64,000 nucleotides of DNA from the NCBI RefSeq assembly GCF_019977395.1, contig NZ_AP024660.1, positions 744,001-808,000 on the forward strand, written 5' to 3'. The DNA comes from Arthrobacter sp. NicSoilC5. GTDB taxonomy: Bacteria > Actinomycetota > Actinomycetes > Actinomycetales > Micrococcaceae. Positions 1 to 64,000 of the stretch are shown here, piece by piece. The translations under genes were made by a program, and so were the position numbers. Position 1 is the first letter of the stretch, and the number at the start of each line of letters is the position of its first letter. The notes beneath the pieces are model-generated. The model had not been told where the DNA came from. It saw only the letters and a program-made list of their open reading frames with translations, and searched no databases.

Positions 1-1355
1 TGAGCATCAACCTCCTGGCACAGTTTGGGCGGGCCAGGGCCCGGGAAATCCTCGAATCGTCCTTCGCCCAGTTCCAGGCCGACCGCTCGGTGGTTGGGCT
101 TGCCAGGCAAGTGCGGAGCCGGGAAGAGTCCCTCGCGGGCTACGCCAAGTCCATGACCTGCCACCTGGGCGACTTCACAGAATATGCCCGGCTGCGCAGG
201 GAACTCTCCGATGCCGAAAGTGCCACCTCCCGGACCAAGTCCCGGGTCCAGAAGTCACTCAGTGACGACTCCCTGGCGCGCCTCCTGCCCGGGGACGTGG
301 TCAACGTTCCCGGCGGGCGCGCCCCGGGGCCCGCCGTCGTCCTCAGCTCTGACCACAGCAGCCGCGAACCCCGGCCTGCCGTGCTCACCCTGGACAACCA
401 GCTGCGCCGGATAGGAACCGACGACCTGGAAGGACCCATCGCGCCGGTTACCCGGATCCGCATTCCCAAATCCTTCAATGCCAAGGTGCCCAAGTCCCGG
501 CGGGACCTTGCCTCCAGCGCACGGAACGCCCTGCGCGAGAACCGGCCGCCTGCTCCCGGGCAGAACCGCAACCACGATTTCGGCCGCGGAGCCGCCTTTC
601 CCAACCAGGAGCGGCGCATCGCCGAACTGCGCCGGGCCCTCAAGGCACACCCCTGCCACGGATGCAGCGAACGCGAAGACCATGCCCGGTGGTCGGAGCG
701 GTGGTGGAAACTGCGGCGGGAAACGGATGGCCTGGTTCGCCAAATCCAGGGCCGCACCAACACGATCGCCAAAACCTTCGACCGGGTGTGCGACGTCCTG
801 TCCGCCTACGGATACCTCGAAGACACCGGCGACGGCCGCCTGAACATCAGCCCGGACGGCCAGCGGCTGCGCCGGATCTACGGCGAGAAGGACCTGCTGA
901 TCTCACAGTCGCTGCGGCTGGGCGCGTTCGATGACCTGGACGCCGCCGAAGTTGCTGCCCTGGCCAGCGTGCTGGTCTACCAGGCCAAACGCGAAGACCG
1001 GGGCCTGCGGCCGCGCATGCCCAGCGTCTCCCTGGAGACCTCCGTGGACATCGTGGTCAAGGAATGGTCCGTCCTTGAAGACGTGGAGGAGGAGAACAAG
1101 CTTCCGCTGACCGGCGAACCTGAACTCGGACTTGTCTGGCCCCTGTACAAGTGGGCCCGCGGACGCCACCTCCAGGACGTCCTGAGCGGCACCGACCTTG
1201 CCGCCGGTGACTTTGTCCGCTGGGTCAAGCAGGTGGTGGACCTGCTGGACCAGCTCGCCAAGATCCCCGGCCTCGATCCGCGCCTGGCACGGCTCTGCGC
1301 CGAAGCGATCAACCTCATCCGCCGCGGCGTCGTGGCCTACTCGTCCGTCCTCTAG
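1..1355 (+). CDS. helY: DEAD/DEAH-box RNA helicase, C-terminal part (HelY-like)
   Basis: This is the 3' end of a gene that starts before the window; the frame is open from base 3 and leaves about 450 residues. The first residues (SINLLAQFGRARAREILESS) match the end of the helicase core of actinobacterial HelY/Ski2-like proteins. The last 180 or so residues, after an SPDGQRLRRIYGEKDLL stretch, look like the DSHCT domain that closes this family. Such enzymes unwind structured RNA in the cytoplasm, probably during RNA turnover. The ATP-binding motifs lie outside the window, so helicase activity is inferred from the family. The downstream amidohydrolase is on the same strand but has its own ribosome-binding site and is probably unrelated. 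Confidence 0.8.
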   Translation, partial: SINLLAQFGRARAREILESSFAQFQADRSVVGLARQVRSREESLAGYAKSMTCHLGDFTEYARLRRELSDAESATSRTKSRVQKSLSDDSLARLLPGDVVNVPGGRAPGPAVVLSSDHSSREPRPAVLTLDNQLRRIGTDDLEGPIAPVTRIRIPKSFNAKVPKSRRDLASSARNALRENRPPAPGQNRNHDFGRGAAFPNQERRIAELRRALKAHPCHGCSEREDHARWSERWWKLRRETDGLVRQIQGRTNTIAKTFDRVCDVLSAYGYLEDTGDGRLNISPDGQRLRRIYGEKDLLISQSLRLGAFDDLDAAEVAALASVLVYQAKREDRGLRPRMPSVSLETSVDIVVKEWSVLEDVEEENKLPLTGEPELGLVWPLYKWARGRHLQDVLSGTDLAAGDFVRWVKQVVDLLDQLAKIPGLDPRLARLCAEAINLIRRGVVAYSSVL

Positions 1356-1414
1356 TCACACCTCACCCCTTGCCGGCTGCAACTGGCCTGCACTATCCCA
1401 GGAGTCCTGCCTTT

Positions 1415-3076
1415 ATGCCCCGCCCTGATCCCGCACCCCGCAACGCCGACCGTCCCGCCCCGGTGCTGTACCGCAACGGATCCGTGTACACCGCGGCTGA
1501 CCCGTTCGCCACGGCAATGCTTGTGGATGGGGACACTGTTGCCTGGGTCGGATCGGAGCAGGCGGCCTCGTCCATTGCCGACAGCTCCATGGAAGTCATC
1601 GACCTCCGCGGCGCCCTGGTTGCGCCGGGCTTCGTTGACTCACACATGCACCTGACCGAAACCGGAATGGCCCTGCAGTCACTCCAGCTGGGAACGCTCA
1701 AGTCGGCCCGGGAAGTGCTGGACGCAGTCGCCGGGGCCGCCGGGAATGGACCGGTGCTCGGCCACGGCTGGGACGAGGCCACCTGGGCGGACCCGGCCCT
1801 GCCCAGTGCAGAAGAACTCGACCGGGCCGCTGGAGGCAGGCCGGTCTATCTCTCCCGTGTGGACGCGCACTCGGCGCTGGTGTCAACGTCGCTGGCACAG
1901 TCCGCGGACCTTCAGAACCGGGAGGGGTACGACGGCGGCGCCCGGGTGACGCGGGCCGCCCACGAGGCAGCACGGCTGGCGACCCGGCAGCTGCCGCAGG
2001 ATGAGCTGAAGCGGCTCCAGGCCCGGGCCCTGGCGGAAGCGGCCGCCAACGGCTACGTCGCCCTGGCCGAAATGGGTGCACCGCACATCGGCGGCGCCGA
2101 AGACCTGCGGCTCGCGGCAGCATGGAATTCCGCCGGAACCGGGGAGCCCCGTTTTCCCGAAGTCATACCGTACTGGGGCGGGCTGGTCTCCTCAGAGGAA
2201 CAGGCCCGCGCGCTGGTGGCAGAGCTGGGGGCGGGAGTCCGGGGCCTTGCAGGAGACCTGAACATCGATGGTTCCCTGGGCTCGCGCACCGCCGCCCTGC
2301 GCGCCGGTTACAGCGATGCCGGACAGGAGCGCGGCACCTTGTACCTGAGCGTGGACCAGGCAGCAGCCCACCTTGCCGCCTGCTCCGTTGCCGGGATCCA
2401 GGGCGGGTTCCACGTGATTGGTGACGCTGGACTGGATGCTGCGCTGGAAGCGCTGGACCGTGCCGCCAGGGAAGTGGGGGAGCAGCGGGTGCGCGCCGCA
2501 GGCCACCGGTTTGAGCACGTGGAGATGGCCGATGCCGAAGCCGTGGCCAGATTGGCGCACTACTCCGTGACCGTCAGCGCACAGCCCTCCTTCGACGCTG
2601 CCTGGGGCGGCCCCGGGGGACTCTATGAGCAGCGGCTGGGGGACCGAAGCCGGTCGATGAATCCGTTCGCCGCGTTCTACTCGGCCGGAGTTCCCGTCTG
2701 TTTCGGCAGCGACAGCCCCGTCACGCCCCTGCGTCCCTGGTCCAGCGTGCGCGCCTGCGTGGAACACCACAACCCCGACCAGCGTATTTCTGCGCGGGCA
2801 GCCTTCCTGGGCCACACCCGGGCCGGCTGGCGGGCCGCGCGGCACCCGAACCCCATGGCCGGGCAACTGGTGCCCGGGGCTCCCGCGAGTTTTGCCGTGT
2901 GGGAGGTGGAGGAACTGATGGTCCAGGTGGCTGACGGGCGGGTTCAGTCCTGGAGCACCGATCCGCGGGCCAGGACCCCCTTGCTGCCGGCGCTGGACAC
3001 GGGTTCAGACCCGGTATGCCTGCAAACCGTAAAAGACGGTGCCGAACTGTTCGCCAGCCCGGCCCTGCGTTCCTGA
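1415..3076 (+). CDS. Amidohydrolase family protein (YtcJ-like)
   Basis: This 553-residue metal-dependent hydrolase belongs to the YtcJ/AepA branch of the amidohydrolase superfamily. Visible metal-site features are the N-terminal HMH pair (about residues 77-79, in FVDSHMHL), a later histidine in GFHVIGDAG, another in HRFEHVEMAD, and the aspartate in CFGSDSPVTP near the end of the barrel. Family members hydrolyse amides, formamides or cyclic amides; the substrate here cannot be read from the sequence. I chose the ATG 15 codons into the longest open frame because AGGAG lies about 10 bases before it and the residues after it resemble the usual N-terminal beta sandwich. No signal peptide is visible, so it is likely cytoplasmic. 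Confidence 0.82.
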   Translation: MPRPDPAPRNADRPAPVLYRNGSVYTAADPFATAMLVDGDTVAWVGSEQAASSIADSSMEVIDLRGALVAPGFVDSHMHLTETGMALQSLQLGTLKSAREVLDAVAGAAGNGPVLGHGWDEATWADPALPSAEELDRAAGGRPVYLSRVDAHSALVSTSLAQSADLQNREGYDGGARVTRAAHEAARLATRQLPQDELKRLQARALAEAAANGYVALAEMGAPHIGGAEDLRLAAAWNSAGTGEPRFPEVIPYWGGLVSSEEQARALVAELGAGVRGLAGDLNIDGSLGSRTAALRAGYSDAGQERGTLYLSVDQAAAHLAACSVAGIQGGFHVIGDAGLDAALEALDRAAREVGEQRVRAAGHRFEHVEMADAEAVARLAHYSVTVSAQPSFDAAWGGPGGLYEQRLGDRSRSMNPFAAFYSAGVPVCFGSDSPVTPLRPWSSVRACVEHHNPDQRISARAAFLGHTRAGWRAARHPNPMAGQLVPGAPASFAVWEVEELMVQVADGRVQSWSTDPRARTPLLPALDTGSDPVCLQTVKDGAELFASPALRS

Positions 3077-3171
3077 CCCGGGAATCCTCCGCCCTATAAT
3101 GGGGAGTTGCGCCTGCGGCCGGCATGCCCGGCACCAGGTGCACCGACCACTTCCACCAGGAAAGGCCCTCT

Positions 3172-3915
3172 GTGCGCGTCCTTACGATCATTCCCACCTA
3201 CAACGAACTGGAATCGCTGCCCAAGACGCTCCAGCGCCTGCGGAAGGCCGTTCCGGCGTCGGACGTGCTGGTGGTCGATGACAACAGCCCTGACGGCACC
3301 GGCCAACTTGCCGACGGCTTCGCTGCCGAGGACTCCCAGGTCCACGTCCTGCACCGCAAGGGCAAGGAAGGCCTGGGCGCTGCCTACATCGCCGGTTTCA
3401 AGTGGGGCCTGGATGCCGGCTACGACGTCCTGGTGGAAATGGATGCAGACGGTTCCCACCAGCCGGAACAGCTTCCCCAACTGCTTGAAGCCGTGGAACA
3501 GGGCGCAGACCTGGCCATGGGCTCGCGCTGGGTCCCCGGCGGCAGTGTGGTCAACTGGCCGCTGTACCGCCAGGCGATTTCCCGGGTAGGCAGCACGTAC
3601 GCCCGGTTGATGCTGGGCCTGCCGATCCGGGACGTGACCGGCGGATACCGCGCGTTCCGCAGGACCACCCTGGAAAAGCTCAACCTGGACCAGGTGGACT
3701 CTGTGGGCTACGGCTTCCAGGTGGACCTGGCCTGGCGCGTGGCCAAACTGGGCCTGCGCATCGAGGAACGCCCCATCACTTTCGTCGAACGGGAGCTCGG
3801 CGCATCCAAGATGAGCGGCAACATCGTGGTCGAAGCCATGATCAACGTCACCAAATGGGGTCTGGCCGCGCGTTGGAACACGCTGGCCGGAAAGCTGAAG
3901 AACAAGCAGGCATAG
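3172..3915 (+). CDS. Polyprenol monophosphomannose synthase (GT2 family)
   Basis: This 247-residue family 2 glycosyltransferase resembles the catalytic domain of Ppm1/DPM synthase, which transfers mannose from GDP-mannose to polyprenyl phosphate at the inner membrane face. The product feeds lipomannan, lipoarabinomannan-type glycolipid and protein mannosylation pathways. The N-terminus [16 protein letters not shown] is typical, and the acidic metal/nucleotide motifs [10 protein letters not shown] and [10 protein letters not shown] are present. No membrane segment is visible, so this is the catalytic-domain-only form. The GTG start is preceded by AGGAAAGG; the longer open frame upstream adds residues not seen in the family. 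It ends just before a strong bidirectional terminator. Confidence 0.88.
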
Positions 3916-3954
3916 CCTCGCGGGACTGCTGCCGCTGACGATGTCCGGGCGGTG

Positions 3955-4006
3955 CCAAAAAAAGGGGGCGGCCCCGCACCTTCGTGCGGGGCCGCCCCTT
4001 TTTTGG
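3955..4006. terminator. Bidirectional intrinsic terminator
   Basis: A long GC-rich perfect stem (GGGCGGCCCCGCAC with its complement) is flanked by an A-run on the left and a T-run on the right, so it can stop transcription from both sides. It sits between the mannosyltransferase on the plus strand and rbpA on the minus strand, which converge here. Confidence 0.93.
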
Positions 4007-4015
4007 CGGCTGGCC

Positions 4016-4363
4016 TTATGCCGAGCGGCGCTCTCCGCGGCGTTCGCGCAGGATGGTCAGGCGGTCCTCAAGGATCTGCTCGAGTTCAGGCAGGGAACGG
4101 CGTTCCAGCAGCATGTCCCAGTGGGTGCGGACTGCCTTGTCGTTGCTGGTGTCCGGCTTTTCGCCGTCAACCAGGAGCGCTTCCTTACCGGTCTTGGAGA
4201 CCCACACCGGAGGAATTTCCGCCTCGGAGGAGAACGTGACGAAGACCTGCTCGCCATCCGCGCAACGGTATTCGACCCGCTGGCGCGGAGCCGGCTCAAC
4301 TCCGGACTCGGTCTCCATGCTCTGCGCACCAAGGCGCATGCCCCGCAGGCTGCGATCGCTCAT
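4016..4363 (-). CDS. rbpA: RNA polymerase-binding protein RbpA
   Basis: This 115-residue actinobacteria-specific transcription factor binds RNA polymerase and the principal sigma factor, stabilising open complexes. Family features are the N-terminal MSDRSLRGMRLG tail, the central beta domain starting at RVEYRCADG, and the C-terminal sigma-interaction helix around THWDMLLERRSLPELEQIL. The length is normal. The ATG is preceded by GAGGGAGAAA. The gene is monocistronic, facing the bidirectional terminator, with a SigR-type promoter candidate about 100 bases upstream; redox-responsive expression of rbpA is known in Streptomyces. It is highly recognisable. Confidence 0.96.
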   Translation of the reverse strand: MSDRSLRGMRLGAQSMETESGVEPAPRQRVEYRCADGEQVFVTFSSEAEIPPVWVSKTGKEALLVDGEKPDTSNDKAVRTHWDMLLERRSLPELEQILEDRLTILRERRGERRSA

Positions 4364-4465
4364 GATTTCTCCCTCTGGTCGGTTCGCGGATGAAATCTCC
4401 GCGCTAGCCGGTGGCGCCGTGGCACCGCCGGACTACTTTGTGCACTGTGCTGCATCATAGGATTC

Positions 4466-4491
4466 AACGCATTGCGAAGCTTGGTTGTTCC
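4466..4491 (-). promoter_or_regulatory. SigR/SigH-type promoter of rbpA
   Basis: On the minus strand a GGAAC element and a GTT element are separated by exactly 18 bases. This matches the GGAAT/C-N18-GTT promoters of thiol-stress ECF sigma factors (SigR of Streptomyces, SigH of mycobacteria). Streptomyces rbpA is a known SigR target. The regulation in this organism is inferred. Confidence 0.55.
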
Positions 4492-4522
4492 AGCTGGTAG
4501 TCTCCTGCCGGACAAATACCCA

Positions 4523-4528
4523 ATTATA
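4523..4528 (-). promoter_or_regulatory. Housekeeping -10 element upstream of rbpA
   Basis: A perfect TATAAT lies on the minus strand about 160 bases before rbpA; the -35 region (TTGTTC at 18 bases) is weak. It would provide a constitutive promoter in addition to the SigR-type one. Confidence 0.4.
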
Positions 4529-4550
4529 CGTTGGTTATCACTGTTGGAAC

Positions 4551-4595
4551 AAAACGGGGAGGGTTTGGCGTCAACCGCCAAGCCCTCCCCGTTTT
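4551..4595 (-). terminator. Intrinsic terminator after the SPFH gene
   Basis: A symmetrical hairpin (AAAACGGGGAGGGNTTGGCG paired with its complement, 5-base loop) begins about 10 bases after the stop of the SPFH protein and is followed on the minus strand by a short T-run. Confidence 0.88.
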
Positions 4596-4605
4596 CCCAT
4601 TCAGC

Positions 4606-5553
4606 TTATGGCTGGGCGCGTTCGGTGGGTGCGTCCTGGAAGAGCGGCTTGCCGGCTGTGCCTTCCGCATTGGTGCCTCCGAGGGCGTTGCCAATGCCCT
4701 TCAGGGCTTCCCCGACTTCGCTCGGGATGATCCAGAGCTTGTTGGCGGAGCCTTCTGCGAGCTTGGGCAGCGTCTGCAGGTACTGGTAGGCCAGCAGTTT
4801 CTGGTCCGGGTTTCCCTTGTGGATGGCGTCGAACACCTTCTGGATGGCCTGCGATTCGCCGTCCGCCCGGAGGATGGCAGCCTTGGCTTCGCCCTCTGCG
4901 GCCAGGATTGACGCCTGGCGCTGCCCCTCGGCGGTGAGGATGGCCGACTGCTTGGTACCTTCGGCCGTGAGGATTGCTGCTCGCCGGTCGCGTTCGGCAC
5001 GCATCTGCTTCTCCATGGAGTCCTGGATGGAGTGGGGCGGATCGATGGCCTTCAGTTCCACCCGTGAAACGCGGATGCCCCAGCGGCCGGTGGCCTCGTC
5101 CAGGACGCCGCGCAGCTGTCCGTTGATCTGGTCCCGCGACGTGAGGGCTTCCTCCAGGTTGAGGCCACCCACCACGTTGCGCAGGGTGGTGGTGGTGAGC
5201 TGTTCCACGGCCTGGATGTAGTTGGCGATTTCATACGTGGCCGCCCGCGGGTCCGTCACCTGGAAGTAGACCACCGTGTCGATGGACACCACCAGGTTGT
5301 CCTCGGTGATGACCGGCTGCGGCGGAAAGGACACCACTTGTTCACGCAGGTCCAGGAGCGGCAGGAGCCGGTCGACGAAAGGAATCAGGATGGTCAGGCC
5401 CGGATTGAGTGTCCGCTGGTACTTGCCGAGCCGTTCAACAACACCGGCGCGGGCCTGCGGAATGATCCGGACGGACCGGACCAAAACTATGATGACAAAG
5501 ACGATCAGAACCACCAGCACGATGGCCAGTGCGGTTCCGCCTGCGTTTTCCAT
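4606..5553 (-). CDS. SPFH/Band 7 family membrane protein (slipin/stomatin type)
   Basis: This 315-residue protein has one N-terminal membrane segment (about residues 7-27, ALAIVLVVLIVFVIIVLV), then an SPFH domain (VVERLGKYQRTLNPGLTILIP) and a long alanine/glutamate-rich coiled coil with repeated ILTAEG-type units (about residues 180-230). Such proteins oligomerise at the membrane and organise microdomains. The upstream gene on the same strand encodes an NfeD protein, the usual partner of bacterial stomatin homologues, so the two probably form a complex. The gene is followed by its own terminator. The exact cellular role is not known from the sequence. Confidence 0.9.
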   Translation of the reverse strand: MENAGGTALAIVLVVLIVFVIIVLVRSVRIIPQARAGVVERLGKYQRTLNPGLTILIPFVDRLLPLLDLREQVVSFPPQPVITEDNLVVSIDTVVYFQVTDPRAATYEIANYIQAVEQLTTTTLRNVVGGLNLEEALTSRDQINGQLRGVLDEATGRWGIRVSRVELKAIDPPHSIQDSMEKQMRAERDRRAAILTAEGTKQSAILTAEGQRQASILAAEGEAKAAILRADGESQAIQKVFDAIHKGNPDQKLLAYQYLQTLPKLAEGSANKLWIIPSEVGEALKGIGNALGGTNAEGTAGKPLFQDAPTERAQP

Positions 5554-5575
5554 ACAACTCCTTGTTCCCCAATTG

Positions 5576-6049
5576 TCAGGCTGTATCAGGCCCGGTGGCC
5601 GCCGTGGGCGGTACCGAAACCACTGCTGTTGCGCCGTCGATGGCCGCTACGACCACCGTCTGTCCTGCGGGAAGCACTCCCGCAGCGGAGCGCGCACTCC
5701 ATATATCGCCGCCGATTTTCACCAGGCCGCCGTCGGACGTCACGGCCTCCATCACCACGGCCGGCTCACCGATCAGACGGTCCACGTTGGTTCGCTGCTC
5801 GGAGGGGCCCTTCTTCAGGTGGGACAGTGCCACGGGCCGGACAAAGGCCACCATGAGCAGCGACACGATGCAGAAGATGACTACCTGGAGCCAGGGCTCG
5901 GCGCCGGCAAAATCGGCTACCAGTGCGGCGAGCGATCCGCCGCCAAGCATGATGAAAAACAGGTCAAGGGTGATCATCTCGATCACTGCAAACGCCAGGA
6001 AAGCCGTGAGCCACAGCGCCCACCAGTTTTCCCCAAGCCATTCGAACAT
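5576..6049 (-). CDS. NfeD family membrane protein
   Basis: This short NfeD protein (about 157 residues) has two or three hydrophobic helices in the first 75 residues (MFEWLGENWWALWLTAFLAF; FFIMLGGGSLAALVADF; VVIFCIVSLLMVAFV) and a C-terminal OB-fold-like beta domain from about residue 85 (LIGEPAVVMEAV). It forms an operon with the SPFH gene 22 bases downstream; these pairs are conserved across bacteria. I chose the internal ATG because a purine-rich GGGGGAAGCAGGA lies just before it. A GTG seven codons upstream is the alternative. Confidence 0.87.
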   Translation of the reverse strand: MFEWLGENWWALWLTAFLAFAVIEMITLDLFFIMLGGGSLAALVADFAGAEPWLQVVIFCIVSLLMVAFVRPVALSHLKKGPSEQRTNVDRLIGEPAVVMEAVTSDGGLVKIGGDIWSARSAAGVLPAGQTVVVAAIDGATAVVSVPPTAATGPDTA

Positions 6050-6178
6050 TCCTGCTTCCCCCTTCGTCACGGGGGAGCCGCGTCCGCGGACCCGCCAGCA
6101 ACTGTCTTTTCATCCTAGTCCGCGGACCTGGCCTGTGGGCCGGTTCACAGCGGGTGCCGGGGGATAGTGGCCAAGTCG

Positions 6179-7060
6179 TTACGGGGCACCGTGGGCAGTA
6201 GGCCGAAACACGGACAGCCTGAATTTTGCGTCGGCTTCCACCGGTTCCGGTGAGTCTTCGAGGCGGGCGGCGATCTTGTCCCGGTCAAGGTGGTGGCCCG
6301 CCGGTCCCATGAACGCCAGGTCCGCGGCGGCCGCGCGGCCAAGCTTGAGCGGTATGTCCACGTCCAGGGCCTTTTCGGGCTCGAAGTGCCCGGCCAGCGC
6401 CTCTGCCAGCCGCTCATCCTTGCCCTCTTCAATGCCAAGCATTCCGGTCACGGCCGCGATGCCCGCCAGGTGTCCGGGCCGCGGTGTCACCACCGCCAGC
6501 ACCCCCTCCGGTCGCAGGACCCGGGCGAACTCGGCGGGGTTCCGCGGTGCGAAGACCACGGTGACCGCGTCCACCGAGTTGTCCGCCACCGGCAGCGGCC
6601 GCCAGATGTCCCACACCAGGTTCACGGCTTCCGGGTTGAGGCGGGCAGCCCGCCTGAGGGCGAATTTCGAGATGTCCAGGCCAATGGCGGACGCCTTCCG
6701 CCCCCCGGCAGCTGCAGCATCGAGGATTGCCCGCAGATAGTGTCCGGTCCCCGTTCCCGAGTCAAGCACCACCGCGCCTTCCGGCCGCAGGACGGGTACG
6801 ACTGCGGAGGCCAGGGCCTGCTGCAGCGGCCCGTAGTGCCCGTTCCCCAGGAAGGCGTACCGTGACGCCACCATCGCGGCGCTGTCCGGTTCGAAAGGTG
6901 TGCCTTTGCCCACCAGGAGGTTGAAGTAGCCCTGGCGCGCGGCGTCGAAGCTGTGCCCGGACGGGCACACCAGGCGCGGCTGGCGCGTGGCCTCCGCTTC
7001 CAGGTACTCCAGCGGATGTGAGCAGACGGGGCACAGGAGGGGAAGGTCCGCGGAAGGCAT
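6179..7060 (-). CDS. Putative 23S rRNA (guanine-N1)-methyltransferase, RlmA family
   Basis: This 293-residue protein has an N-terminal zinc ribbon (LCPVCSHPLEYL, then CPSGHSFD, residues 9-35) followed by RQGYFNLL, the classic RlmA start, and a class I S-adenosylmethionine fold with VVLDSGTGTGHYLRA around residue 100. RlmA-type enzymes methylate N1 of a guanine in helix 35 of 23S rRNA; some actinobacterial homologues (TlrB) give macrolide resistance. Whether it modifies G745 or G748 cannot be told. A TAAACT element 7 bases before the ATG and no Shine-Dalgarno suggest a leaderless mRNA. Confidence 0.82.
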   Translation of the reverse strand: MPSADLPLLCPVCSHPLEYLEAEATRQPRLVCPSGHSFDAARQGYFNLLVGKGTPFEPDSAAMVASRYAFLGNGHYGPLQQALASAVVPVLRPEGAVVLDSGTGTGHYLRAILDAAAAGGRKASAIGLDISKFALRRAARLNPEAVNLVWDIWRPLPVADNSVDAVTVVFAPRNPAEFARVLRPEGVLAVVTPRPGHLAGIAAVTGMLGIEEGKDERLAEALAGHFEPEKALDVDIPLKLGRAAAADLAFMGPAGHHLDRDKIAARLEDSPEPVEADAKFRLSVFRPTAHGAP

Positions 7061-7067
7061 GGGAACC

Positions 7068-7073
7068 AGTTTA
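7068..7073 (-). promoter_or_regulatory. -10 element for a leaderless RlmA-like mRNA
   Basis: TAAACT on the minus strand ends 7 bases before the ATG, and no Shine-Dalgarno sequence is present between them. Confidence 0.45.
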
Positions 7074-7129
7074 GGGCGGGCCGGGTATGCAGCCCTGCCC
7101 GCCCTGCATGCGGAGGGAGGCGGTGACCG

Positions 7130-7810
7130 TCAGCCGAGGGAGATCCCCGCAGGCCCGTCGTCGAAACCCAGCCCTTCCCGTGCCTTGTCAATGCCCGCTT
7201 CTGCCCAGTGCGCTGCGTATTCGGCATTGCTGCTCAAAGAGCGAAGCTGGGCGCGGTCTATGTACAGGATGCCGTCGAGGTGGTCCGTCTCGTGCTGCAC
7301 GATGCGCGCCTGCCAGCCGGAGAACTCACGCCGCTTCGCCGCGCCGTCGGGTGTTACGTACTCCAGCAGCACGGCCTCCGGACGCGCCACCACCGCCTGC
7401 AGCCCATTGAGGGAAAGACAGCCCTCATAGAACGACGCGTGCTCCTCCCCAAGCGGCGTGTAATGGGGGTTGAGGATGGCCAGGAAATCCAGCGGACTCC
7501 GGTTGCGCAGGGCAGCGGCAACGGGATCGATGTCGAACTGGTCCTCCAGGACGGCGAGCCGCAGGGGGATGCCCAGCTGCGGCGCGGCAAGGCCCACGCC
7601 GGGCGCTTCGTGCATGACCTGCCGCATGATCCCGATCAGGCGGTCCAGCTGGTCCGCTGACAGCTGGCCGTCAAAGTCCGCGGCACGCTGGCGGAGCGCC
7701 GGGTGTCCGGCCTGGACGATGGGCGGGAGGGATCCGGCGGCCAGGATCCGCTCGACAATCTCACGGATCTGGCCGGCGCCGGCGGTGGTTGGGGGAACAG
7801 TCTGGGTCAT
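7130..7810 (-). CDS. def: Peptide deformylase
   Basis: This 226-residue metalloenzyme removes the formyl group from the initiator methionine of new proteins. All three signature motifs are present: GVGLAAPQLG (residues 71-80), EGCLS (129-133, with the metal-binding cysteine) and QHETDH (172-177, with the two metal histidines and catalytic glutamate). It is somewhat longer than the typical 170-200 residues at both ends, as is common in actinobacteria. The gene stands alone, divergent from the SnoaL-like gene, and appears to be transcribed without a 5' leader. Confidence 0.94.
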   Translation of the reverse strand: MTQTVPPTTAGAGQIREIVERILAAGSLPPIVQAGHPALRQRAADFDGQLSADQLDRLIGIMRQVMHEAPGVGLAAPQLGIPLRLAVLEDQFDIDPVAAALRNRSPLDFLAILNPHYTPLGEEHASFYEGCLSLNGLQAVVARPEAVLLEYVTPDGAAKRREFSGWQARIVQHETDHLDGILYIDRAQLRSLSSNAEYAAHWAEAGIDKAREGLGFDDGPAGISLG

Positions 7811-7816
7811 GGGGAC

Positions 7817-7822
7817 AGCCTA
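7817..7822 (-). promoter_or_regulatory. -10 element for a leaderless def mRNA
   Basis: TAGGCT on the minus strand ends 6 bases before the ATG of def; there is no ribosome-binding site. Confidence 0.45.
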
Positions 7823-7850
7823 CTGGCGGAGGGCGGGCGGGGACGTTGGG

Positions 7851-7856
7851 TAGGGT
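7851..7856 (+). promoter_or_regulatory. -10 element for a leaderless SnoaL-like mRNA
   Basis: TAGGGT ends 7 bases before the ATG of the SnoaL-like gene; no Shine-Dalgarno is visible. It lies back to back with the def promoter. Confidence 0.45.
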
Positions 7857-7863
7857 CTACTCC

Positions 7864-8277
7864 ATGGCTGAAGATCCGCTCCCTGCAGCGTCCCCGCTGG
7901 AACACGTCCTTGAATTCATCCGGGTCCTTGAGTCGGGTGGCGGGGCAGCGGACATCCGGCCGTTCCTCTCTGCAGAGTTCGTGCTGACGGAAGCACCGCA
8001 CCTGTTGGCCCCGGAAGGCTCCACGCGGACGCTGGCGGCGGTGCTGGCCGGTGCTGACCAGAGCCGCGACGTGGTGGAGGACCAGCAGTTCACTGTCCGG
8101 CGGACCACATGTGAAGGCGGCCGGGTGGTGGTGGAGGCGGATTGGTCTGCCACGGTGCTGATGGATCTGCGGTATTGGGACCGCGGCGAGACAATCCGGG
8201 CCAGGACCTCGTCCGTCTTCGAGGTCAGCAACGGCGTGATCGTGAGCCAGGACAGCTACGACTGCTACTTCCGGTAA
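7864..8277 (+). CDS. SnoaL/NTF2-like domain protein of unknown function
   Basis: This 137-residue protein has the layout of the NTF2/SnoaL cone fold: an N-terminal helix (LEHVLEFIRVLESG), a short helix with FLSAEF, a mid helix (TLAAVLAGADQSRDVV), then alternating strands ending in FEVSNGVIVSQDSYDCYFR. Family members include polyketide cyclases, isomerases and many stress-related proteins. No catalytic residue can be assigned. It is next to the polyketide locus on the opposite strand, but nothing else links them. I chose the ATG that starts this fold; a longer open frame upstream overlaps the def promoter and is unlikely. Confidence 0.7.
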   Translation: MAEDPLPAASPLEHVLEFIRVLESGGGAADIRPFLSAEFVLTEAPHLLAPEGSTRTLAAVLAGADQSRDVVEDQQFTVRRTTCEGGRVVVEADWSATVLMDLRYWDRGETIRARTSSVFEVSNGVIVSQDSYDCYFR

Positions 8278-8305
8278 CCCGGCAAACTGGTCGGTGGTGT
8301 GGCCC

Positions 8306-9457
8306 CTAGTTCATGGTAAAACGCCTGGCGGCCCACTGGTTCACTGCCGGAATTGCGGCGGCCGCGGCAACACCGGCGGTACGCATCCGCAGGAGCGGGC
8401 CCGGCAGCGGCCTGCCCAGCATCATGTTGATTTCGGCCTGCCGGCGGGCCAGGACGGCAGCCCGCCGCCGGCTCTGCTCGAAGTCCCTGAGTTGAGTGCC
8501 CGGATCTTCACCGGTCAGTGCCGCGCAGGCCACCGGCACCAGGTCCCGGGCGCCCAGCCAACCGAGGTTCATGCCCTGGCCACCAATGGGGCTGATCTCA
8601 TGGGCGGCATCGCCGAGCAGCACCGTCCGTCCGGCGACGGTCCGTTGGGCGATTCCGGACTGCACGTTGAAGGCACTGAGCATGGAGTTCGTGGCCGGAT
8701 CCGGGCGAATCCCGGTCCTCCGGTGCACCAGCTCCGCAAGGTGGCCGGCCCCTGCCGCCGGTCCGGCCGGGGCGCCCAGCCGCACCACCCAGCGCCGGAC
8801 GCCACCGGGCAGCGGGAAGGACTCAACGATTCCGTCCGGTTCAAGGAACAGGACAGCTTTGTCCCCGTAGTCCGTGCCGTCGTCGAAATCCCCCATGAGG
8901 TAGTGGTCGGGATACGTCTTCCGGACCATCGGGACCCCGAGCGCATCCCGCAGCCGTGACCGGGCACCGTTGGCCAGGACCAGCAAAGCCCCCGTCGCAC
9001 TGCGGCCGGGACCCGTGGCACCCGCGCCGGCATCCACCGCGACGGTGACCGTGCCGGCGTCGTCGCTGACACCGGTGACTTTCGCACCCCTGACAATTGC
9101 CCCGGGGTCCAGGGCGAGGACGCGCTCTTCCAGGAACTGCTCCGTCCTGTACTGCGGGAGTGCCAGCACGAACGGAAAGTCCCTGGAGACGTCGTCGAAT
9201 GCCATGGTGCCCACCGTCTTCCCGCGGCTCACCGCCATGCCGGACCGGATGTGGACACCCTCCTGCACCATGGCAGAGGCCACGCGCACGGCGGCCAGGG
9301 CCTCCAGGGCCGGCGGGTGGATGCCGATGGCCCGGGTATGCCGGTTCCGCTGCTGCCGTTGCTCAAAGACCCTTACCGAAACGCCTTCCTGCAGCAGCGC
9401 GGCCGCCAGGTACAGGCCCACGGGACCGCCGCCGGCGATCAGGACATCGGCATCCAT
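8306..9457 (-). CDS. FAD-dependent monooxygenase/hydroxylase (PHBH type), type III PKS locus
   Basis: This 383-residue flavoprotein has the dinucleotide-binding motif VLIAGGGPVGLYLAAAL at the N-terminus and the second FAD motif LLGDAAHEISPIGGQGMNLG near residue 280, as in aromatic hydroxylases. It is the last gene of a three-gene unit: its ATG starts one base after the stop of the methyltransferase, with AAGGG inside that gene. By analogy with the srsC product of Streptomyces griseus, it probably hydroxylates the resorcinol or phenol ring made by the neighbouring type III polyketide synthase, giving a quinol or quinone. The substrate is an inference from context. Confidence 0.85.
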   Translation of the reverse strand: MDADVLIAGGGPVGLYLAAALLQEGVSVRVFEQRQQRNRHTRAIGIHPPALEALAAVRVASAMVQEGVHIRSGMAVSRGKTVGTMAFDDVSRDFPFVLALPQYRTEQFLEERVLALDPGAIVRGAKVTGVSDDAGTVTVAVDAGAGATGPGRSATGALLVLANGARSRLRDALGVPMVRKTYPDHYLMGDFDDGTDYGDKAVLFLEPDGIVESFPLPGGVRRWVVRLGAPAGPAAGAGHLAELVHRRTGIRPDPATNSMLSAFNVQSGIAQRTVAGRTVLLGDAAHEISPIGGQGMNLGWLGARDLVPVACAALTGEDPGTQLRDFEQSRRRAAVLARRQAEINMMLGRPLPGPLLRMRTAGVAAAAAIPAVNQWAARRFTMN

Positions 9458-9458
9458 C

Positions 9459-10154
9459 TCAGCCCTTCCGGTAGGCCAGGACCTGATGGAAGACCGATGA
9501 GTGCTCCACGGACCACCCCGGGGGAGCGGCTGCGGCAAGCTCGGCATGGGTGTAGCTGCGGCGGATGGACGTCAGCCCGTCTTCCCGGATGAAGGATTTC
9601 CGGAACGGCAGGGCGGCCACACCGAAGAGGGAGAATGCGATGGTGCTGCGGATGAGATCGTTGTGCAGCGCCTTGTGGCCGGCGAGGGTTTCCGAATCTG
9701 CCAGCAGTTGCTTGAGCTCCCCGGACTGGAGGTGGTGCAGTACGTGGTTGGAGATCACGACGTCGAACCTGGCACCTTCGCGGACCAGGTCACGGCTGTG
9801 CGCCTGGCGGAATTCCACGCCGGGCATGGGGGTGCGCCGGCCGGCGAAGGCGGCAGCGCGGGGATCCGGATCAATGCCGGTCACGTGCATGGACGTGCCG
9901 TCCCGGTGTGCCCAGCGGGCCAGCATGATGGCGAGGTCGCCGCCGCCGGACCCGATGTCCAGGACGGTCACGGGGCTTTTGTCCGGTTTGACGATGGTGC
10001 GCAATTCCCTGTTGTACAGGCCCCGCCAGCCGGACAACACCCGGTTGATGACCCAAAACTGCCGGTAAGTATTGTCCAGGAGCTTTTCATCGCAGTCCGT
10101 GCGGTCCATCTGCTCGATGTCCTCGGCGGCGCGCGTTCGCAGCAGAATCCCCAT
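9459..10154 (-). CDS. Class I SAM-dependent methyltransferase, type III PKS locus
   Basis: This 231-residue methyltransferase has motif I VTVLDIGSGGGDLAIML at about residue 62, an acidic motif II (VTGIDPDP) and FDVVISNHVLHHL as motif IV. It is soluble with no membrane segments, unlike the isoprenylcysteine-type membrane methyltransferases of the Streptomyces srs and Bacillus bps phenolic-lipid clusters. It starts 15 bases after the stop of the polyketide synthase and is followed directly by the hydroxylase, so all three are probably co-transcribed. The likely role is O- or C-methylation of the phenolic product. The region after motif IV (FSLFGVAALPFRKSFI) may contact a lipid substrate. Confidence 0.85.
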   Translation of the reverse strand: MGILLRTRAAEDIEQMDRTDCDEKLLDNTYRQFWVINRVLSGWRGLYNRELRTIVKPDKSPVTVLDIGSGGGDLAIMLARWAHRDGTSMHVTGIDPDPRAAAFAGRRTPMPGVEFRQAHSRDLVREGARFDVVISNHVLHHLQSGELKQLLADSETLAGHKALHNDLIRSTIAFSLFGVAALPFRKSFIREDGLTSIRRSYTHAELAAAAPPGWSVEHSSVFHQVLAYRKG

Positions 10155-10169
10155 GGCCTGGCGTTCCAG

Positions 10170-11411
10170 TCAGGCCACGGGTGCTTCTGTGGGCGTCCGG
10201 TCCTGGCGCGCCTCCGGGGCGAATCCGGCAGCGTGGTCCTGCCGTACGAGGTCCTGGTTTGCGGCGATGGACTGCCGGAGCTTGGTGAACAGCCCCGTTT
10301 CCACGGTCAATCCCGGGCCGAAAGCCATGGAACAGATACGCCCGCCACCGTTGGAATCCCCGGGCAGCAGCGGCTGTTCCAGGATGTATTTGAGGACAAA
10401 GAGCACCGTGGCACTGCTCATGTTGCCGTAGTTCCGGAGGATGTCCCGCGCCGGAACCAGTTGCGCGTCGCTGAGGCCAAGCCGGGACTGGACCTTGTCC
10501 AGGATGCTGCGGCCACCAGGGTGGATGGCCCAGTGGGGGATCGCGGTGTAGGGGAGTGCCGCCAATTCCGGGTCCTTTGCCAGCAGTGGCTGCAGGGCAC
10601 CCACGATGTGGTCATCGATGATGTGGGGCACATAGGTGCCCAGGACCATCTCGAACCCATGGTCGCCGATGTTCCATGCCATGGAGTCCTCACCGACCGG
10701 GGTCAGGACTGTTTCGAAGTGGTCCAGCTTCAGCAGCGCGGCTTCTTCCGCGCCGGGGCGTGCGGTCACGACGGCGGCGGCGGCGCCATCGGCGAAAAGG
10801 GCCGAACCCATGATGGTGTCCGGATCATTGGACGTGCGTACGTGCAGGGAGCAGAGTTCGGCGCAGACCACCAGGACCACCGCGTCCGGGTCCGATTCAC
10901 AGAACAACTTCGCAGCGCGGAGCGCCGGAAACGCCGCGTAGCAGCCCATGAAGCCCAGGTGATACCGCTGTACGGAAGGACTAAGCCCGAGCTCGCGCAC
11001 CACCTTGTAGTCCGGGCCCGGATTGAAAAAGCCCGTGCACGACACCGTCACGAGGTGAGTTATGTCAAGTAAATCCAGTTCGGGAGCCGCCTGCAGGGCA
11101 GCGCGGGCAGCCTCAACGAACAGCTTGGTGGCTTCCCGGGCGAAGATGTCGTTGCGGACCTTGGTGCTGGGATTCAGCAGGAGCCCGGTGTCCGGGTCAT
11201 AGAACTGAGGATTGTCCGAGCGTGAGGTGTTGGTGAGTTCGCTGACTGCCGTAAATCTCGTGTCTATGGCTGCGCCGTCAAAGCAGGTGGTGACCAGGCG
11301 TGAACCAAGCCGGGAAAGACCCGGCTGCGCGGCGAATACATCACGGGCTTCGGACTGGATCAGCTTTGTCGTCGGAACTGCAGTTTCAAGTGAACGCACG
11401 TAGACCGTCAT
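10170..11411 (-). CDS. Type III polyketide synthase (chalcone/stilbene synthase family)
   Basis: This homodimeric ketosynthase condenses malonyl-CoA units onto an acyl-CoA starter and cyclises the chain. From the ATG used here (413 residues) the catalytic triad is complete: Cys157 in GFMGCYAAFP, His297 in WAIHPGGRS and Asn330 in NYGNMSSATV. The C-terminal AFGPGLTVE loop is also present. Bacterial relatives make alkylresorcinols, alkylpyrones or tetrahydroxynaphthalene. The following methyltransferase and FAD hydroxylase suggest a methylated, hydroxylated alkyl phenol or quinone. The start is uncertain: an ATG at 11480 would add 23 residues, and neither site has a strong ribosome-binding site. 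The C-terminal 30 residues are poorly conserved-looking. Confidence 0.9.
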   Translation of the reverse strand: MTVYVRSLETAVPTTKLIQSEARDVFAAQPGLSRLGSRLVTTCFDGAAIDTRFTAVSELTNTSRSDNPQFYDPDTGLLLNPSTKVRNDIFAREATKLFVEAARAALQAAPELDLLDITHLVTVSCTGFFNPGPDYKVVRELGLSPSVQRYHLGFMGCYAAFPALRAAKLFCESDPDAVVLVVCAELCSLHVRTSNDPDTIMGSALFADGAAAAVVTARPGAEEAALLKLDHFETVLTPVGEDSMAWNIGDHGFEMVLGTYVPHIIDDHIVGALQPLLAKDPELAALPYTAIPHWAIHPGGRSILDKVQSRLGLSDAQLVPARDILRNYGNMSSATVLFVLKYILEQPLLPGDSNGGGRICSMAFGPGLTVETGLFTKLRQSIAANQDLVRQDHAAGFAPEARQDRTPTEAPVA

Positions 11412-11429
11412 CACGTCATTCTTGACGTG
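11412..11429. promoter_or_regulatory. Perfect inverted repeat at the PKS start
   Basis: CACGTCA-TTCT-TGACGTG is a perfect 7-bp inverted repeat with a 4-base loop, directly adjoining the chosen ATG of the polyketide synthase. It could be an operator or an RNA hairpin over the translation start. If the gene starts at 11480 it would lie within the coding region. Confidence 0.35.
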
Positions 11430-11510
11430 CGCTTTGATTATGACAATGGTCCCGGCGGAATTGAACAGCGGTTTCGCCATGCATTTGTCCCGGGAAGCAG
11501 GCGCAAGTGT

Positions 11511-11534
11511 CCTGGATTGCAGGGCCTGGATTGC
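11511..11534. repeat. Direct repeat CCTGGATTGC x2 upstream of the PKS
   Basis: Two exact copies of CCTGGATTGC begin 14 bases apart in the region upstream of the polyketide synthase. No function is known; the position would suit a regulator-binding site in the 5' untranslated region. Confidence 0.35.
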
Positions 11535-11577
11535 TTCGCATCCTGCCTCGCTCCGAGCCTCATCCCATTGCGCCGAT

Positions 11578-11594
11578 AATCTACATTATGTCAA
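11578..11594 (-). promoter_or_regulatory. AT-rich promoter candidate for the PKS locus
   Basis: This is the most AT-rich patch upstream of the polyketide synthase. The minus strand reads TTGACATAATGTAGATT, containing a TANNNT -10 candidate (TAGATT) and a TTGACA hexamer that is too close to pair with it. Transcription from here would give a leader of about 160 bases. Confidence 0.25.
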
Positions 11595-11653
11595 GTTATG
11601 TTTCGAGCGCTGCTGGGTAGAAGCCATTCCGGCGAGATCCCCCGCGCTGGTGG

Positions 11654-11803
11654 TCAATGACGCCTTTGCATCGAGGCCCCGACCACAGCTCCGACTCCGA
11701 GCCCCAACGCAAAGCCCCAGAATGGCGTGTGGAAAATCGCCAGCCCCAGGCTGATTCCCAAGGCTGCGCCCACCAGGCTGCAAATCCATAAGGCTTTGTT
11801 CAC
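11654..11803 (-). CDS. Small glycine-rich membrane protein (49 residues)
   Basis: This short reading frame starts with GTG preceded by GGAGAG at 3 bases' spacing, and ends with TGA. The product has two hydrophobic helices, roughly ALWICSLVGAALGISLGLAIF and FWGFALGLGVGAVVGA, separated by HTP, and a basic end (MQRRH). Regular GxxxG spacing suggests tightly packed helices. It lies alone, upstream of and on the same strand as the polyketide synthase. It matches no family I recognise. The clear membrane pattern and good ribosome-binding site argue that it is real despite its size; the TTA codon is unusual for this genome. Confidence 0.6.
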   Translation of the reverse strand: MNKALWICSLVGAALGISLGLAIFHTPFWGFALGLGVGAVVGASMQRRH

Positions 11804-12072
11804 GATCTCTCCGTTATGGGCGGGTGGGCTCAACTACTGCAGCGACCTTACTTCATCCCTATCCGGTACATGCCTAAAAACGGGGAGATCCGCATCGAAA
11901 TTGGGTAGCTCCCACCCATGCGCCACCGGCCTTGGGCGTCCTAACCTTTTGGACATGGCGGCAGGCCCACCCGGCCCACCGCGGGCGCGCGATGGGGCGG
12001 TCCCTGGATCCTCCTTTAGTCATGCAGACGGCGGCGGCGCCCGGTACTCCTTTTACTCCCCAGGACGCCCCC

Positions 12073-12369
12073 ATGCGCGAACTCCCCCGCCCCCACACCT
12101 GCCCGCATTCCACGGCTACCTGCCCGGCTTGCCGTTCCGAGATGCGCGACGAAGCCCTGCGGCAGGCTCCCGGCAAACCCATTATTCTGCTGCGCCCCGC
12201 ACCCGTCACGGTGCGTTCCATGCCGGCAAACGCCTTGGCCTACACCGTGACCGATGTCCTCATTGAGTGGGACGCGGACATGGATTACCACCTGCGGTGG
12301 GAGGCAAGCTGGCTTGTCCACCGGGTACAGGCAGCACACAAAGACCGCCACCTCCAGGAAGCGGTCTGA
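12073..12369 (+). CDS. Hypothetical small protein with a Cys/His cluster
   Basis: This 98-residue protein of unknown function begins with a Cys/His-rich segment (PHTCPHSTATCPACRSEMR) that could bind zinc, followed by a basic/hydrophobic stretch and a tryptophan-rich amphipathic end (DYHLRWEASWLVHRVQAAHK). AGGA lies 7 bases before the chosen ATG; an in-frame ATG 17 codons upstream is possible. The gene is isolated between a 270-base non-coding stretch and the DUF3054 gene. It is probably real because codon use fits the genome. Confidence 0.5.
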   Translation: MRELPRPHTCPHSTATCPACRSEMRDEALRQAPGKPIILLRPAPVTVRSMPANALAYTVTDVLIEWDADMDYHLRWEASWLVHRVQAAHKDRHLQEAV

Positions 12370-12430
12370 CCGCCCGCTCCCCCACTCCGGGCACCGGGAC
12401 GTCCCAACATGGCAGCCTCCCGTCGGCGGC

Positions 12431-12436
12431 TAAGCT
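12431..12436 (+). promoter_or_regulatory. -10 element for a leaderless DUF3054 mRNA
   Basis: TAAGCT ends 6 bases before the ATG; there is no Shine-Dalgarno sequence between them. Confidence 0.45.
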
Positions 12437-12442
12437 CGAACC

Positions 12443-12853
12443 ATGAGTTCGTTGAAAACCAAGCCTCCACAGACATCACCGGCACGGGCAGCAGTGGTGG
12501 CGGCAGCGGTGGATATGGTGCTGATCCTCGTTTTCGCCGCGATTGGCCGCGATGCACACCACCGTGAGGAGCCCATCCTCGGTGTGCTGTTGACTGCCTG
12601 GCCGTTCCTCGCCGGCGCGGCCGCCGGATGGATGATCGCCCGCGTATGGCGGAGCCCCTTCTCCATCACCCGGGCAGGGGTTCCAGTCTGGCTCGGAAGC
12701 CTGGTGGGCGGCATGCTCCTGCGGGCATTGACCGGCCAGACAGTTGTCCTGCCCTTCATCATCGTTGCCACGATTGCCCTGGCGGTGTTCCTTGTGGGCT
12801 ACCGCCTCCTGCTGGCAGGCGCCTCACGCCTCCGCCGCAGGCCGGGCAGGTAG
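12443..12853 (+). CDS. DUF3054 family membrane protein
   Basis: This 136-residue integral membrane protein has four predicted helices: residues 16-34 (ARAAVVAAAVDMVLILVFAA), 46-66 (LGVLLTAWPFLAGAAAGWMI), 80-93 (VWLGSLVGGMLLRAL) and 98-121 (VVLPFIIVATIALAVFLVGY). It ends in a basic tail (RLRRRPGR). The arrangement, with GRDAHHRE after helix 1, is characteristic of DUF3054. The function is unknown. No operon partner is evident. Confidence 0.82.
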   Translation: MSSLKTKPPQTSPARAAVVAAAVDMVLILVFAAIGRDAHHREEPILGVLLTAWPFLAGAAAGWMIARVWRSPFSITRAGVPVWLGSLVGGMLLRALTGQTVVLPFIIVATIALAVFLVGYRLLLAGASRLRRRPGR

Positions 12854-12974
12854 CGGGCACCAAAAGTTGGGCGGCAGGGTGGCGGCAGGGGAAACGGCAC
12901 CCGTGTAATAGGCTGGCTGGAGAGAAAAGCCTGCCGTTCCCCAGTGCGGCGGCACCGATTGAAGGGGTACAAAC

Positions 12975-13256
12975 GTGGTTACCGCATTTGTTCTGATCAA
13001 GACCGACGCCGCCCGCATTCCGGAGACGGCGGAAGAAATTTCGGCCATCGAAGGCATCAGCGAAGTGTATTCCGTCACCGGCGAATGGGACCTCATTGCG
13101 GTAGCCAGGGTCCGCAGGCATGAAGACCTCGCGGACGTCATTGCGGACAGGCTCTCGAAAGTTCCCGCCGTGGTCCACACCACCACCCACATCGCCTTCC
13201 GGGCGTACTCACAGCACGACCTCGACGCCGCCTTTTCGCTGGGTTTCGAACAGTAA
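12975..13256 (+). CDS. Stand-alone Lrp/AsnC ligand-binding (RAM) domain protein
   Basis: This 93-residue protein is the effector-binding half of Lrp/AsnC regulators without the helix-turn-helix. The pattern AFVLIKTDAARIPETAEEISAIEGISEVYSVTGEWDLIAVARV is the typical beta-alpha-beta-beta RAM fold, with the conserved G-x-W/Y-D turn. Such small proteins form ring-like dimers or decamers and bind amino acids; they cannot bind DNA themselves. The GTG start is preceded by GAAGGGG. The gene converges with trpD, with only 16 bases between the two stops. Confidence 0.85.
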   Translation: MVTAFVLIKTDAARIPETAEEISAIEGISEVYSVTGEWDLIAVARVRRHEDLADVIADRLSKVPAVVHTTTHIAFRAYSQHDLDAAFSLGFEQ

Positions 13257-13272
13257 TCCGGCAACCCGGCCG

Positions 13273-14328
13273 TTAGGCGCGGGAGAGGGACACCCAACGG
13301 TCCAGGACGGCAGCGGCAGCACCGGAGTCGATCGAATGCGCTGCACGCGCGAAAGCCTCCTGCATCCGTGTCAGGAACGGGCCCTGTGCTTCGAGGTCGA
13401 ACGCAACAAGGCCGGCCGCGGCGTTCAGCAGGACCGCATCCCGCGCCGGACCCTGGCTGCCGGCAAGGACGTCGCGGACGACTCCCGCGTTGGCCGCCGC
13501 ATTGCCGCCGCGAAGCTGTTCAACAGTAGCCAGGCTGATGCCGAGGTCCTGCGGCGAGAAGTGCAGTTCATTGACGGCTCCGTGCCGGATTTCCCACACG
13601 GTTGATGGGCCAGTGGTGGTCAGCTCGTCCAGGCCGTCGTTGCCACGGAAGACCAGTCCCCTGCTCCCCCGGCGGGCCAGGACGCCCGCCACCAGCGGCG
13701 CCATCCGCGCGTTCGCAACGCCCACCGCCGAAGCCTGGACATTGGCGGGATTGGTCAGCGGTCCCAGGAAATTGAACGCAGTGGGCACTGCCAGCTCCCG
13801 CCGGGGCACGGCGGTGTGGCGGAATGACGGGTGGAACACCTGCGCGAAGCAGAACGTGATTCCCGCCTCTTCAGCGTTCCGGGCCACCCGGGCGATCGGC
13901 AGGTCAAGCCGGACACCGAGCGCTTCAAGAACGTCAGCAGACCCGGACGACGACGACGACGCCCGGTTGCCGTGCTTAACCACCTTCGCGCCGGCCCCGG
14001 CAGCGACCAGGGCGGCCATGGTGGAGATGTTGATGGTGTTAAGTTGGTCACCACCCGTGCCGACGATGTCCAGTTTCTCCCCGGTGATTGCCACGGGGTT
14101 GGCGTGGGCGAGCATTGCCTCAACCAGGCCGGAAAGCTCGTCCACCGTCTCGCCTTTGGCACTGAGGGCCACAAGGAATCCGGCAATCTGTGCAGGCGTG
14201 GCTTCACCGGACATGATGGTGTCCATGGCCCAGGAGGTGTTCTCCGCAGTGAGGTCATTGCCCTTGATCAGGGCCGAGATCAACCGGGGCCAGGTGTTGC
14301 CGGACGCTGTAGTTGCCTGAGAAGTCAC
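13273..14328 (-). CDS. trpD: Anthranilate phosphoribosyltransferase
   Basis: This 351-residue enzyme joins anthranilate to phosphoribosyl pyrophosphate, the second committed step of tryptophan synthesis. Diagnostic elements are [20 protein letters not shown] (PRPP-binding GTGGD and NxST), [21 protein letters not shown] and the long C-terminal nucleotide-binding region with [21 protein letters not shown]. Other trp genes are not nearby, so it is unlinked from the main operon. The GTG start lies 6 bases after a TAGCAT element with no ribosome-binding site, so the mRNA is probably leaderless. Confidence 0.95.
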
Positions 14329-14334
14329 TTGCTG

Positions 14335-14340
14335 ATGCTA
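14335..14340 (-). promoter_or_regulatory. -10 element for a leaderless trpD mRNA
   Basis: TAGCAT on the minus strand ends 6 bases before the GTG start codon; no Shine-Dalgarno is visible. Confidence 0.45.
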
Positions 14341-14406
14341 TCGACCGACGGCGGCCACTGACCAATGTGAACGGTTGCGGGAACTTTTCCCGGCGATTTC
14401 GCGTCT

Positions 14407-14418
14407 TTGTAGAAAAAG
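14407..14418 (+). repeat. 12-bp motif TTGTAGAAAAAG upstream of ctaE
   Basis: An exact inverted copy lies just downstream of ctaE and before qcrC. The two copies bracket the gene at equivalent promoter-region positions and might be binding sites for a respiratory regulator. Nothing in the sequence proves this. Confidence 0.35.
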
Positions 14419-14440
14419 TCCCCCGAAAAGGCGGTTTGCG

Positions 14441-14470
14441 TTGGGCAGCACGGACTTTTACAGACATAAT
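14441..14470 (+). promoter_or_regulatory. Promoter of ctaE (leaderless)
   Basis: A -35-like TTGGGC and a -10 CATAAT are spaced 18 bases apart. The -10 ends 6 bases before the GTG of ctaE and no ribosome-binding site is present, so transcription probably begins at the start codon. Confidence 0.5.
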
Positions 14471-14476
14471 GTCTAT

Positions 14477-15115
14477 GTGACATCTGCGACCCATGCCCCC
14501 AGTACCCCGGCGCACCCCACGCTGAACCGCCCCAATATGGTTTCTGTTGGAACCGTTGTGTGGCTGTCCAGCGAGTTGATGTTCTTCGCCGGTCTCTTCG
14601 CCATGTACTTCACTCTGCGCTCCACCAGTGGGCAGATGTGGGCGGAAGAGACAGCCAAGCTCAACTTCCCCTTTGCGCTCGTAAACACGATCGTCCTCGT
14701 GGCCAGTTCCTTTACTTGCCAGATGGGCGTCTTCGCCGCAGAGCGGCTGCAGCCGCGGCGCACCGGAGGTGCACTGCAGTTCGCCCGCTGGGGAATGAAC
14801 GAATGGTTCACCCTGACGTTCCTCATGGGCGCGTTCTTCGTTGCCGGCCAGACCACCGAGTACGCAATGCTGGTTTCCGAGCACGTCTCGCTCTCCTCCA
14901 ACGCTTATGGCTCGGCCTTCTACATGACCACCGGCTTCCACGGCCTCCACGTCATCGGCGGCCTGATTGCCTTCCTGCTCATCATGGGCCGGTCCTTCGC
15001 CGCGAAGAAGTTCGGGCATTTCGAAGCAACGTCCGCGATCGTCACCTCTTACTACTGGCACTTCGTTGACGTCGTGTGGATTGGCCTCTTCCTGGTCATC
15101 TACGTACTCAAGTAG
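14477..15115 (+). CDS. ctaE: Cytochrome c oxidase subunit III
   Basis: This 212-residue multi-pass membrane subunit of the aa3 oxidase has five main hydrophobic helices. The second half contains [16 protein letters not shown] and [15 protein letters not shown], the family's signature. Start choice: GTG at [11 protein letters not shown], as in related actinobacteria; the longer upstream frame is arginine-rich and atypical. It is followed by qcrC-qcrA-qcrB, the conserved actinobacterial order in which oxidase and bc1 complex form one supercomplex. The gene appears leaderless. Confidence 0.95.
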
Positions 15116-15127
15116 CCAGCTTTGATT

Positions 15128-15139
15128 CTTTTTCTACAA
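15128..15139 (-). repeat. Inverted copy of the 12-bp motif, upstream of qcrC
   Basis: CTTTTTCTACAA is the exact reverse complement of the motif before ctaE. It lies about 65 bases before the qcrC start. Confidence 0.35.
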
Positions 15140-15201
15140 GAGGCAGAATTTCAGGTAGCGGCTCCCGGAGCCGGCGCAGGATCGAATAAAGGAACCACCA
15201 C

Positions 15202-15990
15202 GTGAAGGCACTCTCACAAAAGCGGCGTCACCCACTTGCAGCAATAGCGCTGCTTCTGATGGGGCTCCTCATCACGGGTGGGCTGTACGCCGTGGCAACC
15301 ACCGTCAACCAGGCCAAGGCTTCGACCACCACGTTCAGCGCAAGCGACACAGAGGAGGGCGGCAAGCTCTTCGCCGCCAACTGCGCCACCTGCCACGGCA
15401 TGGGCGCCAGTGGTTCCAAGGACGGCCCCTCGCTGGTGGGTGTTGGTGCAGCCGCTGTTGATTTCCAGGTGGGCACCGGCCGCATGCCGATGCAGATGAA
15501 CGGCCCCCAGGCCATGAAGAAGCCCGTCCAGTTCAATGACGAGCAGACCCACCAGCTTGCAGCCTACGTCGCCTCCCTGGGAGCCGGCCCGGCAGTTCCT
15601 GCAGAAGACCTGACAAACGGCGGCGGCGATGCAGCTGCCGGCGGTGAGCTCTTCCGGACCAACTGCGCCATGTGCCACAACGCCGCCGCTGCCGGTGGCG
15701 CGCTGACCCGCGGCAAGTTCGCACCCGCCCTTGCCGATGTATCCGGCAAGCACATCTACGAGGCCATGGTCACGGGCCCGCAGAACATGCCGGTCTTCAA
15801 CGACGCGAACATCACTCCTGAAGGCAAGAAGGACATCATCACCTTCCTGAAGCAGATCGAGACCACCGGTTCACCGGGCGGTGCCGACCTCGGCTCGCTG
15901 GGTCCGGTTGCTGAAGGCCTGTTCGTTTGGGTTGCCGGTCTTGGCGTCATCATCGCCTTCACCATCTGGCTCACCTCCAGGACGTCCTGA
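15202..15990 (+). CDS. qcrC: Ubiquinol/menaquinol-cytochrome c reductase diheme cytochrome c subunit
   Basis: This 262-residue diheme cytochrome c of the actinobacterial bc1 complex has two haem-binding motifs, CATCH (residues 61-65) and CAMCH (155-159), each in its own cytochrome c domain with a downstream methionine. An N-terminal membrane anchor (about residues 12-32) and a C-terminal one (FVWVAGLGVIIAFTIWL) hold it on the outer face, where it replaces a soluble cytochrome c and passes electrons straight to the aa3 oxidase. The GTG start has AAAGGAA upstream. It is the first of qcrC-qcrA-qcrB. Confidence 0.95.
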   Translation: MKALSQKRRHPLAAIALLLMGLLITGGLYAVATTVNQAKASTTTFSASDTEEGGKLFAANCATCHGMGASGSKDGPSLVGVGAAAVDFQVGTGRMPMQMNGPQAMKKPVQFNDEQTHQLAAYVASLGAGPAVPAEDLTNGGGDAAAGGELFRTNCAMCHNAAAAGGALTRGKFAPALADVSGKHIYEAMVTGPQNMPVFNDANITPEGKKDIITFLKQIETTGSPGGADLGSLGPVAEGLFVWVAGLGVIIAFTIWLTSRTS

Positions 15991-16088
15991 CGTTCCGCAG
16001 GAACACACAACTTCTGCTGCCCTGTCAGCAGCTTGAAATTAGAAACTAACCCGGCAAATGCCGGGACGAGAGAAGGATGAGGCGAATT

Positions 16089-17159
16089 ATGGGCAACCAT
16101 AGTGACGGCAGTCCGAACCACTCGGGCACCGTAGCTACGGCTGGTCAGAATGAGGTGGAGAAGTTCCAGGATCCTGGAATTCCCCCGCATCGTTTGCGCC
16201 TGGCTGACACGGACCCGAAGGCCGCAAAGCGGGCAGAACGGCAGGTCGCCTTACTATTTGGCATTTCTGTTGTTGGAACCCTGATCTTCCTGGTGGCGTA
16301 CTTCGCCATTGATCTGGGTGATGACTCCAGCATCGCCACCATCCGGCTCCAGAACGCCCTGCTCGGCGTTGGCACTGCCTTCGCAATGCTGGGTATCGGT
16401 ACCGGTATCGTGCACTGGGCCAAGGCCCTGATGCCCGACCACGAAGTCTCCGAGGAACGCCACGCCATCCGTTACGAAGAGGACCGCCAGGCTGCGGTGC
16501 GCATCGTTGACGACATCGTGGAAGAGACCGGCATCAAGCGCCGCCCGCTGATCCGCAACACCCTCCTGGGTGCGGTCGCACTTGCCCCGCTTCCCGCCGT
16601 CGCCATCTTCGGTGACCTCGGACCCCGCCCTGACGACAAGCTCGCGCACACCATGTGGGCTCCCCAGGACGGAAAGCGCAAGCGCCTTACCCGCGACCCC
16701 GATGGAACCCCCATCAAGGCCTCGGACGTCACCATCGGTTCCGCCTTCCACGTCATTCCCGAGGGCCTGAACGAACTGCAGGAGGGCAAGCTCAACGAGA
16801 AGGCAAAGTCCGTTGTGCTCCTCATGCGCCTCGATCCCGCGTCGCTGAACCCCTCCAAGGGCCGCGAAGAATGGGGTTACAACGGAATCGTTGCCTACTC
16901 CAAGATCTGCACCCACGTTGGCTGCCCCGTTGCTCTGTACGAGCAGCAGACGCACCACCTGCTGTGCCCGTGCCACCAGTCCACCTTCGACCTCACGCAA
17001 GAGTGCAAGGTGATCTTCGGCCCCGCCAGCCGTCCTCTCCCCCAGCTGCCCATCGCAGTTGATGACGAGGGCTACCTCGTCGCTACCAGCGACTTCCATG
17101 AACCCGTAGGACCAAGTTACTGGGAGCGTGATTCGCATGAGCGCAGCATCAACAGCTGA
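16089..17159 (+). CDS. qcrA: Cytochrome bc1 complex Rieske iron-sulfur subunit
   Basis: This protein of about 356 residues has three membrane helices in its first half (for example VALLFGISVVGTLIFLVAYF and LGVGTAFAMLGIGTGIVHWA), as is usual for actinobacterial QcrA. The C-terminal Rieske domain carries CTHVGC and CPCH, the Cys/His ligands of the 2Fe-2S cluster. It moves electrons from quinol to the QcrC haems. I chose the second ATG (MGNHSDGS), which has GATGAGG at a proper distance; an ATG four codons upstream is possible. Its end overlaps the qcrB start by about 23 bases, suggesting coupled translation. Confidence 0.94.
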   Translation: MGNHSDGSPNHSGTVATAGQNEVEKFQDPGIPPHRLRLADTDPKAAKRAERQVALLFGISVVGTLIFLVAYFAIDLGDDSSIATIRLQNALLGVGTAFAMLGIGTGIVHWAKALMPDHEVSEERHAIRYEEDRQAAVRIVDDIVEETGIKRRPLIRNTLLGAVALAPLPAVAIFGDLGPRPDDKLAHTMWAPQDGKRKRLTRDPDGTPIKASDVTIGSAFHVIPEGLNELQEGKLNEKAKSVVLLMRLDPASLNPSKGREEWGYNGIVAYSKICTHVGCPVALYEQQTHHLLCPCHQSTFDLTQECKVIFGPASRPLPQLPIAVDDEGYLVATSDFHEPVGPSYWERDSHERSINS

Positions 17160-18807
17160 GCCGGCATTCGTCGCCAAAACCAAGGCAGGCCGGATCACCG
17201 ACTTTGTCGACTCACGAGTTGGCGGCTCCGGGATCCTCCGCGAGTTCGGCCGCAAGGTCTTCCCCGACCACTGGTCATTCATGTTCGGTGAAGTGGCGCT
17301 GTACTCCTTCGTCATCCTGCTGCTGTCCGGAACGTTCCTGACGTTCTTCTTTGATCCGTCCATGGCGGAGACCCACTACGACGGCGGCTACATTCCCCTT
17401 AAGGGAGTGGAAATGTCGGTAGCGTACAGCTCCTCGCTGAACATCTCCTTCGACATCCGCGGCGGATTGTTCATGCGCCAGGTGCACCACTGGGCAGCCC
17501 TGCTGTTCGTGGCATCCATCGCAGTCCACATGCTGAGGGTCTTCTTCACCGGCGCATTCCGCCGCCCGCGTGAAATGAACTGGGTGGTGGGCAGCGTCCT
17601 GCTGATCCTGGCCATGGCTGCAGGCTTCACCGGGTACTCGCTTCCCGATGACCTGCTGTCCGGCAACGGCCTGCGCATCATCGACGGCGTCATCAAGTCC
17701 ATCCCGATCATCGGAACGTACATCTCGTTCTTCCTGTTCGGCGGGGAATTCCCCGGCACGGCCATCATCAGCCGCCTCTACATGCTGCACATCCTGCTGG
17801 TGCCGGCGTTGATCCTGCTGATGATCGTCCTGCACCTGTTCATGGTCGTGGTGCACAAGCACACGCAGTACCCCGGCCCCGGCCGCAACGACAACAATGT
17901 TGTCGGTTACCCCCTGGGTCCTGTTTACGCAGCGAAGGCCGGTGGATTCTTCTTCATCGTCTTCGGCGTGATCGCCCTGATGGCGGCATTCTTCACCATC
18001 AACCCCATCTGGAACTACGGTCCGTACGACCCCTCCCCGGTGTCGGCCGGTACCCAGCCTGACTGGTACATCGGTTTCGTCGACGGTGCCCTGCGACTCA
18101 TGCCCGGCACACTCGGCAACTGGCACGTGGAACAGATCTTCTTCGGCCACGTGTTCACGTTCAACGTGCTCCTCCCGGCCCTGGTCCCCGCTGGCATCCT
18201 GTTCACTGTGATGTTCACCTACCCGTGGATCGAGCGCTGGATCACCAAGGATGACCGCGAGCATCACGTCCTGGACCGCCCGCGCAACGCCCCGACCCGT
18301 ACGGGCATCGGTGTTGCCGGATTCATCTGGTACTGCGTGATGTGGGCAGCTGCAGGTTCCGACCTCATTGCCACCCACTTCCACGTGTCCCTGAACGACG
18401 TCACGTACTGGCTCCGGGCCCTGTTCTTCGTCGGACCGATCATCGGCTTCATCGTTGCCAAGCGTGTTGCCCTTGCACTGCAGCGCAAGGACCGGGAAAT
18501 CGCCCTGCACGGCCGCGAGACTGGCCGTATCGTCAGGCTCCCGCACGGCGAATTCATCGAGGTGCACGCCCCGCTGGATGAGTACAAGCGCTACAAGCTG
18601 GTTGGCTTTGAATCACCCGAGGTCATCCCGGCCCTGCCCAACGAGCACGGTGTCGTGACCCGCAAGGAGAAGCGCCGCGCGTTCCTCTCCCGCTGGTTCT
18701 TCGAGGACCGCGTTGCTCCTGCTACCCCTGCAGAGCTTGAAGCAGCCCACGGCCACGGCCACGAGGCAGTTGAAGCAGCAGAAGGTTCCAAGAGCCTGAC
18801 GCACTAA
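17137..18807 (+). CDS. qcrB: Cytochrome bc1 complex cytochrome b subunit
   Basis: This quinol-oxidising membrane subunit (about 556 residues) binds the two b haems. Visible features are the haem-ligand helices (RQVHHWAALLFVASIAVHMLR; LHILLVPALILLMIVLHLFM), the Qo-site element NPIWNYGPYDPSP and PDWYIGF. The long C-terminal extension beyond residue 430 is the actinobacterial form. The ATG used lies 9 bases after an alternative GTG and within the end of qcrA; GGGAG precedes it. The QcrB Qp site is the target of drugs such as telacebec in mycobacteria. A strong terminator follows. Confidence 0.95.
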   Translation: MSAASTAEPAFVAKTKAGRITDFVDSRVGGSGILREFGRKVFPDHWSFMFGEVALYSFVILLLSGTFLTFFFDPSMAETHYDGGYIPLKGVEMSVAYSSSLNISFDIRGGLFMRQVHHWAALLFVASIAVHMLRVFFTGAFRRPREMNWVVGSVLLILAMAAGFTGYSLPDDLLSGNGLRIIDGVIKSIPIIGTYISFFLFGGEFPGTAIISRLYMLHILLVPALILLMIVLHLFMVVVHKHTQYPGPGRNDNNVVGYPLGPVYAAKAGGFFFIVFGVIALMAAFFTINPIWNYGPYDPSPVSAGTQPDWYIGFVDGALRLMPGTLGNWHVEQIFFGHVFTFNVLLPALVPAGILFTVMFTYPWIERWITKDDREHHVLDRPRNAPTRTGIGVAGFIWYCVMWAAAGSDLIATHFHVSLNDVTYWLRALFFVGPIIGFIVAKRVALALQRKDREIALHGRETGRIVRLPHGEFIEVHAPLDEYKRYKLVGFESPEVIPALPNEHGVVTRKEKRRAFLSRWFFEDRVAPATPAELEAAHGHGHEAVEAAEGSKSLTH

Positions 18808-18820
18808 GCGACGATTGATA

Positions 18821-18862
18821 CAGGAAGGGCCCGATCCTATGGATCGGGCCCTTCCTGCTTTA
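18821..18862 (+). terminator. Intrinsic terminator of the ctaE-qcrCAB operon
   Basis: A 17-bp perfect stem (CAGGAAGGGCCCGATCC) with a 3-base loop follows the qcrB stop by 13 bases. The T-run is short (CTTTAA). It lies between converging transcription units. Confidence 0.85.
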
Positions 18863-18918
18863 AGAGTTCTCCTGCGTGCGCCACCAACGGCCCATGGCTG
18901 TGGCCTCCCGGCGTGCTG

Positions 18919-19689
18919 TCAGTGGTTGCGGGCGCGGCGCGCTCCCGGCCGCTGCAGTGGCACCCACAGCTTGTACCGGTCGGCCCTGTAGTACGACACG
19001 GAATAGTCAACCATCGCCCGTGCCACAAAGGCGTGCCGCTGGATCTTCAGCAGGGGCGCACCCACCTCCACGTTGAGCAGGCGTGCCGTGGACGGGGAGG
19101 CGGCGGTCGCCTCAATCATGTCCTCGCCCCACTCCATCACCAGGCCAAACTGTTCGCTCAGGACGTTGTAGAGCGACGTGGGTGGCTCGCCGTCGAGCAG
19201 GCCCGGGACGCGGTGTGCCGGGATGAAGTTCTCGTCCACGCTCATCGGTTCCCCGTCGGCCAGCAGGAGCCTGCGGAACCGGACCAGGGGTGTGCCCTCG
19301 TCCAGCTGGAGTTCGCGGGCCAGGAACGCGCTGGCGCCGATCTGCTCAAAGCTCAGCACCTTGGCAGCAGGCACCATGCCGCGCCTCTGCATCTCTTCGC
19401 TGTAGGACGTGAGCTTCACCTGCAGGTCGAGTTTCGGGCGCCGGACAAAAGTTCCCAGGCCCACTACGCGCTCGATGACCTCCTCCCCCACCAGGGCGTC
19501 GATGGCCTGCCGGACCGTCATCCTTGCCAGTCCAAACCGTTCGGCAAGGTCACGTTCTGATGGCAGCGCCGATCCGGGCGGGCACGACTGTGCGATGTAG
19601 CTCCGCAGGATCTCCCGAAGTTGCACGTAGATGGCCGTACCGCTGGTGCGGTCTATTTCACCCGTGATTGCCGTGGCGCCAGCTGCCAT
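18919..19689 (-). CDS. GntR family regulator with UTRA domain (DasR/NagR-like)
   Basis: This 256-residue regulator has an N-terminal winged helix (YVQLREILRSYI; LPSERDLAERFGLARMTVRQ; GLGTFV, about residues 20-80) and a C-terminal UTRA ligand domain. It belongs to the HutC/NagR/DasR subgroup, which senses amino-sugar phosphates. It is divergent from the HPr gene, and a dre-like palindrome lies between them. DasR in Streptomyces controls ptsH and the N-acetylglucosamine PTS, so the same circuit is likely here. The ATG has AGGAGAAG upstream; ten additional upstream residues in frame are unlikely. Confidence 0.88.
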   Translation of the reverse strand: MAAGATAITGEIDRTSGTAIYVQLREILRSYIAQSCPPGSALPSERDLAERFGLARMTVRQAIDALVGEEVIERVVGLGTFVRRPKLDLQVKLTSYSEEMQRRGMVPAAKVLSFEQIGASAFLARELQLDEGTPLVRFRRLLLADGEPMSVDENFIPAHRVPGLLDGEPPTSLYNVLSEQFGLVMEWGEDMIEATAASPSTARLLNVEVGAPLLKIQRHAFVARAMVDYSVSYYRADRYKLWVPLQRPGARRARNH

Positions 19690-19726
19690 GATCTTCTCCT
19701 GCCGTTGGTTTCCCCTCAATTTTAGG

Positions 19727-19741
19727 ACGGTCTAGACCAGT
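19727..19741. promoter_or_regulatory. dre-like operator (DasR/NagR site)
   Basis: The palindromic core GGTCTAGACC lies within ACGGTCTAGACCAGT. It matches 13 of 16 positions of the Streptomyces DasR-responsive element (ACTGGTCTAGACCAGT). It sits 38 bases before the gntR start, between gntR and ptsH. Confidence 0.7.
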
Positions 19742-19790
19742 CCCGGGACGCGGACGCTCTTTCGCGCGGCAGGCATGGCGGCCGCTATAT

Positions 19791-19803
19791 TTGGTCTGGA
19801 AAT
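19791..19803 (+). promoter_or_regulatory. Second, degenerate dre-like site near the ptsH promoter
   Basis: TTGGTCTGGAAAT matches only the left half of the dre consensus well. It overlaps a TATATT -10 candidate (19786-19791), so a bound repressor would block ptsH transcription. Confidence 0.4.
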
Positions 19804-19848
19804 TTTGCCAGCAGACGGATGGGGCCGTCTTTCGTATAAGGAGTCCCT

Positions 19849-20142
19849 TTGCCAACACAGAAGGCCGTGGTGGCAGCGCCGGTAGGCCTGCATGCACGTT
19901 CCGCCGCGGTATTTGTCCGGGCTGTCACCGATACAGGGCTTCCGGTCACCATCAGCAAGGCGGGCGCGGCGAAGGTGGACGCCCGGTCCCTGCTCCAGGT
20001 GATGGCCGCCGACTTTGCACAGGGGTGTGAGGTGGAGCTGTCCGTCAGCGAAGCCGCGCTCGAGGACGACCTGGGACGTGAAACCGTGGAGGCGGCCCTT
20101 CGGGACCTTCGCGTACTTTTGGAGTCCCAGGGGGCCGGCTGA
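19849..20142 (+). CDS. ptsH: HPr family phosphocarrier protein
   Basis: This 97-residue protein is the histidine phosphocarrier of the sugar phosphotransferase system. The active-site His15 lies in VGLHARSAA, and the SKAGAAKVDARSLLQVM segment is the usual serine-region strand-helix. It starts with TTG, which is justified by a strong AAGGAG five bases upstream and by the family N-terminus. Enzyme I and sugar permeases are not in the window. Expression is probably controlled by the divergent GntR regulator through the dre-like sites. Confidence 0.92.
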   Translation: MPTQKAVVAAPVGLHARSAAVFVRAVTDTGLPVTISKAGAAKVDARSLLQVMAADFAQGCEVELSVSEAALEDDLGRETVEAALRDLRVLLESQGAG

Positions 20143-20160
20143 GGGCCGTAAAAACCCCTT

Positions 20161-20210
20161 AACGACGTCGGGCCCCACCATATTGGTGGGGCCCGACGTC
20201 GTTATTCTTA
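20161..20210. terminator. Bidirectional terminator between ptsH and ctaF
   Basis: A 20-bp perfect stem (AACGACGTCGGGCCCCACCA, 3-base loop) is followed by TATTCTTATT on the right and preceded by an A-rich segment on the left. It is one of the most stable hairpins in the window and serves both converging genes. Confidence 0.9.
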
Positions 20211-20218
20211 TTGCTTGC

Positions 20219-20620
20219 CTAGTGTGCGTGGTCTCCGCGGCTGTATTCGTACACCCAGCCGACGAGGGCTACGATGGCGATCCCGCCGGCGATGAAGATG
20301 ACCCAGGCGCCAACTGCCAGGCCCAGGAAGCCAGTGGCGCAGGCGATACCCAGGACCAGGGGCCACCAGCTCCAAGGGCTGAAGTGCCCCTGTTCGCCGG
20401 CGCCCTCGTGGATTTCCGCATCGCTGCGGTCCTCGGGACGAAGGCCTACGCGCTTGCCGGTGAAGCCCAGGTAGGCGCCGATCATGCCGGCCAGGCCGGC
20501 CACGAGCAGGATGCCCAGGATGCCCACCCATTCGCTCCAGTTGGTCAGGAATCCGTAGACCAGCGAGACGGGAACGAAAAAGAAGACTCCGGAGCCAAAG
20601 ATCCAGGATTCGATTTTCAC
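20219..20620 (-). CDS. ctaF: Cytochrome c oxidase subunit IV (actinobacterial)
   Basis: This 133-residue accessory subunit of the actinobacterial aa3 oxidase has four hydrophobic helices (for example [20 protein letters not shown] and [20 protein letters not shown]), with the hydrophilic loop [20 protein letters not shown] in the middle. It starts four bases inside the end of ctaD (overlapping start and stop codons), so the two are translationally coupled. This subunit is confined to actinobacteria. Confidence 0.93.
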
Positions 20621-22344
20621 TGTGCGGTGTCCTTCTGGTCGGCGTTGCCGAGTACTGCCGCTGCGGGAGCCGGCGAGTCAACGGTGTGGACTTGGCGGAG
20701 TTCCGGGTGGTGCAGGTCCAGGGCGGGACGTTCGGAACGGATCCGGGGCAGGGACGTGAAGTTGTGGCGCGGCGGCGGGCAGGACGTGGCCCACTCGAGC
20801 GAAGCACCGAAGCCCCACGGATCATCGACCTGGACCTTTTCGGCCTTGCGCCAGGTGATGTAGACGTTCCAGAAGAACGGGATGAGGGACGCGCCCAGCA
20901 CGAAGGATGCCACGGTGGAGAACTGGTTCATCCACGTGAAGTTGTCCTCCACGAGGTAGTCCGCGTACCGGCGCGGCATGCCCTCGACGCCCAGCCAGTG
21001 CTGGATCAGGAAGGTGCCGTGGAAGCCCAGGAACAGCAGCCAGAAGTGGATCTTGCCCAGGCGCTCGTTGAGCATCTTGCCGGTCCACTTGGGCCACCAG
21101 AAGTAGAACCCGGCGAACATGGCGAACACCACGGTGCCGAACACCACGTAGTGGAAGTGCGCCACCACGAAGTAGGAGTCCGAAACGTGGAAGTCAAGCG
21201 GCGGCGAGGCCAGGATGATGCCGGTAAGACCACCGAAGAGGAAGGTGATCATGAAGCCGAGGCTCCACAGCATCGGCGTCTCGAAGGTCAGCGACCCGCG
21301 CCACATGGTGCCGATCCAGTTGAAGAACTTCACGCCGGTGGGCACTGCGATGAGCATGGTCATGAACGAGAAGAACGGCAGCAGGACGGCGCCGGTGACG
21401 TACATGTGGTGGGCCCACACCGTGACCGAGAGGGCCGCGATGGCGATCGTGGCGTAGACCAGGCCCTTGTAGCCGAAGATCGGCTTGCGGCTGAACACCG
21501 GGAAGATCTCCGAGACGATGCCGAAGAACGGCAGCGCGATGATGTACACCTCGGGGTGTCCGAAGAACCAGAACAGGTGCTGCCAGAGGACGGCACCGCC
21601 GTTCTCAGGATCGAAGATGTGGGCACCGAACTTGCGGTCCGCGCCGAGGGCGAACAGGGCGGCGGCCAGCGGCGGGAACGCCATCAGGACCAGGATCGCG
21701 GTGATCAGGGTGTTCCAGGTGAAGATGGGCATACGCCACATGGTCATGCCCGGAGCGCGCATGCAGATGATGGTGGTGATGAAGTTGACCGCACCGAGGA
21801 TGGTGCCGAAGCCGGACAATGCCAGGCCGAAGACCCACAGATCGCCGCCGATGCCCGGGGTGAACGTGGTGTTGGACAGCGGCGCGTAGGCGAACCAGCC
21901 GAAGGATGCAGCACCCTGCGGGGTGATGAAGCCGGAGACGGCGATGGTGGAGCCGAACAGGAAGAACCAGAAGGCCAGTGCGTTCAGACGCGGGAACGCG
22001 ACGTCGGGCGCGCCGATCTGCAGCGGCATGATCACGTTGGCGAAGCCGGCGAACAGCGGGGTAGCGAACATCAGCAGCATGACGGTGCCGTGCATGGTGA
22101 ACAGCTGGTTGTACTGTTCCTTGGTCTGCAGGATCTGCATGCCGGGCTCGAAGAGTTCCGCACGGATCAGCAGGGCCATGACGCCGCCGAGGCAGAAGAA
22201 CACGAAGGACGCGATCAGGTACATGTACCCGATGGTCTTGTGGTCAGTGGAGGTGATCCAGTTGACGACGATGCGCCCCTTGGATTTGGGTACCACGGGA
22301 GCCGACAGGACCCCCGTGGGTGCGGATTGGGTGTACGTAGCCAC
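20617..22344 (-). CDS. ctaD: Cytochrome c oxidase subunit I
   Basis: This 575-residue catalytic subunit has twelve membrane helices and binds haem a, haem a3 and CuB. Recognisable are [20 protein letters not shown] with the haem a ligand, [17 protein letters not shown] with the CuB histidine-tyrosine pair, WAHHMYVTG with the other CuB histidines, and [10 protein letters not shown] with the haem ligands. It reduces oxygen to water and pumps protons. It is the middle gene of ctaC-ctaD-ctaF. The last 40 residues form a variable cytoplasmic tail. Confidence 0.97.
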
Positions 22345-22354
22345 GTCGCTCCCC

Positions 22355-23227
22355 TTACTTGGTTTCGTTCAGGTTCGGGTTGCGGTCGTACTCCACGCCG
22401 AGCAGGCCGGTGTTGCCTTCAGCCTTGAGCTGGTCCATGTGGGCCTGGAATTCAGATTCCGACACCACCTCGACGCGGAACAGCATTTCGGAGTGGTACT
22501 CGCCGCAGAGTTCGGCACACTTACCGTCGTAGGTGCCCTCTTTAGTGGGGGTGAACCGGATGTAGTTGGTCTTGCCGGGAATCATGTCGCGCTTCTGCAG
22601 GAAGGCGGGAACCCAGAAGGAGTGGATGACATCGCGGGCGTTGAGCTCGAGGTCAACGGACTTGTTCACCGGCAGGTACAGCGTGGGGAGCTGTTCCTTG
22701 TCGATGGTGTTGCCGGTGAGGTGCGCCTGGACGCCGGCCTCGTGGAGGTCTTCCTGGATGACATCGCCGGACTTGTAGTTGAAGTCCCAGGCCCACTGCT
22801 TGCCGCGGACGTCCACGACGACGTCGGCAGGCTGTGAGCGGTCATCGATGGCCTGCTGGTCACGGTCCGTGAAGTAGAAGAACACCAGGACCATGAAGAT
22901 CGGGATGGTGAGGTAGAAGACTTCCAGCGGAAGGTTGAAGCTGGTCTGCCGCGGGAAGCCCACGGTTCCCTTGCGGCGCCGGTAAGCGACCACGCACCAG
23001 ATGATCAGGCCCCACGTGATGGCGCCGACTACGAGCGCAGCAATCCATGAGTTGACCCAGAGGTCCATGATGCGGTCGGTGTTGCTGGTGGTGCCACGTT
23101 CAGTGGGCATCCACCCTTTCTCTACCTCTGGCGAACATCCGGTCAAAACCAACGCGCCGGCTATAGCCAAGCTTGAGATCGTGGTGATCGTTTTGCGTCG
23201 GCTGCCGGTTCGGTTCTGCGAACTCAC
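22355..23227 (-). CDS. ctaC: Cytochrome c oxidase subunit II (lipoprotein)
   Basis: This 290-residue subunit carries the CuA centre that receives electrons from QcrC. The N-terminus is a lipoprotein signal ([11 protein letters not shown], lipobox LTGC), then two membrane helices (about residues 55-80 and 100-120), then an extracytoplasmic cupredoxin domain whose CuA motif reads [12 protein letters not shown]. The GTG start is preceded by GGAAGGG. It is the first gene of ctaC-ctaD-ctaF; the ctaD start follows after 10 bases. Confidence 0.95.
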
Positions 23228-23339
23228 AGACGGCCCTTCCTACTTGTTGCTGTTGTCCGGGCAGCCATCGGCGCTCCGGGCACAAAAAAGTTTTACTACT
23301 CGGTGTAGAGCTTACCGCTCCCCCGGGCGTTTCGCCCAC

Positions 23340-23395
23340 ATGTCGGCGCCGAGCCCCCGTGCCGTTTTATGCGGCAGGAAGCCCGGCGCCGACAT
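23340..23395 (-). terminator. Hairpin after erpA
   Basis: The outer stem ATGTCGGCGCCG/CGGCGCCGACAT and the inner stem TGCCG/CGGCA form an extended hairpin 18 bases after the erpA stop, before ctaC. There is no T-run, so it may be a Rho-assisted terminator or a 3' end-stabilising structure. Confidence 0.45.
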
Positions 23396-23412
23396 CAGGC
23401 GAAATAACCGGC

Positions 23413-23799
23413 CTAGTGGAATGAATCGCCGCAGGCGCACGAGCCGCCGGCGTTCGGATTGTCGATGGTGAAGCCCTGCTTCGAGATGGTGTCCTCGAAG
23501 TCGATGCTTGCGCCGCTCAGGTACGGCACGCTCATTTTGTCGACGACGACCTCGACTCCGTCAAAGTCGCGGACGGCGTCTCCGTCAAGGAGCCGCTCGT
23601 CGAAGTAGAGCTGGTAGATCAACCCTGAGCATCCACCGGGCTGCACGGCCACGCGCAGGCGCAGGTCCGTGCGGCCTTCCTGCTCGAGGAGGCTGCGGAC
23701 CTTGCCGGCGGCGACGTCGGTCAGGTTGACCTCGTGAACGGGCAGTTCGTCGCTGGCCACGGTGGTGGCGGTGCTGTTTTCGTTGGTTGAGGTGCTCAT
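23413..23799 (-). CDS. erpA: Iron-sulfur cluster insertion/assembly protein, ErpA/HesB type
   Basis: This 128-residue A-type carrier delivers Fe-S clusters to apo-proteins. The three conserved cysteines are in PGGCSGLIYQL and GGSCACGDSFH at the C-terminus. The first 20 residues are a serine/threonine-rich extension before the conserved VNLTDVAAGKVRSLL. It lies directly upstream of the oxidase genes. Its likely clients include the Rieske protein encoded nearby, although that pairing is an inference. A region of 183 bases without genes lies upstream and holds its promoter. Confidence 0.9.
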   Translation of the reverse strand: MSTSTNENSTATTVASDELPVHEVNLTDVAAGKVRSLLEQEGRTDLRLRVAVQPGGCSGLIYQLYFDERLLDGDAVRDFDGVEVVVDKMSVPYLSGASIDFEDTISKQGFTIDNPNAGGSCACGDSFH

Positions 23800-23982
23800 T
23801 GGCCTACCTTCTTAGGACGGTCTGGCGGCGTCGCCGTAACGGCGCCTGCCCCTACAAATACGGTATGGGCTATAGCTACATGCTACGCGCGGCAGTCCTG
23901 TAGCTCTAACTCCTGGCGTAACCGTCAAAGCACGCCGGTTGTTCCCTGGAAGCAGGGCGGCCGCCCGCACGCCGAAAGCTGC

Positions 23983-25437
23983 TCAATCCCCTGCGGTGAG
24001 GCCCTCGCTGTTCAACCGGGCCAGCATGAGCGCCTCCGCCAGAATGGCATTGCGGAAGTCACCGATGTGCAGCGACTCATTGGCACTGTGGGCCCGCGAG
24101 TCCGGGTCCTCCACGCCTGTAACCAGGATCTGCGCGTTGGGATACAGGTCGGTGAGGTCGGCAATGAAGGGGATGGACCCGCCAATGCCGGTTTCCACGG
24201 CCGGAACCCCCCAGGCCTCCCCCAGTGCCCACATGGCCACCGTTGCCGCGGCGGATGACGTATCGGTCTGGAAGGGGTTGCCCGCCTCCCCCGGTGTGAA
24301 GACCACCTTTGCACCGAAGGGCGCGTTGGCCTCGACGTGCCTGCGCACCGCTTCCATGGCCTCCGCGGGAACCTGGCCCGGCGCCAGCCGCAGGCTGAAC
24401 TTTGCCCGCGCACGTGGAAGCAGTGTGTTGGATGCCACGTCCACGGCGGGGGCATCGAAGCCGATGATTGACAGCGCCGGCTTGGTCCACAGCCGCGAGG
24501 CGATGCTTCCCGTTCCGGCAAGGCGGACGCCGTCGAGTACGGACGCGTCGGCCCGGTAGTCCGCCTCCGGCATCTCGACGGCAGCCGTGTCGGTGGCCAC
24601 CAGCCCTTCGATGGCAACGTTTCCGTCGGCGTCGTGAAGTGTGGCAATCAGGCGGGACAGCAGGGTGGGCGCATCCAGGACCGGCCCACCGTACATGCCG
24701 GAGTGCACCGCATGGTCAAGTACCTGCACCTCGATGGTGCCGTCCACCAGGCCGCGAAGGCTGGTGGTCAGGGCCGGTATCCCGACTTTCCAGTTGCTGG
24801 AGTCAGCCACCACAATGACGTCGGCCCGCAGCAGTTCACGGTTCGCCTCCAGGAACGTCCGGAATGTGGGTGACCCCGCTTCTTCCTCGCCTTCGATGAA
24901 GAACGTCAAGCCCAGCCCCAGCGAGCCGGCGAGGACCTCGGCAACGGCGGCGTAGGCGGCGACGTGGGTCATGATCCCGGCCTTGTCGTCCGCGGCGCCC
25001 CGGCCGTAAAGGCGTCCGTCCTTTTCGACGGCGGTGAAGGGCTCCGTTCCCCACAGGGATTCGTCGCCCACCGGCTGAACGTCATGATGGGCGTACAGCA
25101 GGACGGTGGGTTTTCCTTCGGCGGCAGGACGGCGGGCGACGACGGCCGGCCCACCGGGCGTACCGTCGGCTTTGTCCGCGGTCAGCACCTGGACCTCACC
25201 GATCCCGGCACCCCGAAGGAGTTCGGCGACGGCCTCGGCGCTTCGCTCCAGGGGGGTGCGCTCAAAGCTGGGCCAGGCAATCCCGGGTATGGCAACGAGC
25301 TCCTTGAGCCGTGCAAGTGTCTGGTCGAAGGAACGGTCTACCGCTGAACGAAGATCTTCCGTCCTGCCGGTAGCCTTAGGGCCCGGTCCTACCGTGGTGG
25401 TGGTGCTGTGCGGGGTTGCCGCGGGTGATGGAGTCAT
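23983..25437 (-). CDS. M20 family dipeptidase
   Basis: This 484-residue zinc-dependent exopeptidase is of the M20A/dipeptidase type. The metal-site motifs are clear: LLYAHHDVQPVGDESLW (first metal histidine and aspartate), GRGAADDKAGIMTH (bridging aspartate) and FFIEGEEEAGSP (catalytic glutamates). The middle section (TTSLRGLVDGTIEVQ...AVHSGMYGG) is the dimerisation lid. It probably cleaves dipeptides in the cytoplasm. I chose the ATG at MTPSPAATP; it has no ribosome-binding site but lies 7 bases after TAATGT, which suggests a leaderless transcript. It is divergent from the DUF3043 gene. Confidence 0.9.
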   Translation of the reverse strand: MTPSPAATPHSTTTTVGPGPKATGRTEDLRSAVDRSFDQTLARLKELVAIPGIAWPSFERTPLERSAEAVAELLRGAGIGEVQVLTADKADGTPGGPAVVARRPAAEGKPTVLLYAHHDVQPVGDESLWGTEPFTAVEKDGRLYGRGAADDKAGIMTHVAAYAAVAEVLAGSLGLGLTFFIEGEEEAGSPTFRTFLEANRELLRADVIVVADSSNWKVGIPALTTSLRGLVDGTIEVQVLDHAVHSGMYGGPVLDAPTLLSRLIATLHDADGNVAIEGLVATDTAAVEMPEADYRADASVLDGVRLAGTGSIASRLWTKPALSIIGFDAPAVDVASNTLLPRARAKFSLRLAPGQVPAEAMEAVRRHVEANAPFGAKVVFTPGEAGNPFQTDTSSAAATVAMWALGEAWGVPAVETGIGGSIPFIADLTDLYPNAQILVTGVEDPDSRAHSANESLHIGDFRNAILAEALMLARLNSEGLTAGD

Positions 25438-25444
25438 GGCCAAA

Positions 25445-25450
25445 ACATTA
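25445..25450 (-). promoter_or_regulatory. -10 element for a leaderless dipeptidase mRNA
   Basis: TAATGT on the minus strand ends 7 bases before the ATG; no Shine-Dalgarno sequence is present. Confidence 0.45.
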
Positions 25451-25517
25451 CCCCCGTCACATTCGGGTGCCGGCCGGGGCAGGCGCGGAAGCAAGCAGCG
25501 GGCACGCTGCTGCAAGG

Positions 25518-25523
25518 TATTCT
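25518..25523 (+). promoter_or_regulatory. -10 element for a leaderless DUF3043 mRNA
   Basis: TATTCT ends 6 bases before the GTG start; the AAGG upstream is too far away to act as a ribosome-binding site. Confidence 0.45.
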
Positions 25524-25529
25524 GGTCAG

Positions 25530-26132
25530 GTGTTCGGACGTAGAAAAGAAGCGCCCTCGGCGCAGGAAACCATAGACCAGCAGGCAGCGGAGGCAGCGGC
25601 GCGGCAGAACAGTGTGGCGGGCAAGGGCGCCCCGACCCCCACGCGGAAGGCCCAGGAGGCCGCCCGCAAGCGGCCGCTGGTGCCCGAGGACCGCAAGGCC
25701 TCCAAGGCCGCCGAACGCCAGGCCGTGCAGGACCAGCGCCTTAAGATGCGCCGGGCCCTGGACACCGGTGACGAGAAGTTCCTGCCGCTGCGTGACAAGG
25801 GGCCCCAGAAACGCTTCGCCCGCGACTTCGTGGACGCGCGTTTCAATCTCGGGGAATACCTGATGTTCGGTGCGTTGGTGTTCGTGCTGGTGTCCCTGGT
25901 GGTCCCGGCTTCCAGCGACATGATGATCTACGTCCTTGGCGCTTTCTGGGTCATGTTCCTGGCGGTCTTCGTGGACGTCTTCATTCTGTCCCGCAAGCTC
26001 CGCAAGCGCCTGGCGGAAAAGTTCGGGCAGGTGGAGGGCGGCACCGTCTGGTACGGTTCCATGCGGTCCCTGCAGTTTCGGAAGCTGCGGCTGCCCAAGC
26101 CCCAGGTCCAGCGCGGACAGTACCCGGCCTGA
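25530..26132 (+). CDS. DUF3043 family membrane protein
   Basis: This 200-residue actinobacterial protein starts VFGRRKEAPSAQETI, the family's usual start. A highly charged Lys/Arg/Ala-rich cytoplasmic first half (residues 1-90, PTPTRKAQEAARKRPLVPED) is followed by two membrane helices (EYLMFGALVFVLVSLVVPA; MMIYVLGAFWVMFLAVFVDVFIL) and a basic tail. The function is unknown. The GTG start is chosen over a longer upstream frame because of the family N-terminus and the leaderless-type -10. Confidence 0.87.
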   Translation: MFGRRKEAPSAQETIDQQAAEAAARQNSVAGKGAPTPTRKAQEAARKRPLVPEDRKASKAAERQAVQDQRLKMRRALDTGDEKFLPLRDKGPQKRFARDFVDARFNLGEYLMFGALVFVLVSLVVPASSDMMIYVLGAFWVMFLAVFVDVFILSRKLRKRLAEKFGQVEGGTVWYGSMRSLQFRKLRLPKPQVQRGQYPA

Positions 26133-26152
26133 CCCCACAAACTTTAACAACC

Positions 26153-26190
26153 GACACCCCGGCGGAAATACCGCCGGGGTGTCTGGTTTA
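26153..26190. terminator. Intrinsic terminator between DUF3043 and pyrD
   Basis: A 13-bp perfect stem (GACACCCCGGCGG, 5-base loop) is followed by TGGTTTA. It lies between the two converging genes. Confidence 0.85.
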
Positions 26191-26230
26191 TAGCGCCTTT
26201 CCCGTCACGGGAAGCATACGGCAGGGCGCG

Positions 26231-27301
26231 TCAGGACCGCCGCGTCCGCGCAAGCTGCTTGTTGATTCGTGCTGCCCAGAACGGGCCCTCGTAGAGGAAA
26301 GCGGTGTAACCCTGCACCAGGGTCGCGCCGGCGTCGAGCCTGTCCTGGACATCCCGGGCCGACTCCACACCCCCCACCGACACGAGCGTTAGGGCGTCGC
26401 CGGTGGCGTGCTTGAGCCGCTTCAGCACCTCAAGGGAACGCTCCTTCAGGGGAGCGCCGGACAAGCCGCCTGCACCGCATTTCTCCACCTCTTCGGCCGG
26501 CGAGGACAGTCCTGCGCGGGCGATCGTGGTGTTGGTGGCAATGATGCCGTCCAGTTTCAGGTCCAGGGCAAGGCGCGCCACGTCGTCGATGTCCTCGTCG
26601 CTGAGGTCCGGTGCGATCTTAACCAGCAGCGGTACGTGGCGTCCCGCGGCACGGTCAGCTTCCTGTCCTACGGCGGTCAGCAGCGGACGGAGCGTTTCCA
26701 CGTCCTGGAGCAGCCGCAGTCCCGGGGTGTTGGGAGAACTGACGTTGACCACCAGGTAGTCAGCGGCGGGCGCCAGGCTGCGGGCGCTCACCAGGTAGTC
26801 GTCCACGGCGTCGGCAAGTTCCACCACCTTGGTTTTGCCGATGTTGACGCCGATGACCGGACGCACCGCCGGGTAGCGGCGCTGAAGCGCGGCCCGCGCG
26901 GCCTTAAGCCTGGGCGCAACGGCCGAGGCGCCGTCGTTATTGAATCCCATGCGGTTGATGACGGCCCGGTCCTGGACCAGGCGGAACAGCCGCGGTTTTT
27001 CATTGCCCGGCTGTGCCTGCCCGGTGATGGTGCCTACTTCAATGTGCCCGAATCCAAGATCCGTGAGCGCCTCGATGCCGTGCCCTTCCTTGTCAAAGCC
27101 GGCAGCCAACCCGAACGGCGACGGGAAAGTGACGCCAAAAGCGGTGGTCTGCAGGGACGGAGCAGGGGCGGTCAGCTTCTGCAGGACCCGTCCGGCGCCC
27201 GACGCATGCGCGAGACGGATGCCCTTGAATCCGATCTTGTGGGCGCGCTCGGCGTCCATCCATGAAAAGGCCAGCCTGAAGAAAGTGGGATAAACGCGCA
27301 T
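26231..27301 (-). CDS. pyrD: Dihydroorotate dehydrogenase (quinone), class 2
   Basis: This 356-residue flavoprotein oxidises dihydroorotate to orotate in pyrimidine synthesis and passes electrons to menaquinone. The N-terminal [21 protein letters not shown] helices are the membrane-associating segment of class 2 enzymes. The FMN core has [11 protein letters not shown], the catalytic serine region [13 protein letters not shown], and LVSVGGVES. The ATG has GGAGG directly upstream, so the long open frame before it is not coding. It faces the alpha/beta hydrolase gene divergently. Confidence 0.95.
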
Positions 27302-27382
27302 GCCTCCAGTTTCCCGTCTTCGGGGGCGCCACACCAAAACGGAGAAGCTGCCCCATGGGCGGCGTGCCCCGGCGCGCCGGTC

Positions 27383-27388
27383 TAGCAT
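27383..27388 (+). promoter_or_regulatory. -10 element for a leaderless alpha/beta hydrolase mRNA
   Basis: TAGCAT ends 6 bases before the ATG. A GAGG in the gap is too close to the start to act as a ribosome-binding site. Confidence 0.45.
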
Positions 27389-27394
27389 GAGGTC

Positions 27395-28360
27395 ATGCAG
27401 TGGCAGCAGGACATCCTGGGCGGGGATTTCGAGTCCCACACTTTCGCGGCCGCCGGCCCCGACGGGGTGGCACGGACGGCAACCCTGGTCCGGCTCCGGC
27501 CGGATCCGGACAGCCGCGTCGCCGACGGCCACCGCCGTGCCGTGCTTTTCCTGCACGGCTGGAGCGATTATTTCTTCAACGTGGACCTGGCGCAGTTCTG
27601 GGCCTCGGCCGGTTACGACTTCTACGCACTGGACATGCACAACCACGGACGGAGCCTGCGCCCCGAGGCTCCGGGCGGTTATGTGGCGGACCTTGCCGCC
27701 TACGACGCCGAAATCGAAGAAGCAGCCCGCATCATCCGCCGGGAGGGTGCGCCCGGACCGTTGGCGCTGATGGGCCATTCCACCGGGGGGCTGGTGGCGG
27801 CCCTGTGGAGCAGCGGGCATCCGGAAGCCGTTTCACTGCTGATCCTGAACAGCCCCTGGCTGGAGATGCACGGGAGTTCGCTGGTGCGGCGCGCCGCGTC
27901 CAGCATGGTCCGTCCCGTGGCCCGCTTCCGCCCGCAGGCGGTTCTCCGGCTCCCGGAGCGAGGCCACTACTGGCGCACCATCAGCAGCGCGGCCGACGGC
28001 GAGTGGCCGGTTGATGAGCGGTACCGGCCCCGCATGGCATTCCCGGTGCGCGCAGGCTGGCTGCGGGCGGTACTCGCCGGGCATGCCCGGGTGGCCCGCG
28101 GCCTGGAAATCGAGGCGCCGATTCTGGTCCTGCTCTCCAAGGGAAGCGCGAACGGCCTGCTCTGGTCCGAGGAAATGCGCCGCACCGATGCCGTCCTGGA
28201 TGTGAATATCATCGGTACCCGCGCACTCACGCTGGGCCGCACGGTGACCATCGAGCGGATTGACGGTGCCCTGCACGACGTCTTCCTCTCGCCGGAGCCG
28301 ATCCGCACCGATGCCTACTCGCGGCTGGCCCGGTGGCTGCGGGCCTACGGGCAGGGCTAA
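27395..28360 (+). CDS. Alpha/beta hydrolase (monoacylglycerol lipase-like)
   Basis: This 321-residue serine hydrolase has an oxyanion region [10 protein letters not shown] (about residue 53), the nucleophile elbow GHSTGG with the catalytic serine near residue 130, and GALHDVF with the likely catalytic histidine near the C-terminus. This fits the monoacylglycerol-lipase/lysophospholipase family; the substrate is unknown. There is no signal peptide. Its stop codon overlaps that of uppS on the opposite strand. Confidence 0.85.
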
Positions 28361-29196
28361 CCCGCCTGGGGATCCGCCGGTGCAGGGGCTGCATCAACGG
28401 CACCGCCATACCGGCGGTCCCGCCTGGCATATTCTTCGACGGCGGCCCAGAGGGTCCGCCGGTCAACATCCGGCCACAGCGTGTCCATGAAGACGAACTC
28501 CGCATACGCGGACTGCCAGAGCAGGAAGTTGGACAGCCTCTGCTCCCCCGAACTGCGCAGGAAAAGGTCGACGTCGGGAAGATCGGGCTCATCCAGGTAC
28601 TTCTGGATGGTCCGCTCGGTGATGGCGCCCGGCTTCAGCCTGCCGGCCGCCACGTCTTCGGCAATCGCGGACACGGCGTCGGTGATCTCGGCCCGGCCGC
28701 CGTAGTTAACACACATGGTCAAATTACAGGTGGTATTTGCCACCGTGAACTGCTCGGCCTCCTCCAGTTCCCGGATGACCGAACCCCAGAGGCGCGGCCG
28801 GCGTCCCGCCCAGCGCACCCGGACACCCCAGTCGTCCAGCTGGTTCCGCTGCCTTCGAAGCACGTCCTTGTTAAATCCCATCAGGAAGCGCACCTCCTCC
28901 GGTGAACGCCGCCAGTTTTCGGTGGAGAACGCATAGACGCTGACATATTCGATGCCCAGTTCGATGGCTCCTGCCATGACATCGATCAGCGCGGGCTCCC
29001 CCGCCTTGTGCCCCTCGATCCGCGGCAGCCCGCGCTGGTTGGCCCAGCGGCCGTTGCCGTCCATGACGATTGCCACATGCCGGGGAATGAACTCAGCCGG
29101 GATGGACGGAGCCACCGCACCGGAAGGATGAGGGTAAGGGGCCACCACGGGGTGGGTACGCTTCCGGGGGGCGTTGTTCTTTTTTCCCAGGGCCAC
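28357..29196 (-). CDS. uppS: Isoprenyl transferase (undecaprenyl/decaprenyl diphosphate synthase)
   Basis: This 279-residue cis-prenyltransferase makes the long-chain polyprenyl diphosphate carrier for cell-wall synthesis. The catalytic aspartate is in [17 protein letters not shown] (about residue 50), and the C-terminal [21 protein letters not shown] with FMDTLWPDV is the family signature. About 35 proline- and lysine-rich residues precede the conserved start. The GTG lies 2 bases after the recO stop, so uppS and recO form a coupled operon, a common actinobacterial arrangement. Confidence 0.95.
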
Positions 29197-29198
29197 TG

Positions 29199-29951
29199 TC
29201 AGCTACGCTCCACATGTTTGAGGGACTTCAATACTCGTTCCAAATGCCACTGCAGGTAAGCGGCCACCAGGCCGGCAGCCTCCTTGCGGTGCTGCAGCAA
29301 GGACGCGTCCGCGGTGCTCCAGTCCCCGGTCAGCAGGGCCGCAAGCAGGACCACGGTTTCGGCTGCGGGGGCCGGTGACCCGGGCGGCCGGCACTGTGCA
29401 CAGACCATGCCGCCCAGGGGCGCGGAGAACGCCGTGTGCGGGCCCGGCATGCCGCAGCGGGAGCAGTCGGTGAAGCTGGGGGCCCAGCCGCCGGTGGCCA
29501 GGGCGCGCAGCAGGTAGGAGTCCAGGATGAGGCCCGCCGCATGTTCGTCACGGCTCAGCGCAGCGAGGGCTCCCACCAGCAGGTTGTACTGCGCGGTGCC
29601 GGCCTCGCCGTCCACGTCCGTCAGTTTCTCGGCGGTCTCCGTCATGGCGGCGGCAACCGTGTACCTGCCGTAATCCGCGGCGATGCTTCCGCCGTAGGCC
29701 CCCTTGGCGACGGCCTGCGTGACGATGTCCAGCGTGCGGCCGGAGACCAGTTGCAGGTCTGCCACCATGAAGGGTTCAAGACGGGCACCGAAGCGGCTGC
29801 TGGTGCGGCGCACACCCTTGGCGACGGCGCGGACCTGCCCATGGTGCTTCGTCAGGAGGGTGATGATCCTGTCCGCCTCGCCCAGCTTGTGGGTACGGAG
29901 CACCACGGCGTCGTCCCGGTAGGCCCGGGAGGCAAAAGACTGTTGGACCAC
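29199..29951 (-). CDS. recO: DNA repair protein RecO
   Basis: This 250-residue recombination mediator loads RecA onto SSB-coated single strands with RecR. The N-terminal OB fold ([19 protein letters not shown]) and the helical C-terminal half are recognisable, and the zinc finger CSRCG...CAQC (about residues 165-195) is intact. The GTG start is preceded by GGGAAG. It is the first gene of recO-uppS, after leuA on the same strand. Confidence 0.93.
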
Positions 29952-29994
29952 GCTCTATCTTCCCATCCTGCCCGGCGGCGCGCTGCCAGGCCAC

Positions 29995-30028
29995 GGTGGT
30001 GCCGCCGGTTGGTCACGGCGGCACCACC
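29995..30028 (-). terminator. Hairpin after leuA
   Basis: A 12-bp perfect stem (GGTGGTGCCGCC) starts 8 bases after the leuA stop. No T-run follows, so termination would need Rho or be partial; recO begins only 44 bases further on. Confidence 0.5.
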
Positions 30029-30036
30029 TGCAGGTA

Positions 30037-31803
<1,767 letters not shown>

Positions 31804-31834
31804 TCAGTGAAAGGGTGGCCGGGCAACACAAACT

Positions 31835-31885
31835 CCGCAGCGAGGGTGGGCCGTGCGCTAGATAGCGTCTGTGGCCTCGCCGCGG
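31835..31885 (-). promoter_or_regulatory. Attenuator hairpin in the leuA leader
   Basis: On the minus strand CCGCGGCGAGG pairs with CCTCGCTGCGG (11 bp, one G-U pair), followed by AGTTTGTGTT. The 5' arm lies immediately after the leucine codons of the leader peptide and the stop codon lies in the loop. A ribosome stalled on the leucine codons would cover the 5' arm and let transcription continue into leuA. This model is inferred from position and pairing. Confidence 0.6.
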
Positions 31886-31914
31886 CAGCTAAGGAGAAGG
31901 AGCTCTGCACGCAC
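31858..31914 (-). CDS. leuA leader peptide (four consecutive Leu codons)
   Basis: This 18-residue reading frame starts with GTG and reads VRAELLLLSCRGEATDAI, with codons CTC CTT CTC CTT in a row. It ends about 80 bases before leuA and overlaps a hairpin. Leucine-rich leader peptides are the classic sensors of attenuation control of leucine genes, and such leaders have been described before leuA in actinobacteria. There is no ribosome-binding site. A TACCCT element ends 6 bases before the GTG, fitting leaderless transcription. A very similar leader precedes leuS in this window. Confidence 0.65.
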   Translation of the reverse strand: MRAELLLLSCRGEATDAI

Positions 31915-31920
31915 ACTTTG

Positions 31921-31926
31921 AGGGTA
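31921..31926 (-). promoter_or_regulatory. -10 candidate for the leuA leader transcript
   Basis: TACCCT on the minus strand ends 6 bases before the GTG of the leader peptide. It is a weak match but has the same spacing as the other leaderless starts in the window. Confidence 0.3.
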
Positions 31927-32029
31927 ACACGGGTGCGTAAGATGAAAGGGCACTACCGTCCGTAAAGTCCAGCATGCAGACGCCTTCCGGTGTTCCGCCC
32001 GGCAGCAGCGTCCCAGCAAAGGAGTTGCA

Positions 32030-33982
32030 GTGCCCATTTCGGGGATCGATCTTTCCACCATTGATCACACAGTCCGGCCGCAGGATGACCTCTACCAGCA
32101 CGTCAACGGCGCGTGGCTGAAGGCCACCGAGATTCCGGATGACCGGCCCCTGGAGGGGACCTTCACCGCCCTGCGTGACGGGTCCGAGATCGCCGTCCGG
32201 GACATCATCGAGGAAGCGGCGGCCAAAGGCGACGACGCCACGGGGATCGAGCGGAAGATCGGCGGGCTGTACAACAGCTTCATGGACGAAGCCACCGTTG
32301 AGGGCAAGGGCATGGAGCCCATCCGCGGGCGGCTCGCGGAGGTTTTCGCCACGACCTCGGTCCCGGAGCTCATTGCCCTGGCGGGCCGGTTGTTCCGCGC
32401 GGACGTGGGCGGGTTGTTCTACATCTATCCCGCCCCTGATGCGGGCAACCCCGACCGGGTCCTGCTGTACACCGGGCAGGGCGGCCTGGGCCTGCCCGAC
32501 GAGTCCTACTACCGGGAAGAGAAGTTCGCCCCGATCGTCGGCGCCTATACGGCGCACGTGGAGAAAATGTTTGAACTGGCCGGACTGGCGGATCCGAAGG
32601 GTGCCGCGAACCGCGTGGTCGGGCTGGAGACAAGGCTCGCATCCCACCACTGGGACAACGTCACCCTCCGGGATCCGCAGAAGACCTACAACCTGAAGAC
32701 GGCAGACGAAGCCACCGCACTCTTCCCCCTCTTCGCCACCTGGTTCGAGGCCGCGGGAATCGACGCTGGCAAGCGCACGGAAATCGTCGTCAGCACCCCA
32801 GACTTCTTTGCCGGCGCCGCCGGGCTCCTGGACGAAGTCCCGGTGGCCACCTGGCAGGAGTGGCTGGCCATGCGCGTCGTCAGCGCGGCGGCGCCGTACC
32901 TGTCCTCCGGGTTCGTGGATGCCAACTTCGCGTTCTACGGCACCACCATCAGCGGCACGCCCCGCAACAAGGACCGGTGGAAGCGCGGAGTGGCCGTCGT
33001 CGAGGCAGGGCTCGGGGAGGCCGTCGGCCAGATCTACGTGGCCCGGCACTTCCCCGAGTCCCACAAGGCACGGATGCAGACCCTGGTGGCGAACCTCATC
33101 GAGGCGTACCGCCGCAGCATCAATGACGTCAGCTGGATGGGCCAGGACACCAAAGCCGAGGCCCTGCGCAAGCTGGAGGCGTTCCGCGCGAAGATCGGCT
33201 ACCCGGACGAGTGGATCGATTACTCGGCCGTGGAGATCGACCCCGACGACCTGCTGGGCAATGTGGAGCGCGCGCACAATGCCGACGTCGACCGTCACCT
33301 TGATGAGGTGGGCAAGCCGGTGGACCGGAACAAGTGGCTGATGACGCCGCAGACGGTCAACGCCTATTACCACCCCATGATGAATGAAATTGTGTTCCCC
33401 GCGGCCATCCTGCAGCCGCCGTTCTTCACCGCCGACGCCGACGACGCCGTGAACTACGGTGGGATTGGGGCCGTGATCGGCCACGAGATCGGACACGGCT
33501 TTGATGACCAGGGTTCACAGTTCGACGGCGGCGGGGCCCTTCGCAACTGGTGGACGGAGCAGGACCGCCGGGCCTTCGAGGCGCTGACGGCCCGCCTGGT
33601 GGCACAGTTCGATGCGCTCTCCCCCACGGCCGCGCCCGGGCACCACGTCAACGGCCGGCTCACGCTCGGCGAGAACATCGGCGACCTGGCAGGGCTGACC
33701 ATCGCCTACAAGGCATACCGGATCAGCCTGGACGGCAAGGAGCCGGAGGTTCTTGACGGCCTGACCGGGGAACAGCGCTTTTTCGCGTCCTGGGCAGCTG
33801 GGTGGCGGCAGGTCATCCGGCAGGAGGAGGCCATCCGGCGGCTTGCCACCGATCCCCACTCCCCCAACGAATTCCGGACCAACGCCATCGCGAGAAACCT
33901 CGACCCGTTCCACGAGGCATTCGATGTTACCGAGGACGACGGAATGTGGATGCCCCCCGCTGAGCGCGTGAGCATCTGGTAG
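32030..33982 (+). CDS. M13 family zinc metallopeptidase (neprilysin/PepO-like)
   Basis: This 650-residue oligopeptidase has zinc-binding VIGHEIGHGFDDQG (HEIGH about residues 484-488) and GENIGDLAG with the third ligand about 60 residues later. The substrate-binding motif NAYYHP is also present. Bacterial M13 enzymes cleave peptides up to about 40 residues. No signal peptide or anchor is visible, so it is probably cytoplasmic. The GTG start is supported by AAAGGAG at the right distance. It is divergent from the leuA leader and ends at a strong bidirectional terminator. Confidence 0.93.
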   Translation: MPISGIDLSTIDHTVRPQDDLYQHVNGAWLKATEIPDDRPLEGTFTALRDGSEIAVRDIIEEAAAKGDDATGIERKIGGLYNSFMDEATVEGKGMEPIRGRLAEVFATTSVPELIALAGRLFRADVGGLFYIYPAPDAGNPDRVLLYTGQGGLGLPDESYYREEKFAPIVGAYTAHVEKMFELAGLADPKGAANRVVGLETRLASHHWDNVTLRDPQKTYNLKTADEATALFPLFATWFEAAGIDAGKRTEIVVSTPDFFAGAAGLLDEVPVATWQEWLAMRVVSAAAPYLSSGFVDANFAFYGTTISGTPRNKDRWKRGVAVVEAGLGEAVGQIYVARHFPESHKARMQTLVANLIEAYRRSINDVSWMGQDTKAEALRKLEAFRAKIGYPDEWIDYSAVEIDPDDLLGNVERAHNADVDRHLDEVGKPVDRNKWLMTPQTVNAYYHPMMNEIVFPAAILQPPFFTADADDAVNYGGIGAVIGHEIGHGFDDQGSQFDGGGALRNWWTEQDRRAFEALTARLVAQFDALSPTAAPGHHVNGRLTLGENIGDLAGLTIAYKAYRISLDGKEPEVLDGLTGEQRFFASWAAGWRQVIRQEEAIRRLATDPHSPNEFRTNAIARNLDPFHEAFDVTEDDGMWMPPAERVSIW

Positions 33983-33991
33983 CTGAACAGC

Positions 33992-34027
33992 AAAAATGGG
34001 CCCCGCCATTGGCGGGGCCCATTTTGT
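33992..34027. terminator. Bidirectional intrinsic terminator
   Basis: AAAAATGGGCCCCGCC pairs with GGCGGGGCCCATTTT across a 3-base loop, giving A- and T-runs on both sides. It separates the converging M13 peptidase and LCP genes. Confidence 0.92.
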
Positions 34028-34064
34028 TGCGGGACAGATTTGTCCGTGCAGGGAAGACCGGCTG

Positions 34065-35651
34065 TTACTGCCGCACGATCAGGTCAGGATTCGCCTGCTG
34101 GCACACCTTGTCCCCTGCCGTCTGGTTCACAATGTCCTGGGGCAAAGCCGCGGCGGCTCCGCCTCCTGCCCCAAAGGCAGTGCCGGTGGTGAAGTCGCTG
34201 CCGACGTACACCTGCACGCCTGCCACGCCCGGAGCAGGGATCATGAGGGTGGCCGGAATTCCCAGCAGCGCCGCCACATCGGCAGCAACGTCGGCAAAGC
34301 CATTGCCGTAATACACCGCGGTCTTGGCCACCGGCTGCGCGAGGAACTGGCCGGTCTGGGCGAAGCCGCCTGCAACCAGCGCCTGGACAAGCTCCTGGGC
34401 ACGGCCGTTGATGCCACTTCCGTTGGCGACGGTCACGGGCTGGATCGCTTTGTTGTAGGGCGGCACGGGCGTCGCCGTCTCAGTGGGGGCAGGAGGTGCT
34501 GCCGTTTCGCTGGGCGACGGTGTGGTGGGCGCGGTGGGATCCGTCAGGTCCACATTCTTGCGCATTGCCGAAAAGAGCTGCGCACCTGCGGGTTCTGCGA
34601 TGACCAGCCTGTTGGGGTCCACGGGCGCCGGTGTGGTGGGCACCGCGACAAACGCCACCTTGCTGATGTCGATGTCCTTGAGCCGATTGCCGATGGTCAG
34701 CAGCGTGGGAACGGACGCAAGACCGTTGTCCACTGTCAGGTTCTGGGTCACGACGTCGGCGATCTTCAGCATTTTCGCGGGGTCGGAGAGGGTCCCGTCG
34801 TCCTTGATCTTTCGGGTCAACGATGAGAGGAAGCCCTGCTGCGCCTTGATGCGGCCCAGGTCGCCGCCGTCGGCAAAGGCATGACGGGTGCGCAGGTAGG
34901 CAAGTGCCATTTCGCCCTGGACGGACGACGTTCCGGCAGGCAGCCGCAGCCGGGAGTCGGGATCATACACCGCGTCGCTGATGCACACATCCACCCCGCC
35001 CACGGCGTTGGACAGTTCCTTCACGGCGTTGAAATCAGCCATCATGAAGTGGTCAACCTGCATGCCGGTGAGCTTGTTGACCGTGTCCACGGCGCAGCCG
35101 ATGCCGGCCTCGCTCATGGCCTCATTGATCATCACGCCGGTGCGGGCAGGGTAGTCCTTGTTGGTCTTCCTGTCCTTGCAGTCCGGAATGTCCACCAGGA
35201 GGTCCCGGGGAAAGCTGATGACGTTGACCCGCTTGTTGTCCTCGGAGATGTCCATCAGCATCATGACGTCCGACTTGCCGTAGCCGGTGGAATCGTCGGC
35301 GGTTCCGTACTCTGAGTTCTTCCCGTCCCGGGTGTCCGAGCCGAGGATCAGGATCTGCAGGCGTCCGGTGGCATCGTTCCCCGGGGACTCGGTGCTTTCG
35401 CCGCCGGCGTTCAGCGGGGCCTTGGAGATGTTGTTCTGGAGCCGGAAGAACCAGAACCCGGCGAACGCGGCAGCCGCCACCAGGACCAGGGCCACCACGC
35501 CGGTGACGGCCTTCAGCCACAGGGGCATGCTGCGCAGGGGGCCAAGGTGCCGTGCGGCACCGACGTCATGGCTGTCCGCGTGACGGGACGCCGGTCCCGG
35601 TCCGGCTGACAAGTCAGCCTCGTTGTCGCGGTTATCGCGGCCTCGACCCAC
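34065..35651 (-). CDS. LCP family protein (LytR-CpsA-Psr) with LytR_C domain
   Basis: This 528-residue membrane-anchored phosphotransferase ligates secondary polymers such as arabinogalactan-like glycans or teichoic acids to peptidoglycan. A cytoplasmic tail is followed by one membrane helix (about residues 47-68, KAVTGVVALVLVAAAAFAGFWFF). The LCP core has LGSDTRDG, KSDVMMLMDI and VISFPRDLLVDIP (phosphopolyprenol-binding arginines), and the C-terminal LytR_C domain lies in PVTVANGSGINGRAQ and beyond. A Pro/Thr-rich linker (about residues 375-405) joins the two. The GTG start has AGAGGAAGG 8 bases upstream. Confidence 0.92.
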   Translation of the reverse strand: MGRGRDNRDNEADLSAGPGPASRHADSHDVGAARHLGPLRSMPLWLKAVTGVVALVLVAAAAFAGFWFFRLQNNISKAPLNAGGESTESPGNDATGRLQILILGSDTRDGKNSEYGTADDSTGYGKSDVMMLMDISEDNKRVNVISFPRDLLVDIPDCKDRKTNKDYPARTGVMINEAMSEAGIGCAVDTVNKLTGMQVDHFMMADFNAVKELSNAVGGVDVCISDAVYDPDSRLRLPAGTSSVQGEMALAYLRTRHAFADGGDLGRIKAQQGFLSSLTRKIKDDGTLSDPAKMLKIADVVTQNLTVDNGLASVPTLLTIGNRLKDIDISKVAFVAVPTTPAPVDPNRLVIAEPAGAQLFSAMRKNVDLTDPTAPTTPSPSETAAPPAPTETATPVPPYNKAIQPVTVANGSGINGRAQELVQALVAGGFAQTGQFLAQPVAKTAVYYGNGFADVAADVAALLGIPATLMIPAPGVAGVQVYVGSDFTTGTAFGAGGGAAAALPQDIVNQTAGDKVCQQANPDLIVRQ

Positions 35652-35748
35652 GTGGTGAACCTTCCTCTAAAAACGAAATCCGGCCCATTTTAGTGGTCCA
35701 GTCTGGAGAACATGCCGGGAACGCCCCTGGGCGAAGCGTTTGTACGGG

Positions 35749-36708
35749 TCAGAAACCCAGTTTGACCAGCTGTTTCGGGTCGCGCTGCCAGTCCTTTGCC
35801 ACCTTGACGTGGAGGTCCAGGTAGATGCGCGTGCCCAGGAGGGCTTCGATGCCCTTGCGGGCGTTGGTGCCGACTTCCCGCAGCCGGGCCCCGCCCTTGC
35901 CAATGATGATGGCTTTCTGGGAGGGACGCTCGACGTAGAGGTTGACGCGCACGTCCAGGAGGGGGTTGTCGTCCGGCCGGTCCTCCCGGGGGACAATTTC
36001 CTCCACCACGACGGCGAGGGAGTGCGGGAGCTCGTCCCGGACCCCTTCCAGGGCTGCTTCGCGGATCAGTTCAGCCACCATTACGGCTTCGGGCTCGTCG
36101 GTCAGTTCCCCGTCCGGATACAGGGGAGGCGACGGCGGCATGTGGCTGATCAGCACGTCGGCGACCGTTTCGACCTGGAAACCGTCGGCAGCGGAAACGG
36201 GAACGATGTCCTTCCAGCCGTCCTCGCCCATCACCTCGCGGCCGAGCGCCGCCACGGCAAGGAGCTGTTCGGTGAGCGCCTGCTTGTCCACCAGGTCAGC
36301 CTTGGTGACGATGGCGATCACAGGTTTGCGGCCGACGGCGGCAAGCTGCGCGGCGATGAACTTGTCACCGGGTCCGATCTTCTCGTTGGCAGGCAGGCAG
36401 AATCCGATGGCGTCCACCTCGGCGAGGGTGTCTGCCACGAGGTCGTTCAGGCGCTTGCCGAGCAGGGTCCGGGGACGGTGCAGGCCCGGTGTGTCCACCA
36501 GGATCAGCTGGGCGTCGTCGCGGTGGACGATGCCGCGGATGGTGTGCCGCGTGGTCTGCGGTTTGGCCGAGGTGATGGCCACCTTCTTGCCCACCAGTGC
36601 GTTGGTCAGGGTGGACTTGCCCGCGTTGGGCCTGCCGACCAGGACGGAAAAACCGGCGCGGAAACCGCCAAAGTCGTCCGGTTCGGCAGCCTTATTTTTC
36701 TTGCTCAC
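35749..36708 (-). CDS. era: GTPase Era
   Basis: This 319-residue essential GTPase acts in 30S subunit maturation. G1 is GRPNAGKST, G3 DTPGLHRP and G4 TKAD; the C-terminal KH domain that binds the 3' end of 16S rRNA has AIIIGKGGARLREVG. I chose the GTG at [12 protein letters not shown]: it has AGGGAG upstream and overlaps the end of the corC-like gene by 17 bases. The operon phoH-ybeY-corC-era is the standard actinobacterial arrangement; YbeY and Era cooperate in 16S rRNA processing. Confidence 0.95.
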   Translation of the reverse strand: MSKKNKAAEPDDFGGFRAGFSVLVGRPNAGKSTLTNALVGKKVAITSAKPQTTRHTIRGIVHRDDAQLILVDTPGLHRPRTLLGKRLNDLVADTLAEVDAIGFCLPANEKIGPGDKFIAAQLAAVGRKPVIAIVTKADLVDKQALTEQLLAVAALGREVMGEDGWKDIVPVSAADGFQVETVADVLISHMPPSPPLYPDGELTDEPEAVMVAELIREAALEGVRDELPHSLAVVVEEIVPREDRPDDNPLLDVRVNLYVERPSQKAIIIGKGGARLREVGTNARKGIEALLGTRIYLDLHVKVAKDWQRDPKQLVKLGF

Positions 36709-38023
36709 GTGGAACTCCCTGCTGGGTTGCTTCGGCCTCTTCCAGGAGGCCTTCAAGGTCAGTCTCTACTCTTGGTACGGGTGCCGCAATGATGTGGCTG
36801 ACCCGGTTCCGCCGGCCTTCCAGCCGGTCCGCCCGCAGCGATACGCCCTGCACGTCCACGCTGCTGCCCACGATGGGAACGCGGCCCAGCGCCTTGGCGA
36901 GGAGGCCACCCACGGTGTCCACCTCGTCGTCGTCGATCTCCAGGTCGAACAGCTCGCCCAGGTCGTCGATGCCCATCCGGGCGCTGACCCGGTAGGAGCC
37001 GTCTCCCAGGGCCACGGCTTCGGCGCTCTCGGTATCGTATTCGTCGACGATCTCGCCCACGATCTCCTCGATCAGGTCTTCGAGGGTCACCAGGCCGGCA
37101 GTGCCGCCGTACTCGTCGATCACGATGGCTACGTGCGTGGACTCCTTTTGCAGTTCGCGCAGGAGGTCGCTGACGGGTTTCGACTCCGGCACGTAGCGGA
37201 CCTCGCGGGCCAGCGACTCCACCAGGGGCGGCGCCTGGTCCGCTCCCAGCTGGTGGATGACGGCCGCAACGTCCTTGAGGTAGACGATGCCGAGGATGTG
37301 GTCGGTGTTCTCGTTGATGACCGGGATTCGCGAGTATCCCGAGCGCAGGAACAGGGACATGGCCTGGTGGAGGCTTGAGCCGGCGTCGATGCTGACGATG
37401 TCCGTCCTGGGAACCATGACGGCTCGCACCAGGGTGTCCCCAAAGTCGAAGACCGACTGGATCATTTCGGCTTCGGTGTCCTCGATCATGTCGGACTCAC
37501 TGGCCCGGTCCACGAGTTCCCGGAACTCCTGTTCGCTGAAGAACGCGTCGTCACCGCCGGGCGCACCGGGAGCCGCGGAGCTCCCCAGGGCCACGAGCCA
37601 CCCTGGAATGGGCCCCAGCACGCTGGTGAGGAACCGGACCATCGGTGCGGTGAAGCGGACCACCGCGGTGGAGTGCAGCCTGCCAAGCTGCCTGGGTGAA
37701 ACACCCACGATCACGAACCCCAGGAGGGCCATGATGCCGGTGGCCACCAGGCCGGCGACCCAGACGTTGTCCAGCAGGCTGGCGATCAGGACGGCGACGG
37801 CAACGGCCGAGGCCATCTCGAACCAGACGCGCCAGAAGCGGAGGGCCCGGGTGTGGGCAACCGGTTCTGCAAGGATGCGGCGCATGGCGGTGCCGCGGCT
37901 TCTGTGGAGCGCCTGTTCAGCGTCGTGCCGGGGAAGGAAACTGAAGGCGGCCTCGGCCGCTGTCAGCAGGGCCGCGACGGCAAGGAAAACCAGTGCCACC
38001 GCGACCAGGAGCAGTTGCGTCAC
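36692..38023 (-). CDS. Hemolysin/CorC family transporter-associated protein (CNNM/DUF21, CBS pair)
   Basis: This 443-residue protein has three or four N-terminal membrane helices ([54 protein letters not shown]) forming a CNNM/DUF21 domain. Two CBS domains follow ([34 protein letters not shown]...), then [28 protein letters not shown], and a CorC_HlyC domain at the end. Relatives are implicated in magnesium/cobalt efflux. The GTG start overlaps the ybeY stop as GTGA. Confidence 0.93.
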
Positions 38024-38493
38024 TGGGTCGTCTCGGCAGGTGCTTCTTTGCCGGTGAAGCCGGACAGGAGTTCCCGCTGGAGCCCGAACATCTCCGCCTT
38101 CTCTTCCGGTTCGGCATGGTCGTAGCCCAGCAGGTGAAGGATCCCATGCGTGGTGAGCAGCAGCATCTCGTCCTGCAGCGAGTGGCCCGCGTTCCGGGCC
38201 TGCACCGTGGCCACCTGCGGGCAAATGGCAATGTCGCCCAGCATGCCCTGGGGTGTGGGCCGGTCAGGGGTCCCTGGAGTCAGCTCGTCCATGGGAACCG
38301 AGAGCACGTCCGTGGCTCCCGGTTCGTCCATCAGCTCGATGTGCAGCTTCTCCATGGCCGGTTCATCCACCAGGAGGATGGAGAGTTCGGCCTGCGGATG
38401 GATGTAGAGCTGCTCAAAAATGTACCGCGACAGGGCCACGAGCCCGGACTCATCCACCTGGACGCCGGACTCGTTGTTCACCTCGATGCTCAC
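38020..38493 (-). CDS. ybeY: rRNA maturation endoribonuclease YbeY
   Basis: This 157-residue zinc-dependent endoribonuclease acts in 16S rRNA 3'-end maturation and ribosome quality control. The metal motif HGILHLLGYDH supplies His116, His120 and His126. GDIAICPQ is the other conserved stretch. The GTG start overlaps the phoH stop by four bases and its own stop overlaps the next gene's GTG, so all three are translated in series. Confidence 0.95.
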   Translation of the reverse strand: MSIEVNNESGVQVDESGLVALSRYIFEQLYIHPQAELSILLVDEPAMEKLHIELMDEPGATDVLSVPMDELTPGTPDRPTPQGMLGDIAICPQVATVQARNAGHSLQDEMLLLTTHGILHLLGYDHAEPEEKAEMFGLQRELLSGFTGKEAPAETTQ

Positions 38494-39578
38494 GCGTGTT
38501 CCCCCCGTTTTTCGCGGCTTGCTGAATGTTTGACGCGGTTCCGCTGGGCTTCATCCCAGATGCTGTAGGCGTTGACGATGTCGCCAACAAGCCTGTGCCG
38601 CACAACGTCGGCGGCATCCAGGACAGAGAAGTTGACGCCCTCGATGCCCTGCAGGATTTCTTCGACGATCCGCAGCCCGGAACGCGTTCCGAAGGGCAGG
38701 TCCACCTGGGTGACGTCTCCGGTGACCACCATCCTGGATCCGAAACCGAGCCGGGTGAGGAACATCTTCATCTGTTCCGGCGTGGTGTTCTGGGCCTCGT
38801 CAAGGATGATGAAGGCGTCGTTGAGGGTGCGGCCGCGCATGTAGGCAAGGGGCGCCACCTCGATAGTGCCGGCCGCCATGAGCCGCGGGATGGATTCCGG
38901 GTCCATCATGTCGTGCAGGGCGTCGTAGAGCGGGCGCAGGTAGGGATCGATCTTGTCGCTGAGCGTGCCGGGCAGGAACCCGAGCCGCTCCCCCGCCTCC
39001 ACCGCAGGGCGCGTCAGGATGATCCGGCTGACCTCTTTCTGCTGCAGTGCCTGGACGGCTTTCGCCATGGCGAGATAGGTCTTGCCGGTGCCGGCCGGGC
39101 CGATTCCGAAGATGACCGTGTTGGCATCGATGGCGTCAACGTAGTTCTTTTGGTTCAGCGTCTTGGGCCTGATGGTCCTGCCGCGGCTGGAGAGGATGTC
39201 GTGGGTGAGCACATCCACGGGATTCTGGAGTGACTGGGTGCGCAGGAGGGCAACCAGCTGCTGCAGCACCGCGGGCGTGATGACTGTGCCCCGGGCCACC
39301 AGGCCACGGACTTCCTGGAGGAGCCGCATGATGCGGGGAACGTCACTGACGGGGCCGCTGATGGACAGTTCGTTGCCGCGGGCATGGAAGTTGACGTCCG
39401 GGAACTGCTCTTCGATGAACCGCAGCGCCTCGTCATGGCTGCCGAGCGACTGAACCATTTGGTCGGAGTTCTCAAAGAGGACTACTTCGGTCCGGATGCC
39501 AGGCAGGGAGTGCGGGAATTCCCCCGGACTGCCGTCGCCCGTGTTGATCCGGCGCTTACCATTTGCTGATTCAGTCAT
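38490..39578 (-). CDS. PhoH family ATPase
   Basis: This protein of about 362 residues has a Walker A motif GPAGTGKTYLAMAKA and Walker B FIILDEAQNTTPEQM, the signature of PhoH/PhoL ATPases; RNA-related function is suspected from the ybeY linkage. An N-terminal KH-like domain (FIEEQFPDVNFHARGNELSISG) precedes it. The start is uncertain: I used the ATG at MTESANGKR, which begins the family-like part, but in-frame ATGs at 39620 and 39623 have a slightly better GAAG upstream. Confidence 0.9.
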   Translation of the reverse strand: MTESANGKRRINTGDGSPGEFPHSLPGIRTEVVLFENSDQMVQSLGSHDEALRFIEEQFPDVNFHARGNELSISGPVSDVPRIMRLLQEVRGLVARGTVITPAVLQQLVALLRTQSLQNPVDVLTHDILSSRGRTIRPKTLNQKNYVDAIDANTVIFGIGPAGTGKTYLAMAKAVQALQQKEVSRIILTRPAVEAGERLGFLPGTLSDKIDPYLRPLYDALHDMMDPESIPRLMAAGTIEVAPLAYMRGRTLNDAFIILDEAQNTTPEQMKMFLTRLGFGSRMVVTGDVTQVDLPFGTRSGLRIVEEILQGIEGVNFSVLDAADVVRHRLVGDIVNAYSIWDEAQRNRVKHSASREKRGEHA

Positions 39579-39981
39579 GGTGCTGGCCCGCAGGCCCGTG
39601 GTCCCCTCGAAGATCGACATCATTTGTTTGCTTCGGCTGATGCCGGCGCCCCTTGCACGGTGCTCCTTGCCCAGCGATCCCTTTATCTTACGCCAGCACC
39701 CGCCCTGACCGGGCACTGGAACGCAGACCAGGCGGGTCACCCGGCTGCGCGTGGCACCGGCCCTTCAGCCAGGGAAGTGGACCCGCAAACGGGTAAGAAT
39801 GCAGCGTTAGGTATCAACTTCATATCGGCCTCATATCGTTCCCGTTGCAGTTGCGGCCGGGGAGGCCAAAGAGCGGCTGGAGGCACCCTCCCCTGTGTAA
39901 TGCTGGAAATCCAGCGTCTGCTGGAACGCCAGGCCGCCAGGGGGATCGGCCCGCCACGCCAGGAAAGGACTAGGCAGGACA
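39579..39981. other. 400-base non-coding region between phoH and the GerMN gene
   Basis: This divergent intergenic region should hold the promoters of the phoH operon and the GerMN lipoprotein gene. I see no convincing gene in it. Notable are a pair of TCATATCG direct repeats (separate entry) and a TGTAAT -10 candidate (39896-39901) without a good -35. If phoH starts at an upstream ATG, up to 45 bases at the left end would be coding. Confidence 0.5.
39820..39838. promoter_or_regulatory. Direct repeats TCATATCG, 11-bp period
   Basis: Two exact copies of TCATATCG begin 11 bases apart, one helical turn, as is usual for dimeric response-regulator sites. They lie about 145 bases before the GerMN lipoprotein gene. 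No regulator can be named. Confidence 0.35.
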
Positions 39982-40938
39982 GTGCCGGAAACCTCTGTGC
40001 CCGAACGGGCAGGACGACCGATGGGCCGAGTGCGCCCTGCCGTCCTCGCAGGAATCCTGGTGCTCGTTCCCGCCCTTGCAGCCTGCACCGCCGAGAACGG
40101 ACCAACGCCCTCCGTCACCTCCGCCTCAGTCCCGGCCACGGGCGGCACCATGCCGGACGCACCGGCCACCAGCGCTCCGCTGGAAACCACCCAGTCCTCC
40201 AATAAGGCCCCGGTGTACTGGATTGGCCGCAGCGGCGGGAACATCTTCCTCTACCGTGAGTTCCGGGACGTTCCGGAACAGGAGAACCCGGTGACGCGGG
40301 CACTCCGCGCCATGATGTCGGAGAAGCCGCTGGACCCCGACTTCTTTACGCCCTGGCAGAACCCGGACAAACTTGCCACCTCCATCTCGGGCAAGGACAT
40401 CATCACGGTCGACGTCTCGGCCGACGCCTTCAACAGCAACCTCGACGCCGACATGGCCGCCCGCGCCATCCAACAGCTGATCTACACGGCGACCGCCGCC
40501 GCTGCCAGTTCGGGCCTGATCGACACAGGGCAGCAGGTCCGGGTGCGGATCCTCGTGGACGGCCACACGGACTATGTCGCGTTCGGAAAAGTCCAGCTGG
40601 GCGCACTGATGACCCGGGCAGCCGGGCTGGTGGCGCCGGTGTGGATCATTGATCCGCAGGAAAGCACCGAGGTACCTGCCGGCAGCGTAAAGATCACCGG
40701 CCGCAGCACGTCGCCGGGAGCAAAGCTCCGCTGGCAGATCCTGCAGTCCGGGGACGGCGGCAGCAAGGCCCCGTTCCTGACCGGGGAAACCACGGCCGGC
40801 GCCGGGCAGGGGCAGGCGGGCGTCTTTGCGCTGGCACTGACCTTGCCGGCCGGCGACTATGAGCTCCGGGTGGCGCAGGCAGGGTCCGGCGGGGAGCCGG
40901 ACCGCAACGAGGACACCAGGTCCTTCAAGGTCAGGTAG
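39982..40938 (+). CDS. GerMN domain lipoprotein (with C-terminal Gmad2-like domain)
   Basis: This 318-residue secreted lipoprotein has a positive N-terminus and hydrophobic stretch ending in the lipobox LAAC (VLAGILVLVPALAACTAENG), then a Ser/Thr/Pro linker and a GerMN/sporulation-spore germination domain (about residues 75-215, with NPVTRALRAMM and IITVDVSADAF). A C-terminal Ig-like Gmad2 segment follows (GSVKITGRSTSPGAKLRWQI). In actinobacteria such proteins resemble LpqB of the MtrAB system and act at the cell envelope. No mtrA or mtrB lies nearby. The GTG start has AGGCAGGA upstream. It converges with rsmE, the ends overlapping by 8 bases. Confidence 0.83.
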   Translation: MPETSVPERAGRPMGRVRPAVLAGILVLVPALAACTAENGPTPSVTSASVPATGGTMPDAPATSAPLETTQSSNKAPVYWIGRSGGNIFLYREFRDVPEQENPVTRALRAMMSEKPLDPDFFTPWQNPDKLATSISGKDIITVDVSADAFNSNLDADMAARAIQQLIYTATAAAASSGLIDTGQQVRVRILVDGHTDYVAFGKVQLGALMTRAAGLVAPVWIIDPQESTEVPAGSVKITGRSTSPGAKLRWQILQSGDGGSKAPFLTGETTAGAGQGQAGVFALALTLPAGDYELRVAQAGSGGEPDRNEDTRSFKVR

Positions 40939-41704
40939 CCGTCCACCGGCCGAGGATGTCGCTTGCAAGCACGACGGCGGCAGGCCCAGCCGTGGAGGAC
41001 CGCAGGACGTGGTGCCCCAACAGGGCGGTCACAGCGCCTTTGTCGCAGAGTTTCGTTACTTCCCGCGGGCTGATTCCGCCTTCCGGGCCGACGATCAGCA
41101 GGACTTCCCGGATTCCGTCGTGCCCACTCCCCTGCCACGCTTCCAGGACGGTCCGTAGCGGACGCACGGCATCTTCGTGGAGGATGACGGCCAGGTCTGC
41201 ACCCTCCACGGCGGCGGAAAGCCCGGCAGTATCGACGGCGGCCCGGACCTCGGGGATCCAGGCGCGCCGCGCCTGCTTGGCGGCGGCGGCCACGGTGGAC
41301 TCCCACTTGGCGTGGGCGCGGGCGGCCCTGTCACCTTTCCAGCGCACGATGGACCGCTCCGACTGCCAGGGTATGACGGCATCGATGCCCAGCTCGGTGG
41401 CCGTTTCAATGGCCAGTTCGTCGCGGTCGCCCTTGGCCAGGGCCTGAACCAGCACCAGACGGACGTCCGGCCTGTCTTCCATTGCCAGTGCGCCGCACTC
41501 CACTTCAAGTCCCGTGGGCGCGGCGGAGGCGACCTTGCCGCTCATGCGCGCGCCGGCGCCGTCGACAATGTCCACGGCCTCGCCCGGAGACAGGCGTTTG
41601 ACGGTGACTGCATGCCGGGCCTCCGCCCCTTCGAGGACAAAGAGCTGGCCGGGCACCATGCCCGCCAGTGAACCGGCGGAGGTGAAGAAGACGGGGTTGC
41701 TCAC
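40931..41704 (-). CDS. rsmE: 16S rRNA (uracil-1498-N3)-methyltransferase
   Basis: This 257-residue SPOUT-fold methyltransferase modifies U1498 in the decoding site. It has an N-terminal PUA-like domain (MSNPVFFTS...HAVTVKRLSPGEAV) and the knotted SAM-binding part with LIVGPEGGISPREV and a C-terminal LRSSTAGPAAVVLA. It starts 2 bases after the dnaJ stop, so it is the third gene of the hrcA-dnaJ-rsmE operon, a very common gene order. Confidence 0.95.
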   Translation of the reverse strand: MSNPVFFTSAGSLAGMVPGQLFVLEGAEARHAVTVKRLSPGEAVDIVDGAGARMSGKVASAAPTGLEVECGALAMEDRPDVRLVLVQALAKGDRDELAIETATELGIDAVIPWQSERSIVRWKGDRAARAHAKWESTVAAAAKQARRAWIPEVRAAVDTAGLSAAVEGADLAVILHEDAVRPLRTVLEAWQGSGHDGIREVLLIVGPEGGISPREVTKLCDKGAVTALLGHHVLRSSTAGPAAVVLASDILGRWTAT

Positions 41705-41706
41705 CG

Positions 41707-42834
41707 CTACAGGTTACCGAGCCGGTCCCGGAGCTTGGCGAACATGCCGCCGCTGGCGGCGAGCTTGCCCTCGGTGATCTGTTCGCCGCGGAGCTTGGCG
41801 AGCTGCCGGAGGAGGTCCTCCTGTGCCGGGTCGAGCTTGGCCGGAGTGTCCACCTGGAGGTGGACCTTCAGGTCCCCGCGGCCGTATCCCCGCAGGTGCG
41901 TGACACCCAGGCCACGCAGGGTGATGATCTCGCCGGACTGTGTTCCGGGCTTGACGTCGATGTCCTGGGTACCGTCGAACGTTTCCAGGCTGACGTCCGT
42001 GCCCAGTGCAGCCGCCGTCATGGGGATGTGCAGGGTGGCGTGGAGGTCATCGCCTTCCCGCACGTAGGTGGCGTCATTGTTGACGCGGATTTCCACGTAC
42101 AGGTCACCGGTCGGTCCGCCTGCAGGTCCGGCTTCGCCCTGCCCGGCGAGCTGGATCCGGGTTCCGGTGGCCACACCGGCGGGAACCTTGATGGTCAGCG
42201 ACCGCCGGCTGCGGATACGGCCCTGGCCGCTGCACTCGTTGCAGGGATCCTTGATGACCGTGCCGAAACCTTCGCAGGTGCCGCAGGGGGCGGCCGTCAT
42301 GACCTGGCCCAGGATGGAACGCACGGCCCGCTGGACCTGGCCGCTGCCGCCGCAGATGTCGCAGCGCTCGGGGTGGGTGCCGGGCCGGCAGCAGGATCCG
42401 TCACAGGTGGGGCAGACCACGGCAGTATCCACTTCGAGCTTCTTGTTCACGCCGAACACGGCGTCGCGGAGGTCGATCCGGACGCTGATGAGGGCGTCCT
42501 GGCCGCGGCGGACGCGGGAAGCCGGGCCGGAGGTGCCACCGGCGCCGAAGAAGGTGTCGAAGATGTCCTGGAAAGCAAAGCCCTGGCCCGCGTAACCGGC
42601 ACCGCCGAAGCCGTTGTCCGTGCCGTTCTCGTTGCCTGTGGTGTCGTAGATCCTCCGCTTTTGGGGGTCGGAAAGGACCTCGTAGGCGTGAGTTACTGCC
42701 TTGAAGCGTTCTGAAGCGTCCGCACCGGGGTTTACATCCGGGTGAAGGGTGCGGGCCAGTTTGCGGTAGGCCTTTTTGATCTCTTCGCCCGTAGCTTCGG
42801 GTGAGACTCCAAGGACGTCATAGTGGCTGCTCAA
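41707..42834 (-). CDS. dnaJ: Molecular chaperone DnaJ
   Basis: This 375-residue type I J-protein has a J domain with HPD ([11 protein letters not shown]), a Gly-rich region ([17 protein letters not shown]) and a four-repeat zinc finger CxxCxGxG ([32 protein letters not shown]). The C-terminal peptide-binding domains close the protein. The first zinc repeat ends GSCC rather than GxG. It is the DnaJ linked to HrcA, in contrast to the one that accompanies dnaK. CIRCE control of the operon is expected. Confidence 0.96.
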
Positions 42835-42922
42835 AGTTCGTATCTCTTCCTTGTTGTACTGCGTTCAGTTTGGGCGGCCCCGCTCTGTGTTCCGGTCCGG
42901 AAAAGGCTCCGGCGGCGAAGAG

Positions 42923-43936
42923 TCAGGGCCCCAAAATCCTGGAAAGGTAGCGGGCCACAGCCCTGACGGCGGCCATGGTGGTGGGATAGTCCATCCTGGT
43001 TGGGCCGAGGATCCCTACCTTCGCGGCGCTGTCCGGGCCGTAGCCGGTGGCCACGACGGAGGCTTCGGCAAGGCCGTCATAAGGGTTTTCCCTTCCGATA
43101 CTGACGGCGACTCCGCGGTGGTCCTGGGCCATTTCGCTCAACAGCCGCAGCATCACCACCTGTTCCTCCAGTGCCTCGAGCACGGGGCCGATGCTGAGGG
43201 GGAAGTCCACGTTGGACCTGGCCAGGTTCGCTGTCCCGGCCATGACCATCCGGTCCTCCCTGGTGTTTTGCGCCAGCCCCTCGAGGCCAAGTGCCAGGGC
43301 GTGCGCGGCCTGGCACTGGCCGTGCGCGGTGCCGGCCACGACGGCGGGGAGCGCCTTGGCCAGCTGGCTGAGCGGAGTTCCGGCGAGTGCGGCAAGGAAG
43401 CGGGTACGGAGCGCGGCCAGGGCGTCGTCGCCAAGGTCCTGGCCGACGTCGATGACCCGCTGCTCCACCTTGCCGCTGTTGGCAATCAGCACCACCAGCA
43501 CCTTACGGGGGGCCAGGAGCACGAACTCGATGTGGCGCACCAGTGCCTTGCTGAGGTGCGGATACTGGACCACAGCCACCTGGTTGGTCAGCTGCGACAG
43601 CAGCCGGACGGTGCGGTCCAGGACGTCGTCGAGGTCGTCTGCGCCTTCCAGGAGGGACTGGATGGCCCGGCGCTCCGCTGCCGACAGGGGCTTGACGGCC
43701 GAGATCTGGTCGACAAAGAGCCGGTAGCCCTTGTCCGTGGGAATCCGGCCTGCACTGGTGTGCGGGGCCGTGATCAATCCCTCGTCTTCAAGGGCCGCCA
43801 TGTCATTGCGGATGGTTGCACTCGAAACGCCAAGATGATGCCGTTCGACCAATGCCTTTGACCCGACCGGTTCGCGGGAGTGGACGTAGTCCTCCACGAT
43901 GGCCCGCAGCACTTCCAGTTTGCGTGGCTCGCTCAC
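42923..43936 (-). CDS. hrcA: Heat-inducible transcription repressor HrcA
   Basis: This 337-residue repressor of heat-shock genes binds CIRCE elements and is kept active by GroEL. The N-terminal winged helix ([20 protein letters not shown] and [18 protein letters not shown]) is followed by an insertion domain and the GAF-like core. The GTG has GGAGGTGGAGA upstream, so the 20-residue upstream extension is not needed. A CIRCE element lies 54 bases before the start, giving autoregulation. Confidence 0.95.
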
Positions 43937-43989
43937 TCTCCACCTCCATCCATGGTCCGGGGCGCATGCCCCGCCAGGCGCCACCACTG

Positions 43990-44016
43990 TTAGCACTCGA
44001 CATGCCTAAGTGCTAA
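43990..44016. promoter_or_regulatory. CIRCE operator (HrcA site)
   Basis: TTAGCACTC-N9-AAGTGCTAA matches the canonical inverted repeat TTAGCACTC-N9-GAGTGCTAA except for one base in the right arm. It sits just downstream of a CATAAT -10 on the minus strand (44023-44028), so it covers the hrcA transcription start. Confidence 0.88.
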
Positions 44017-44022
44017 CAGTCT

Positions 44023-44028
44023 ATTATG
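44023..44028 (-). promoter_or_regulatory. -10 element of the hrcA promoter
   Basis: CATAAT on the minus strand lies immediately upstream of the CIRCE element. No good -35 is visible. Confidence 0.5.
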
Positions 44029-44083
44029 CCTCGGCCCGTTGTTAGCATTGGTACCGCTCCGGGCGAAATTCCGGTGCGGAGGA

Positions 44084-44095
44084 CCTAGCGCTAGG
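44084..44095. promoter_or_regulatory. 12-bp perfect palindrome CCTAGCGCTAGG
   Basis: This perfect palindrome lies 12 bases before the ATG of the DUF3097 gene, a position suited to an operator. No known regulator site matches it. Confidence 0.35.
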
Positions 44096-44107
44096 CGGAT
44101 TGAATCC

Positions 44108-44959
44108 ATGGATTACCAAAACTGGGGGCCCCGCGGCATTTCCGCCCCGGCCAAGGCGGAATTGCCCGAGGTGCCGGTGGAGCGGGGCATGGTGCTCGAG
44201 GATGTCCAGTCGGGCTGGGTAGGCGCCGTCACCCGGGTGGAAAAGTCCGGCGGCATGCACGTCGTGGCGCTGGAGGACCGCCGAGGGAAGTCCCGGTCCT
44301 TCAAGCTCGGCTTCGGTTTCCTCCTTGAGGGCCGCCCCATCCGGCTGATGCCTCCCGCCGCCCGGCCGGCAGCCTCCGGCCCCGCCGCCGGCAGGACAGC
44401 CTCAGGCTCCGTCCGGGTCGCCGGCCAGCGGGCCCAGGTCGCCAAGGCAAGCCGAATCTGGGTGGAAGGCAAGCACGACGCCGAACTGGTGGAAAAGGTC
44501 TGGGGAGACGACCTTCGGGTGGAAGGCATCGTCGTCGAACCCCTGCACGGCATTGACGACCTCACCGCTGCAGTTGCCGCCTTCAAACCGGGGCCGGGCC
44601 GTCGCCTCGGCGTGCTCGTTGACCACCTCGTCCCTGACTCCAAAGAGTCCCGGATAGCCGACGCCGTCATGGCATCCCCCGGCGCGGCCGGAAATGTCCT
44701 GATCGTGGGCCATCCCTATGTGGACGTCTGGCAGGCAATCCGGCCCGCGGTCCTCGGGATCGACAAATGGCCTGCCGTGCCGCGCGGACAGGATTGGAAG
44801 ACCGGAATCCTGAAGGCCTTTGGCTGGCCGCACGCCACCAAGGAGGACATCGGGCTGGGGTGGCAGAAACTGCTGGGCGCGGTCCGTACCTATGCGGACC
44901 TGGAAGCGTCGCTGCTGGGGCGGGTTGAGGAAGTCATCGACTTCCTCACCGTCCCCTGA
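44108..44959 (+). CDS. DUF3097 family protein
   Basis: This 283-residue actinobacterial protein has an N-terminal segment MDYQNWGPRGIS and a small beta domain (GMVLEDVQSGWVGAVTRVEKSGGMHVVALEDRRGK), then an Ala/Pro/Gly linker. A C-terminal TOPRIM-like region follows (RIWVEGKHDAELVEKVWGDDLRVEGIVVEPLHG; LGVLVDHLVPDSKESRIADAVM), whose Glu and Asp-x-(Leu)-x motifs hint at nucleotide or metal binding. The function is unknown. I chose the ATG that begins the family-typical sequence. Confidence 0.88.
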   Translation: MDYQNWGPRGISAPAKAELPEVPVERGMVLEDVQSGWVGAVTRVEKSGGMHVVALEDRRGKSRSFKLGFGFLLEGRPIRLMPPAARPAASGPAAGRTASGSVRVAGQRAQVAKASRIWVEGKHDAELVEKVWGDDLRVEGIVVEPLHGIDDLTAAVAAFKPGPGRRLGVLVDHLVPDSKESRIADAVMASPGAAGNVLIVGHPYVDVWQAIRPAVLGIDKWPAVPRGQDWKTGILKAFGWPHATKEDIGLGWQKLLGAVRTYADLEASLLGRVEEVIDFLTVP

Positions 44960-45078
44960 AGGCCGGGCCCCGGCCCGGGAGCCAGTATTCTTGGTAGTGC
45001 AGCGCCTTTTCCGAAGGCCGCTGCACACCGCGCCCGTACATGAAGTCAGCACCACTTGCACCTCCGAAGGAACAGACT

Positions 45079-45489
45079 GTGGCAGAAAACGCACGTGATC
45101 ACAGGGACGGCCAGGGCCGTTCCGAGTACCATGGCGTCCCCGCAAATGCGCTGCCGCTCACGGCCAGCGAAGACCGCCAATGGGCCACGCTCGCGCATTT
45201 CGGCGGGATACTGGGGTGCGTCCCCTCGCTGCTGATCTACCTGATCTTCCGTGACCGCGGCCCGTTCACCGCGCAGGAATCCAAAGAAGCGCTGAACTTC
45301 AGCCTGCCGCCCACCATCGCCGCCGTGCTGGCCAACATCCTGGTGTTCATCCCTTATGTGGGAAACATCTTCGCGGTCATCGCCACCCTGATCTGGGTGG
45401 CGCTCACCTGCTTCTCCGTGGCAGCAGGGATCCACGTCAACAAGGGCCAGCCGCACCGCTACCAGTACAACCTGCGCTGGATTAAGTAG
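45079..45489 (+). CDS. DUF4870 family membrane protein
   Basis: This 136-residue protein has the DUF4870 opening ALPLTASEDRQWATLAHFGGILGCVPSLL and three membrane helices (LAHFGGILGCVPSLLIYLIF; IAAVLANILVFIPYVGNIFA; IATLIWVALTCFSVAAGI). The conserved FTAQESKEALNFSLP lies in the first loop. The GTG is preceded by GAAGGAA; the in-frame ATG 13 codons earlier lacks one. The function is unknown. It is separated from the DUF3097 gene by about 120 bases. Confidence 0.87.
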   Translation: MAENARDHRDGQGRSEYHGVPANALPLTASEDRQWATLAHFGGILGCVPSLLIYLIFRDRGPFTAQESKEALNFSLPPTIAAVLANILVFIPYVGNIFAVIATLIWVALTCFSVAAGIHVNKGQPHRYQYNLRWIK

Positions 45490-45548
45490 CCGCGCCTCCC
45501 CGCGGGGCCACCGGCCCCGCGGTACGGGCCCGACGGACGTGGGTACAG

Positions 45549-46778
45549 TCAGTCGGGCAGGATACGGCGGACTACCGCGTCCGCCAGGAGCCTGCCCTTG
45601 AGCGTGAGGACCAGGCGGCCCTGGAAGGCAGCGGCAGGTTCCACCAGGCCGTCCGCAATCAGGCCGGCTATTTGGTGCCGTCCGGCTGCGCTTAGAGTGG
45701 AGACTTCAAGCCCTGACTGCAGGCGCGCCTCCAGCATCACCCGCTCCAGGTTCCTGGTGTCGGCATCCAGGGTCTCCCTGCCCGCCGCAGGCGACAGGCC
45801 CTGGGACAGGCGGTTCGCGTAAGCGGACGGGTGCTTCACGTTCCACCAACGCACCCCGCCCACGTGGGAGTGCGCGCCGGGGCCGATGCCCCACCAGTCG
45901 TCGCCACGCCAGTAGGCCAGGTTGTGGCGGCACGCGTGCTCCGGGCTCCGCGCCCAGTTGCTGACCTCATACCAGCCGAGCCCGGCTTCGGTGATGAGCT
46001 GGTCGGCGAGTTCGTACTTGTCGGCGTGGTCGTCGTCGTCAATTCCCGGCACCTCGCCGCGGCGCATCTGCGCGGCCAGCTTGGTCCCGTCCTCGACAAT
46101 CAGGGCGTAGGCGCTGATGTGGTCCGGCTGGTAGGAGAGGGCAGTCTCCAGGGAGTGGCGCCAGTCCGCCAGCGACTCCCCCGGCGTGCCGTAAATCAGG
46201 TCCAGGCTGACATCCAGCCCGGCCTCCCGCGCCCACTGCACCACCTGCGGAACGCGGCTGGGCGTGTGGGTGCGGTCCAGGACCTTGAGCACATGCGGAA
46301 CGGCGGACTGCATGCCGAAGGAAATCCTGGTGAAGCCCGCCTCCTTGAGGACGGCGAGGGATTCGGGGGTGACCGAATCGGGGTTGGCTTCGGTGGTGAC
46401 CTCGGCTCCGTCCTCGATGCCCCACTGGTCAATGGCAGCGCGAAGGATCAGGGCGAGGTCATCTGCCGGCAGCAGGGTGGGCGTGCCGCCGCCGAAAAAG
46501 ACAGTGCCGAGCTTCCGCTCCGGCAGCCCCGACCGTGCCATCACGGTGCCGGCCAGGGACACTTCCGACACGGCGGTTTGGGCGTAGGCATCCTGTGACG
46601 CGCCGCCGCCCAGTTCCGTGGCGGTGTAGGTGTTGAAATCGCAGTACCCGCAGCGCACGGCGCAGAACGGGATGTGGACGTACAGGCCAAAGGCCCGGGC
46701 CGCCGCACCGTCTGCTGCCTGCGCAGGCAGCAGACCGTCCGACGGCGCCGGGTCGCCGAGGGGAAGAACGCTGGGCAT
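45549..46778 (-). CDS. hemW: Radical SAM family haem chaperone HemW
   Basis: This 409-residue protein contains the radical SAM motif CAVRCGYC (about residues 38-45, in HIPFCAVRCGYCDFN) and the HemN_C domain at its end. It resembles coproporphyrinogen III oxidase HemN, but the CxxxCxxC lacks the following cysteine of HemN, which marks it as HemW, a haem-insertion chaperone for respiratory enzymes. The ATG has AGGGGA upstream. It lies 25 bases after lepA on the same strand; the lepA-hemW pair is widely conserved. Confidence 0.92.
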   Translation of the reverse strand: MPSVLPLGDPAPSDGLLPAQAADGAAARAFGLYVHIPFCAVRCGYCDFNTYTATELGGGASQDAYAQTAVSEVSLAGTVMARSGLPERKLGTVFFGGGTPTLLPADDLALILRAAIDQWGIEDGAEVTTEANPDSVTPESLAVLKEAGFTRISFGMQSAVPHVLKVLDRTHTPSRVPQVVQWAREAGLDVSLDLIYGTPGESLADWRHSLETALSYQPDHISAYALIVEDGTKLAAQMRRGEVPGIDDDDHADKYELADQLITEAGLGWYEVSNWARSPEHACRHNLAYWRGDDWWGIGPGAHSHVGGVRWWNVKHPSAYANRLSQGLSPAAGRETLDADTRNLERVMLEARLQSGLEVSTLSAAGRHQIAGLIADGLVEPAAAFQGRLVLTLKGRLLADAVVRRILPD

Positions 46779-46803
46779 CAGCGGGTCCCCTGCTGCGCAG
46801 TGG

Positions 46804-48660
46804 TCACTTCTTCTTGGCCTTGTCCTTTGATTCGTCGGTGGTGAGGGCCGCAATGAACGCTTCCTGCGGCACCTCCACCGTTCCCACCATCTTCATGCGC
46901 TTCTTGCCTTCTTTTTGCTTTTCCAGCAGCTTGCGCTTTCGTGAGATGTCACCGCCGTAGCACTTGGCCAGCACGTCCTTGCGGATGGCCCGGATGCTTT
47001 CGCGGGCGATGATCCTGGATCCGATGGCCGCCTGGATGGGCACCTCGAACTGTTGCCGCGGGATGAGTTCGCGGAGCTTTCCGGTCATCATCACGCCGTA
47101 GGCGTAGGCCTTGTCCCGGTGGGTGATGGCGCTGAAGGCGTCCACTTGCTCGCCCTGGAGCATGATGTCCACCTTCACCAGGTCGGCAACCTGCTCGCCG
47201 TCGGCCTTCCAGTCCAGAGAGCCGTAGCCACGGGTCTTTGACTTCAGGATGTCGAAGAAGTCGAAGACGATTTCGGCCAGCGGCAGCCGGTAGCGGATTT
47301 CCACCCGGTCCTCGGAGAGGTAGTCCATGCCGCCCATCACGCCGCGGCGGGACTGGCACAGTTCCATGATGGCGCCGACGAATTCGTTGGGCGCCAGGAT
47401 GGTGGCCGAAACCATGGGTTCGCGGACCTCGGCGATTTTGCCCGTGGGGTACTCGCTGGGGTTGGTCACGCGGACCACCTTCTTATCCTCCAGGGTCACC
47501 TCGTATTCCACGTTGGGTGCCGTGGAGATGAGGTCCAGGTTGTATTCGCGTTCCAGGCGTTCGCGGGTGATCTCAAGGTGCAGCAGGCCCAGGAAACCCA
47601 CACGGAAGCCGAAGCCCAGCGCAGCGGAGGTCTCCGGTTCGTACACCAGTGCGGCGTCGTTGAGCATGAGCTTTTCGAGGGCGTCGCGCAGCACCGGGTA
47701 GTCGGCGCCGTCCAGGGGGTAGAGGCCGGAGAACACCATGGGTTTGGCATCGGCGTAGCCGGGCAGGGACTCGGCGGCCGGCTTGGCCAGGTTGGTGACG
47801 GTGTCGCCCACTTTGGACTGGCGGACGTCCTTCACACCGGTGATCAGGTAGCCCACTTCGCCAACACCGAGGCCCTTGGAGGGTGTGGGTTCCGGGGAGC
47901 TGACGCCGATTTCCAGGAGTTCGTGCGAGGCCCTGGTGGACATCATCTGGATGCGTTCACGCGGGTGGAGCATCCCGTCCACCACGCGCACATAGGTCAC
48001 CACGCCGCGGTAGGTGTCGTAGACCGAGTCGAAGATCATGGCACGGGCCGGCGCGTCGGGGTCGCCCTTTGGCGCCGGGAGGTCGCGGACGATCTTGTCC
48101 AGGAGGGCTTCCACGCCAACGCCGGTCTTGCCGGACACCCGCAGCACATCCTCGGGGTCGCCGCCGATCAGGCTGGCGAGCTCGGCGGCGTACTTTTCAG
48201 GCTGCGCGGCCGGCAGGTCGATTTTGTTCAGGACCGGGATGATGGCGAGGTTGTTCTCCATCGCCAGGTACAGGTTCGCGAGCGTCTGGGCCTCAATGCC
48301 CTGGGCTGCGTCCACCAGCAGGATTGCGCCCTCGCAGGCGGCCAGTGACCTGGAGACCTCATAAGTGAAGTCCACGTGCCCCGGGGTGTCGATCATGTTC
48401 AGCGCGTAACTGACACCGTCCACCTCCCACGGCATGCGGACGGCCTGGGACTTGATGGTGATGCCGCGTTCGCGCTCGATGTCCATGCGGTCCAGGTACT
48501 GGGCCTTCATGTCGCGCGCCTGGACCACCCCGGTGGACTGCAGCATACGGTCAGCCAGGGTGGACTTGCCGTGGTCGATATGCGCGATGATGCAAAAGTT
48601 CCGAATAATTGCCGGATCTGTCGCGGCGGGCACCGGTGCGGTGCGGGCCATGGGAGACAC
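46804..48660 (-). CDS. lepA: Elongation factor 4 (LepA)
   Basis: This 618-residue ribosomal GTPase back-translocates or helps assemble ribosomes. G1 is [15 protein letters not shown], the switch II motif is DTPGHVDF and G4 is NKIDLP. The C-terminal LepA-specific domain ends in the basic tail [13 protein letters not shown]. Length is normal. The GTG is preceded by AAGGACC; an ATG three codons later is an alternative. It is divergent from the PemK-like gene. Confidence 0.97.
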
Positions 48661-48821
48661 GCAGGGTCCTTACTGTTGGCTTTTCTGCAGCCATCCGCCA
48701 GGCACGCGAAAGGCGCCTGCGGTCCAGCCGCACATCTTTAACGTCCAGTGTCCCACGTCCGCGACCCCGCCACCGCATCCTGGCTGGCCCATGCACGCTG
48801 TTTCAACGGCAGCCCCGCCGA

Positions 48822-48827
48822 TAGGCT
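48822..48827 (+). promoter_or_regulatory. -10 element for a leaderless PemK-like mRNA
   Basis: TAGGCT ends 6 bases before the ATG, with no ribosome-binding site. Confidence 0.45.
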
Positions 48828-48833
48828 GTCGGG

Positions 48834-49382
48834 ATGGCCATAGATCTCCGCTCCCTGGGAAACGCCGTCCGCCGCGGCCTGCGCTTGCTGCAGAAACGGT
48901 CCGTGGCCCCGCGGCCGGTCCAGGACCAGCGCCCCGGCGGCAATCGGCGCGCCGACGGCCAAGGGGTTCCCGGCGAAGCGGCGGCCTATCCCGGCGATTA
49001 CCGTGGCCGCGCCTCTGTCCGCTACGCCCCGCAGCCCGACGGCGACCCCGATCCGGGCGAGGTGGTGTGGGCCTGGGTGCCCTATGAGGAGGATCACGGC
49101 AAGGGGAAGGACCGGCCGGTGCTGCTGGTGGGGCACAACGGCCCCTTCCTCCTGGGGCTGATGCTGACCAGCAGGGACAGGGTTCCTGCCGGGACGTCGT
49201 CCGGGGACTACGTGGATCTCGGCTCCGGGGGTTGGGACAGGCAGGGCCGGGCAAGTGAGGTGCGGCTGGACCGTATCCTGCAGATCCGCCCGGACAGCAT
49301 CCGGCGCGAAGGCGCGGTATTGGACAAGGCGCGGTTCGAGAAGGTGGCGTCCGGGCTTCGGCGGCGACACGGCTGGGCCTGA
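48834..49382 (+). CDS. PemK/MazF-like protein, no linked antitoxin
   Basis: In this 182-residue protein the last 120 residues resemble the PemK/MazF fold: PGEVVWAWVPYEEDHGKGKDRPVLLVGHNG corresponds to the strand 1-strand 2 region of MazF toxins, and LMLTSRD to the next strand. The first 60 residues are a basic, disordered-looking extension. MazF-type toxins are ribosome-independent endoribonucleases, but several actinobacterial relatives lack activity. No antitoxin gene flanks it, so it may be a domesticated RNA-binding or housekeeping protein. Activity is not supported beyond the fold. Confidence 0.65.
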   Translation: MAIDLRSLGNAVRRGLRLLQKRSVAPRPVQDQRPGGNRRADGQGVPGEAAAYPGDYRGRASVRYAPQPDGDPDPGEVVWAWVPYEEDHGKGKDRPVLLVGHNGPFLLGLMLTSRDRVPAGTSSGDYVDLGSGGWDRQGRASEVRLDRILQIRPDSIRREGAVLDKARFEKVASGLRRRHGWA

Positions 49383-49551
49383 CCCGCTGAAATGGCCAGA
49401 GCCGCCGCTGACCTGCTAGTCTTTATTGCTGTGTGTCCGTGCAGGTCGACGGTCACTGATGGTTGGCCGCCATAGGTATCCCCACGCCGCTCAGTCAAGG
49501 CCAGCCTGAAAGCCCTCTAGACCATTTCCGCATTACAAAGAGAGTTCACAC

Positions 49552-49812
49552 GTGGCGAATATCAAGTCCCAGAAGAAGCGCATCCTGACCAACGAGAAGG
49601 CCCGCCTGCGCAACAACGCAGTCAAGTCTGAGCTGAAGACGGCCATCCGCGCCGTCAACACCGCTGTTGAGTCCGCTGACAAGGAAGCTGCTACTACTGC
49701 GCTCGTTTCTGCCAGCCGTAAGCTGGACAAGGCTGTCAGCAAGGGTGTTCTGCACAAGAACAACGCAGCGAACCGTAAGTCGGCGATCTCCAAGAAGGTC
49801 AACGCACTCTAA
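49552..49812 (+). CDS. rpsT: 30S ribosomal protein S20
   Basis: This 86-residue ribosomal protein is all alpha-helical and highly basic ([44 protein letters not shown]). The GTG start has AAAGAGAG upstream. It sits, as usual in actinobacteria, close to holA and lepA. The preceding 170 bases hold its promoter and leader; no gene is visible there. Confidence 0.97.
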
Positions 49813-49837
49813 GGTTTCCAGTTCCCACGAACTGATG

Positions 49838-49876
49838 GTGTGGCCGGTACCCTCGGGTGCCGGCCACACGCCTTTA
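49838..49876. terminator. Intrinsic terminator between rpsT and holA
   Basis: GTGTGGCCGGTACC pairs with GGTGCCGGCCACAC (one G-T pair) around a CTCG loop, followed by GCCTTT. It ends rpsT transcription; the converging holA stops 70 bases further. Confidence 0.85.
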
Positions 49877-49945
49877 AGCCGCCAGTCCGCGAGCCGCGGC
49901 AGCTCGACGCCAGGAGCGTCCGGGCCTGCTGGGCGCTGCGGGGGT

Positions 49946-50962
49946 CTATCTGCCCTGGACGGACATGGCAATCACGGTGACGGCGTGCTCCACGGCGTAC
50001 ACCGGATCCCGGGACAAGCCTTTGACCTGCGCGTCGGCTTCCGCCGTGGCCTGGATGGACCGCACCAGGCCTTCAGGGGTCCAGCGCCGCACGTCGCGCT
50101 GCGCCTGCTCCACCAGCCACGGCTGCATGCCCAATTCCGCAGCGATCTGCGCGGACGGCCCTGAGGCGCCCGCCACCCGCGCCACCGTCCGCAGCTTCGA
50201 GGCAAGTGCAGCGACCAGCGGTACCGGATCAGCACCAGTGGCGAGGGCGTGGCGCAGCGTCGACAGTGCAAGGGGGGCGTTTCCGGCCATGGCGGCGTCG
50301 GCCACCTTGAACGCGGTGGCTTCGACCCGTCCGCCGTAATACTTGTCGACGGTGTCAGTGCTGACCGTGCTCCCTGCATCGGCGATCAGCTGGGAGCAGG
50401 CGGCAGCGAGTTCTGACAGATCTGCTCCCACGGCATTCACCAGGGCCTGCACGGCGTCAAGGTTGATCCGGCGTCCGGCCGCCTTGAATTCCGCGGCGAC
50501 GAACTGGACCTTGTCCGCATCCTTCTTCAGCGGCTGACACTCCACTACCGGCCAGCCCCCTTTCCTGACGGCGTCGAGGAGCTTCTTGCCGCGGACCCCG
50601 CCTGCGTGGCGCAGCACGACGACGGCGTCCTCCTCCGGGTGTTGCAGGTAGCCGAGGGCATCGGCAAGGAAGGCGTCATTCATCCCTTCCACAGCCTCCA
50701 CCTCGATCAGCTTGCTCTCGCCAAAGAGGGATGGACTCACCTGCATGGTCAGGGTGCCGGCCTCATATGCCGCCGCGTTGATGCGGCTGACCTCCACGTC
50801 CGGTTCGGCCGCCCTGACCTGGGACCGGATCCTGTCCATCGCCCTGATACCCAGGTACTCTTCGGGACCGCTCACCAGTACGATCCGGGCCGGGGTTACG
50901 TCCCGCCAGGAGGCTGTGTTCGACGCCGGGGAGCGGGGTGCTCGCTTTTGCGCAGCGGCCAT
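49946..50962 (-). CDS. holA: DNA polymerase III subunit delta
   Basis: This 338-residue clamp-loader subunit opens the beta sliding clamp. The N-terminal IVLVSGPEEYLGIRAMDRIR (Walker-like, non-catalytic) and the second AAA-like domain (VQALVNAVGADLSELAAACSQLI; DKYYGGRVEATAFKVADAAM) are diagnostic. Its start lies 67 bases inside the end of comEC, and AAGGA precedes the ATG. The order comEA-comEC-holA is conserved in actinobacteria. Confidence 0.93.
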   Translation of the reverse strand: MAAAQKRAPRSPASNTASWRDVTPARIVLVSGPEEYLGIRAMDRIRSQVRAAEPDVEVSRINAAAYEAGTLTMQVSPSLFGESKLIEVEAVEGMNDAFLADALGYLQHPEEDAVVVLRHAGGVRGKKLLDAVRKGGWPVVECQPLKKDADKVQFVAAEFKAAGRRINLDAVQALVNAVGADLSELAAACSQLIADAGSTVSTDTVDKYYGGRVEATAFKVADAAMAGNAPLALSTLRHALATGADPVPLVAALASKLRTVARVAGASGPSAQIAAELGMQPWLVEQAQRDVRRWTPEGLVRSIQATAEADAQVKGLSRDPVYAVEHAVTVIAMSVQGR

Positions 50963-53136
50963 CGACAGTTCCTTCCGGAGGTTTTATTGCAGGATCCCAG
51001 CCTGCCACGTCTGTGCCCGGGGTCCAAGCTGCGGACACCCCGGAAGCGATGCAGGCGCGACTCCAGCAACTCCAGGAATACGACAGTTTCTGCGTGCGCC
51101 GACCGGGCCCACCGGATAAGGCGGACCGGCCTTGCCGCCGCCCCGACGCCAGCCAGCGACAGGACCGACAGCAGCACCATGGACAGCATCCCGGGCACCC
51201 CTTCCGGCCATGGGAGCGCGGATCCCGGCAGCTGGGCCGCGGTCCTTGCCGCAGCCGCGACGCCCCCGCTGAAAGTCCCGGCAACGGCTATCAGTGCTGC
51301 GGCGGCCCACGGCAGGACGACCACCAGGGGCACCGCTGCTGTTCCCAGCAGGGTCACGGGAGCCACCAGGGGCGAGGCGACGACATTGGCTGCCAGGGAA
51401 TATGTTGAAAAATGGGGCTGCAGAAGCACGATGACGGGCCCGCACAGCAGCTGGGCGGACAACGGAACCGCTACCGCGGCAGCGAGCCACCGTGGGACCG
51501 CCGCGGGAATCCAGCTGATGATCCGCCGGCCTATAAGAACGATTCCCAGTGTGGCCAGGACAGAAAGCAGGAAGCCAAAACTCGTGCCAAGGGCTGGATC
51601 CGCCAACAGCAGCCCCAGGACAGCCAGGCAAAGGAAGCTCAGTCCACGCCCTGAACGTCCACCCGCCAGCGAGGCGATGCCGATGGCTCCCATCAGCGCT
51701 GCCCGCAGAACGCTGGCATCAGGCCCTACCAGGACCACGAACAGGGCCAGGCCGCCAAGGGCCGCAGCTGCGGCAGGGGCACGCGGCATCCGGAACCACC
51801 GGCACAGCAGCAGCAGCGCCCCCAGCACCAGGCTGCAGTTTGCCCCGCTGACTGCCGTCAGGTGCGTCATGCCAACGGCCTTCATGGCGTTGTTCAACCC
51901 CTCATCCAGCGCACTGGTGTCACCGGTGACCATCCCGGGGAGGAGCCCGCGGGCATCCGGTTCGAGGAAAGCCGAGGCGGAAACGAACCGGCCGCGGAGC
52001 TCCCTGGCTGACTCTTCCAGCAGTGAGCCACCCGAGGGCTTGCCTGGAGCCGTCGATGCGGCCAGGTTTCCCGCCTCCTGCCCACCGGGGTCTGCCGGCC
52101 GCAGCTTGCCGGCAGCGCGCAGCGTCTGACCCGGCACCACGCCGCCCCACCCCTGCCCGCCCATCACCACCAGCCGGGCGCGGGTGCGAACCAGGATGCC
52201 ACCCGTTGTCACTTCCTGCGTCCACACCGGGACCGACCACCTCTCCGCCGCCGCTCCGGGTCCGGCCAGGGCCCGCGGGTTTCCGGCTACCTCGACCATG
52301 ACGACGGCCGACTTTCCGCCCGCGATGGCCTCAGCGAGCGGCCCCTCGGACCGCTGGCTTGAGGAGGTCGCGGAATGGGCTGCCGCCGCGCCGGCCAGCA
52401 TCAGGGAGACGCCCAGTGCTGCCCGGAAGCTTCGGCCCCGGGCACCATGTCTCCGTCCCGGACCCGAGGCGCGGGCGGCGGCACGCAGGCTTCCCCTCCG
52501 TCCTCCCTTCGCGGCACGGGCCAGGAAAAGGCCTCCAAGCACCGTCAGCGCGCAGCACACAGTAGCCAGCCACGGGGACGGCAGCCAGAGCCCTGCCACC
52601 GAGGCAGCCCACACCGAAACTGCGGGGAGGGCAAGCCGGAGGTCCGTGCGTCGTCCCGGTCCTACTGAGCCGGAGTCGCTTTCCTCCCGCTCGTGGCCGC
52701 TTTCAACCAGCCGCTGGCGAACGCGGCCCAGGCACTGCGCCCAATACCCTTTCATGTCCCCAAAGGTCAGAGCCCGGCAGGTCAGAGCCCCGGCTTTGAG
52801 GGCGCGGCCCTTCGGGGTCCGGCCTTTTGGGGTCCGGTCTTTTGGGGTCCCGCGGCGGCGTGCCGGCAGACCTGGCGCTTGCAGGCGTGCCCGTCCCAGG
52901 GACGGTGGAACTGCTCCGGGACGCGAACGTGTTCCGGGCGGGTGCGTTGTCGACGGTTGCGTTGTCGATGGGTGCACCGTCCGTGCGGGAGCCCCGGTGT
53001 TTGGCCTTCGGCCGGGCCCCTGAACCGCGGATTCCACGAACCGGCTCCAAGGGCTCGTGGCTCCCTCTCCGCCAGCGGGGCCTCCCCGCCTTTGCGGGCC
53101 GTCGGCCCTGCCTGGCCTGCCCCTCTCCGTCGCCAT
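50896..53136 (-). CDS. comEC: ComEC/Rec2 family DNA-uptake channel protein (N-terminus uncertain)
   Basis: This integral membrane protein of the competence machinery moves single-stranded DNA across the membrane. The competence domain is clear: MTHLTAVSGANCSLVLGALLLL and many helices in residues 400-720. It is 746 residues from this ATG, which has TAAGG 8 bases upstream and lies 10 bases after the comEA stop. The first 127 residues, however, are low-complexity, contain pentapeptide repeats (RTPKG) and use rare codons. The conserved part may begin at 52755 (MKGYWAQCLG). No beta-lactamase-like domain is present, so it is the short actinobacterial form. Natural transformation is not proven. Confidence 0.85.
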   Translation of the reverse strand: MATERGRPGRADGPQRRGGPAGGEGATSPWSRFVESAVQGPGRRPNTGAPARTVHPSTTQPSTTHPPGTRSRPGAVPPSLGRARLQAPGLPARRRGTPKDRTPKGRTPKGRALKAGALTCRALTFGDMKGYWAQCLGRVRQRLVESGHEREESDSGSVGPGRRTDLRLALPAVSVWAASVAGLWLPSPWLATVCCALTVLGGLFLARAAKGGRRGSLRAAARASGPGRRHGARGRSFRAALGVSLMLAGAAAAHSATSSSQRSEGPLAEAIAGGKSAVVMVEVAGNPRALAGPGAAAERWSVPVWTQEVTTGGILVRTRARLVVMGGQGWGGVVPGQTLRAAGKLRPADPGGQEAGNLAASTAPGKPSGGSLLEESARELRGRFVSASAFLEPDARGLLPGMVTGDTSALDEGLNNAMKAVGMTHLTAVSGANCSLVLGALLLLCRWFRMPRAPAAAAALGGLALFVVLVGPDASVLRAALMGAIGIASLAGGRSGRGLSFLCLAVLGLLLADPALGTSFGFLLSVLATLGIVLIGRRIISWIPAAVPRWLAAAVAVPLSAQLLCGPVIVLLQPHFSTYSLAANVVASPLVAPVTLLGTAAVPLVVVLPWAAAALIAVAGTFSGGVAAAARTAAQLPGSALPWPEGVPGMLSMVLLSVLSLAGVGAAARPVRLIRWARSAHAETVVFLELLESRLHRFRGVRSLDPGHRRGRLGSCNKTSGRNCRWPLRKSEHPAPRRRTQPPGGT
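52765..52853. repeat. 15-bp tandem repeats in the 5' part of comEC
   Basis: Degenerate 15-base units occur in series: GGTCAGAGCCC twice (15 bases apart) and GGGGTCC three times (15 bases apart). The unit length keeps the reading frame and encodes pentapeptides (RTPKG, RTPKG, RALKA, GALTC). A further 15-bp repeat, GTTGTCGAYGGKTGC, lies near 52946. Confidence 0.6.
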
Positions 53137-53146
53137 CCGGGATGCC

Positions 53147-54112
53147 TTAGACCGTCACCAGGGGCAGCAGGGCCTCGAGCATCTTCGGTCCGACGCCATC
53201 CACCGCATCCAGTTCCTCGACGCTTTTGAAAGGTCCATGGTCTTTTCGCCAATCCACGATCCGCTGAGCGAGTACCGGCCCGACCTTTGGCAGTGTGTCC
53301 AGTTCCGCGGCGCCGGCGGTATTGAGGTTGATCTTCCCGCCGGCTGCCCCTCCTGCCTGGCCGGTGCCGGTGGACCCAACGCCGCCCGGGTCCATGCCAC
53401 CCGGGCCCGTTCCCCCGGAACCGGAGGATTCGGCTGCGGAGGACGCCGGCTCCCCTTGCCGCGGGACGTAGATCTTCTGCCCGTCCTCCACCGCCAGGGC
53501 AAGGTTGAGCCGGTTCACGTCCGCGTCCGGGGCAGCCCCGCCCGCGGCAGCAATGGCGTCATCAACCCGGCTGCCCTGCTGGAGCCTGATGACACCGGGC
53601 GCGGCTACAGCCCCGGCCACGTGCACCACTACAAGGCCGCCGGACGCGGGCTGCCCCGGGCCGCGCCCGGATTCCCCGCCGCCAGGTCCCCCACCGTCTT
53701 GATCCACCGGCGTAGTGCTGTCCGCGGCGGCTCCTCCGCTGCCCGGGGCCTTGCCGCCGGAACTGGCGCCGCTCAGGGGCAGGACCTCCGGGGATGCCGC
53801 CCCGGCCTGCCACCAGAACCAGGCTCCCGCAGCCACTGCCAGGACACCCAGCAGCAGGGCAACCCGCAGTCCCACCCGCCACCGGAGCGACGGCACACCG
53901 CCGGAACAGCTCCCGGATCCGCCCTCAGGGCCCCTGCCGGTTTCGGATCCGCCCGTTACCGTGCCTGTTTCGCCGGGGCCGCTGTACTCGAAACCGCCGG
54001 GGCCGGGCCCGTCCTCCAGGAGCCCGGGGGGCGCGTCCCCCAGAGTGGCTTGCAGCCGGTCCCTCGCATGCCGGGCCTGCTGACGTGCTGCTCCAGCATC
54101 CCGGCGTGACAT
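53147..54112 (-). CDS. comEA: ComEA family DNA-binding protein (SLBB and helix-hairpin-helix)
   Basis: This 321-residue competence receptor that binds incoming double-stranded DNA has a cytoplasmic tail of about 80 residues, one membrane helix (VGLRVALLLGVLAVAAGAWFW), a Gly/Ser linker, an SLBB domain (VHVAGAVAAPGVIRLQQGSRVDDAIAAAGG), a second Gly-rich linker and a C-terminal helix-hairpin-helix pair (INLNTAGAAELDTLPKVGP; KSVEELDAVDGVGPKML). Domain order is complete. It is the first gene of comEA-comEC-holA. The large Gly/Pro content makes several other frames open by chance. Confidence 0.92.
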   Translation of the reverse strand: MSRRDAGAARQQARHARDRLQATLGDAPPGLLEDGPGPGGFEYSGPGETGTVTGGSETGRGPEGGSGSCSGGVPSLRWRVGLRVALLLGVLAVAAGAWFWWQAGAASPEVLPLSGASSGGKAPGSGGAAADSTTPVDQDGGGPGGGESGRGPGQPASGGLVVVHVAGAVAAPGVIRLQQGSRVDDAIAAAGGAAPDADVNRLNLALAVEDGQKIYVPRQGEPASSAAESSGSGGTGPGGMDPGGVGSTGTGQAGGAAGGKINLNTAGAAELDTLPKVGPVLAQRIVDWRKDHGPFKSVEELDAVDGVGPKMLEALLPLVTV

Positions 54113-54203
54113 AGCTCCACCCTAGGAACCTCCCCCGCTGCGCGACACACTCAAGGCCGCTATGTGGAAAGCTGCGCACGCCGTACAAGTCCGGCAGTGG
54201 CGG

Positions 54204-55025
54204 CTAATGGTGCCTTGGCGCGTCGATAAACTCCTTCGCAATCTGCGTCATCACGCTAAGGGCCTCTTCCTCGCTTATCGCCATCCCGGTGTTGGATCCC
54301 ATGTCGAGTGACACTGTTCCGGCAAGGACGCGGAGCCCGACGCCGGTGATGTTCCCGTTAGAGGATTGCCTGGTCGCGTAGGCCTTCTCGCCGATGTCCG
54401 GACCCGGAAGAAGTTGAATGGTGAGCTTCTCGGGTGCGGTGGCGCCGGTCACTGTCTGGTCGAACGTGGCGCAGCGAGCCATCAGCTCCTGGCTGTAATC
54501 AAAGTCGGCTTTGGCGAGGGTGTCCCGGGGCGCGCTTCGCACATCGAAGAGGATCATGCCGACTCCATGATCGCCAAGGTTGGACACTTCCCCCAGCGCA
54601 AAGCCCATGGAGAGGTCCAGCTGTGCCTCGTGCTGCCACGACCTGTGGAATACGTCGCATTCTGCTGGTTCGGTGGGACCCAGAGGGGACGACCCGGACG
54701 CAGGTGGCTGGGTCATCAACGCGTACGACTTGCGTGCCATGGCCGTGTCCCCGGCTCTTCCGCCGTGTGGCGCAAGGACTTTACTGCTGATGGCCATGAG
54801 TTCCTGGTCCGTGAAGACCCGGGGCGACCCCGTGGTGGGCTCCGCCACGGGGGTCGTGCTCGATGCACCTGCGCGGGTGGTGCTGCTGCCGGTCTGTGAA
54901 GCCGTGTCAGCTGGCTGGCCGGACCCGCATGCGGTGAGGATCAACAGCGCAGCGGTTAGCACTCCAACGCTTCGGAACCGACCCGCGCACGTGGGCTTTT
55001 GCACGGAGCTGGCTTCCCTGGCCAT
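54204..55025 (-). CDS. Putative lipoprotein of unknown function
   Basis: This 273-residue secreted lipoprotein has a basic N-terminus, hydrophobic core and lipobox (VGVLTAALLILTACGSGQP, LTAC), then a Ser/Thr-rich linker (residues 35-70) and a globular domain with two cysteines (ECDVFHRSWQ; MARCATFDQT) that may form a disulfide. The pattern is reminiscent of the PknH-like extracellular sensor fold of mycobacterial lipoproteins, but I cannot confirm it. A similar lipoprotein gene lies 60 bases upstream on the same strand, so the two may share an operon. Confidence 0.72.
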   Translation of the reverse strand: MAREASSVQKPTCAGRFRSVGVLTAALLILTACGSGQPADTASQTGSSTTRAGASSTTPVAEPTTGSPRVFTDQELMAISSKVLAPHGGRAGDTAMARKSYALMTQPPASGSSPLGPTEPAECDVFHRSWQHEAQLDLSMGFALGEVSNLGDHGVGMILFDVRSAPRDTLAKADFDYSQELMARCATFDQTVTGATAPEKLTIQLLPGPDIGEKAYATRQSSNGNITGVGLRVLAGTVSLDMGSNTGMAISEEEALSVMTQIAKEFIDAPRHH

Positions 55026-55085
55026 CCGGATCCCCTCCTACGTGTACAGCCCTGGAGTTTGTTGGCGCAACAGGCACAGGCTGGC

Positions 55086-56153
55086 TTAGAAGTCGATGCC
55101 CTTGACCAGCGTGACGAACTGTTCCTTGATCTGCTCTTCGGTGGGCCCCTGCGGTGAAATCAGGAGCTGTGCGGTGAAAATTGCCATGTTGTTGCCGCGT
55201 GCCACCATCAAGGTCATGGAGGTGACCGGAACGCTGCTTTCCGGCCTGAGGGACTTCGGTCCGCCCGGATTTGAGCTGATAATGAGCGTTGCTTTGTCGC
55301 CAACGCCCTGGATGTTTTGTCCATGCGGCGGCAAAATGCCGGACAGCAGGGACGCGCCGCCTTCGTGGAGTTCGATGGCGAACACGAGCGAGTCCGGACC
55401 GGGTGTGCCCAACGCGCCAAAGCGGTACCGGCAGCTGCCCTCCCCCGGGAGAACCTGCGCCTGGGTGGTGGTACCAAAGGCCTGCTTGAGGGCATCAGCA
55501 CTGACCAGGGCGCATACGGGGCTGTTTGTGGACGTCTGCGGACCGGTAGATGGCGCCGGCGGAACCCGAAGTTCAGTGCCGTTGCCCCACCCGGCCTCGA
55601 CAGCCGCCTGCGCCAGGGCGTGTGCGGACACGTTGCCGTCCGGTACCGGGGTTCCTGCTGCGATGGGCGGCATTGCCACGATGCGGAGGTCAAGGGATTC
55701 CTGGCCCTTGACGGCCTTAAGCACGGTGTTCGCCGATGCCCCGCCGGGCTCGCCGCGGAACCATCCCGTTCACTGCATGCAGGCGAAGTCCCCAATGCCA
55801 TCCACCACAGAGCAGTCGGGGGCCTTTTTCGCGTCGGTGATGTCGGCGGCCGATGCGGGCGAGATGAGCGAGACGGAGAGCGCAAGGACCTTCTCGTACT
55901 TGCTCATGTAGCTGCACAGATAGGCCGGGCTTCCCGCCGGTTTCCCGTTTTGCCCCATCTGGACCAGGCCGAGATCGACCTTGGCAGCGATGGCAGGCGT
56001 GATCAGGTCGCAGGCCGGGTTCGGCGATCCGCTTGACGGGGCTTGGGTGGGCGATGGCTGGCGGCTTTCCTGTCCGCACCCGGCCAGGACGAGAGCCAGT
56101 AGGGCCGGGAGCGCAAGGACGGCCCGGAAAGTGCGAATTCCGTGAACACGCAT
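55086..56153 (-). pseudogene. Lipoprotein gene interrupted by an in-frame TGA
   Basis: Two stretches lie in the same frame. The first (127 residues, starting MRVHGIRTFRAVLAL with lipobox LAGC) ends at a TGA at 55770-55772; the second runs from there to 55086 without a further stop. Reading through gives a continuous two-domain lipoprotein: both halves share the pattern CxLxTxxIxxK...CSY/CRY...GIGDxA/GVGDKA of DUF3558-like repeats. A single TGG-to-TGA change would explain it. The second half has no good start of its own. Either the gene is dead, or the stop is a sequencing error or a recent mutation. The first half alone could still be exported. Confidence 0.7.
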
Positions 56154-56299
56154 GCTGGTCCTCCGGCCCCCAAACTGCCGTCCCGAACCGAAACGGCGAC
56201 GCTGATGCGAACGCTACGGATCCCGGTGAACTCCCACCAGAGGCCAAGGACCCGGCGAAAGACCTGCGGGCGCTCAGCCTGCGTGGAGGCCTGCGGGCC

Positions 56300-56331
56300 C
56301 CCACCTGCCAGGGCTTACCCTGGCAGGTGGG
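56300..56331 (-). terminator. Hairpin at the end of degV
   Basis: CCCACCTGCCAGGG and its complement form a 14-bp perfect stem with a 4-base loop that contains the degV stop codon. There is no T-run, but the stem is very stable. Confidence 0.55.
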
Positions 56332-57331
56332 AGCCGGTGGTCCTGCCAACAATCACCGCAAGGACCCCAAGGCCGGCGTGCGCTGCCAGGACCGCGGGAA
56401 GGGAACTGATCTGGGCCGGTGGGCACTGTGGAAGGGCCGCCTCGAGGCGCACCGCCAGGCTCTCCGCTTCCTCAGGATTGCCGAAGTGGTGGACGGCCAG
56501 GACCACGGAGTCGCCGGGATGCGCCTCCGCCTCCGCCACCACGATTTCCTCAAGCCGGGCCACAGCCCTGGCACCTGAGCGCACCTTTTCCAGCGGAACT
56601 ATCCTGCCGCCGTCGACCGCCAGAATTGGTTTGATGGCGAGCATGGTCCCCAGGAGCGACGCCGCCGCCCCGATCCGCCCGCCGCGGCGCAACTGCTCAA
56701 GGGTGGGCACGTAGAAGAAGACCTTGGTGCGTGCTGCCTGGGCCGTTGCCGCGCCGGCCACCGCGGACCGGTCACCGCCGGCTGATGCTGCTTCCACCGC
56801 TGCCTGTACGGCCATGCCCTGCGCCATGCCCACGGTTCCCGTGTCCACCACGTCCACAGGAATCCCCACCCTGGCCGCAGCCAGGCGCGCGGCGTCCGCG
56901 GTGCCGGAAAGTCCGCCCGAGATGTGGATCGAAACGATCGCTTCGTATCCCCGGAGTTCAGCGGCCCGGTAGGCCTGCTCAAACTGCCCGGGTGAAGGCC
57001 TGGACGTCTTGACCGGCGTCCCGGCGGCCAGGGCCACGGCGATGGTCTCCAGGATGTCGTCTTCGCCCTCACCGTAGATTTCAGCGCCGACCATGACAGG
57101 CATCGGAGTCACCGTCAGGATCCCGTCCCGCGGCAGTCCGGCAACGTAGTCCGCAGGCAGGGCAGCAGCAGAGTCCGTGACGACGGCGGTGCGGGCGACA
57201 GGGCTGGCACCCGGACGCCGTGTTCCCGGCCGGGCCGCAGGACGGAGGCCCGACAGCCGGGCACGGACCCAAGGCCAGGCGGCGGCGTTACTGTCGGGCA
57301 AGGGGCCTCCTGGAGACGCTGTCCGGCTCAA
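56315..57331 (-). CDS. DegV family fatty-acid-binding protein
   Basis: This protein of about 338 residues has the DegV core: AVVTDSAAALPADYVAGL (about residue 48) with the phosphate-binding serines, SRPSPGQF, ISGGLSGTADAARLAA and DTGTVGMAQG. DegV proteins bind fatty acids and in some bacteria act as FakB for fatty-acid kinase. The start is doubtful: TTG at 57331 gives a 45-residue proline-rich lead but has no clear ribosome-binding site; GTG at 57268 is another option. The gene follows leuS on the same strand, with a hairpin between them. Confidence 0.85.
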   Translation of the reverse strand: MSRTASPGGPLPDSNAAAWPWVRARLSGLRPAARPGTRRPGASPVARTAVVTDSAAALPADYVAGLPRDGILTVTPMPVMVGAEIYGEGEDDILETIAVALAAGTPVKTSRPSPGQFEQAYRAAELRGYEAIVSIHISGGLSGTADAARLAAARVGIPVDVVDTGTVGMAQGMAVQAAVEAASAGGDRSAVAGAATAQAARTKVFFYVPTLEQLRRGGRIGAAASLLGTMLAIKPILAVDGGRIVPLEKVRSGARAVARLEEIVVAEAEAHPGDSVVLAVHHFGNPEEAESLAVRLEAALPQCPPAQISSLPAVLAAHAGLGVLAVIVGRTTGSHLPG

Positions 57332-57334
57332 CCG

Positions 57335-57369
57335 GCACCGGCCGCCGGAAAGTTTCCGGCGGCCGGTGC
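57335..57369 (-). terminator. Hairpin after leuS
   Basis: A 17-bp perfect stem (GCACCGGCCGCCGGAAA) with a very small loop lies 20 bases after the leuS stop. It lacks a T-run but is extremely stable; it probably ends or processes the leuS mRNA. Confidence 0.55.
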
Positions 57370-57388
57370 ATCACTGCGGGTGCAGCAA

Positions 57389-59914
57389 CTAGGCCGGAAC
57401 GATGTTGACCAGCTTAGGCGCCCGGACGATCACCGTGCGGATGCCCCGGCCATCCATTGCGCGCTGGACGTTCTCCGACGCCAGTGCCAGTTCGCGCAGC
57501 TCGTCTTCGGAGACGTCCGGGGACACCTCCAGCCGGTCGCGGACCTTGCCCTGGACCTGGACGACGGCGGTGACCGTGTCCTGGACCAGCAGGGCGGGGT
57601 CGTGGGACGGCCAGCCGGCGTTGGCAACCGATGCAGGGTGGCCCAGCAGGTTCCACATGTCCTCGGCGGTGTACGGCGCGAACAGGCTGAGGATCACGGC
57701 AACCGCCTCCGCGGCCTCGCGGACTGCGGGATCCGCTGCGCCCGCACCGGAGTCGATCGCTTTGCGGGTGGCGTTAACCAGCTCCATGAGCTTGGCCACC
57801 ACCACGTTGAACTTGTTGGCGTCCAGGAGTTCGGCGGCATCGGCGATGGTGCGGTGCGTTACCGAACGCAGCCCGCGGTCTCCGGCGGCGGCATCCACTC
57901 CAGGTTCACTGGTGACGTCCTGTGCCAGGCGCCAGGCCCTGGCCAGGAACTTGGCGGAACCGGACGGCGACACGTCGGCCCAGTCCACGTCGTCCTCGGG
58001 CGGGGACGCGAACACCATCGTCAGGCGGACAGCGTCCACGCCGTACTTGTCCAACTGCTCGCCGAGGTCAACGCCGTTGCCCAGGGATTTGCTCATCGCC
58101 TTGCCGCCGTTGAGCACCTGGCCCTGGTTCAGCAGCGCACTGAACGGTTCGTCGGCATCGATCATGCCGAGGTCGTGGATGACCTTGGTGAAGAAGCGTG
58201 CGTACAGCAGGTGGAGGATGGCGTGCTCCACGCCGCCCACGTACTGGCCCACCGGCATCCAGTCATTGATCTTCTGCGGATCGAAGGGCCCCTCGGTGTA
58301 ATGCGGGGAGACGAAGCGCAGGAAGTACCAGGACGAGTCCACGAACGTGTCCATGGTGTCGGTGTCCCGCTTGGCGGGCCCGTGGCAGGTGGGGCATTCC
58401 ACATTGACCCAGGACTCCGCCGCAGCCAGCGGCGAGGTGCCCTTCGGTGCAAGGTCCTCACCACGGAGGTCCGCGGGCAGGGTAACGGGCAGCTGCTCAT
58501 CAGGCACGGGGACTTCACCGCAGGACGGGCAGTGGATGATGGGGATGGGGGTGCCCCAGAAGCGCTGGCGGCTCAGCAGCCAGTCGCGGAGCCGGAAGTT
58601 CACGAACTTCTCGCCGGTACCCTGCTGTTCCAGCATGGCAATGGCGGCAGGAATGGCCTCAGCCTTGGGCAGGCCGTCCAGCGCGCCGGAGTTGATCAGG
58701 GTGCCCTCGCCCGCTGTCGCGGTGCCGGAGACGGCCGGGTCTTCTTCGCCGGTGTCCAGGACAGCGCGGACCGGCAGGTCGAAGGTCTTGGCGAAGTCGA
58801 GGTCGCGCTGGTCGTGGGCCGGGACGGCCATGATGGCGCCCGTACCGTAGTCCGCCAGGACGTAGTCGGCGGCCCACACGGGCAGCTTCTCCCCGTTCAG
58901 CGGGTTGATGGCGTAGCGGCCGGTGAAGACGCCGGTCTTCTCGCGTTCCGTCGACTGGCGTTCGATTTCCGAGAGTGCCTTGACCCGTTCACGGTATTCG
59001 TCCAGGGCCGCGGCGTGTTCGTCCGTGACAAGTTCGACGGCGAGCGGCGCGTCCGCAGCGACCACGAAGAACGTTGCCCCGTACAGGGTGTCCGGGCGGG
59101 TGGTGAAGACCGTGACGTCCTTGGCGGGCCTGCCGCCATCGGCCTCGATCACGAAGTTCACGTGCGCACCCTCGGAGCGGCCGATCCAGTTCTTCTGCAT
59201 GGCCAGGACGCGTTCGGGCCAATGGCCGCGGAGCTCGTCCATGTCATCCAGCAGGCGGTCCGCGTAGTCGGTGATCTTGAAGTACCACTGGTTCAGGGAC
59301 TTCTTGGTGACGGTGGTGCCGCAGCGCTCGCAGGCGCCGTTGACAACCTGCTCGTTGGCCAGGACGGTCTGGTCCTTGGGGCACCAGTTGACCGGGGAGT
59401 TCTTCCGGTATGCCAGGCCACGCTCGTAGAAGCGCTTGAACAGCCACTGCGTCCAGCGGTAGTACCCGGGATCGGAAGTGTGCAGGCGGCGCGACCAGTC
59501 GGCGGAGATGGCGTACCGCTTGAAGGAGGCTGCCTGGGTGTCGATGTTGGCGTACGTCCACTCGCTGGGGTGGGCGTTGCGCTTGATGGCAGCGTTCTCC
59601 GCAGGCAGGCCAAAGGAGTCCCAGCCGATGGGATGCAGGACGTCGTAGCCCTTCTGACGCAGGTAGCGGGCCACCACGTCGCCCATGGCGAACGCCTCGG
59701 CGTGGCCCATGTGCAGATCGCCCGACGGGTACGGGAACATGTCAAGCACGTAGCGGCGCTCCCGCGACCCGTCGTCCACCGGGGTGAAGACCTTGAGGTC
59801 GTCCCACACCTGGGGCCATTTGGCCTCCATGGCGGCGAAACTGTAGGTGCCCTCTTCAGGCTCCGCCGATACTGTTGTTGCTGTTCCGGTCTCTGTCTCC
59901 GGCTGAACGCCCAC
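57389..59914 (-). CDS. leuS: Leucyl-tRNA synthetase
   Basis: This class I synthetase of about 841 residues charges tRNA-Leu. The HIGH-type motif is in [14 protein letters not shown], the large editing domain (CP1) follows, and the signature lysine loop reads AMSKSLGNG instead of the textbook KMSKS. Zinc ligands are in CERCGTT and CPSCGEVP. I chose the GTG at [11 protein letters not shown], with AGAGGG 5 bases upstream; a longer frame to 60004 is possible but runs through a terminator hairpin. The upstream leader carries a leucine-rich peptide and a terminator, so expression is probably attenuated. Confidence 0.95.
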
Positions 59915-59999
59915 TGCTGCCCTCTTCTGTTCTGTTACGGCATCTGTGCTGCCATAACGGCCTGATCCTCCTGCTGCCGGCCCGGCGCCATGCCCCGGA

Positions 60000-60029
60000 C
60001 ACACAAAAGCCCCTCTCCATGGAGGGGCT
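60000..60029 (-). terminator. Terminator of the leuS attenuator
   Basis: On the minus strand AGCCCCTC pairs with GAGGGGCT around a 6-base loop, followed by TTTTGTGTGT. It lies between the leuS leader peptide and the leuS coding region, so it acts as a conditional stop rather than an end-of-gene terminator. Confidence 0.75.
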
Positions 60030-60063
60030 GCCGCTCAGCTGTCCGATAATCGGAGCCGGCGGC
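60030..60063 (-). promoter_or_regulatory. Upstream hairpin of the leuS attenuator
   Basis: Between the leader-peptide stop and the terminator, the minus strand can fold as GCCGC...GCGGC enclosing TCCGATTATCGGA. It may pause polymerase or compete with the terminator, as in classic attenuators. The pairing was worked out by eye only. Confidence 0.4.
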
Positions 60064-60089
60064 TAACTAAGCAGAAGGATCGCACGCAT
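60063..60089 (-). CDS. leuS leader peptide (MRAILLLS)
   Basis: This eight-residue frame ATG-TAG contains three consecutive leucine codons (CTT CTG CTT) plus an isoleucine codon. It precedes a hairpin and an intrinsic terminator, which in turn precede leuS. When charged tRNA-Leu is scarce, ribosomes would stall here and change the folding of the leader. The peptide resembles the leuA leader in this window. A TAAAGT element ends 6 bases before the ATG, so the leader is probably translated from a leaderless 5' end. Confidence 0.65.
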   Translation of the reverse strand: MRAILLLS

Positions 60090-60095
60090 GGATCT

Positions 60096-60101
60096 ACTTT
60101 A
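60096..60101 (-). promoter_or_regulatory. -10 element of the leuS transcript
   Basis: TAAAGT on the minus strand, 4 of 6 matches to TATAAT, ends 6 bases before the leader-peptide ATG. No clear -35 is present. Confidence 0.4.
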
Positions 60102-60202
60102 GCGCACCGGCACGTCCCCCGCCTCAGCCAGGCCGAACGGCCCTTTGCATTGGCCGGGGCAAGTGCGCATGATCGTCCCACAACGTTGGGAGGCGGCACA
60201 CC

Positions 60203-61720
60203 ATGTCAGAGGAAACCACCGCCGGGCCTGCTGAAGGACAGCCCCTCTCCCTGTGGCTGGCAACCGCCGGCGCCACCGATTTCCCGCAACTTCATGGCAC
60301 CGTGGAAGTGGACGTGGCAGTCATCGGCGGAGGCATCGCCGGGCTGACCGCAGCACTGGCCCTGAAACGTTCGGGACACTCGGTGGCAGTCCTGGAGGCC
60401 GGCCGGATCGGCACGGGCGTCACTGGCCACACCACCGGCAAGGTGACCTCACTGCACCGCCTCGCCTACACGGACCTGCAGCGCAGTCACGGCGTTGCAG
60501 CGGCCAGGAGCTATGGATTGGCGAACCAGGCGGCGGTGGAGTACATCGGTGCGGTGGTGGACGCTGAGAACATTTCCTGCGGTTTCCGCCGGGTCGCCAA
60601 CTACACCTTTGCCGCAGGCCCTGACGCGCTGCCACAGGTGCGGGCCGAAGCCGGGCTTGCGGCGGACCTCGGCCTTCCGTCAACGTTCACCGTCGACGTT
60701 CCCCTGCCGTTTCCCGTAGCCGGTGCCGTACGGTTTGACGGCCAGGCCCAGATCCATGCCGTCCAGTACCTCCAAGGGCTCGCCGGACGGGTGGACGGAA
60801 ACGGCAGCTTCGTCTTCGAACGCACCCGTGCACTGGAGCTGCGCGAGGGCCGTCCCGTCACGGTGGCCGCCGCCGACGGCACCGTGCTCGCCCGGGATGC
60901 GATTGTGGCCACGAATGTTCCCTTCGCCGACCACGGCCGATTCGAAGCACTCTGCCGGCCGCACCGCTCCTACATCGTCGCCGCGCCGATCGATACCCCT
61001 CCCCTGGACGCCACCTTCATCAGCGCGGATGAGCCCATGCGTACGCTGCTGACGGTCCGCCTCAACGGGGTGACGTACCTGCTGACGGGCGGCGAGGGCC
61101 ATCCCGCGGGCACGCAGGTAGACCCGGCACCGCGCCAGGCGAGCCTGGCCCGTTATGCGCGCGTCCAGTTCGGGGCCGGCGGCGTGGCCTACCGTTGGTC
61201 CACCCAGGACGCGCTGCCCCTCGACGGCGTGCCCTACGCCGGGCCCCTGAACCCGGACAGCCGGCACGCGTTCATCATCACGGGCCTGCGTAAGTGGGGC
61301 CTGACCAACGGTACGGCCGCGGCGCTGATGCTGGCGGATCTGCTCAACGGCACGCCCAATGAGTGGGCGGCCCTGTTTGACACCAACCGTGCGACGTCGC
61401 GGGCCGCCACGGCCCCAGGGCCACCAGCAGCGCCCGGGGACACCGTTCCCCGGCAAAAGGCCGCACGCCGGACAGCGGACCTTGCTCCCGGCGACGGCAC
61501 TGTCATTGAAACGGACGGGACCAGCACCGCGTGCTACCGGGATCCTGCAGGACAGGTCCACGCGGTGTCCGCGACCTGCACCCATCTTGGCTGCACTGTC
61601 GGATTCAACCGGGAAGACCGCACGTGGGACTGCCCCTGCCATGGCTCCCGCTTCGATGTGGACGGCAAAGTCATCCAGGGGCCGGCCACCGAGGACCTGC
61701 CGGGGCGCCCTGCGCCGTGA
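60203..61720 (+). CDS. FAD-dependent oxidoreductase with C-terminal Rieske domain
   Basis: This 505-residue fusion protein has an N-terminal DAO-type flavin domain with VDVAVIGGGIAGLTAALALKR and GHTTGKVTSLHRL, a middle substrate-binding section, and a C-terminal Rieske 2Fe-2S domain with CTHLGC and CPCHGSRFDVDG. This architecture is known from Bacillus YhfW and related proteins whose substrate is not established. There is no signal peptide. The ATG has GGGAGG upstream. It is divergent from leuS and converges with glpK; no operon partner suggests a substrate. Confidence 0.88.
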   Translation: MSEETTAGPAEGQPLSLWLATAGATDFPQLHGTVEVDVAVIGGGIAGLTAALALKRSGHSVAVLEAGRIGTGVTGHTTGKVTSLHRLAYTDLQRSHGVAAARSYGLANQAAVEYIGAVVDAENISCGFRRVANYTFAAGPDALPQVRAEAGLAADLGLPSTFTVDVPLPFPVAGAVRFDGQAQIHAVQYLQGLAGRVDGNGSFVFERTRALELREGRPVTVAAADGTVLARDAIVATNVPFADHGRFEALCRPHRSYIVAAPIDTPPLDATFISADEPMRTLLTVRLNGVTYLLTGGEGHPAGTQVDPAPRQASLARYARVQFGAGGVAYRWSTQDALPLDGVPYAGPLNPDSRHAFIITGLRKWGLTNGTAAALMLADLLNGTPNEWAALFDTNRATSRAATAPGPPAAPGDTVPRQKAARRTADLAPGDGTVIETDGTSTACYRDPAGQVHAVSATCTHLGCTVGFNREDRTWDCPCHGSRFDVDGKVIQGPATEDLPGRPAP

Positions 61721-61787
61721 CGTGCCCGCACGCTGCCGGCCGAACCCGGCCTGGCACAAATCCCGGAAAGGTCCGCCGGACACGGCA

Positions 61788-61821
61788 GGGGCCGCCCTGC
61801 CTTTCCAGGCAGGGCGGCCCC
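61788..61821. terminator. Hairpin between the FAD/Rieske gene and glpK
   Basis: GGGGCCGCCCTGCCT and its complement form a 15-bp perfect stem with a TTCC loop between two converging genes. No T-run follows on either side, but the position favours termination. Confidence 0.65.
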
Positions 61822-61836
61822 GAGGTGTGAAGGACG

Positions 61837-63351
61837 TTACCTGACGTCCTCGTCCACCCACTCCATGGACTTGGTGACGGCCTTCTTCCAGAGACGCATC
61901 TGGCGTTCCTGTTCGGCCTTGTCCATCTGCGGCTCCCAGCGCTTGTCCTCGGACCAGTTGGCCGAGCACTCGCCCAGGTCCTTCCAGAACCCGACGGCCA
62001 GGCCTGCCGCGTAGGCAGCCCCCAGCGCCGTGGTCTCAATGACCTTGGGACGGATGACCGGGACGCCAAGGATGTCCGCCTGGAACTGCATCAGGGCGTC
62101 ATTGGCAACCATGCCGCCGTCGACCTTCAGCTCGCTCAGCGGCACGCCCGAGTCAGCGTTGACCGCGTCCAGCACCTCGCGGGTCTGGAACGCGGTGGCC
62201 TCCAGCGCTGCGCGGGCGATGTGGTTCTTGTTGACGAACCGGGTCAGGCCCACAATCGCACCCCGCGCGTCGGAGCGCCAGTACGGGGCGAACAGGCCGG
62301 AGAACGCCGGGACGATATACACGCCGCCGTTATCCTTGACCGACGCGGCAAGGGTTTCCACCTCGGGGGCGCTGCTGATCATGCCCAGGTTGTCACGCAG
62401 CCACTGGACCAGTGAACCGGTGACGGCGATGGACCCTTCCAGGGCATAGTGCGGTTTGGCGTCGCCCAGCTTGTAGCCCACCGTGGTGAGGAGCCCGTTC
62501 TTCGAGTGGACGATTTCCTCGCCCGTGTTGAAGATCAGGAAGCAGCCCGTGCCGTAGGTGTTCTTCGCTTCGCCGGCGTCAAAAGCGGCCTGGCCGAAGG
62601 TTGCGGCCTGCTGGTCGCCCAGGATGCCCGCAACCGGTGTCTCGCGGAGCAGCTGGGAGCTGTGCACGGTGCCGTACACCTCAGAGGAGGACTTGATCTC
62701 CGGCATCATGCTGCGCGGTACGCCAAAGATGCCGAGGATCTCGTCATCCCACTGCAGGGTTTCCAGATCCATGAACAGGGTGCGGGACGCGTTGGTGACG
62801 TCGGTGACGTGGACGCCGCCGTCGACACCGCCCGTCAGGTTCCACAGGACCCACGCGTCGGTGTTGCCGAAGACCAGGTCCCCGGCCTCTGCCTTTTCCC
62901 TGGCGCCGTCAACGTTGTCCAGGATCCACTTGATCTTGGTGCCGGAGAAGTAGGTGGCCAGCGGCAGGCCCACCTTCTGTTTGAAGCGGTCTGCCCCGCC
63001 GTCCTTGGCCAGCTGGTCCACGATGTCCTGGGTGCGGGTGTCCTGCCACACGATGGCGTTGTAGACCGGCTTGCCCGTGGTCTTGTCCCACACCACGGCG
63101 GTTTCGCGCTGGTTGGTGATGCCGACGGCGGCAATATCGTGCCGCGTCAGGTTCGCCTTTGAGAGGGCCGAACCGATGACCTCACGGGTGTTGTTCCAAA
63201 TCTCAGCGGCATCGTGCTCCACCCAGCCGGCCTGCGGGAAGATCTGCTCGTGTTCCATCTGGCCGGAAGAGACGATCGCGCCGCTGTGGTCGAAGATGAT
63301 GGCGCGGGTGCTGGTGGTGCCCTGGTCAATGGCGATTACGTACTGGTTCAT
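61837..63351 (-). CDS. glpK: Glycerol kinase
   Basis: This 504-residue kinase phosphorylates glycerol to glycerol-3-phosphate. The N-terminal [47 protein letters not shown] and the C-terminal [19 protein letters not shown] are diagnostic of the FGGY family. The ATG has AAGGACG upstream. It follows the glycerol facilitator gene by 42 bases on the same strand, forming a glpF-glpK operon. Confidence 0.97.
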
Positions 63352-63393
63352 AATGACGTCCTTGTCTTGTTGTTCGAACTGGGTGCCGGGGGT

Positions 63394-64000
63394 TTAGGAA
63401 GCGGCGGTGACGATGATCGGGGCGATCCGGGCAACAACTCCGGCCAGGGCGCCGCCGACAAGCGGCCCCACCACCGGAATCCAGGAGTAGCTCCAGTCAC
63501 TGGAGCCCTTGCCCTTGATGGGAAGCACTGCGTGGGCAATGCGGGGTCCGAGGTCACGGGCGGGGTTGATGGCGTAGCCGGTGGGGCCGCCGAGGGATAC
63601 ACCGATGCCGACCACGAGCAGTGCAACGGCCAGCGGGCCGAGCCCCGAGGGGGTGCCACCGAGGGTGAGGATGACGAAGACCAGGACAAAAGTGCCGATG
63701 ATCTCGGTGATCAGGTTCCAGGGGGTGGACCGGATGGCCGGGCCGGTGGAAAAGGTCCCGAGCTTGCCGGCAGGCTCCGGCTCGTCATCGAAGTGCTGCT
63801 TGTAGGCCAGCCAGCAGACCACGGCGCCGAGGAAGGCGCCCAGAAGCTCGCCCCCAAAGTAGGTCAGGGTGGAGGCGAAGTCGACGGCGACTCCCGGAGC
63901 GTATTCCGGCTTGCCGTTGAGCAGCAGGCCGAGGGTGACGGCCGGGTTGAGGTGCGCGCCCGACTTGGCGGCGACGAAGACACCCGCGAAGACGGCGATT
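63394..64000 (-). CDS. glpF: MIP family channel / glycerol uptake facilitator (5' end outside the window)
   Basis: The last 200 or so residues of an aquaglyceroporin are present: the first half-pore motif is in [15 protein letters not shown], the second in [15 protein letters not shown], and the membrane helices [20 protein letters not shown] and [19 protein letters not shown] lie between. The aspartate after the second NPA fits glycerol facilitators better than water channels. It is translated just upstream of glpK. The N-terminus lies beyond the end of the window. Confidence 0.92.

Follow-up and report, generated by a model that had tools for sequence, protein, structure and literature searches.

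The leuS locus and its upstream leader

The window, meaning the whole 64,000-nucleotide stretch of Arthrobacter sp. NicSoilC5 DNA that was analysed, carries on its minus strand the leucyl-tRNA synthetase gene leuS, identified by TIGR00396 with 967.9 bits against a cut-off of 548.4. Its upstream neighbours are a plus-strand ORF, with partial FAD oxidoreductase and Rieske matches that are all below cut-off among the matches listed, and glpK on the minus strand. A compact leader precedes leuS, with the following features.

57389..59914, minus strand: leuS, leucine--tRNA ligase, with 59914 as a putative GTG start of our own choosing
60096..60101, minus strand: -10 hexamer TAAAGT, read from the sequence and kept as TAnnnT in relatives
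60063..60089, minus strand: leader ORF MRAILLLS*, 27 bases and 8 codons, probably leaderless, from sequence and comparison
60069..60071, minus strand: last Leu codon of the leader, CTT, the presumed sensor codon, from codon counts in distinct leaders
60030..60063, minus strand: hairpin I, from folding and covariation, with GCCGC (60063-60059) pairing with GCGGC (60034-60030) at its base
60005..60029, minus strand: intrinsic terminator, with the stem AGCCCCTC/GAGGGGCT at 60029-60008 and the T tract at 60008-60005
60070..60081, minus strand: 5' strand of the long-range stem P0, GATCCTTCTGCT, within the leader ORF, from single-helix scoring and folding
59964..59975, minus strand: 3' strand of P0, AGCAGGAGGATC, beyond the terminator, from single-helix scoring and folding

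The pieces described in an earlier sequence-only reading of this region, namely a TAAAGT hexamer, an MRAILLLS frame with a run of Leu codons, a foldable spacer and a stem followed by T's, are all present on the minus strand. The leader ORF reads ATG CGT GCG ATC CTT CTG CTT AGT TAG (60089-60063) and begins six bases after TAAAGT; a single base separates hairpin I from the terminator stem, and approximately 90 bases lie between the T tract and leuS. The terminator reads AGCCCCTC-CATGGA-GAGGGGCT followed by TTT, with the final T of the stem completing TTTT. Its stem has the eight pairs that had been described, although the term "GC stem" needs correcting, as six of the eight are G-C.

Conservation across Actinobacteria

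Taken as a single sequence, the window leader makes a modest case: its fold has a z score of -1.65 with 12 of 200 shuffles folding equally well, one terminator-like site was seen where 0.4 were expected, and a single-sequence scan found no consensus -35/-10 pair in it. It is the comparison with other genomes that settles that the element is more than chance. Among 80 leuS loci taken from named genomes, some of which carry very little upstream sequence, a motif scan detected this arrangement in 29. Positives include Arthrobacter, Pseudarthrobacter, Paenarthrobacter, Nocardioides, Nonomuraea, Actinomadura, Microlunatus and Thermoactinospora loci; none was found in the Leifsonia, Agromyces, Herbiconiux, Curtobacterium, Kocuria, Yaniella, Nocardiopsis and Thermobifida loci scanned.

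At E<=1e-3, and under stricter filters that lose some weak matches, a covariance model (R1) built from the window and 28 of the motif-scan loci detects the element in 157 of 295 family genomes, representing 18 of 32 genera, and in 195 of 394 class genomes, representing 82 of 137 genera. The matches that were fetched form a subset, the best-scoring plus 100 hand-picked from the family and class lists, and leuS lies downstream on the same strand in 154 of 156 of them. L136 and L158 are one place fetched twice. Two R1 matches with no leuS found downstream in the stretch available, L138 and L247, were dropped before the counts on 184 rows; these 184 leader rows with leuS comprise 176 distinct sequences.

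Among 100 members, 98.6% of pair cells hold standard pairs and 11 of 14 pairs vary on both sides, a result equalled by none of 500 shuffles, in an alignment that was fitted to R1 and leans towards the model; sliding it by 1-3 columns cuts standard pairs to 44-55%. Hairpin I and the terminator stem thus both covary in the aligned sequences. The comparison across genomes that had been proposed as a check on the leader accordingly came out in its favour, with conserved Leu codons, leaderless spacing, two covarying stems and leuS downstream, all far above chance. None of the 4227 covariance models of Rfam matches the window leader at E<=1, and there was likewise no Rfam match over the leaders of L210, L046, L016, L163 and L212.

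Approximately 130 nt upstream of leuS in L013 (Glutamicibacter), an apparently degenerate version of the element can be seen by eye, with TAGAAT, an ATG and a short ORF in which CTA is the one Leu-type codon, and with CCCCC/GGGGG forming the terminator. R1 also has a second match in the genome of the window, at G000:C1:1235426-1235531, approximately 0.43 Mb away (29.5 bits, E 1e-4). This second leader is that of acetolactate synthase.

L144 1440-1680, minus strand: acetolactate synthase leader, an R1 match, the gene being identified by TIGR00118 over its cut-off

It consists of an ORF, MTFVTAGTVVVVLTKRVAH*, followed by a AAACCCCTC/GAGGGGTTT terminator with a T tract, and also contains CTT ACC.

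Sequences flanking the element

Several further sequences recur around the element. Directly upstream of the -10 hexamer, TGCGC (62 rows) or TGCGG (25 rows) abuts it in 87 of the 184 rows, lying at 60102-60106 on the minus strand in the window, and is perhaps an extended -10 element. On the 3' side of the T tract a TGTCCGG stretch is conserved throughout the class (59993-60004, minus strand, in the window); among loci without the TTTTGTGTG tail, CCGG occurs at +5 to +20 in 38 of 86 versus 5 of 86 at +40 to +55. A further hairpin, GTTATGGCA/TGCCGTAAC, lies ahead of leuS at 59934-59958 on the minus strand; it reads GTTGTGGCA/TGCCACAAC in L006, a paired change, and is by eye absent from L007 and L008.

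The TGTCCGG stretch was rejected as the leuS start by testing its reading frame relative to leuS. The same test rejected a leuS start directly past the T tract with GAGGGG as its Shine-Dalgarno sequence: ATG or GTG lies 7 nt past GAGGGG in 133 of 156 loci, but the frame of these starts relative to leuS is random (33, 40 and 37 dereplicated loci at the three possible offsets); 28 of the 184 rows have no GAGGGG-like arm.

Leader ORF and its leucine codons

The start codon, ATG in 149 and GTG in 27 of the 176 distinct leaders, lies 6 or 7 nt past TAnnnT in every one, in a search that permitted 4-9 nt. In Streptomyces lividans the distance from the -10 element to the transcription start averages 6.3 nt, according to the accessible part of PMC8079986. 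The TAnnnT-to-start spacing therefore suggests the geometry of a leaderless ORF. The peptides range from 6 to 18 residues, and 104 of the 176 have eight.

The last codon of the Leu run is nearly fixed, with CTT in 166, CTA in 6, CTC in 4 and CTG in none of the 176 distinct leaders; the penultimate codon is mainly CTC (80), CTG (66) or CTT (25) over the 184 rows. All 28 source loci of R1 have CTT and were found partly with a motif demanding CT[TC], so the model may under-collect other codons; a separate scan demanding just at least two consecutive Leu codons gave the same codon pattern. CTT is a minor codon in the window (10%), not a very rare one, accounting for 149 of 1459 Leu codons versus 850 for CTG in a crude set of 38 window ORFs, and occurs 0-2 times per leuS gene in nine relatives checked. 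Of 50 tRNA matches, nine long tRNA genes were checked, and these included four tRNA-Leu genes (CAA, CAG, TAG and GAG), each in a single copy. By wobble, tRNA-Leu GAG reads both CUU and CUC.

Hairpin I and the position of the ribosome

The last Leu codon lies 4-5 nt from hairpin I in 119 of 130 loci, L129 included, and in 121 of 131 loci hairpin I ends 0-2 nt ahead of the terminator stem. The stall modelling assumed that a ribosome covers 15 bases beyond the first base of its P site; the mean fraction of hairpin I arm pairs left is then 0.96, 0.57 and 0.00 when the A site holds the first, the second or the last codon of a three-Leu run, respectively. A ribosome on the last Leu codon would thus just cover the 5' arm of hairpin I, which means that the position where slow decoding is needed for hairpin I to be lost is the one where the minor codon is fixed. 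In our view this is the best clue to the mechanism. A ribosome at the stop codon of LLLS* likewise covers the arm in the model, and hence the duration of its stay must make the difference.

These regularities also bear on the idea that leucine plays no part, and that leuS is simply kept at one unchanging level by a fixed terminator accompanied by a small leaderless ORF. The mild single-sequence statistics fit such an arrangement, as do the many actinobacterial leuS genes that appeared without the element in the motif scan, where 29 of 80 loci, some with little upstream sequence, were positive. However, a fixed terminator needs neither codon identity nor start spacing nor hairpin distance, all three of which are held class-wide, and this explanation is highly improbable.

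Search for an antiterminator

The defining piece of a classical attenuator is an antiterminator that excludes the terminator. The leader had been described as the full layout of ribosome-mediated attenuation; this is not borne out by folding and swap tests, which found no conserved antiterminator. In equilibrium folding with the ribosome placed on any of five codons the mean predicted probability of the terminator stays at 0.93-0.96. Consequently, an effect of hairpin I on termination draws no thermodynamic support from the models run.

A four-region attenuator of the classical type, in which release of the hairpin I 3' strand lets it pair with the 5' arm or the loop of the terminator through lineage-specific sequences, would be in keeping with predictions for the nascent RNA. 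Before the 3' arm of the terminator is made, its 5' arm is caught by upstream sequence with a probability of 0.23 when hairpin I is masked versus 0.05 when it is free, and the window reaches 0.39 with hairpin I masked. However, over 130 loci (L129 included) shuffling the hairpin interior raises this capture to 0.37-0.40, above the 0.21 of the real sequences. Swapping partners between 130 loci, again with L129, did not reveal cognate pairing either: hairpin I pairs with its own terminator 5' arm no better than chance (z -1.5) and with its own terminator loop more weakly than with swapped ones (z +3.2), whereas the two strands of hairpin I, used as a positive control, give z -21. The leader and the 3' arm of the terminator are complementary (mean helix -11.3 kcal/mol), but both are nearly invariant, so that swapping makes little difference (z -0.8). 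Since weak candidates are present in L210 and in the window, and an antiterminator was stated for Streptomyces leuS leaders in the accessible text of PMC1262725 (2005), a lineage-specific antiterminator is possible; as the explanation of this leader, four-region attenuation is nevertheless unlikely.

Probable pairing of the leader ORF beyond the terminator

In the window, P0 comprises 12 base pairs, one of them G-U, and occurs in the predicted fold of the readthrough RNA. Over 131 dereplicated loci the helices formed by leaders with their own downstream sequence average -14.5 kcal/mol, versus -12.8 (sd 0.22) for permuted partners, and none of 5000 permutations was as good. Two control windows of 60 bases, one ahead of the promoter (434 of 5000) and one farther downstream (389 of 5000), lean slightly the same way without being significant. 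For the whole leader the excess is confined to +4 to +56 past the terminator and absent from windows beyond; one sub-window, pairing the last Leu codon with +52 to +72, gave 5 of 1500 taken alone. The pairing is therefore likely, as judged by this permutation test.

The dereplicated set omits the window itself, which L091 and others represent, as well as loci with fewer than 60 nt downstream; six of its anchors were refixed by rule and that of L184 by hand. L129 was counted among the 131 despite N bases downstream, and was left out of the sub-window test (129 loci) and the readthrough-fold test (130 loci, with the window added). An early single-helix test gave a combined p of 1.5e-11 that treats close relatives as independent, so that the 131-locus permutation test is the better one; in that early test no P0 beyond chance was found in loci including L003, L009, L010, L022, L039, L047, L049, L063 and L069. 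A comparison by RNAduplex allowed large internal loops, did not separate own from swapped partners, and was replaced by the single-helix score. In the case of the window, 9 of 29 swapped leaders give pairing as good as the native one, since relatives share the leader.

Such pairing raises the possibility that control is exerted on the readthrough RNA, with P0 hiding or destabilising the leuS ribosome site or protecting the 5' end, a Leu-stalled ribosome breaking P0, and the terminator being secondary. The same idea was put forward for the leuA LEU element, according to the accessible text of PMC1262725. The permutation result, the location of the excess directly past the terminator and the predicted fold of the window readthrough RNA all agree with it. 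On the other hand, swapped leaders pair downstream nearly as often as native ones (109-115 versus 117 of 130 folded readthrough RNAs), P0 is kept in 88.3% of cells within genus and barely covaries there, and the terminator and its T tract are strongly conserved. Of the 51 loci that combine a strong P0 helix with a called start, just 2 show an overlap of at least 3 nt with the called Shine-Dalgarno sequence; many automatic calls there are unreliable owing to the GAGGGG artefact described above. Control through P0 is thus a rather improbable account of the leader, somewhat more so than a four-region attenuator.

Proposed mechanism and its significance

With a probability of about 0.6, the leader attenuates transcription of leuS in response to leucine and is of the Streptomyces kind, with hairpin I being disabled by a ribosome stalled at CUU. 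This attenuator reading rests on class-wide conservation, covariation, the presence of leuS downstream, leaderless spacing, the fixed CTT, the geometry of hairpin I and the Streptomyces precedents. Because the last base of TAAAGT lies six bases ahead of ATG, transcription is expected to begin at or next to the leader ATG; in S. lividans alone has the start been mapped, by others. With such a start, translation of the 8 codons would begin at the extreme 5' end of the transcript. Under a good supply of charged tRNA-Leu, the ribosome would complete the ORF and dissociate, hairpin I would form beside the terminator and most RNA polymerases would stop. When charged tRNA-Leu is scarce, above all the CUU-reading isoacceptor, the ribosome would wait with the last CUU in its A site and its leading edge covering the 5' arm of hairpin I; the loss of hairpin I would make the terminator less effective, and leuS would be transcribed. 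In the resulting readthrough RNA the leader ORF could pair past the terminator as P0. As a guess at its role, this pairing may seal the 5' end against further translation of the leader.

The stall, the direction of the response and the weakening of a non-overlapped terminator by loss of hairpin I are all inferred. The earlier proposal that low charged tRNA-Leu would raise leuS readthrough fits these observations. We prefer, without proof, the view that hairpin I helps the terminator and that the stalled ribosome removes this help, since no conserved antiterminator was found. The more specific statement, that over much of the class this is an attenuator lacking an antiterminator, in which the CUU-stalled ribosome covers the base of a helper hairpin and deprives the terminator of its help while the readthrough RNA closes its 5' end via P0, is offered tentatively and is more doubtful than the general reading.

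Actinobacteria may commonly use this layout to set the level of leucyl-tRNA synthetase, an essential enzyme. The class-wide comparison yields one testable prediction for each part, namely the sensing codon, the position of the ribosome and the disabled hairpin. If experiment confirmed that an antiterminator is missing, an intrinsic terminator would be shown to be controllable by a ribosome without any rival structure. Moreover, the unit of approximately 100 bp could act as a compact leucine reporter in Actinobacteria.

Relation to known leader systems

The trp, leu and his attenuators of enterobacteria share with this leader its leader codons, the logic of a stalled ribosome and a terminator. 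They differ in that their antiterminator and terminator exclude each other and that their leader ORF is leadered, being translated from a ribosome site of its own; an antiterminator excluding the terminator was not found here by computation. A different comparison is offered by the mycobacterial cysteine leaderless uORFs, on which further work was reportedly done by Canestrari et al. in 2020. In the accessible part of Shell et al. 2015 (PMC4633059) these are also leaderless short ORFs, rich in the relevant codon and upstream of a related gene; however, the amino acid is another one, and the cysteine leaders are without conserved terminator hairpins according to the available text of PMC1262725.

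In the actinobacterial LEU element of leuA, as far as the accessible text of PMC1262725 describes it, a run of Leu codons likewise pairs with a downstream site, as P0 does here. Unlike P0, that pairing involves the leuA Shine-Dalgarno sequence and forms a pseudoknot, and there is no obvious terminator; in leaders of the window type the P0 site usually lies upstream of the called Shine-Dalgarno sequence, and a terminator is present.

Control of leucyl-tRNA synthetase by so short a leader had been called much less familiar, which overstates the matter, as leuS attenuators are known in Streptomyces. In the accessible parts of the two sources, they were predicted in S. avermitilis and S. coelicolor (Seliverstov et al. 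2005, PMC1262725), and the leader peptide LeuL2 of S. lividans TK24, MRAVRLLLSEPR, was placed upstream of leuS with a mapped leaderless start and a likely Rho-independent terminator (PMC8079986, 2021); no leucine-starvation test of leuS is reported in those parts. A literature search, with most subscription papers outside its scope, found no open-access paper joining leuS, a leader peptide and Arthrobacter, and no other leuS attenuator study by title; the accessible parts of PMC4633059, PMC4046766, PMC13236596 and PMC3896937 do not treat a leuS leader.

R1, built as far as known without any sequence from the genus Streptomyces, nevertheless finds L210 and L211, in both of which the MRAVRLLLSEPR peptide is recovered identically. 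This shared match and the LeuL2 peptide place the window element in the same, already known kind as the Streptomyces leuS attenuator. It adjoins leuS upstream on the same strand, and has a leader ORF with Leu codons, a terminator with a U tract and homology to the Streptomyces leaders. The gene controlled, the leaderless leader with three Leu codons, the hairpin and the U-rich terminator are alike in both, and one covariance model finds both. The window peptide is shorter, with 8 codons and its stop right at the base of hairpin I, and no conserved antiterminator was found, in contrast to the one reported for Streptomyces in the accessible text of PMC1262725. To this known kind the present comparison adds new details: the uniform start spacing of 6-7 nt, the fixed last CTT, the predicted stall position covering the hairpin arm and the likely P0 pairing.
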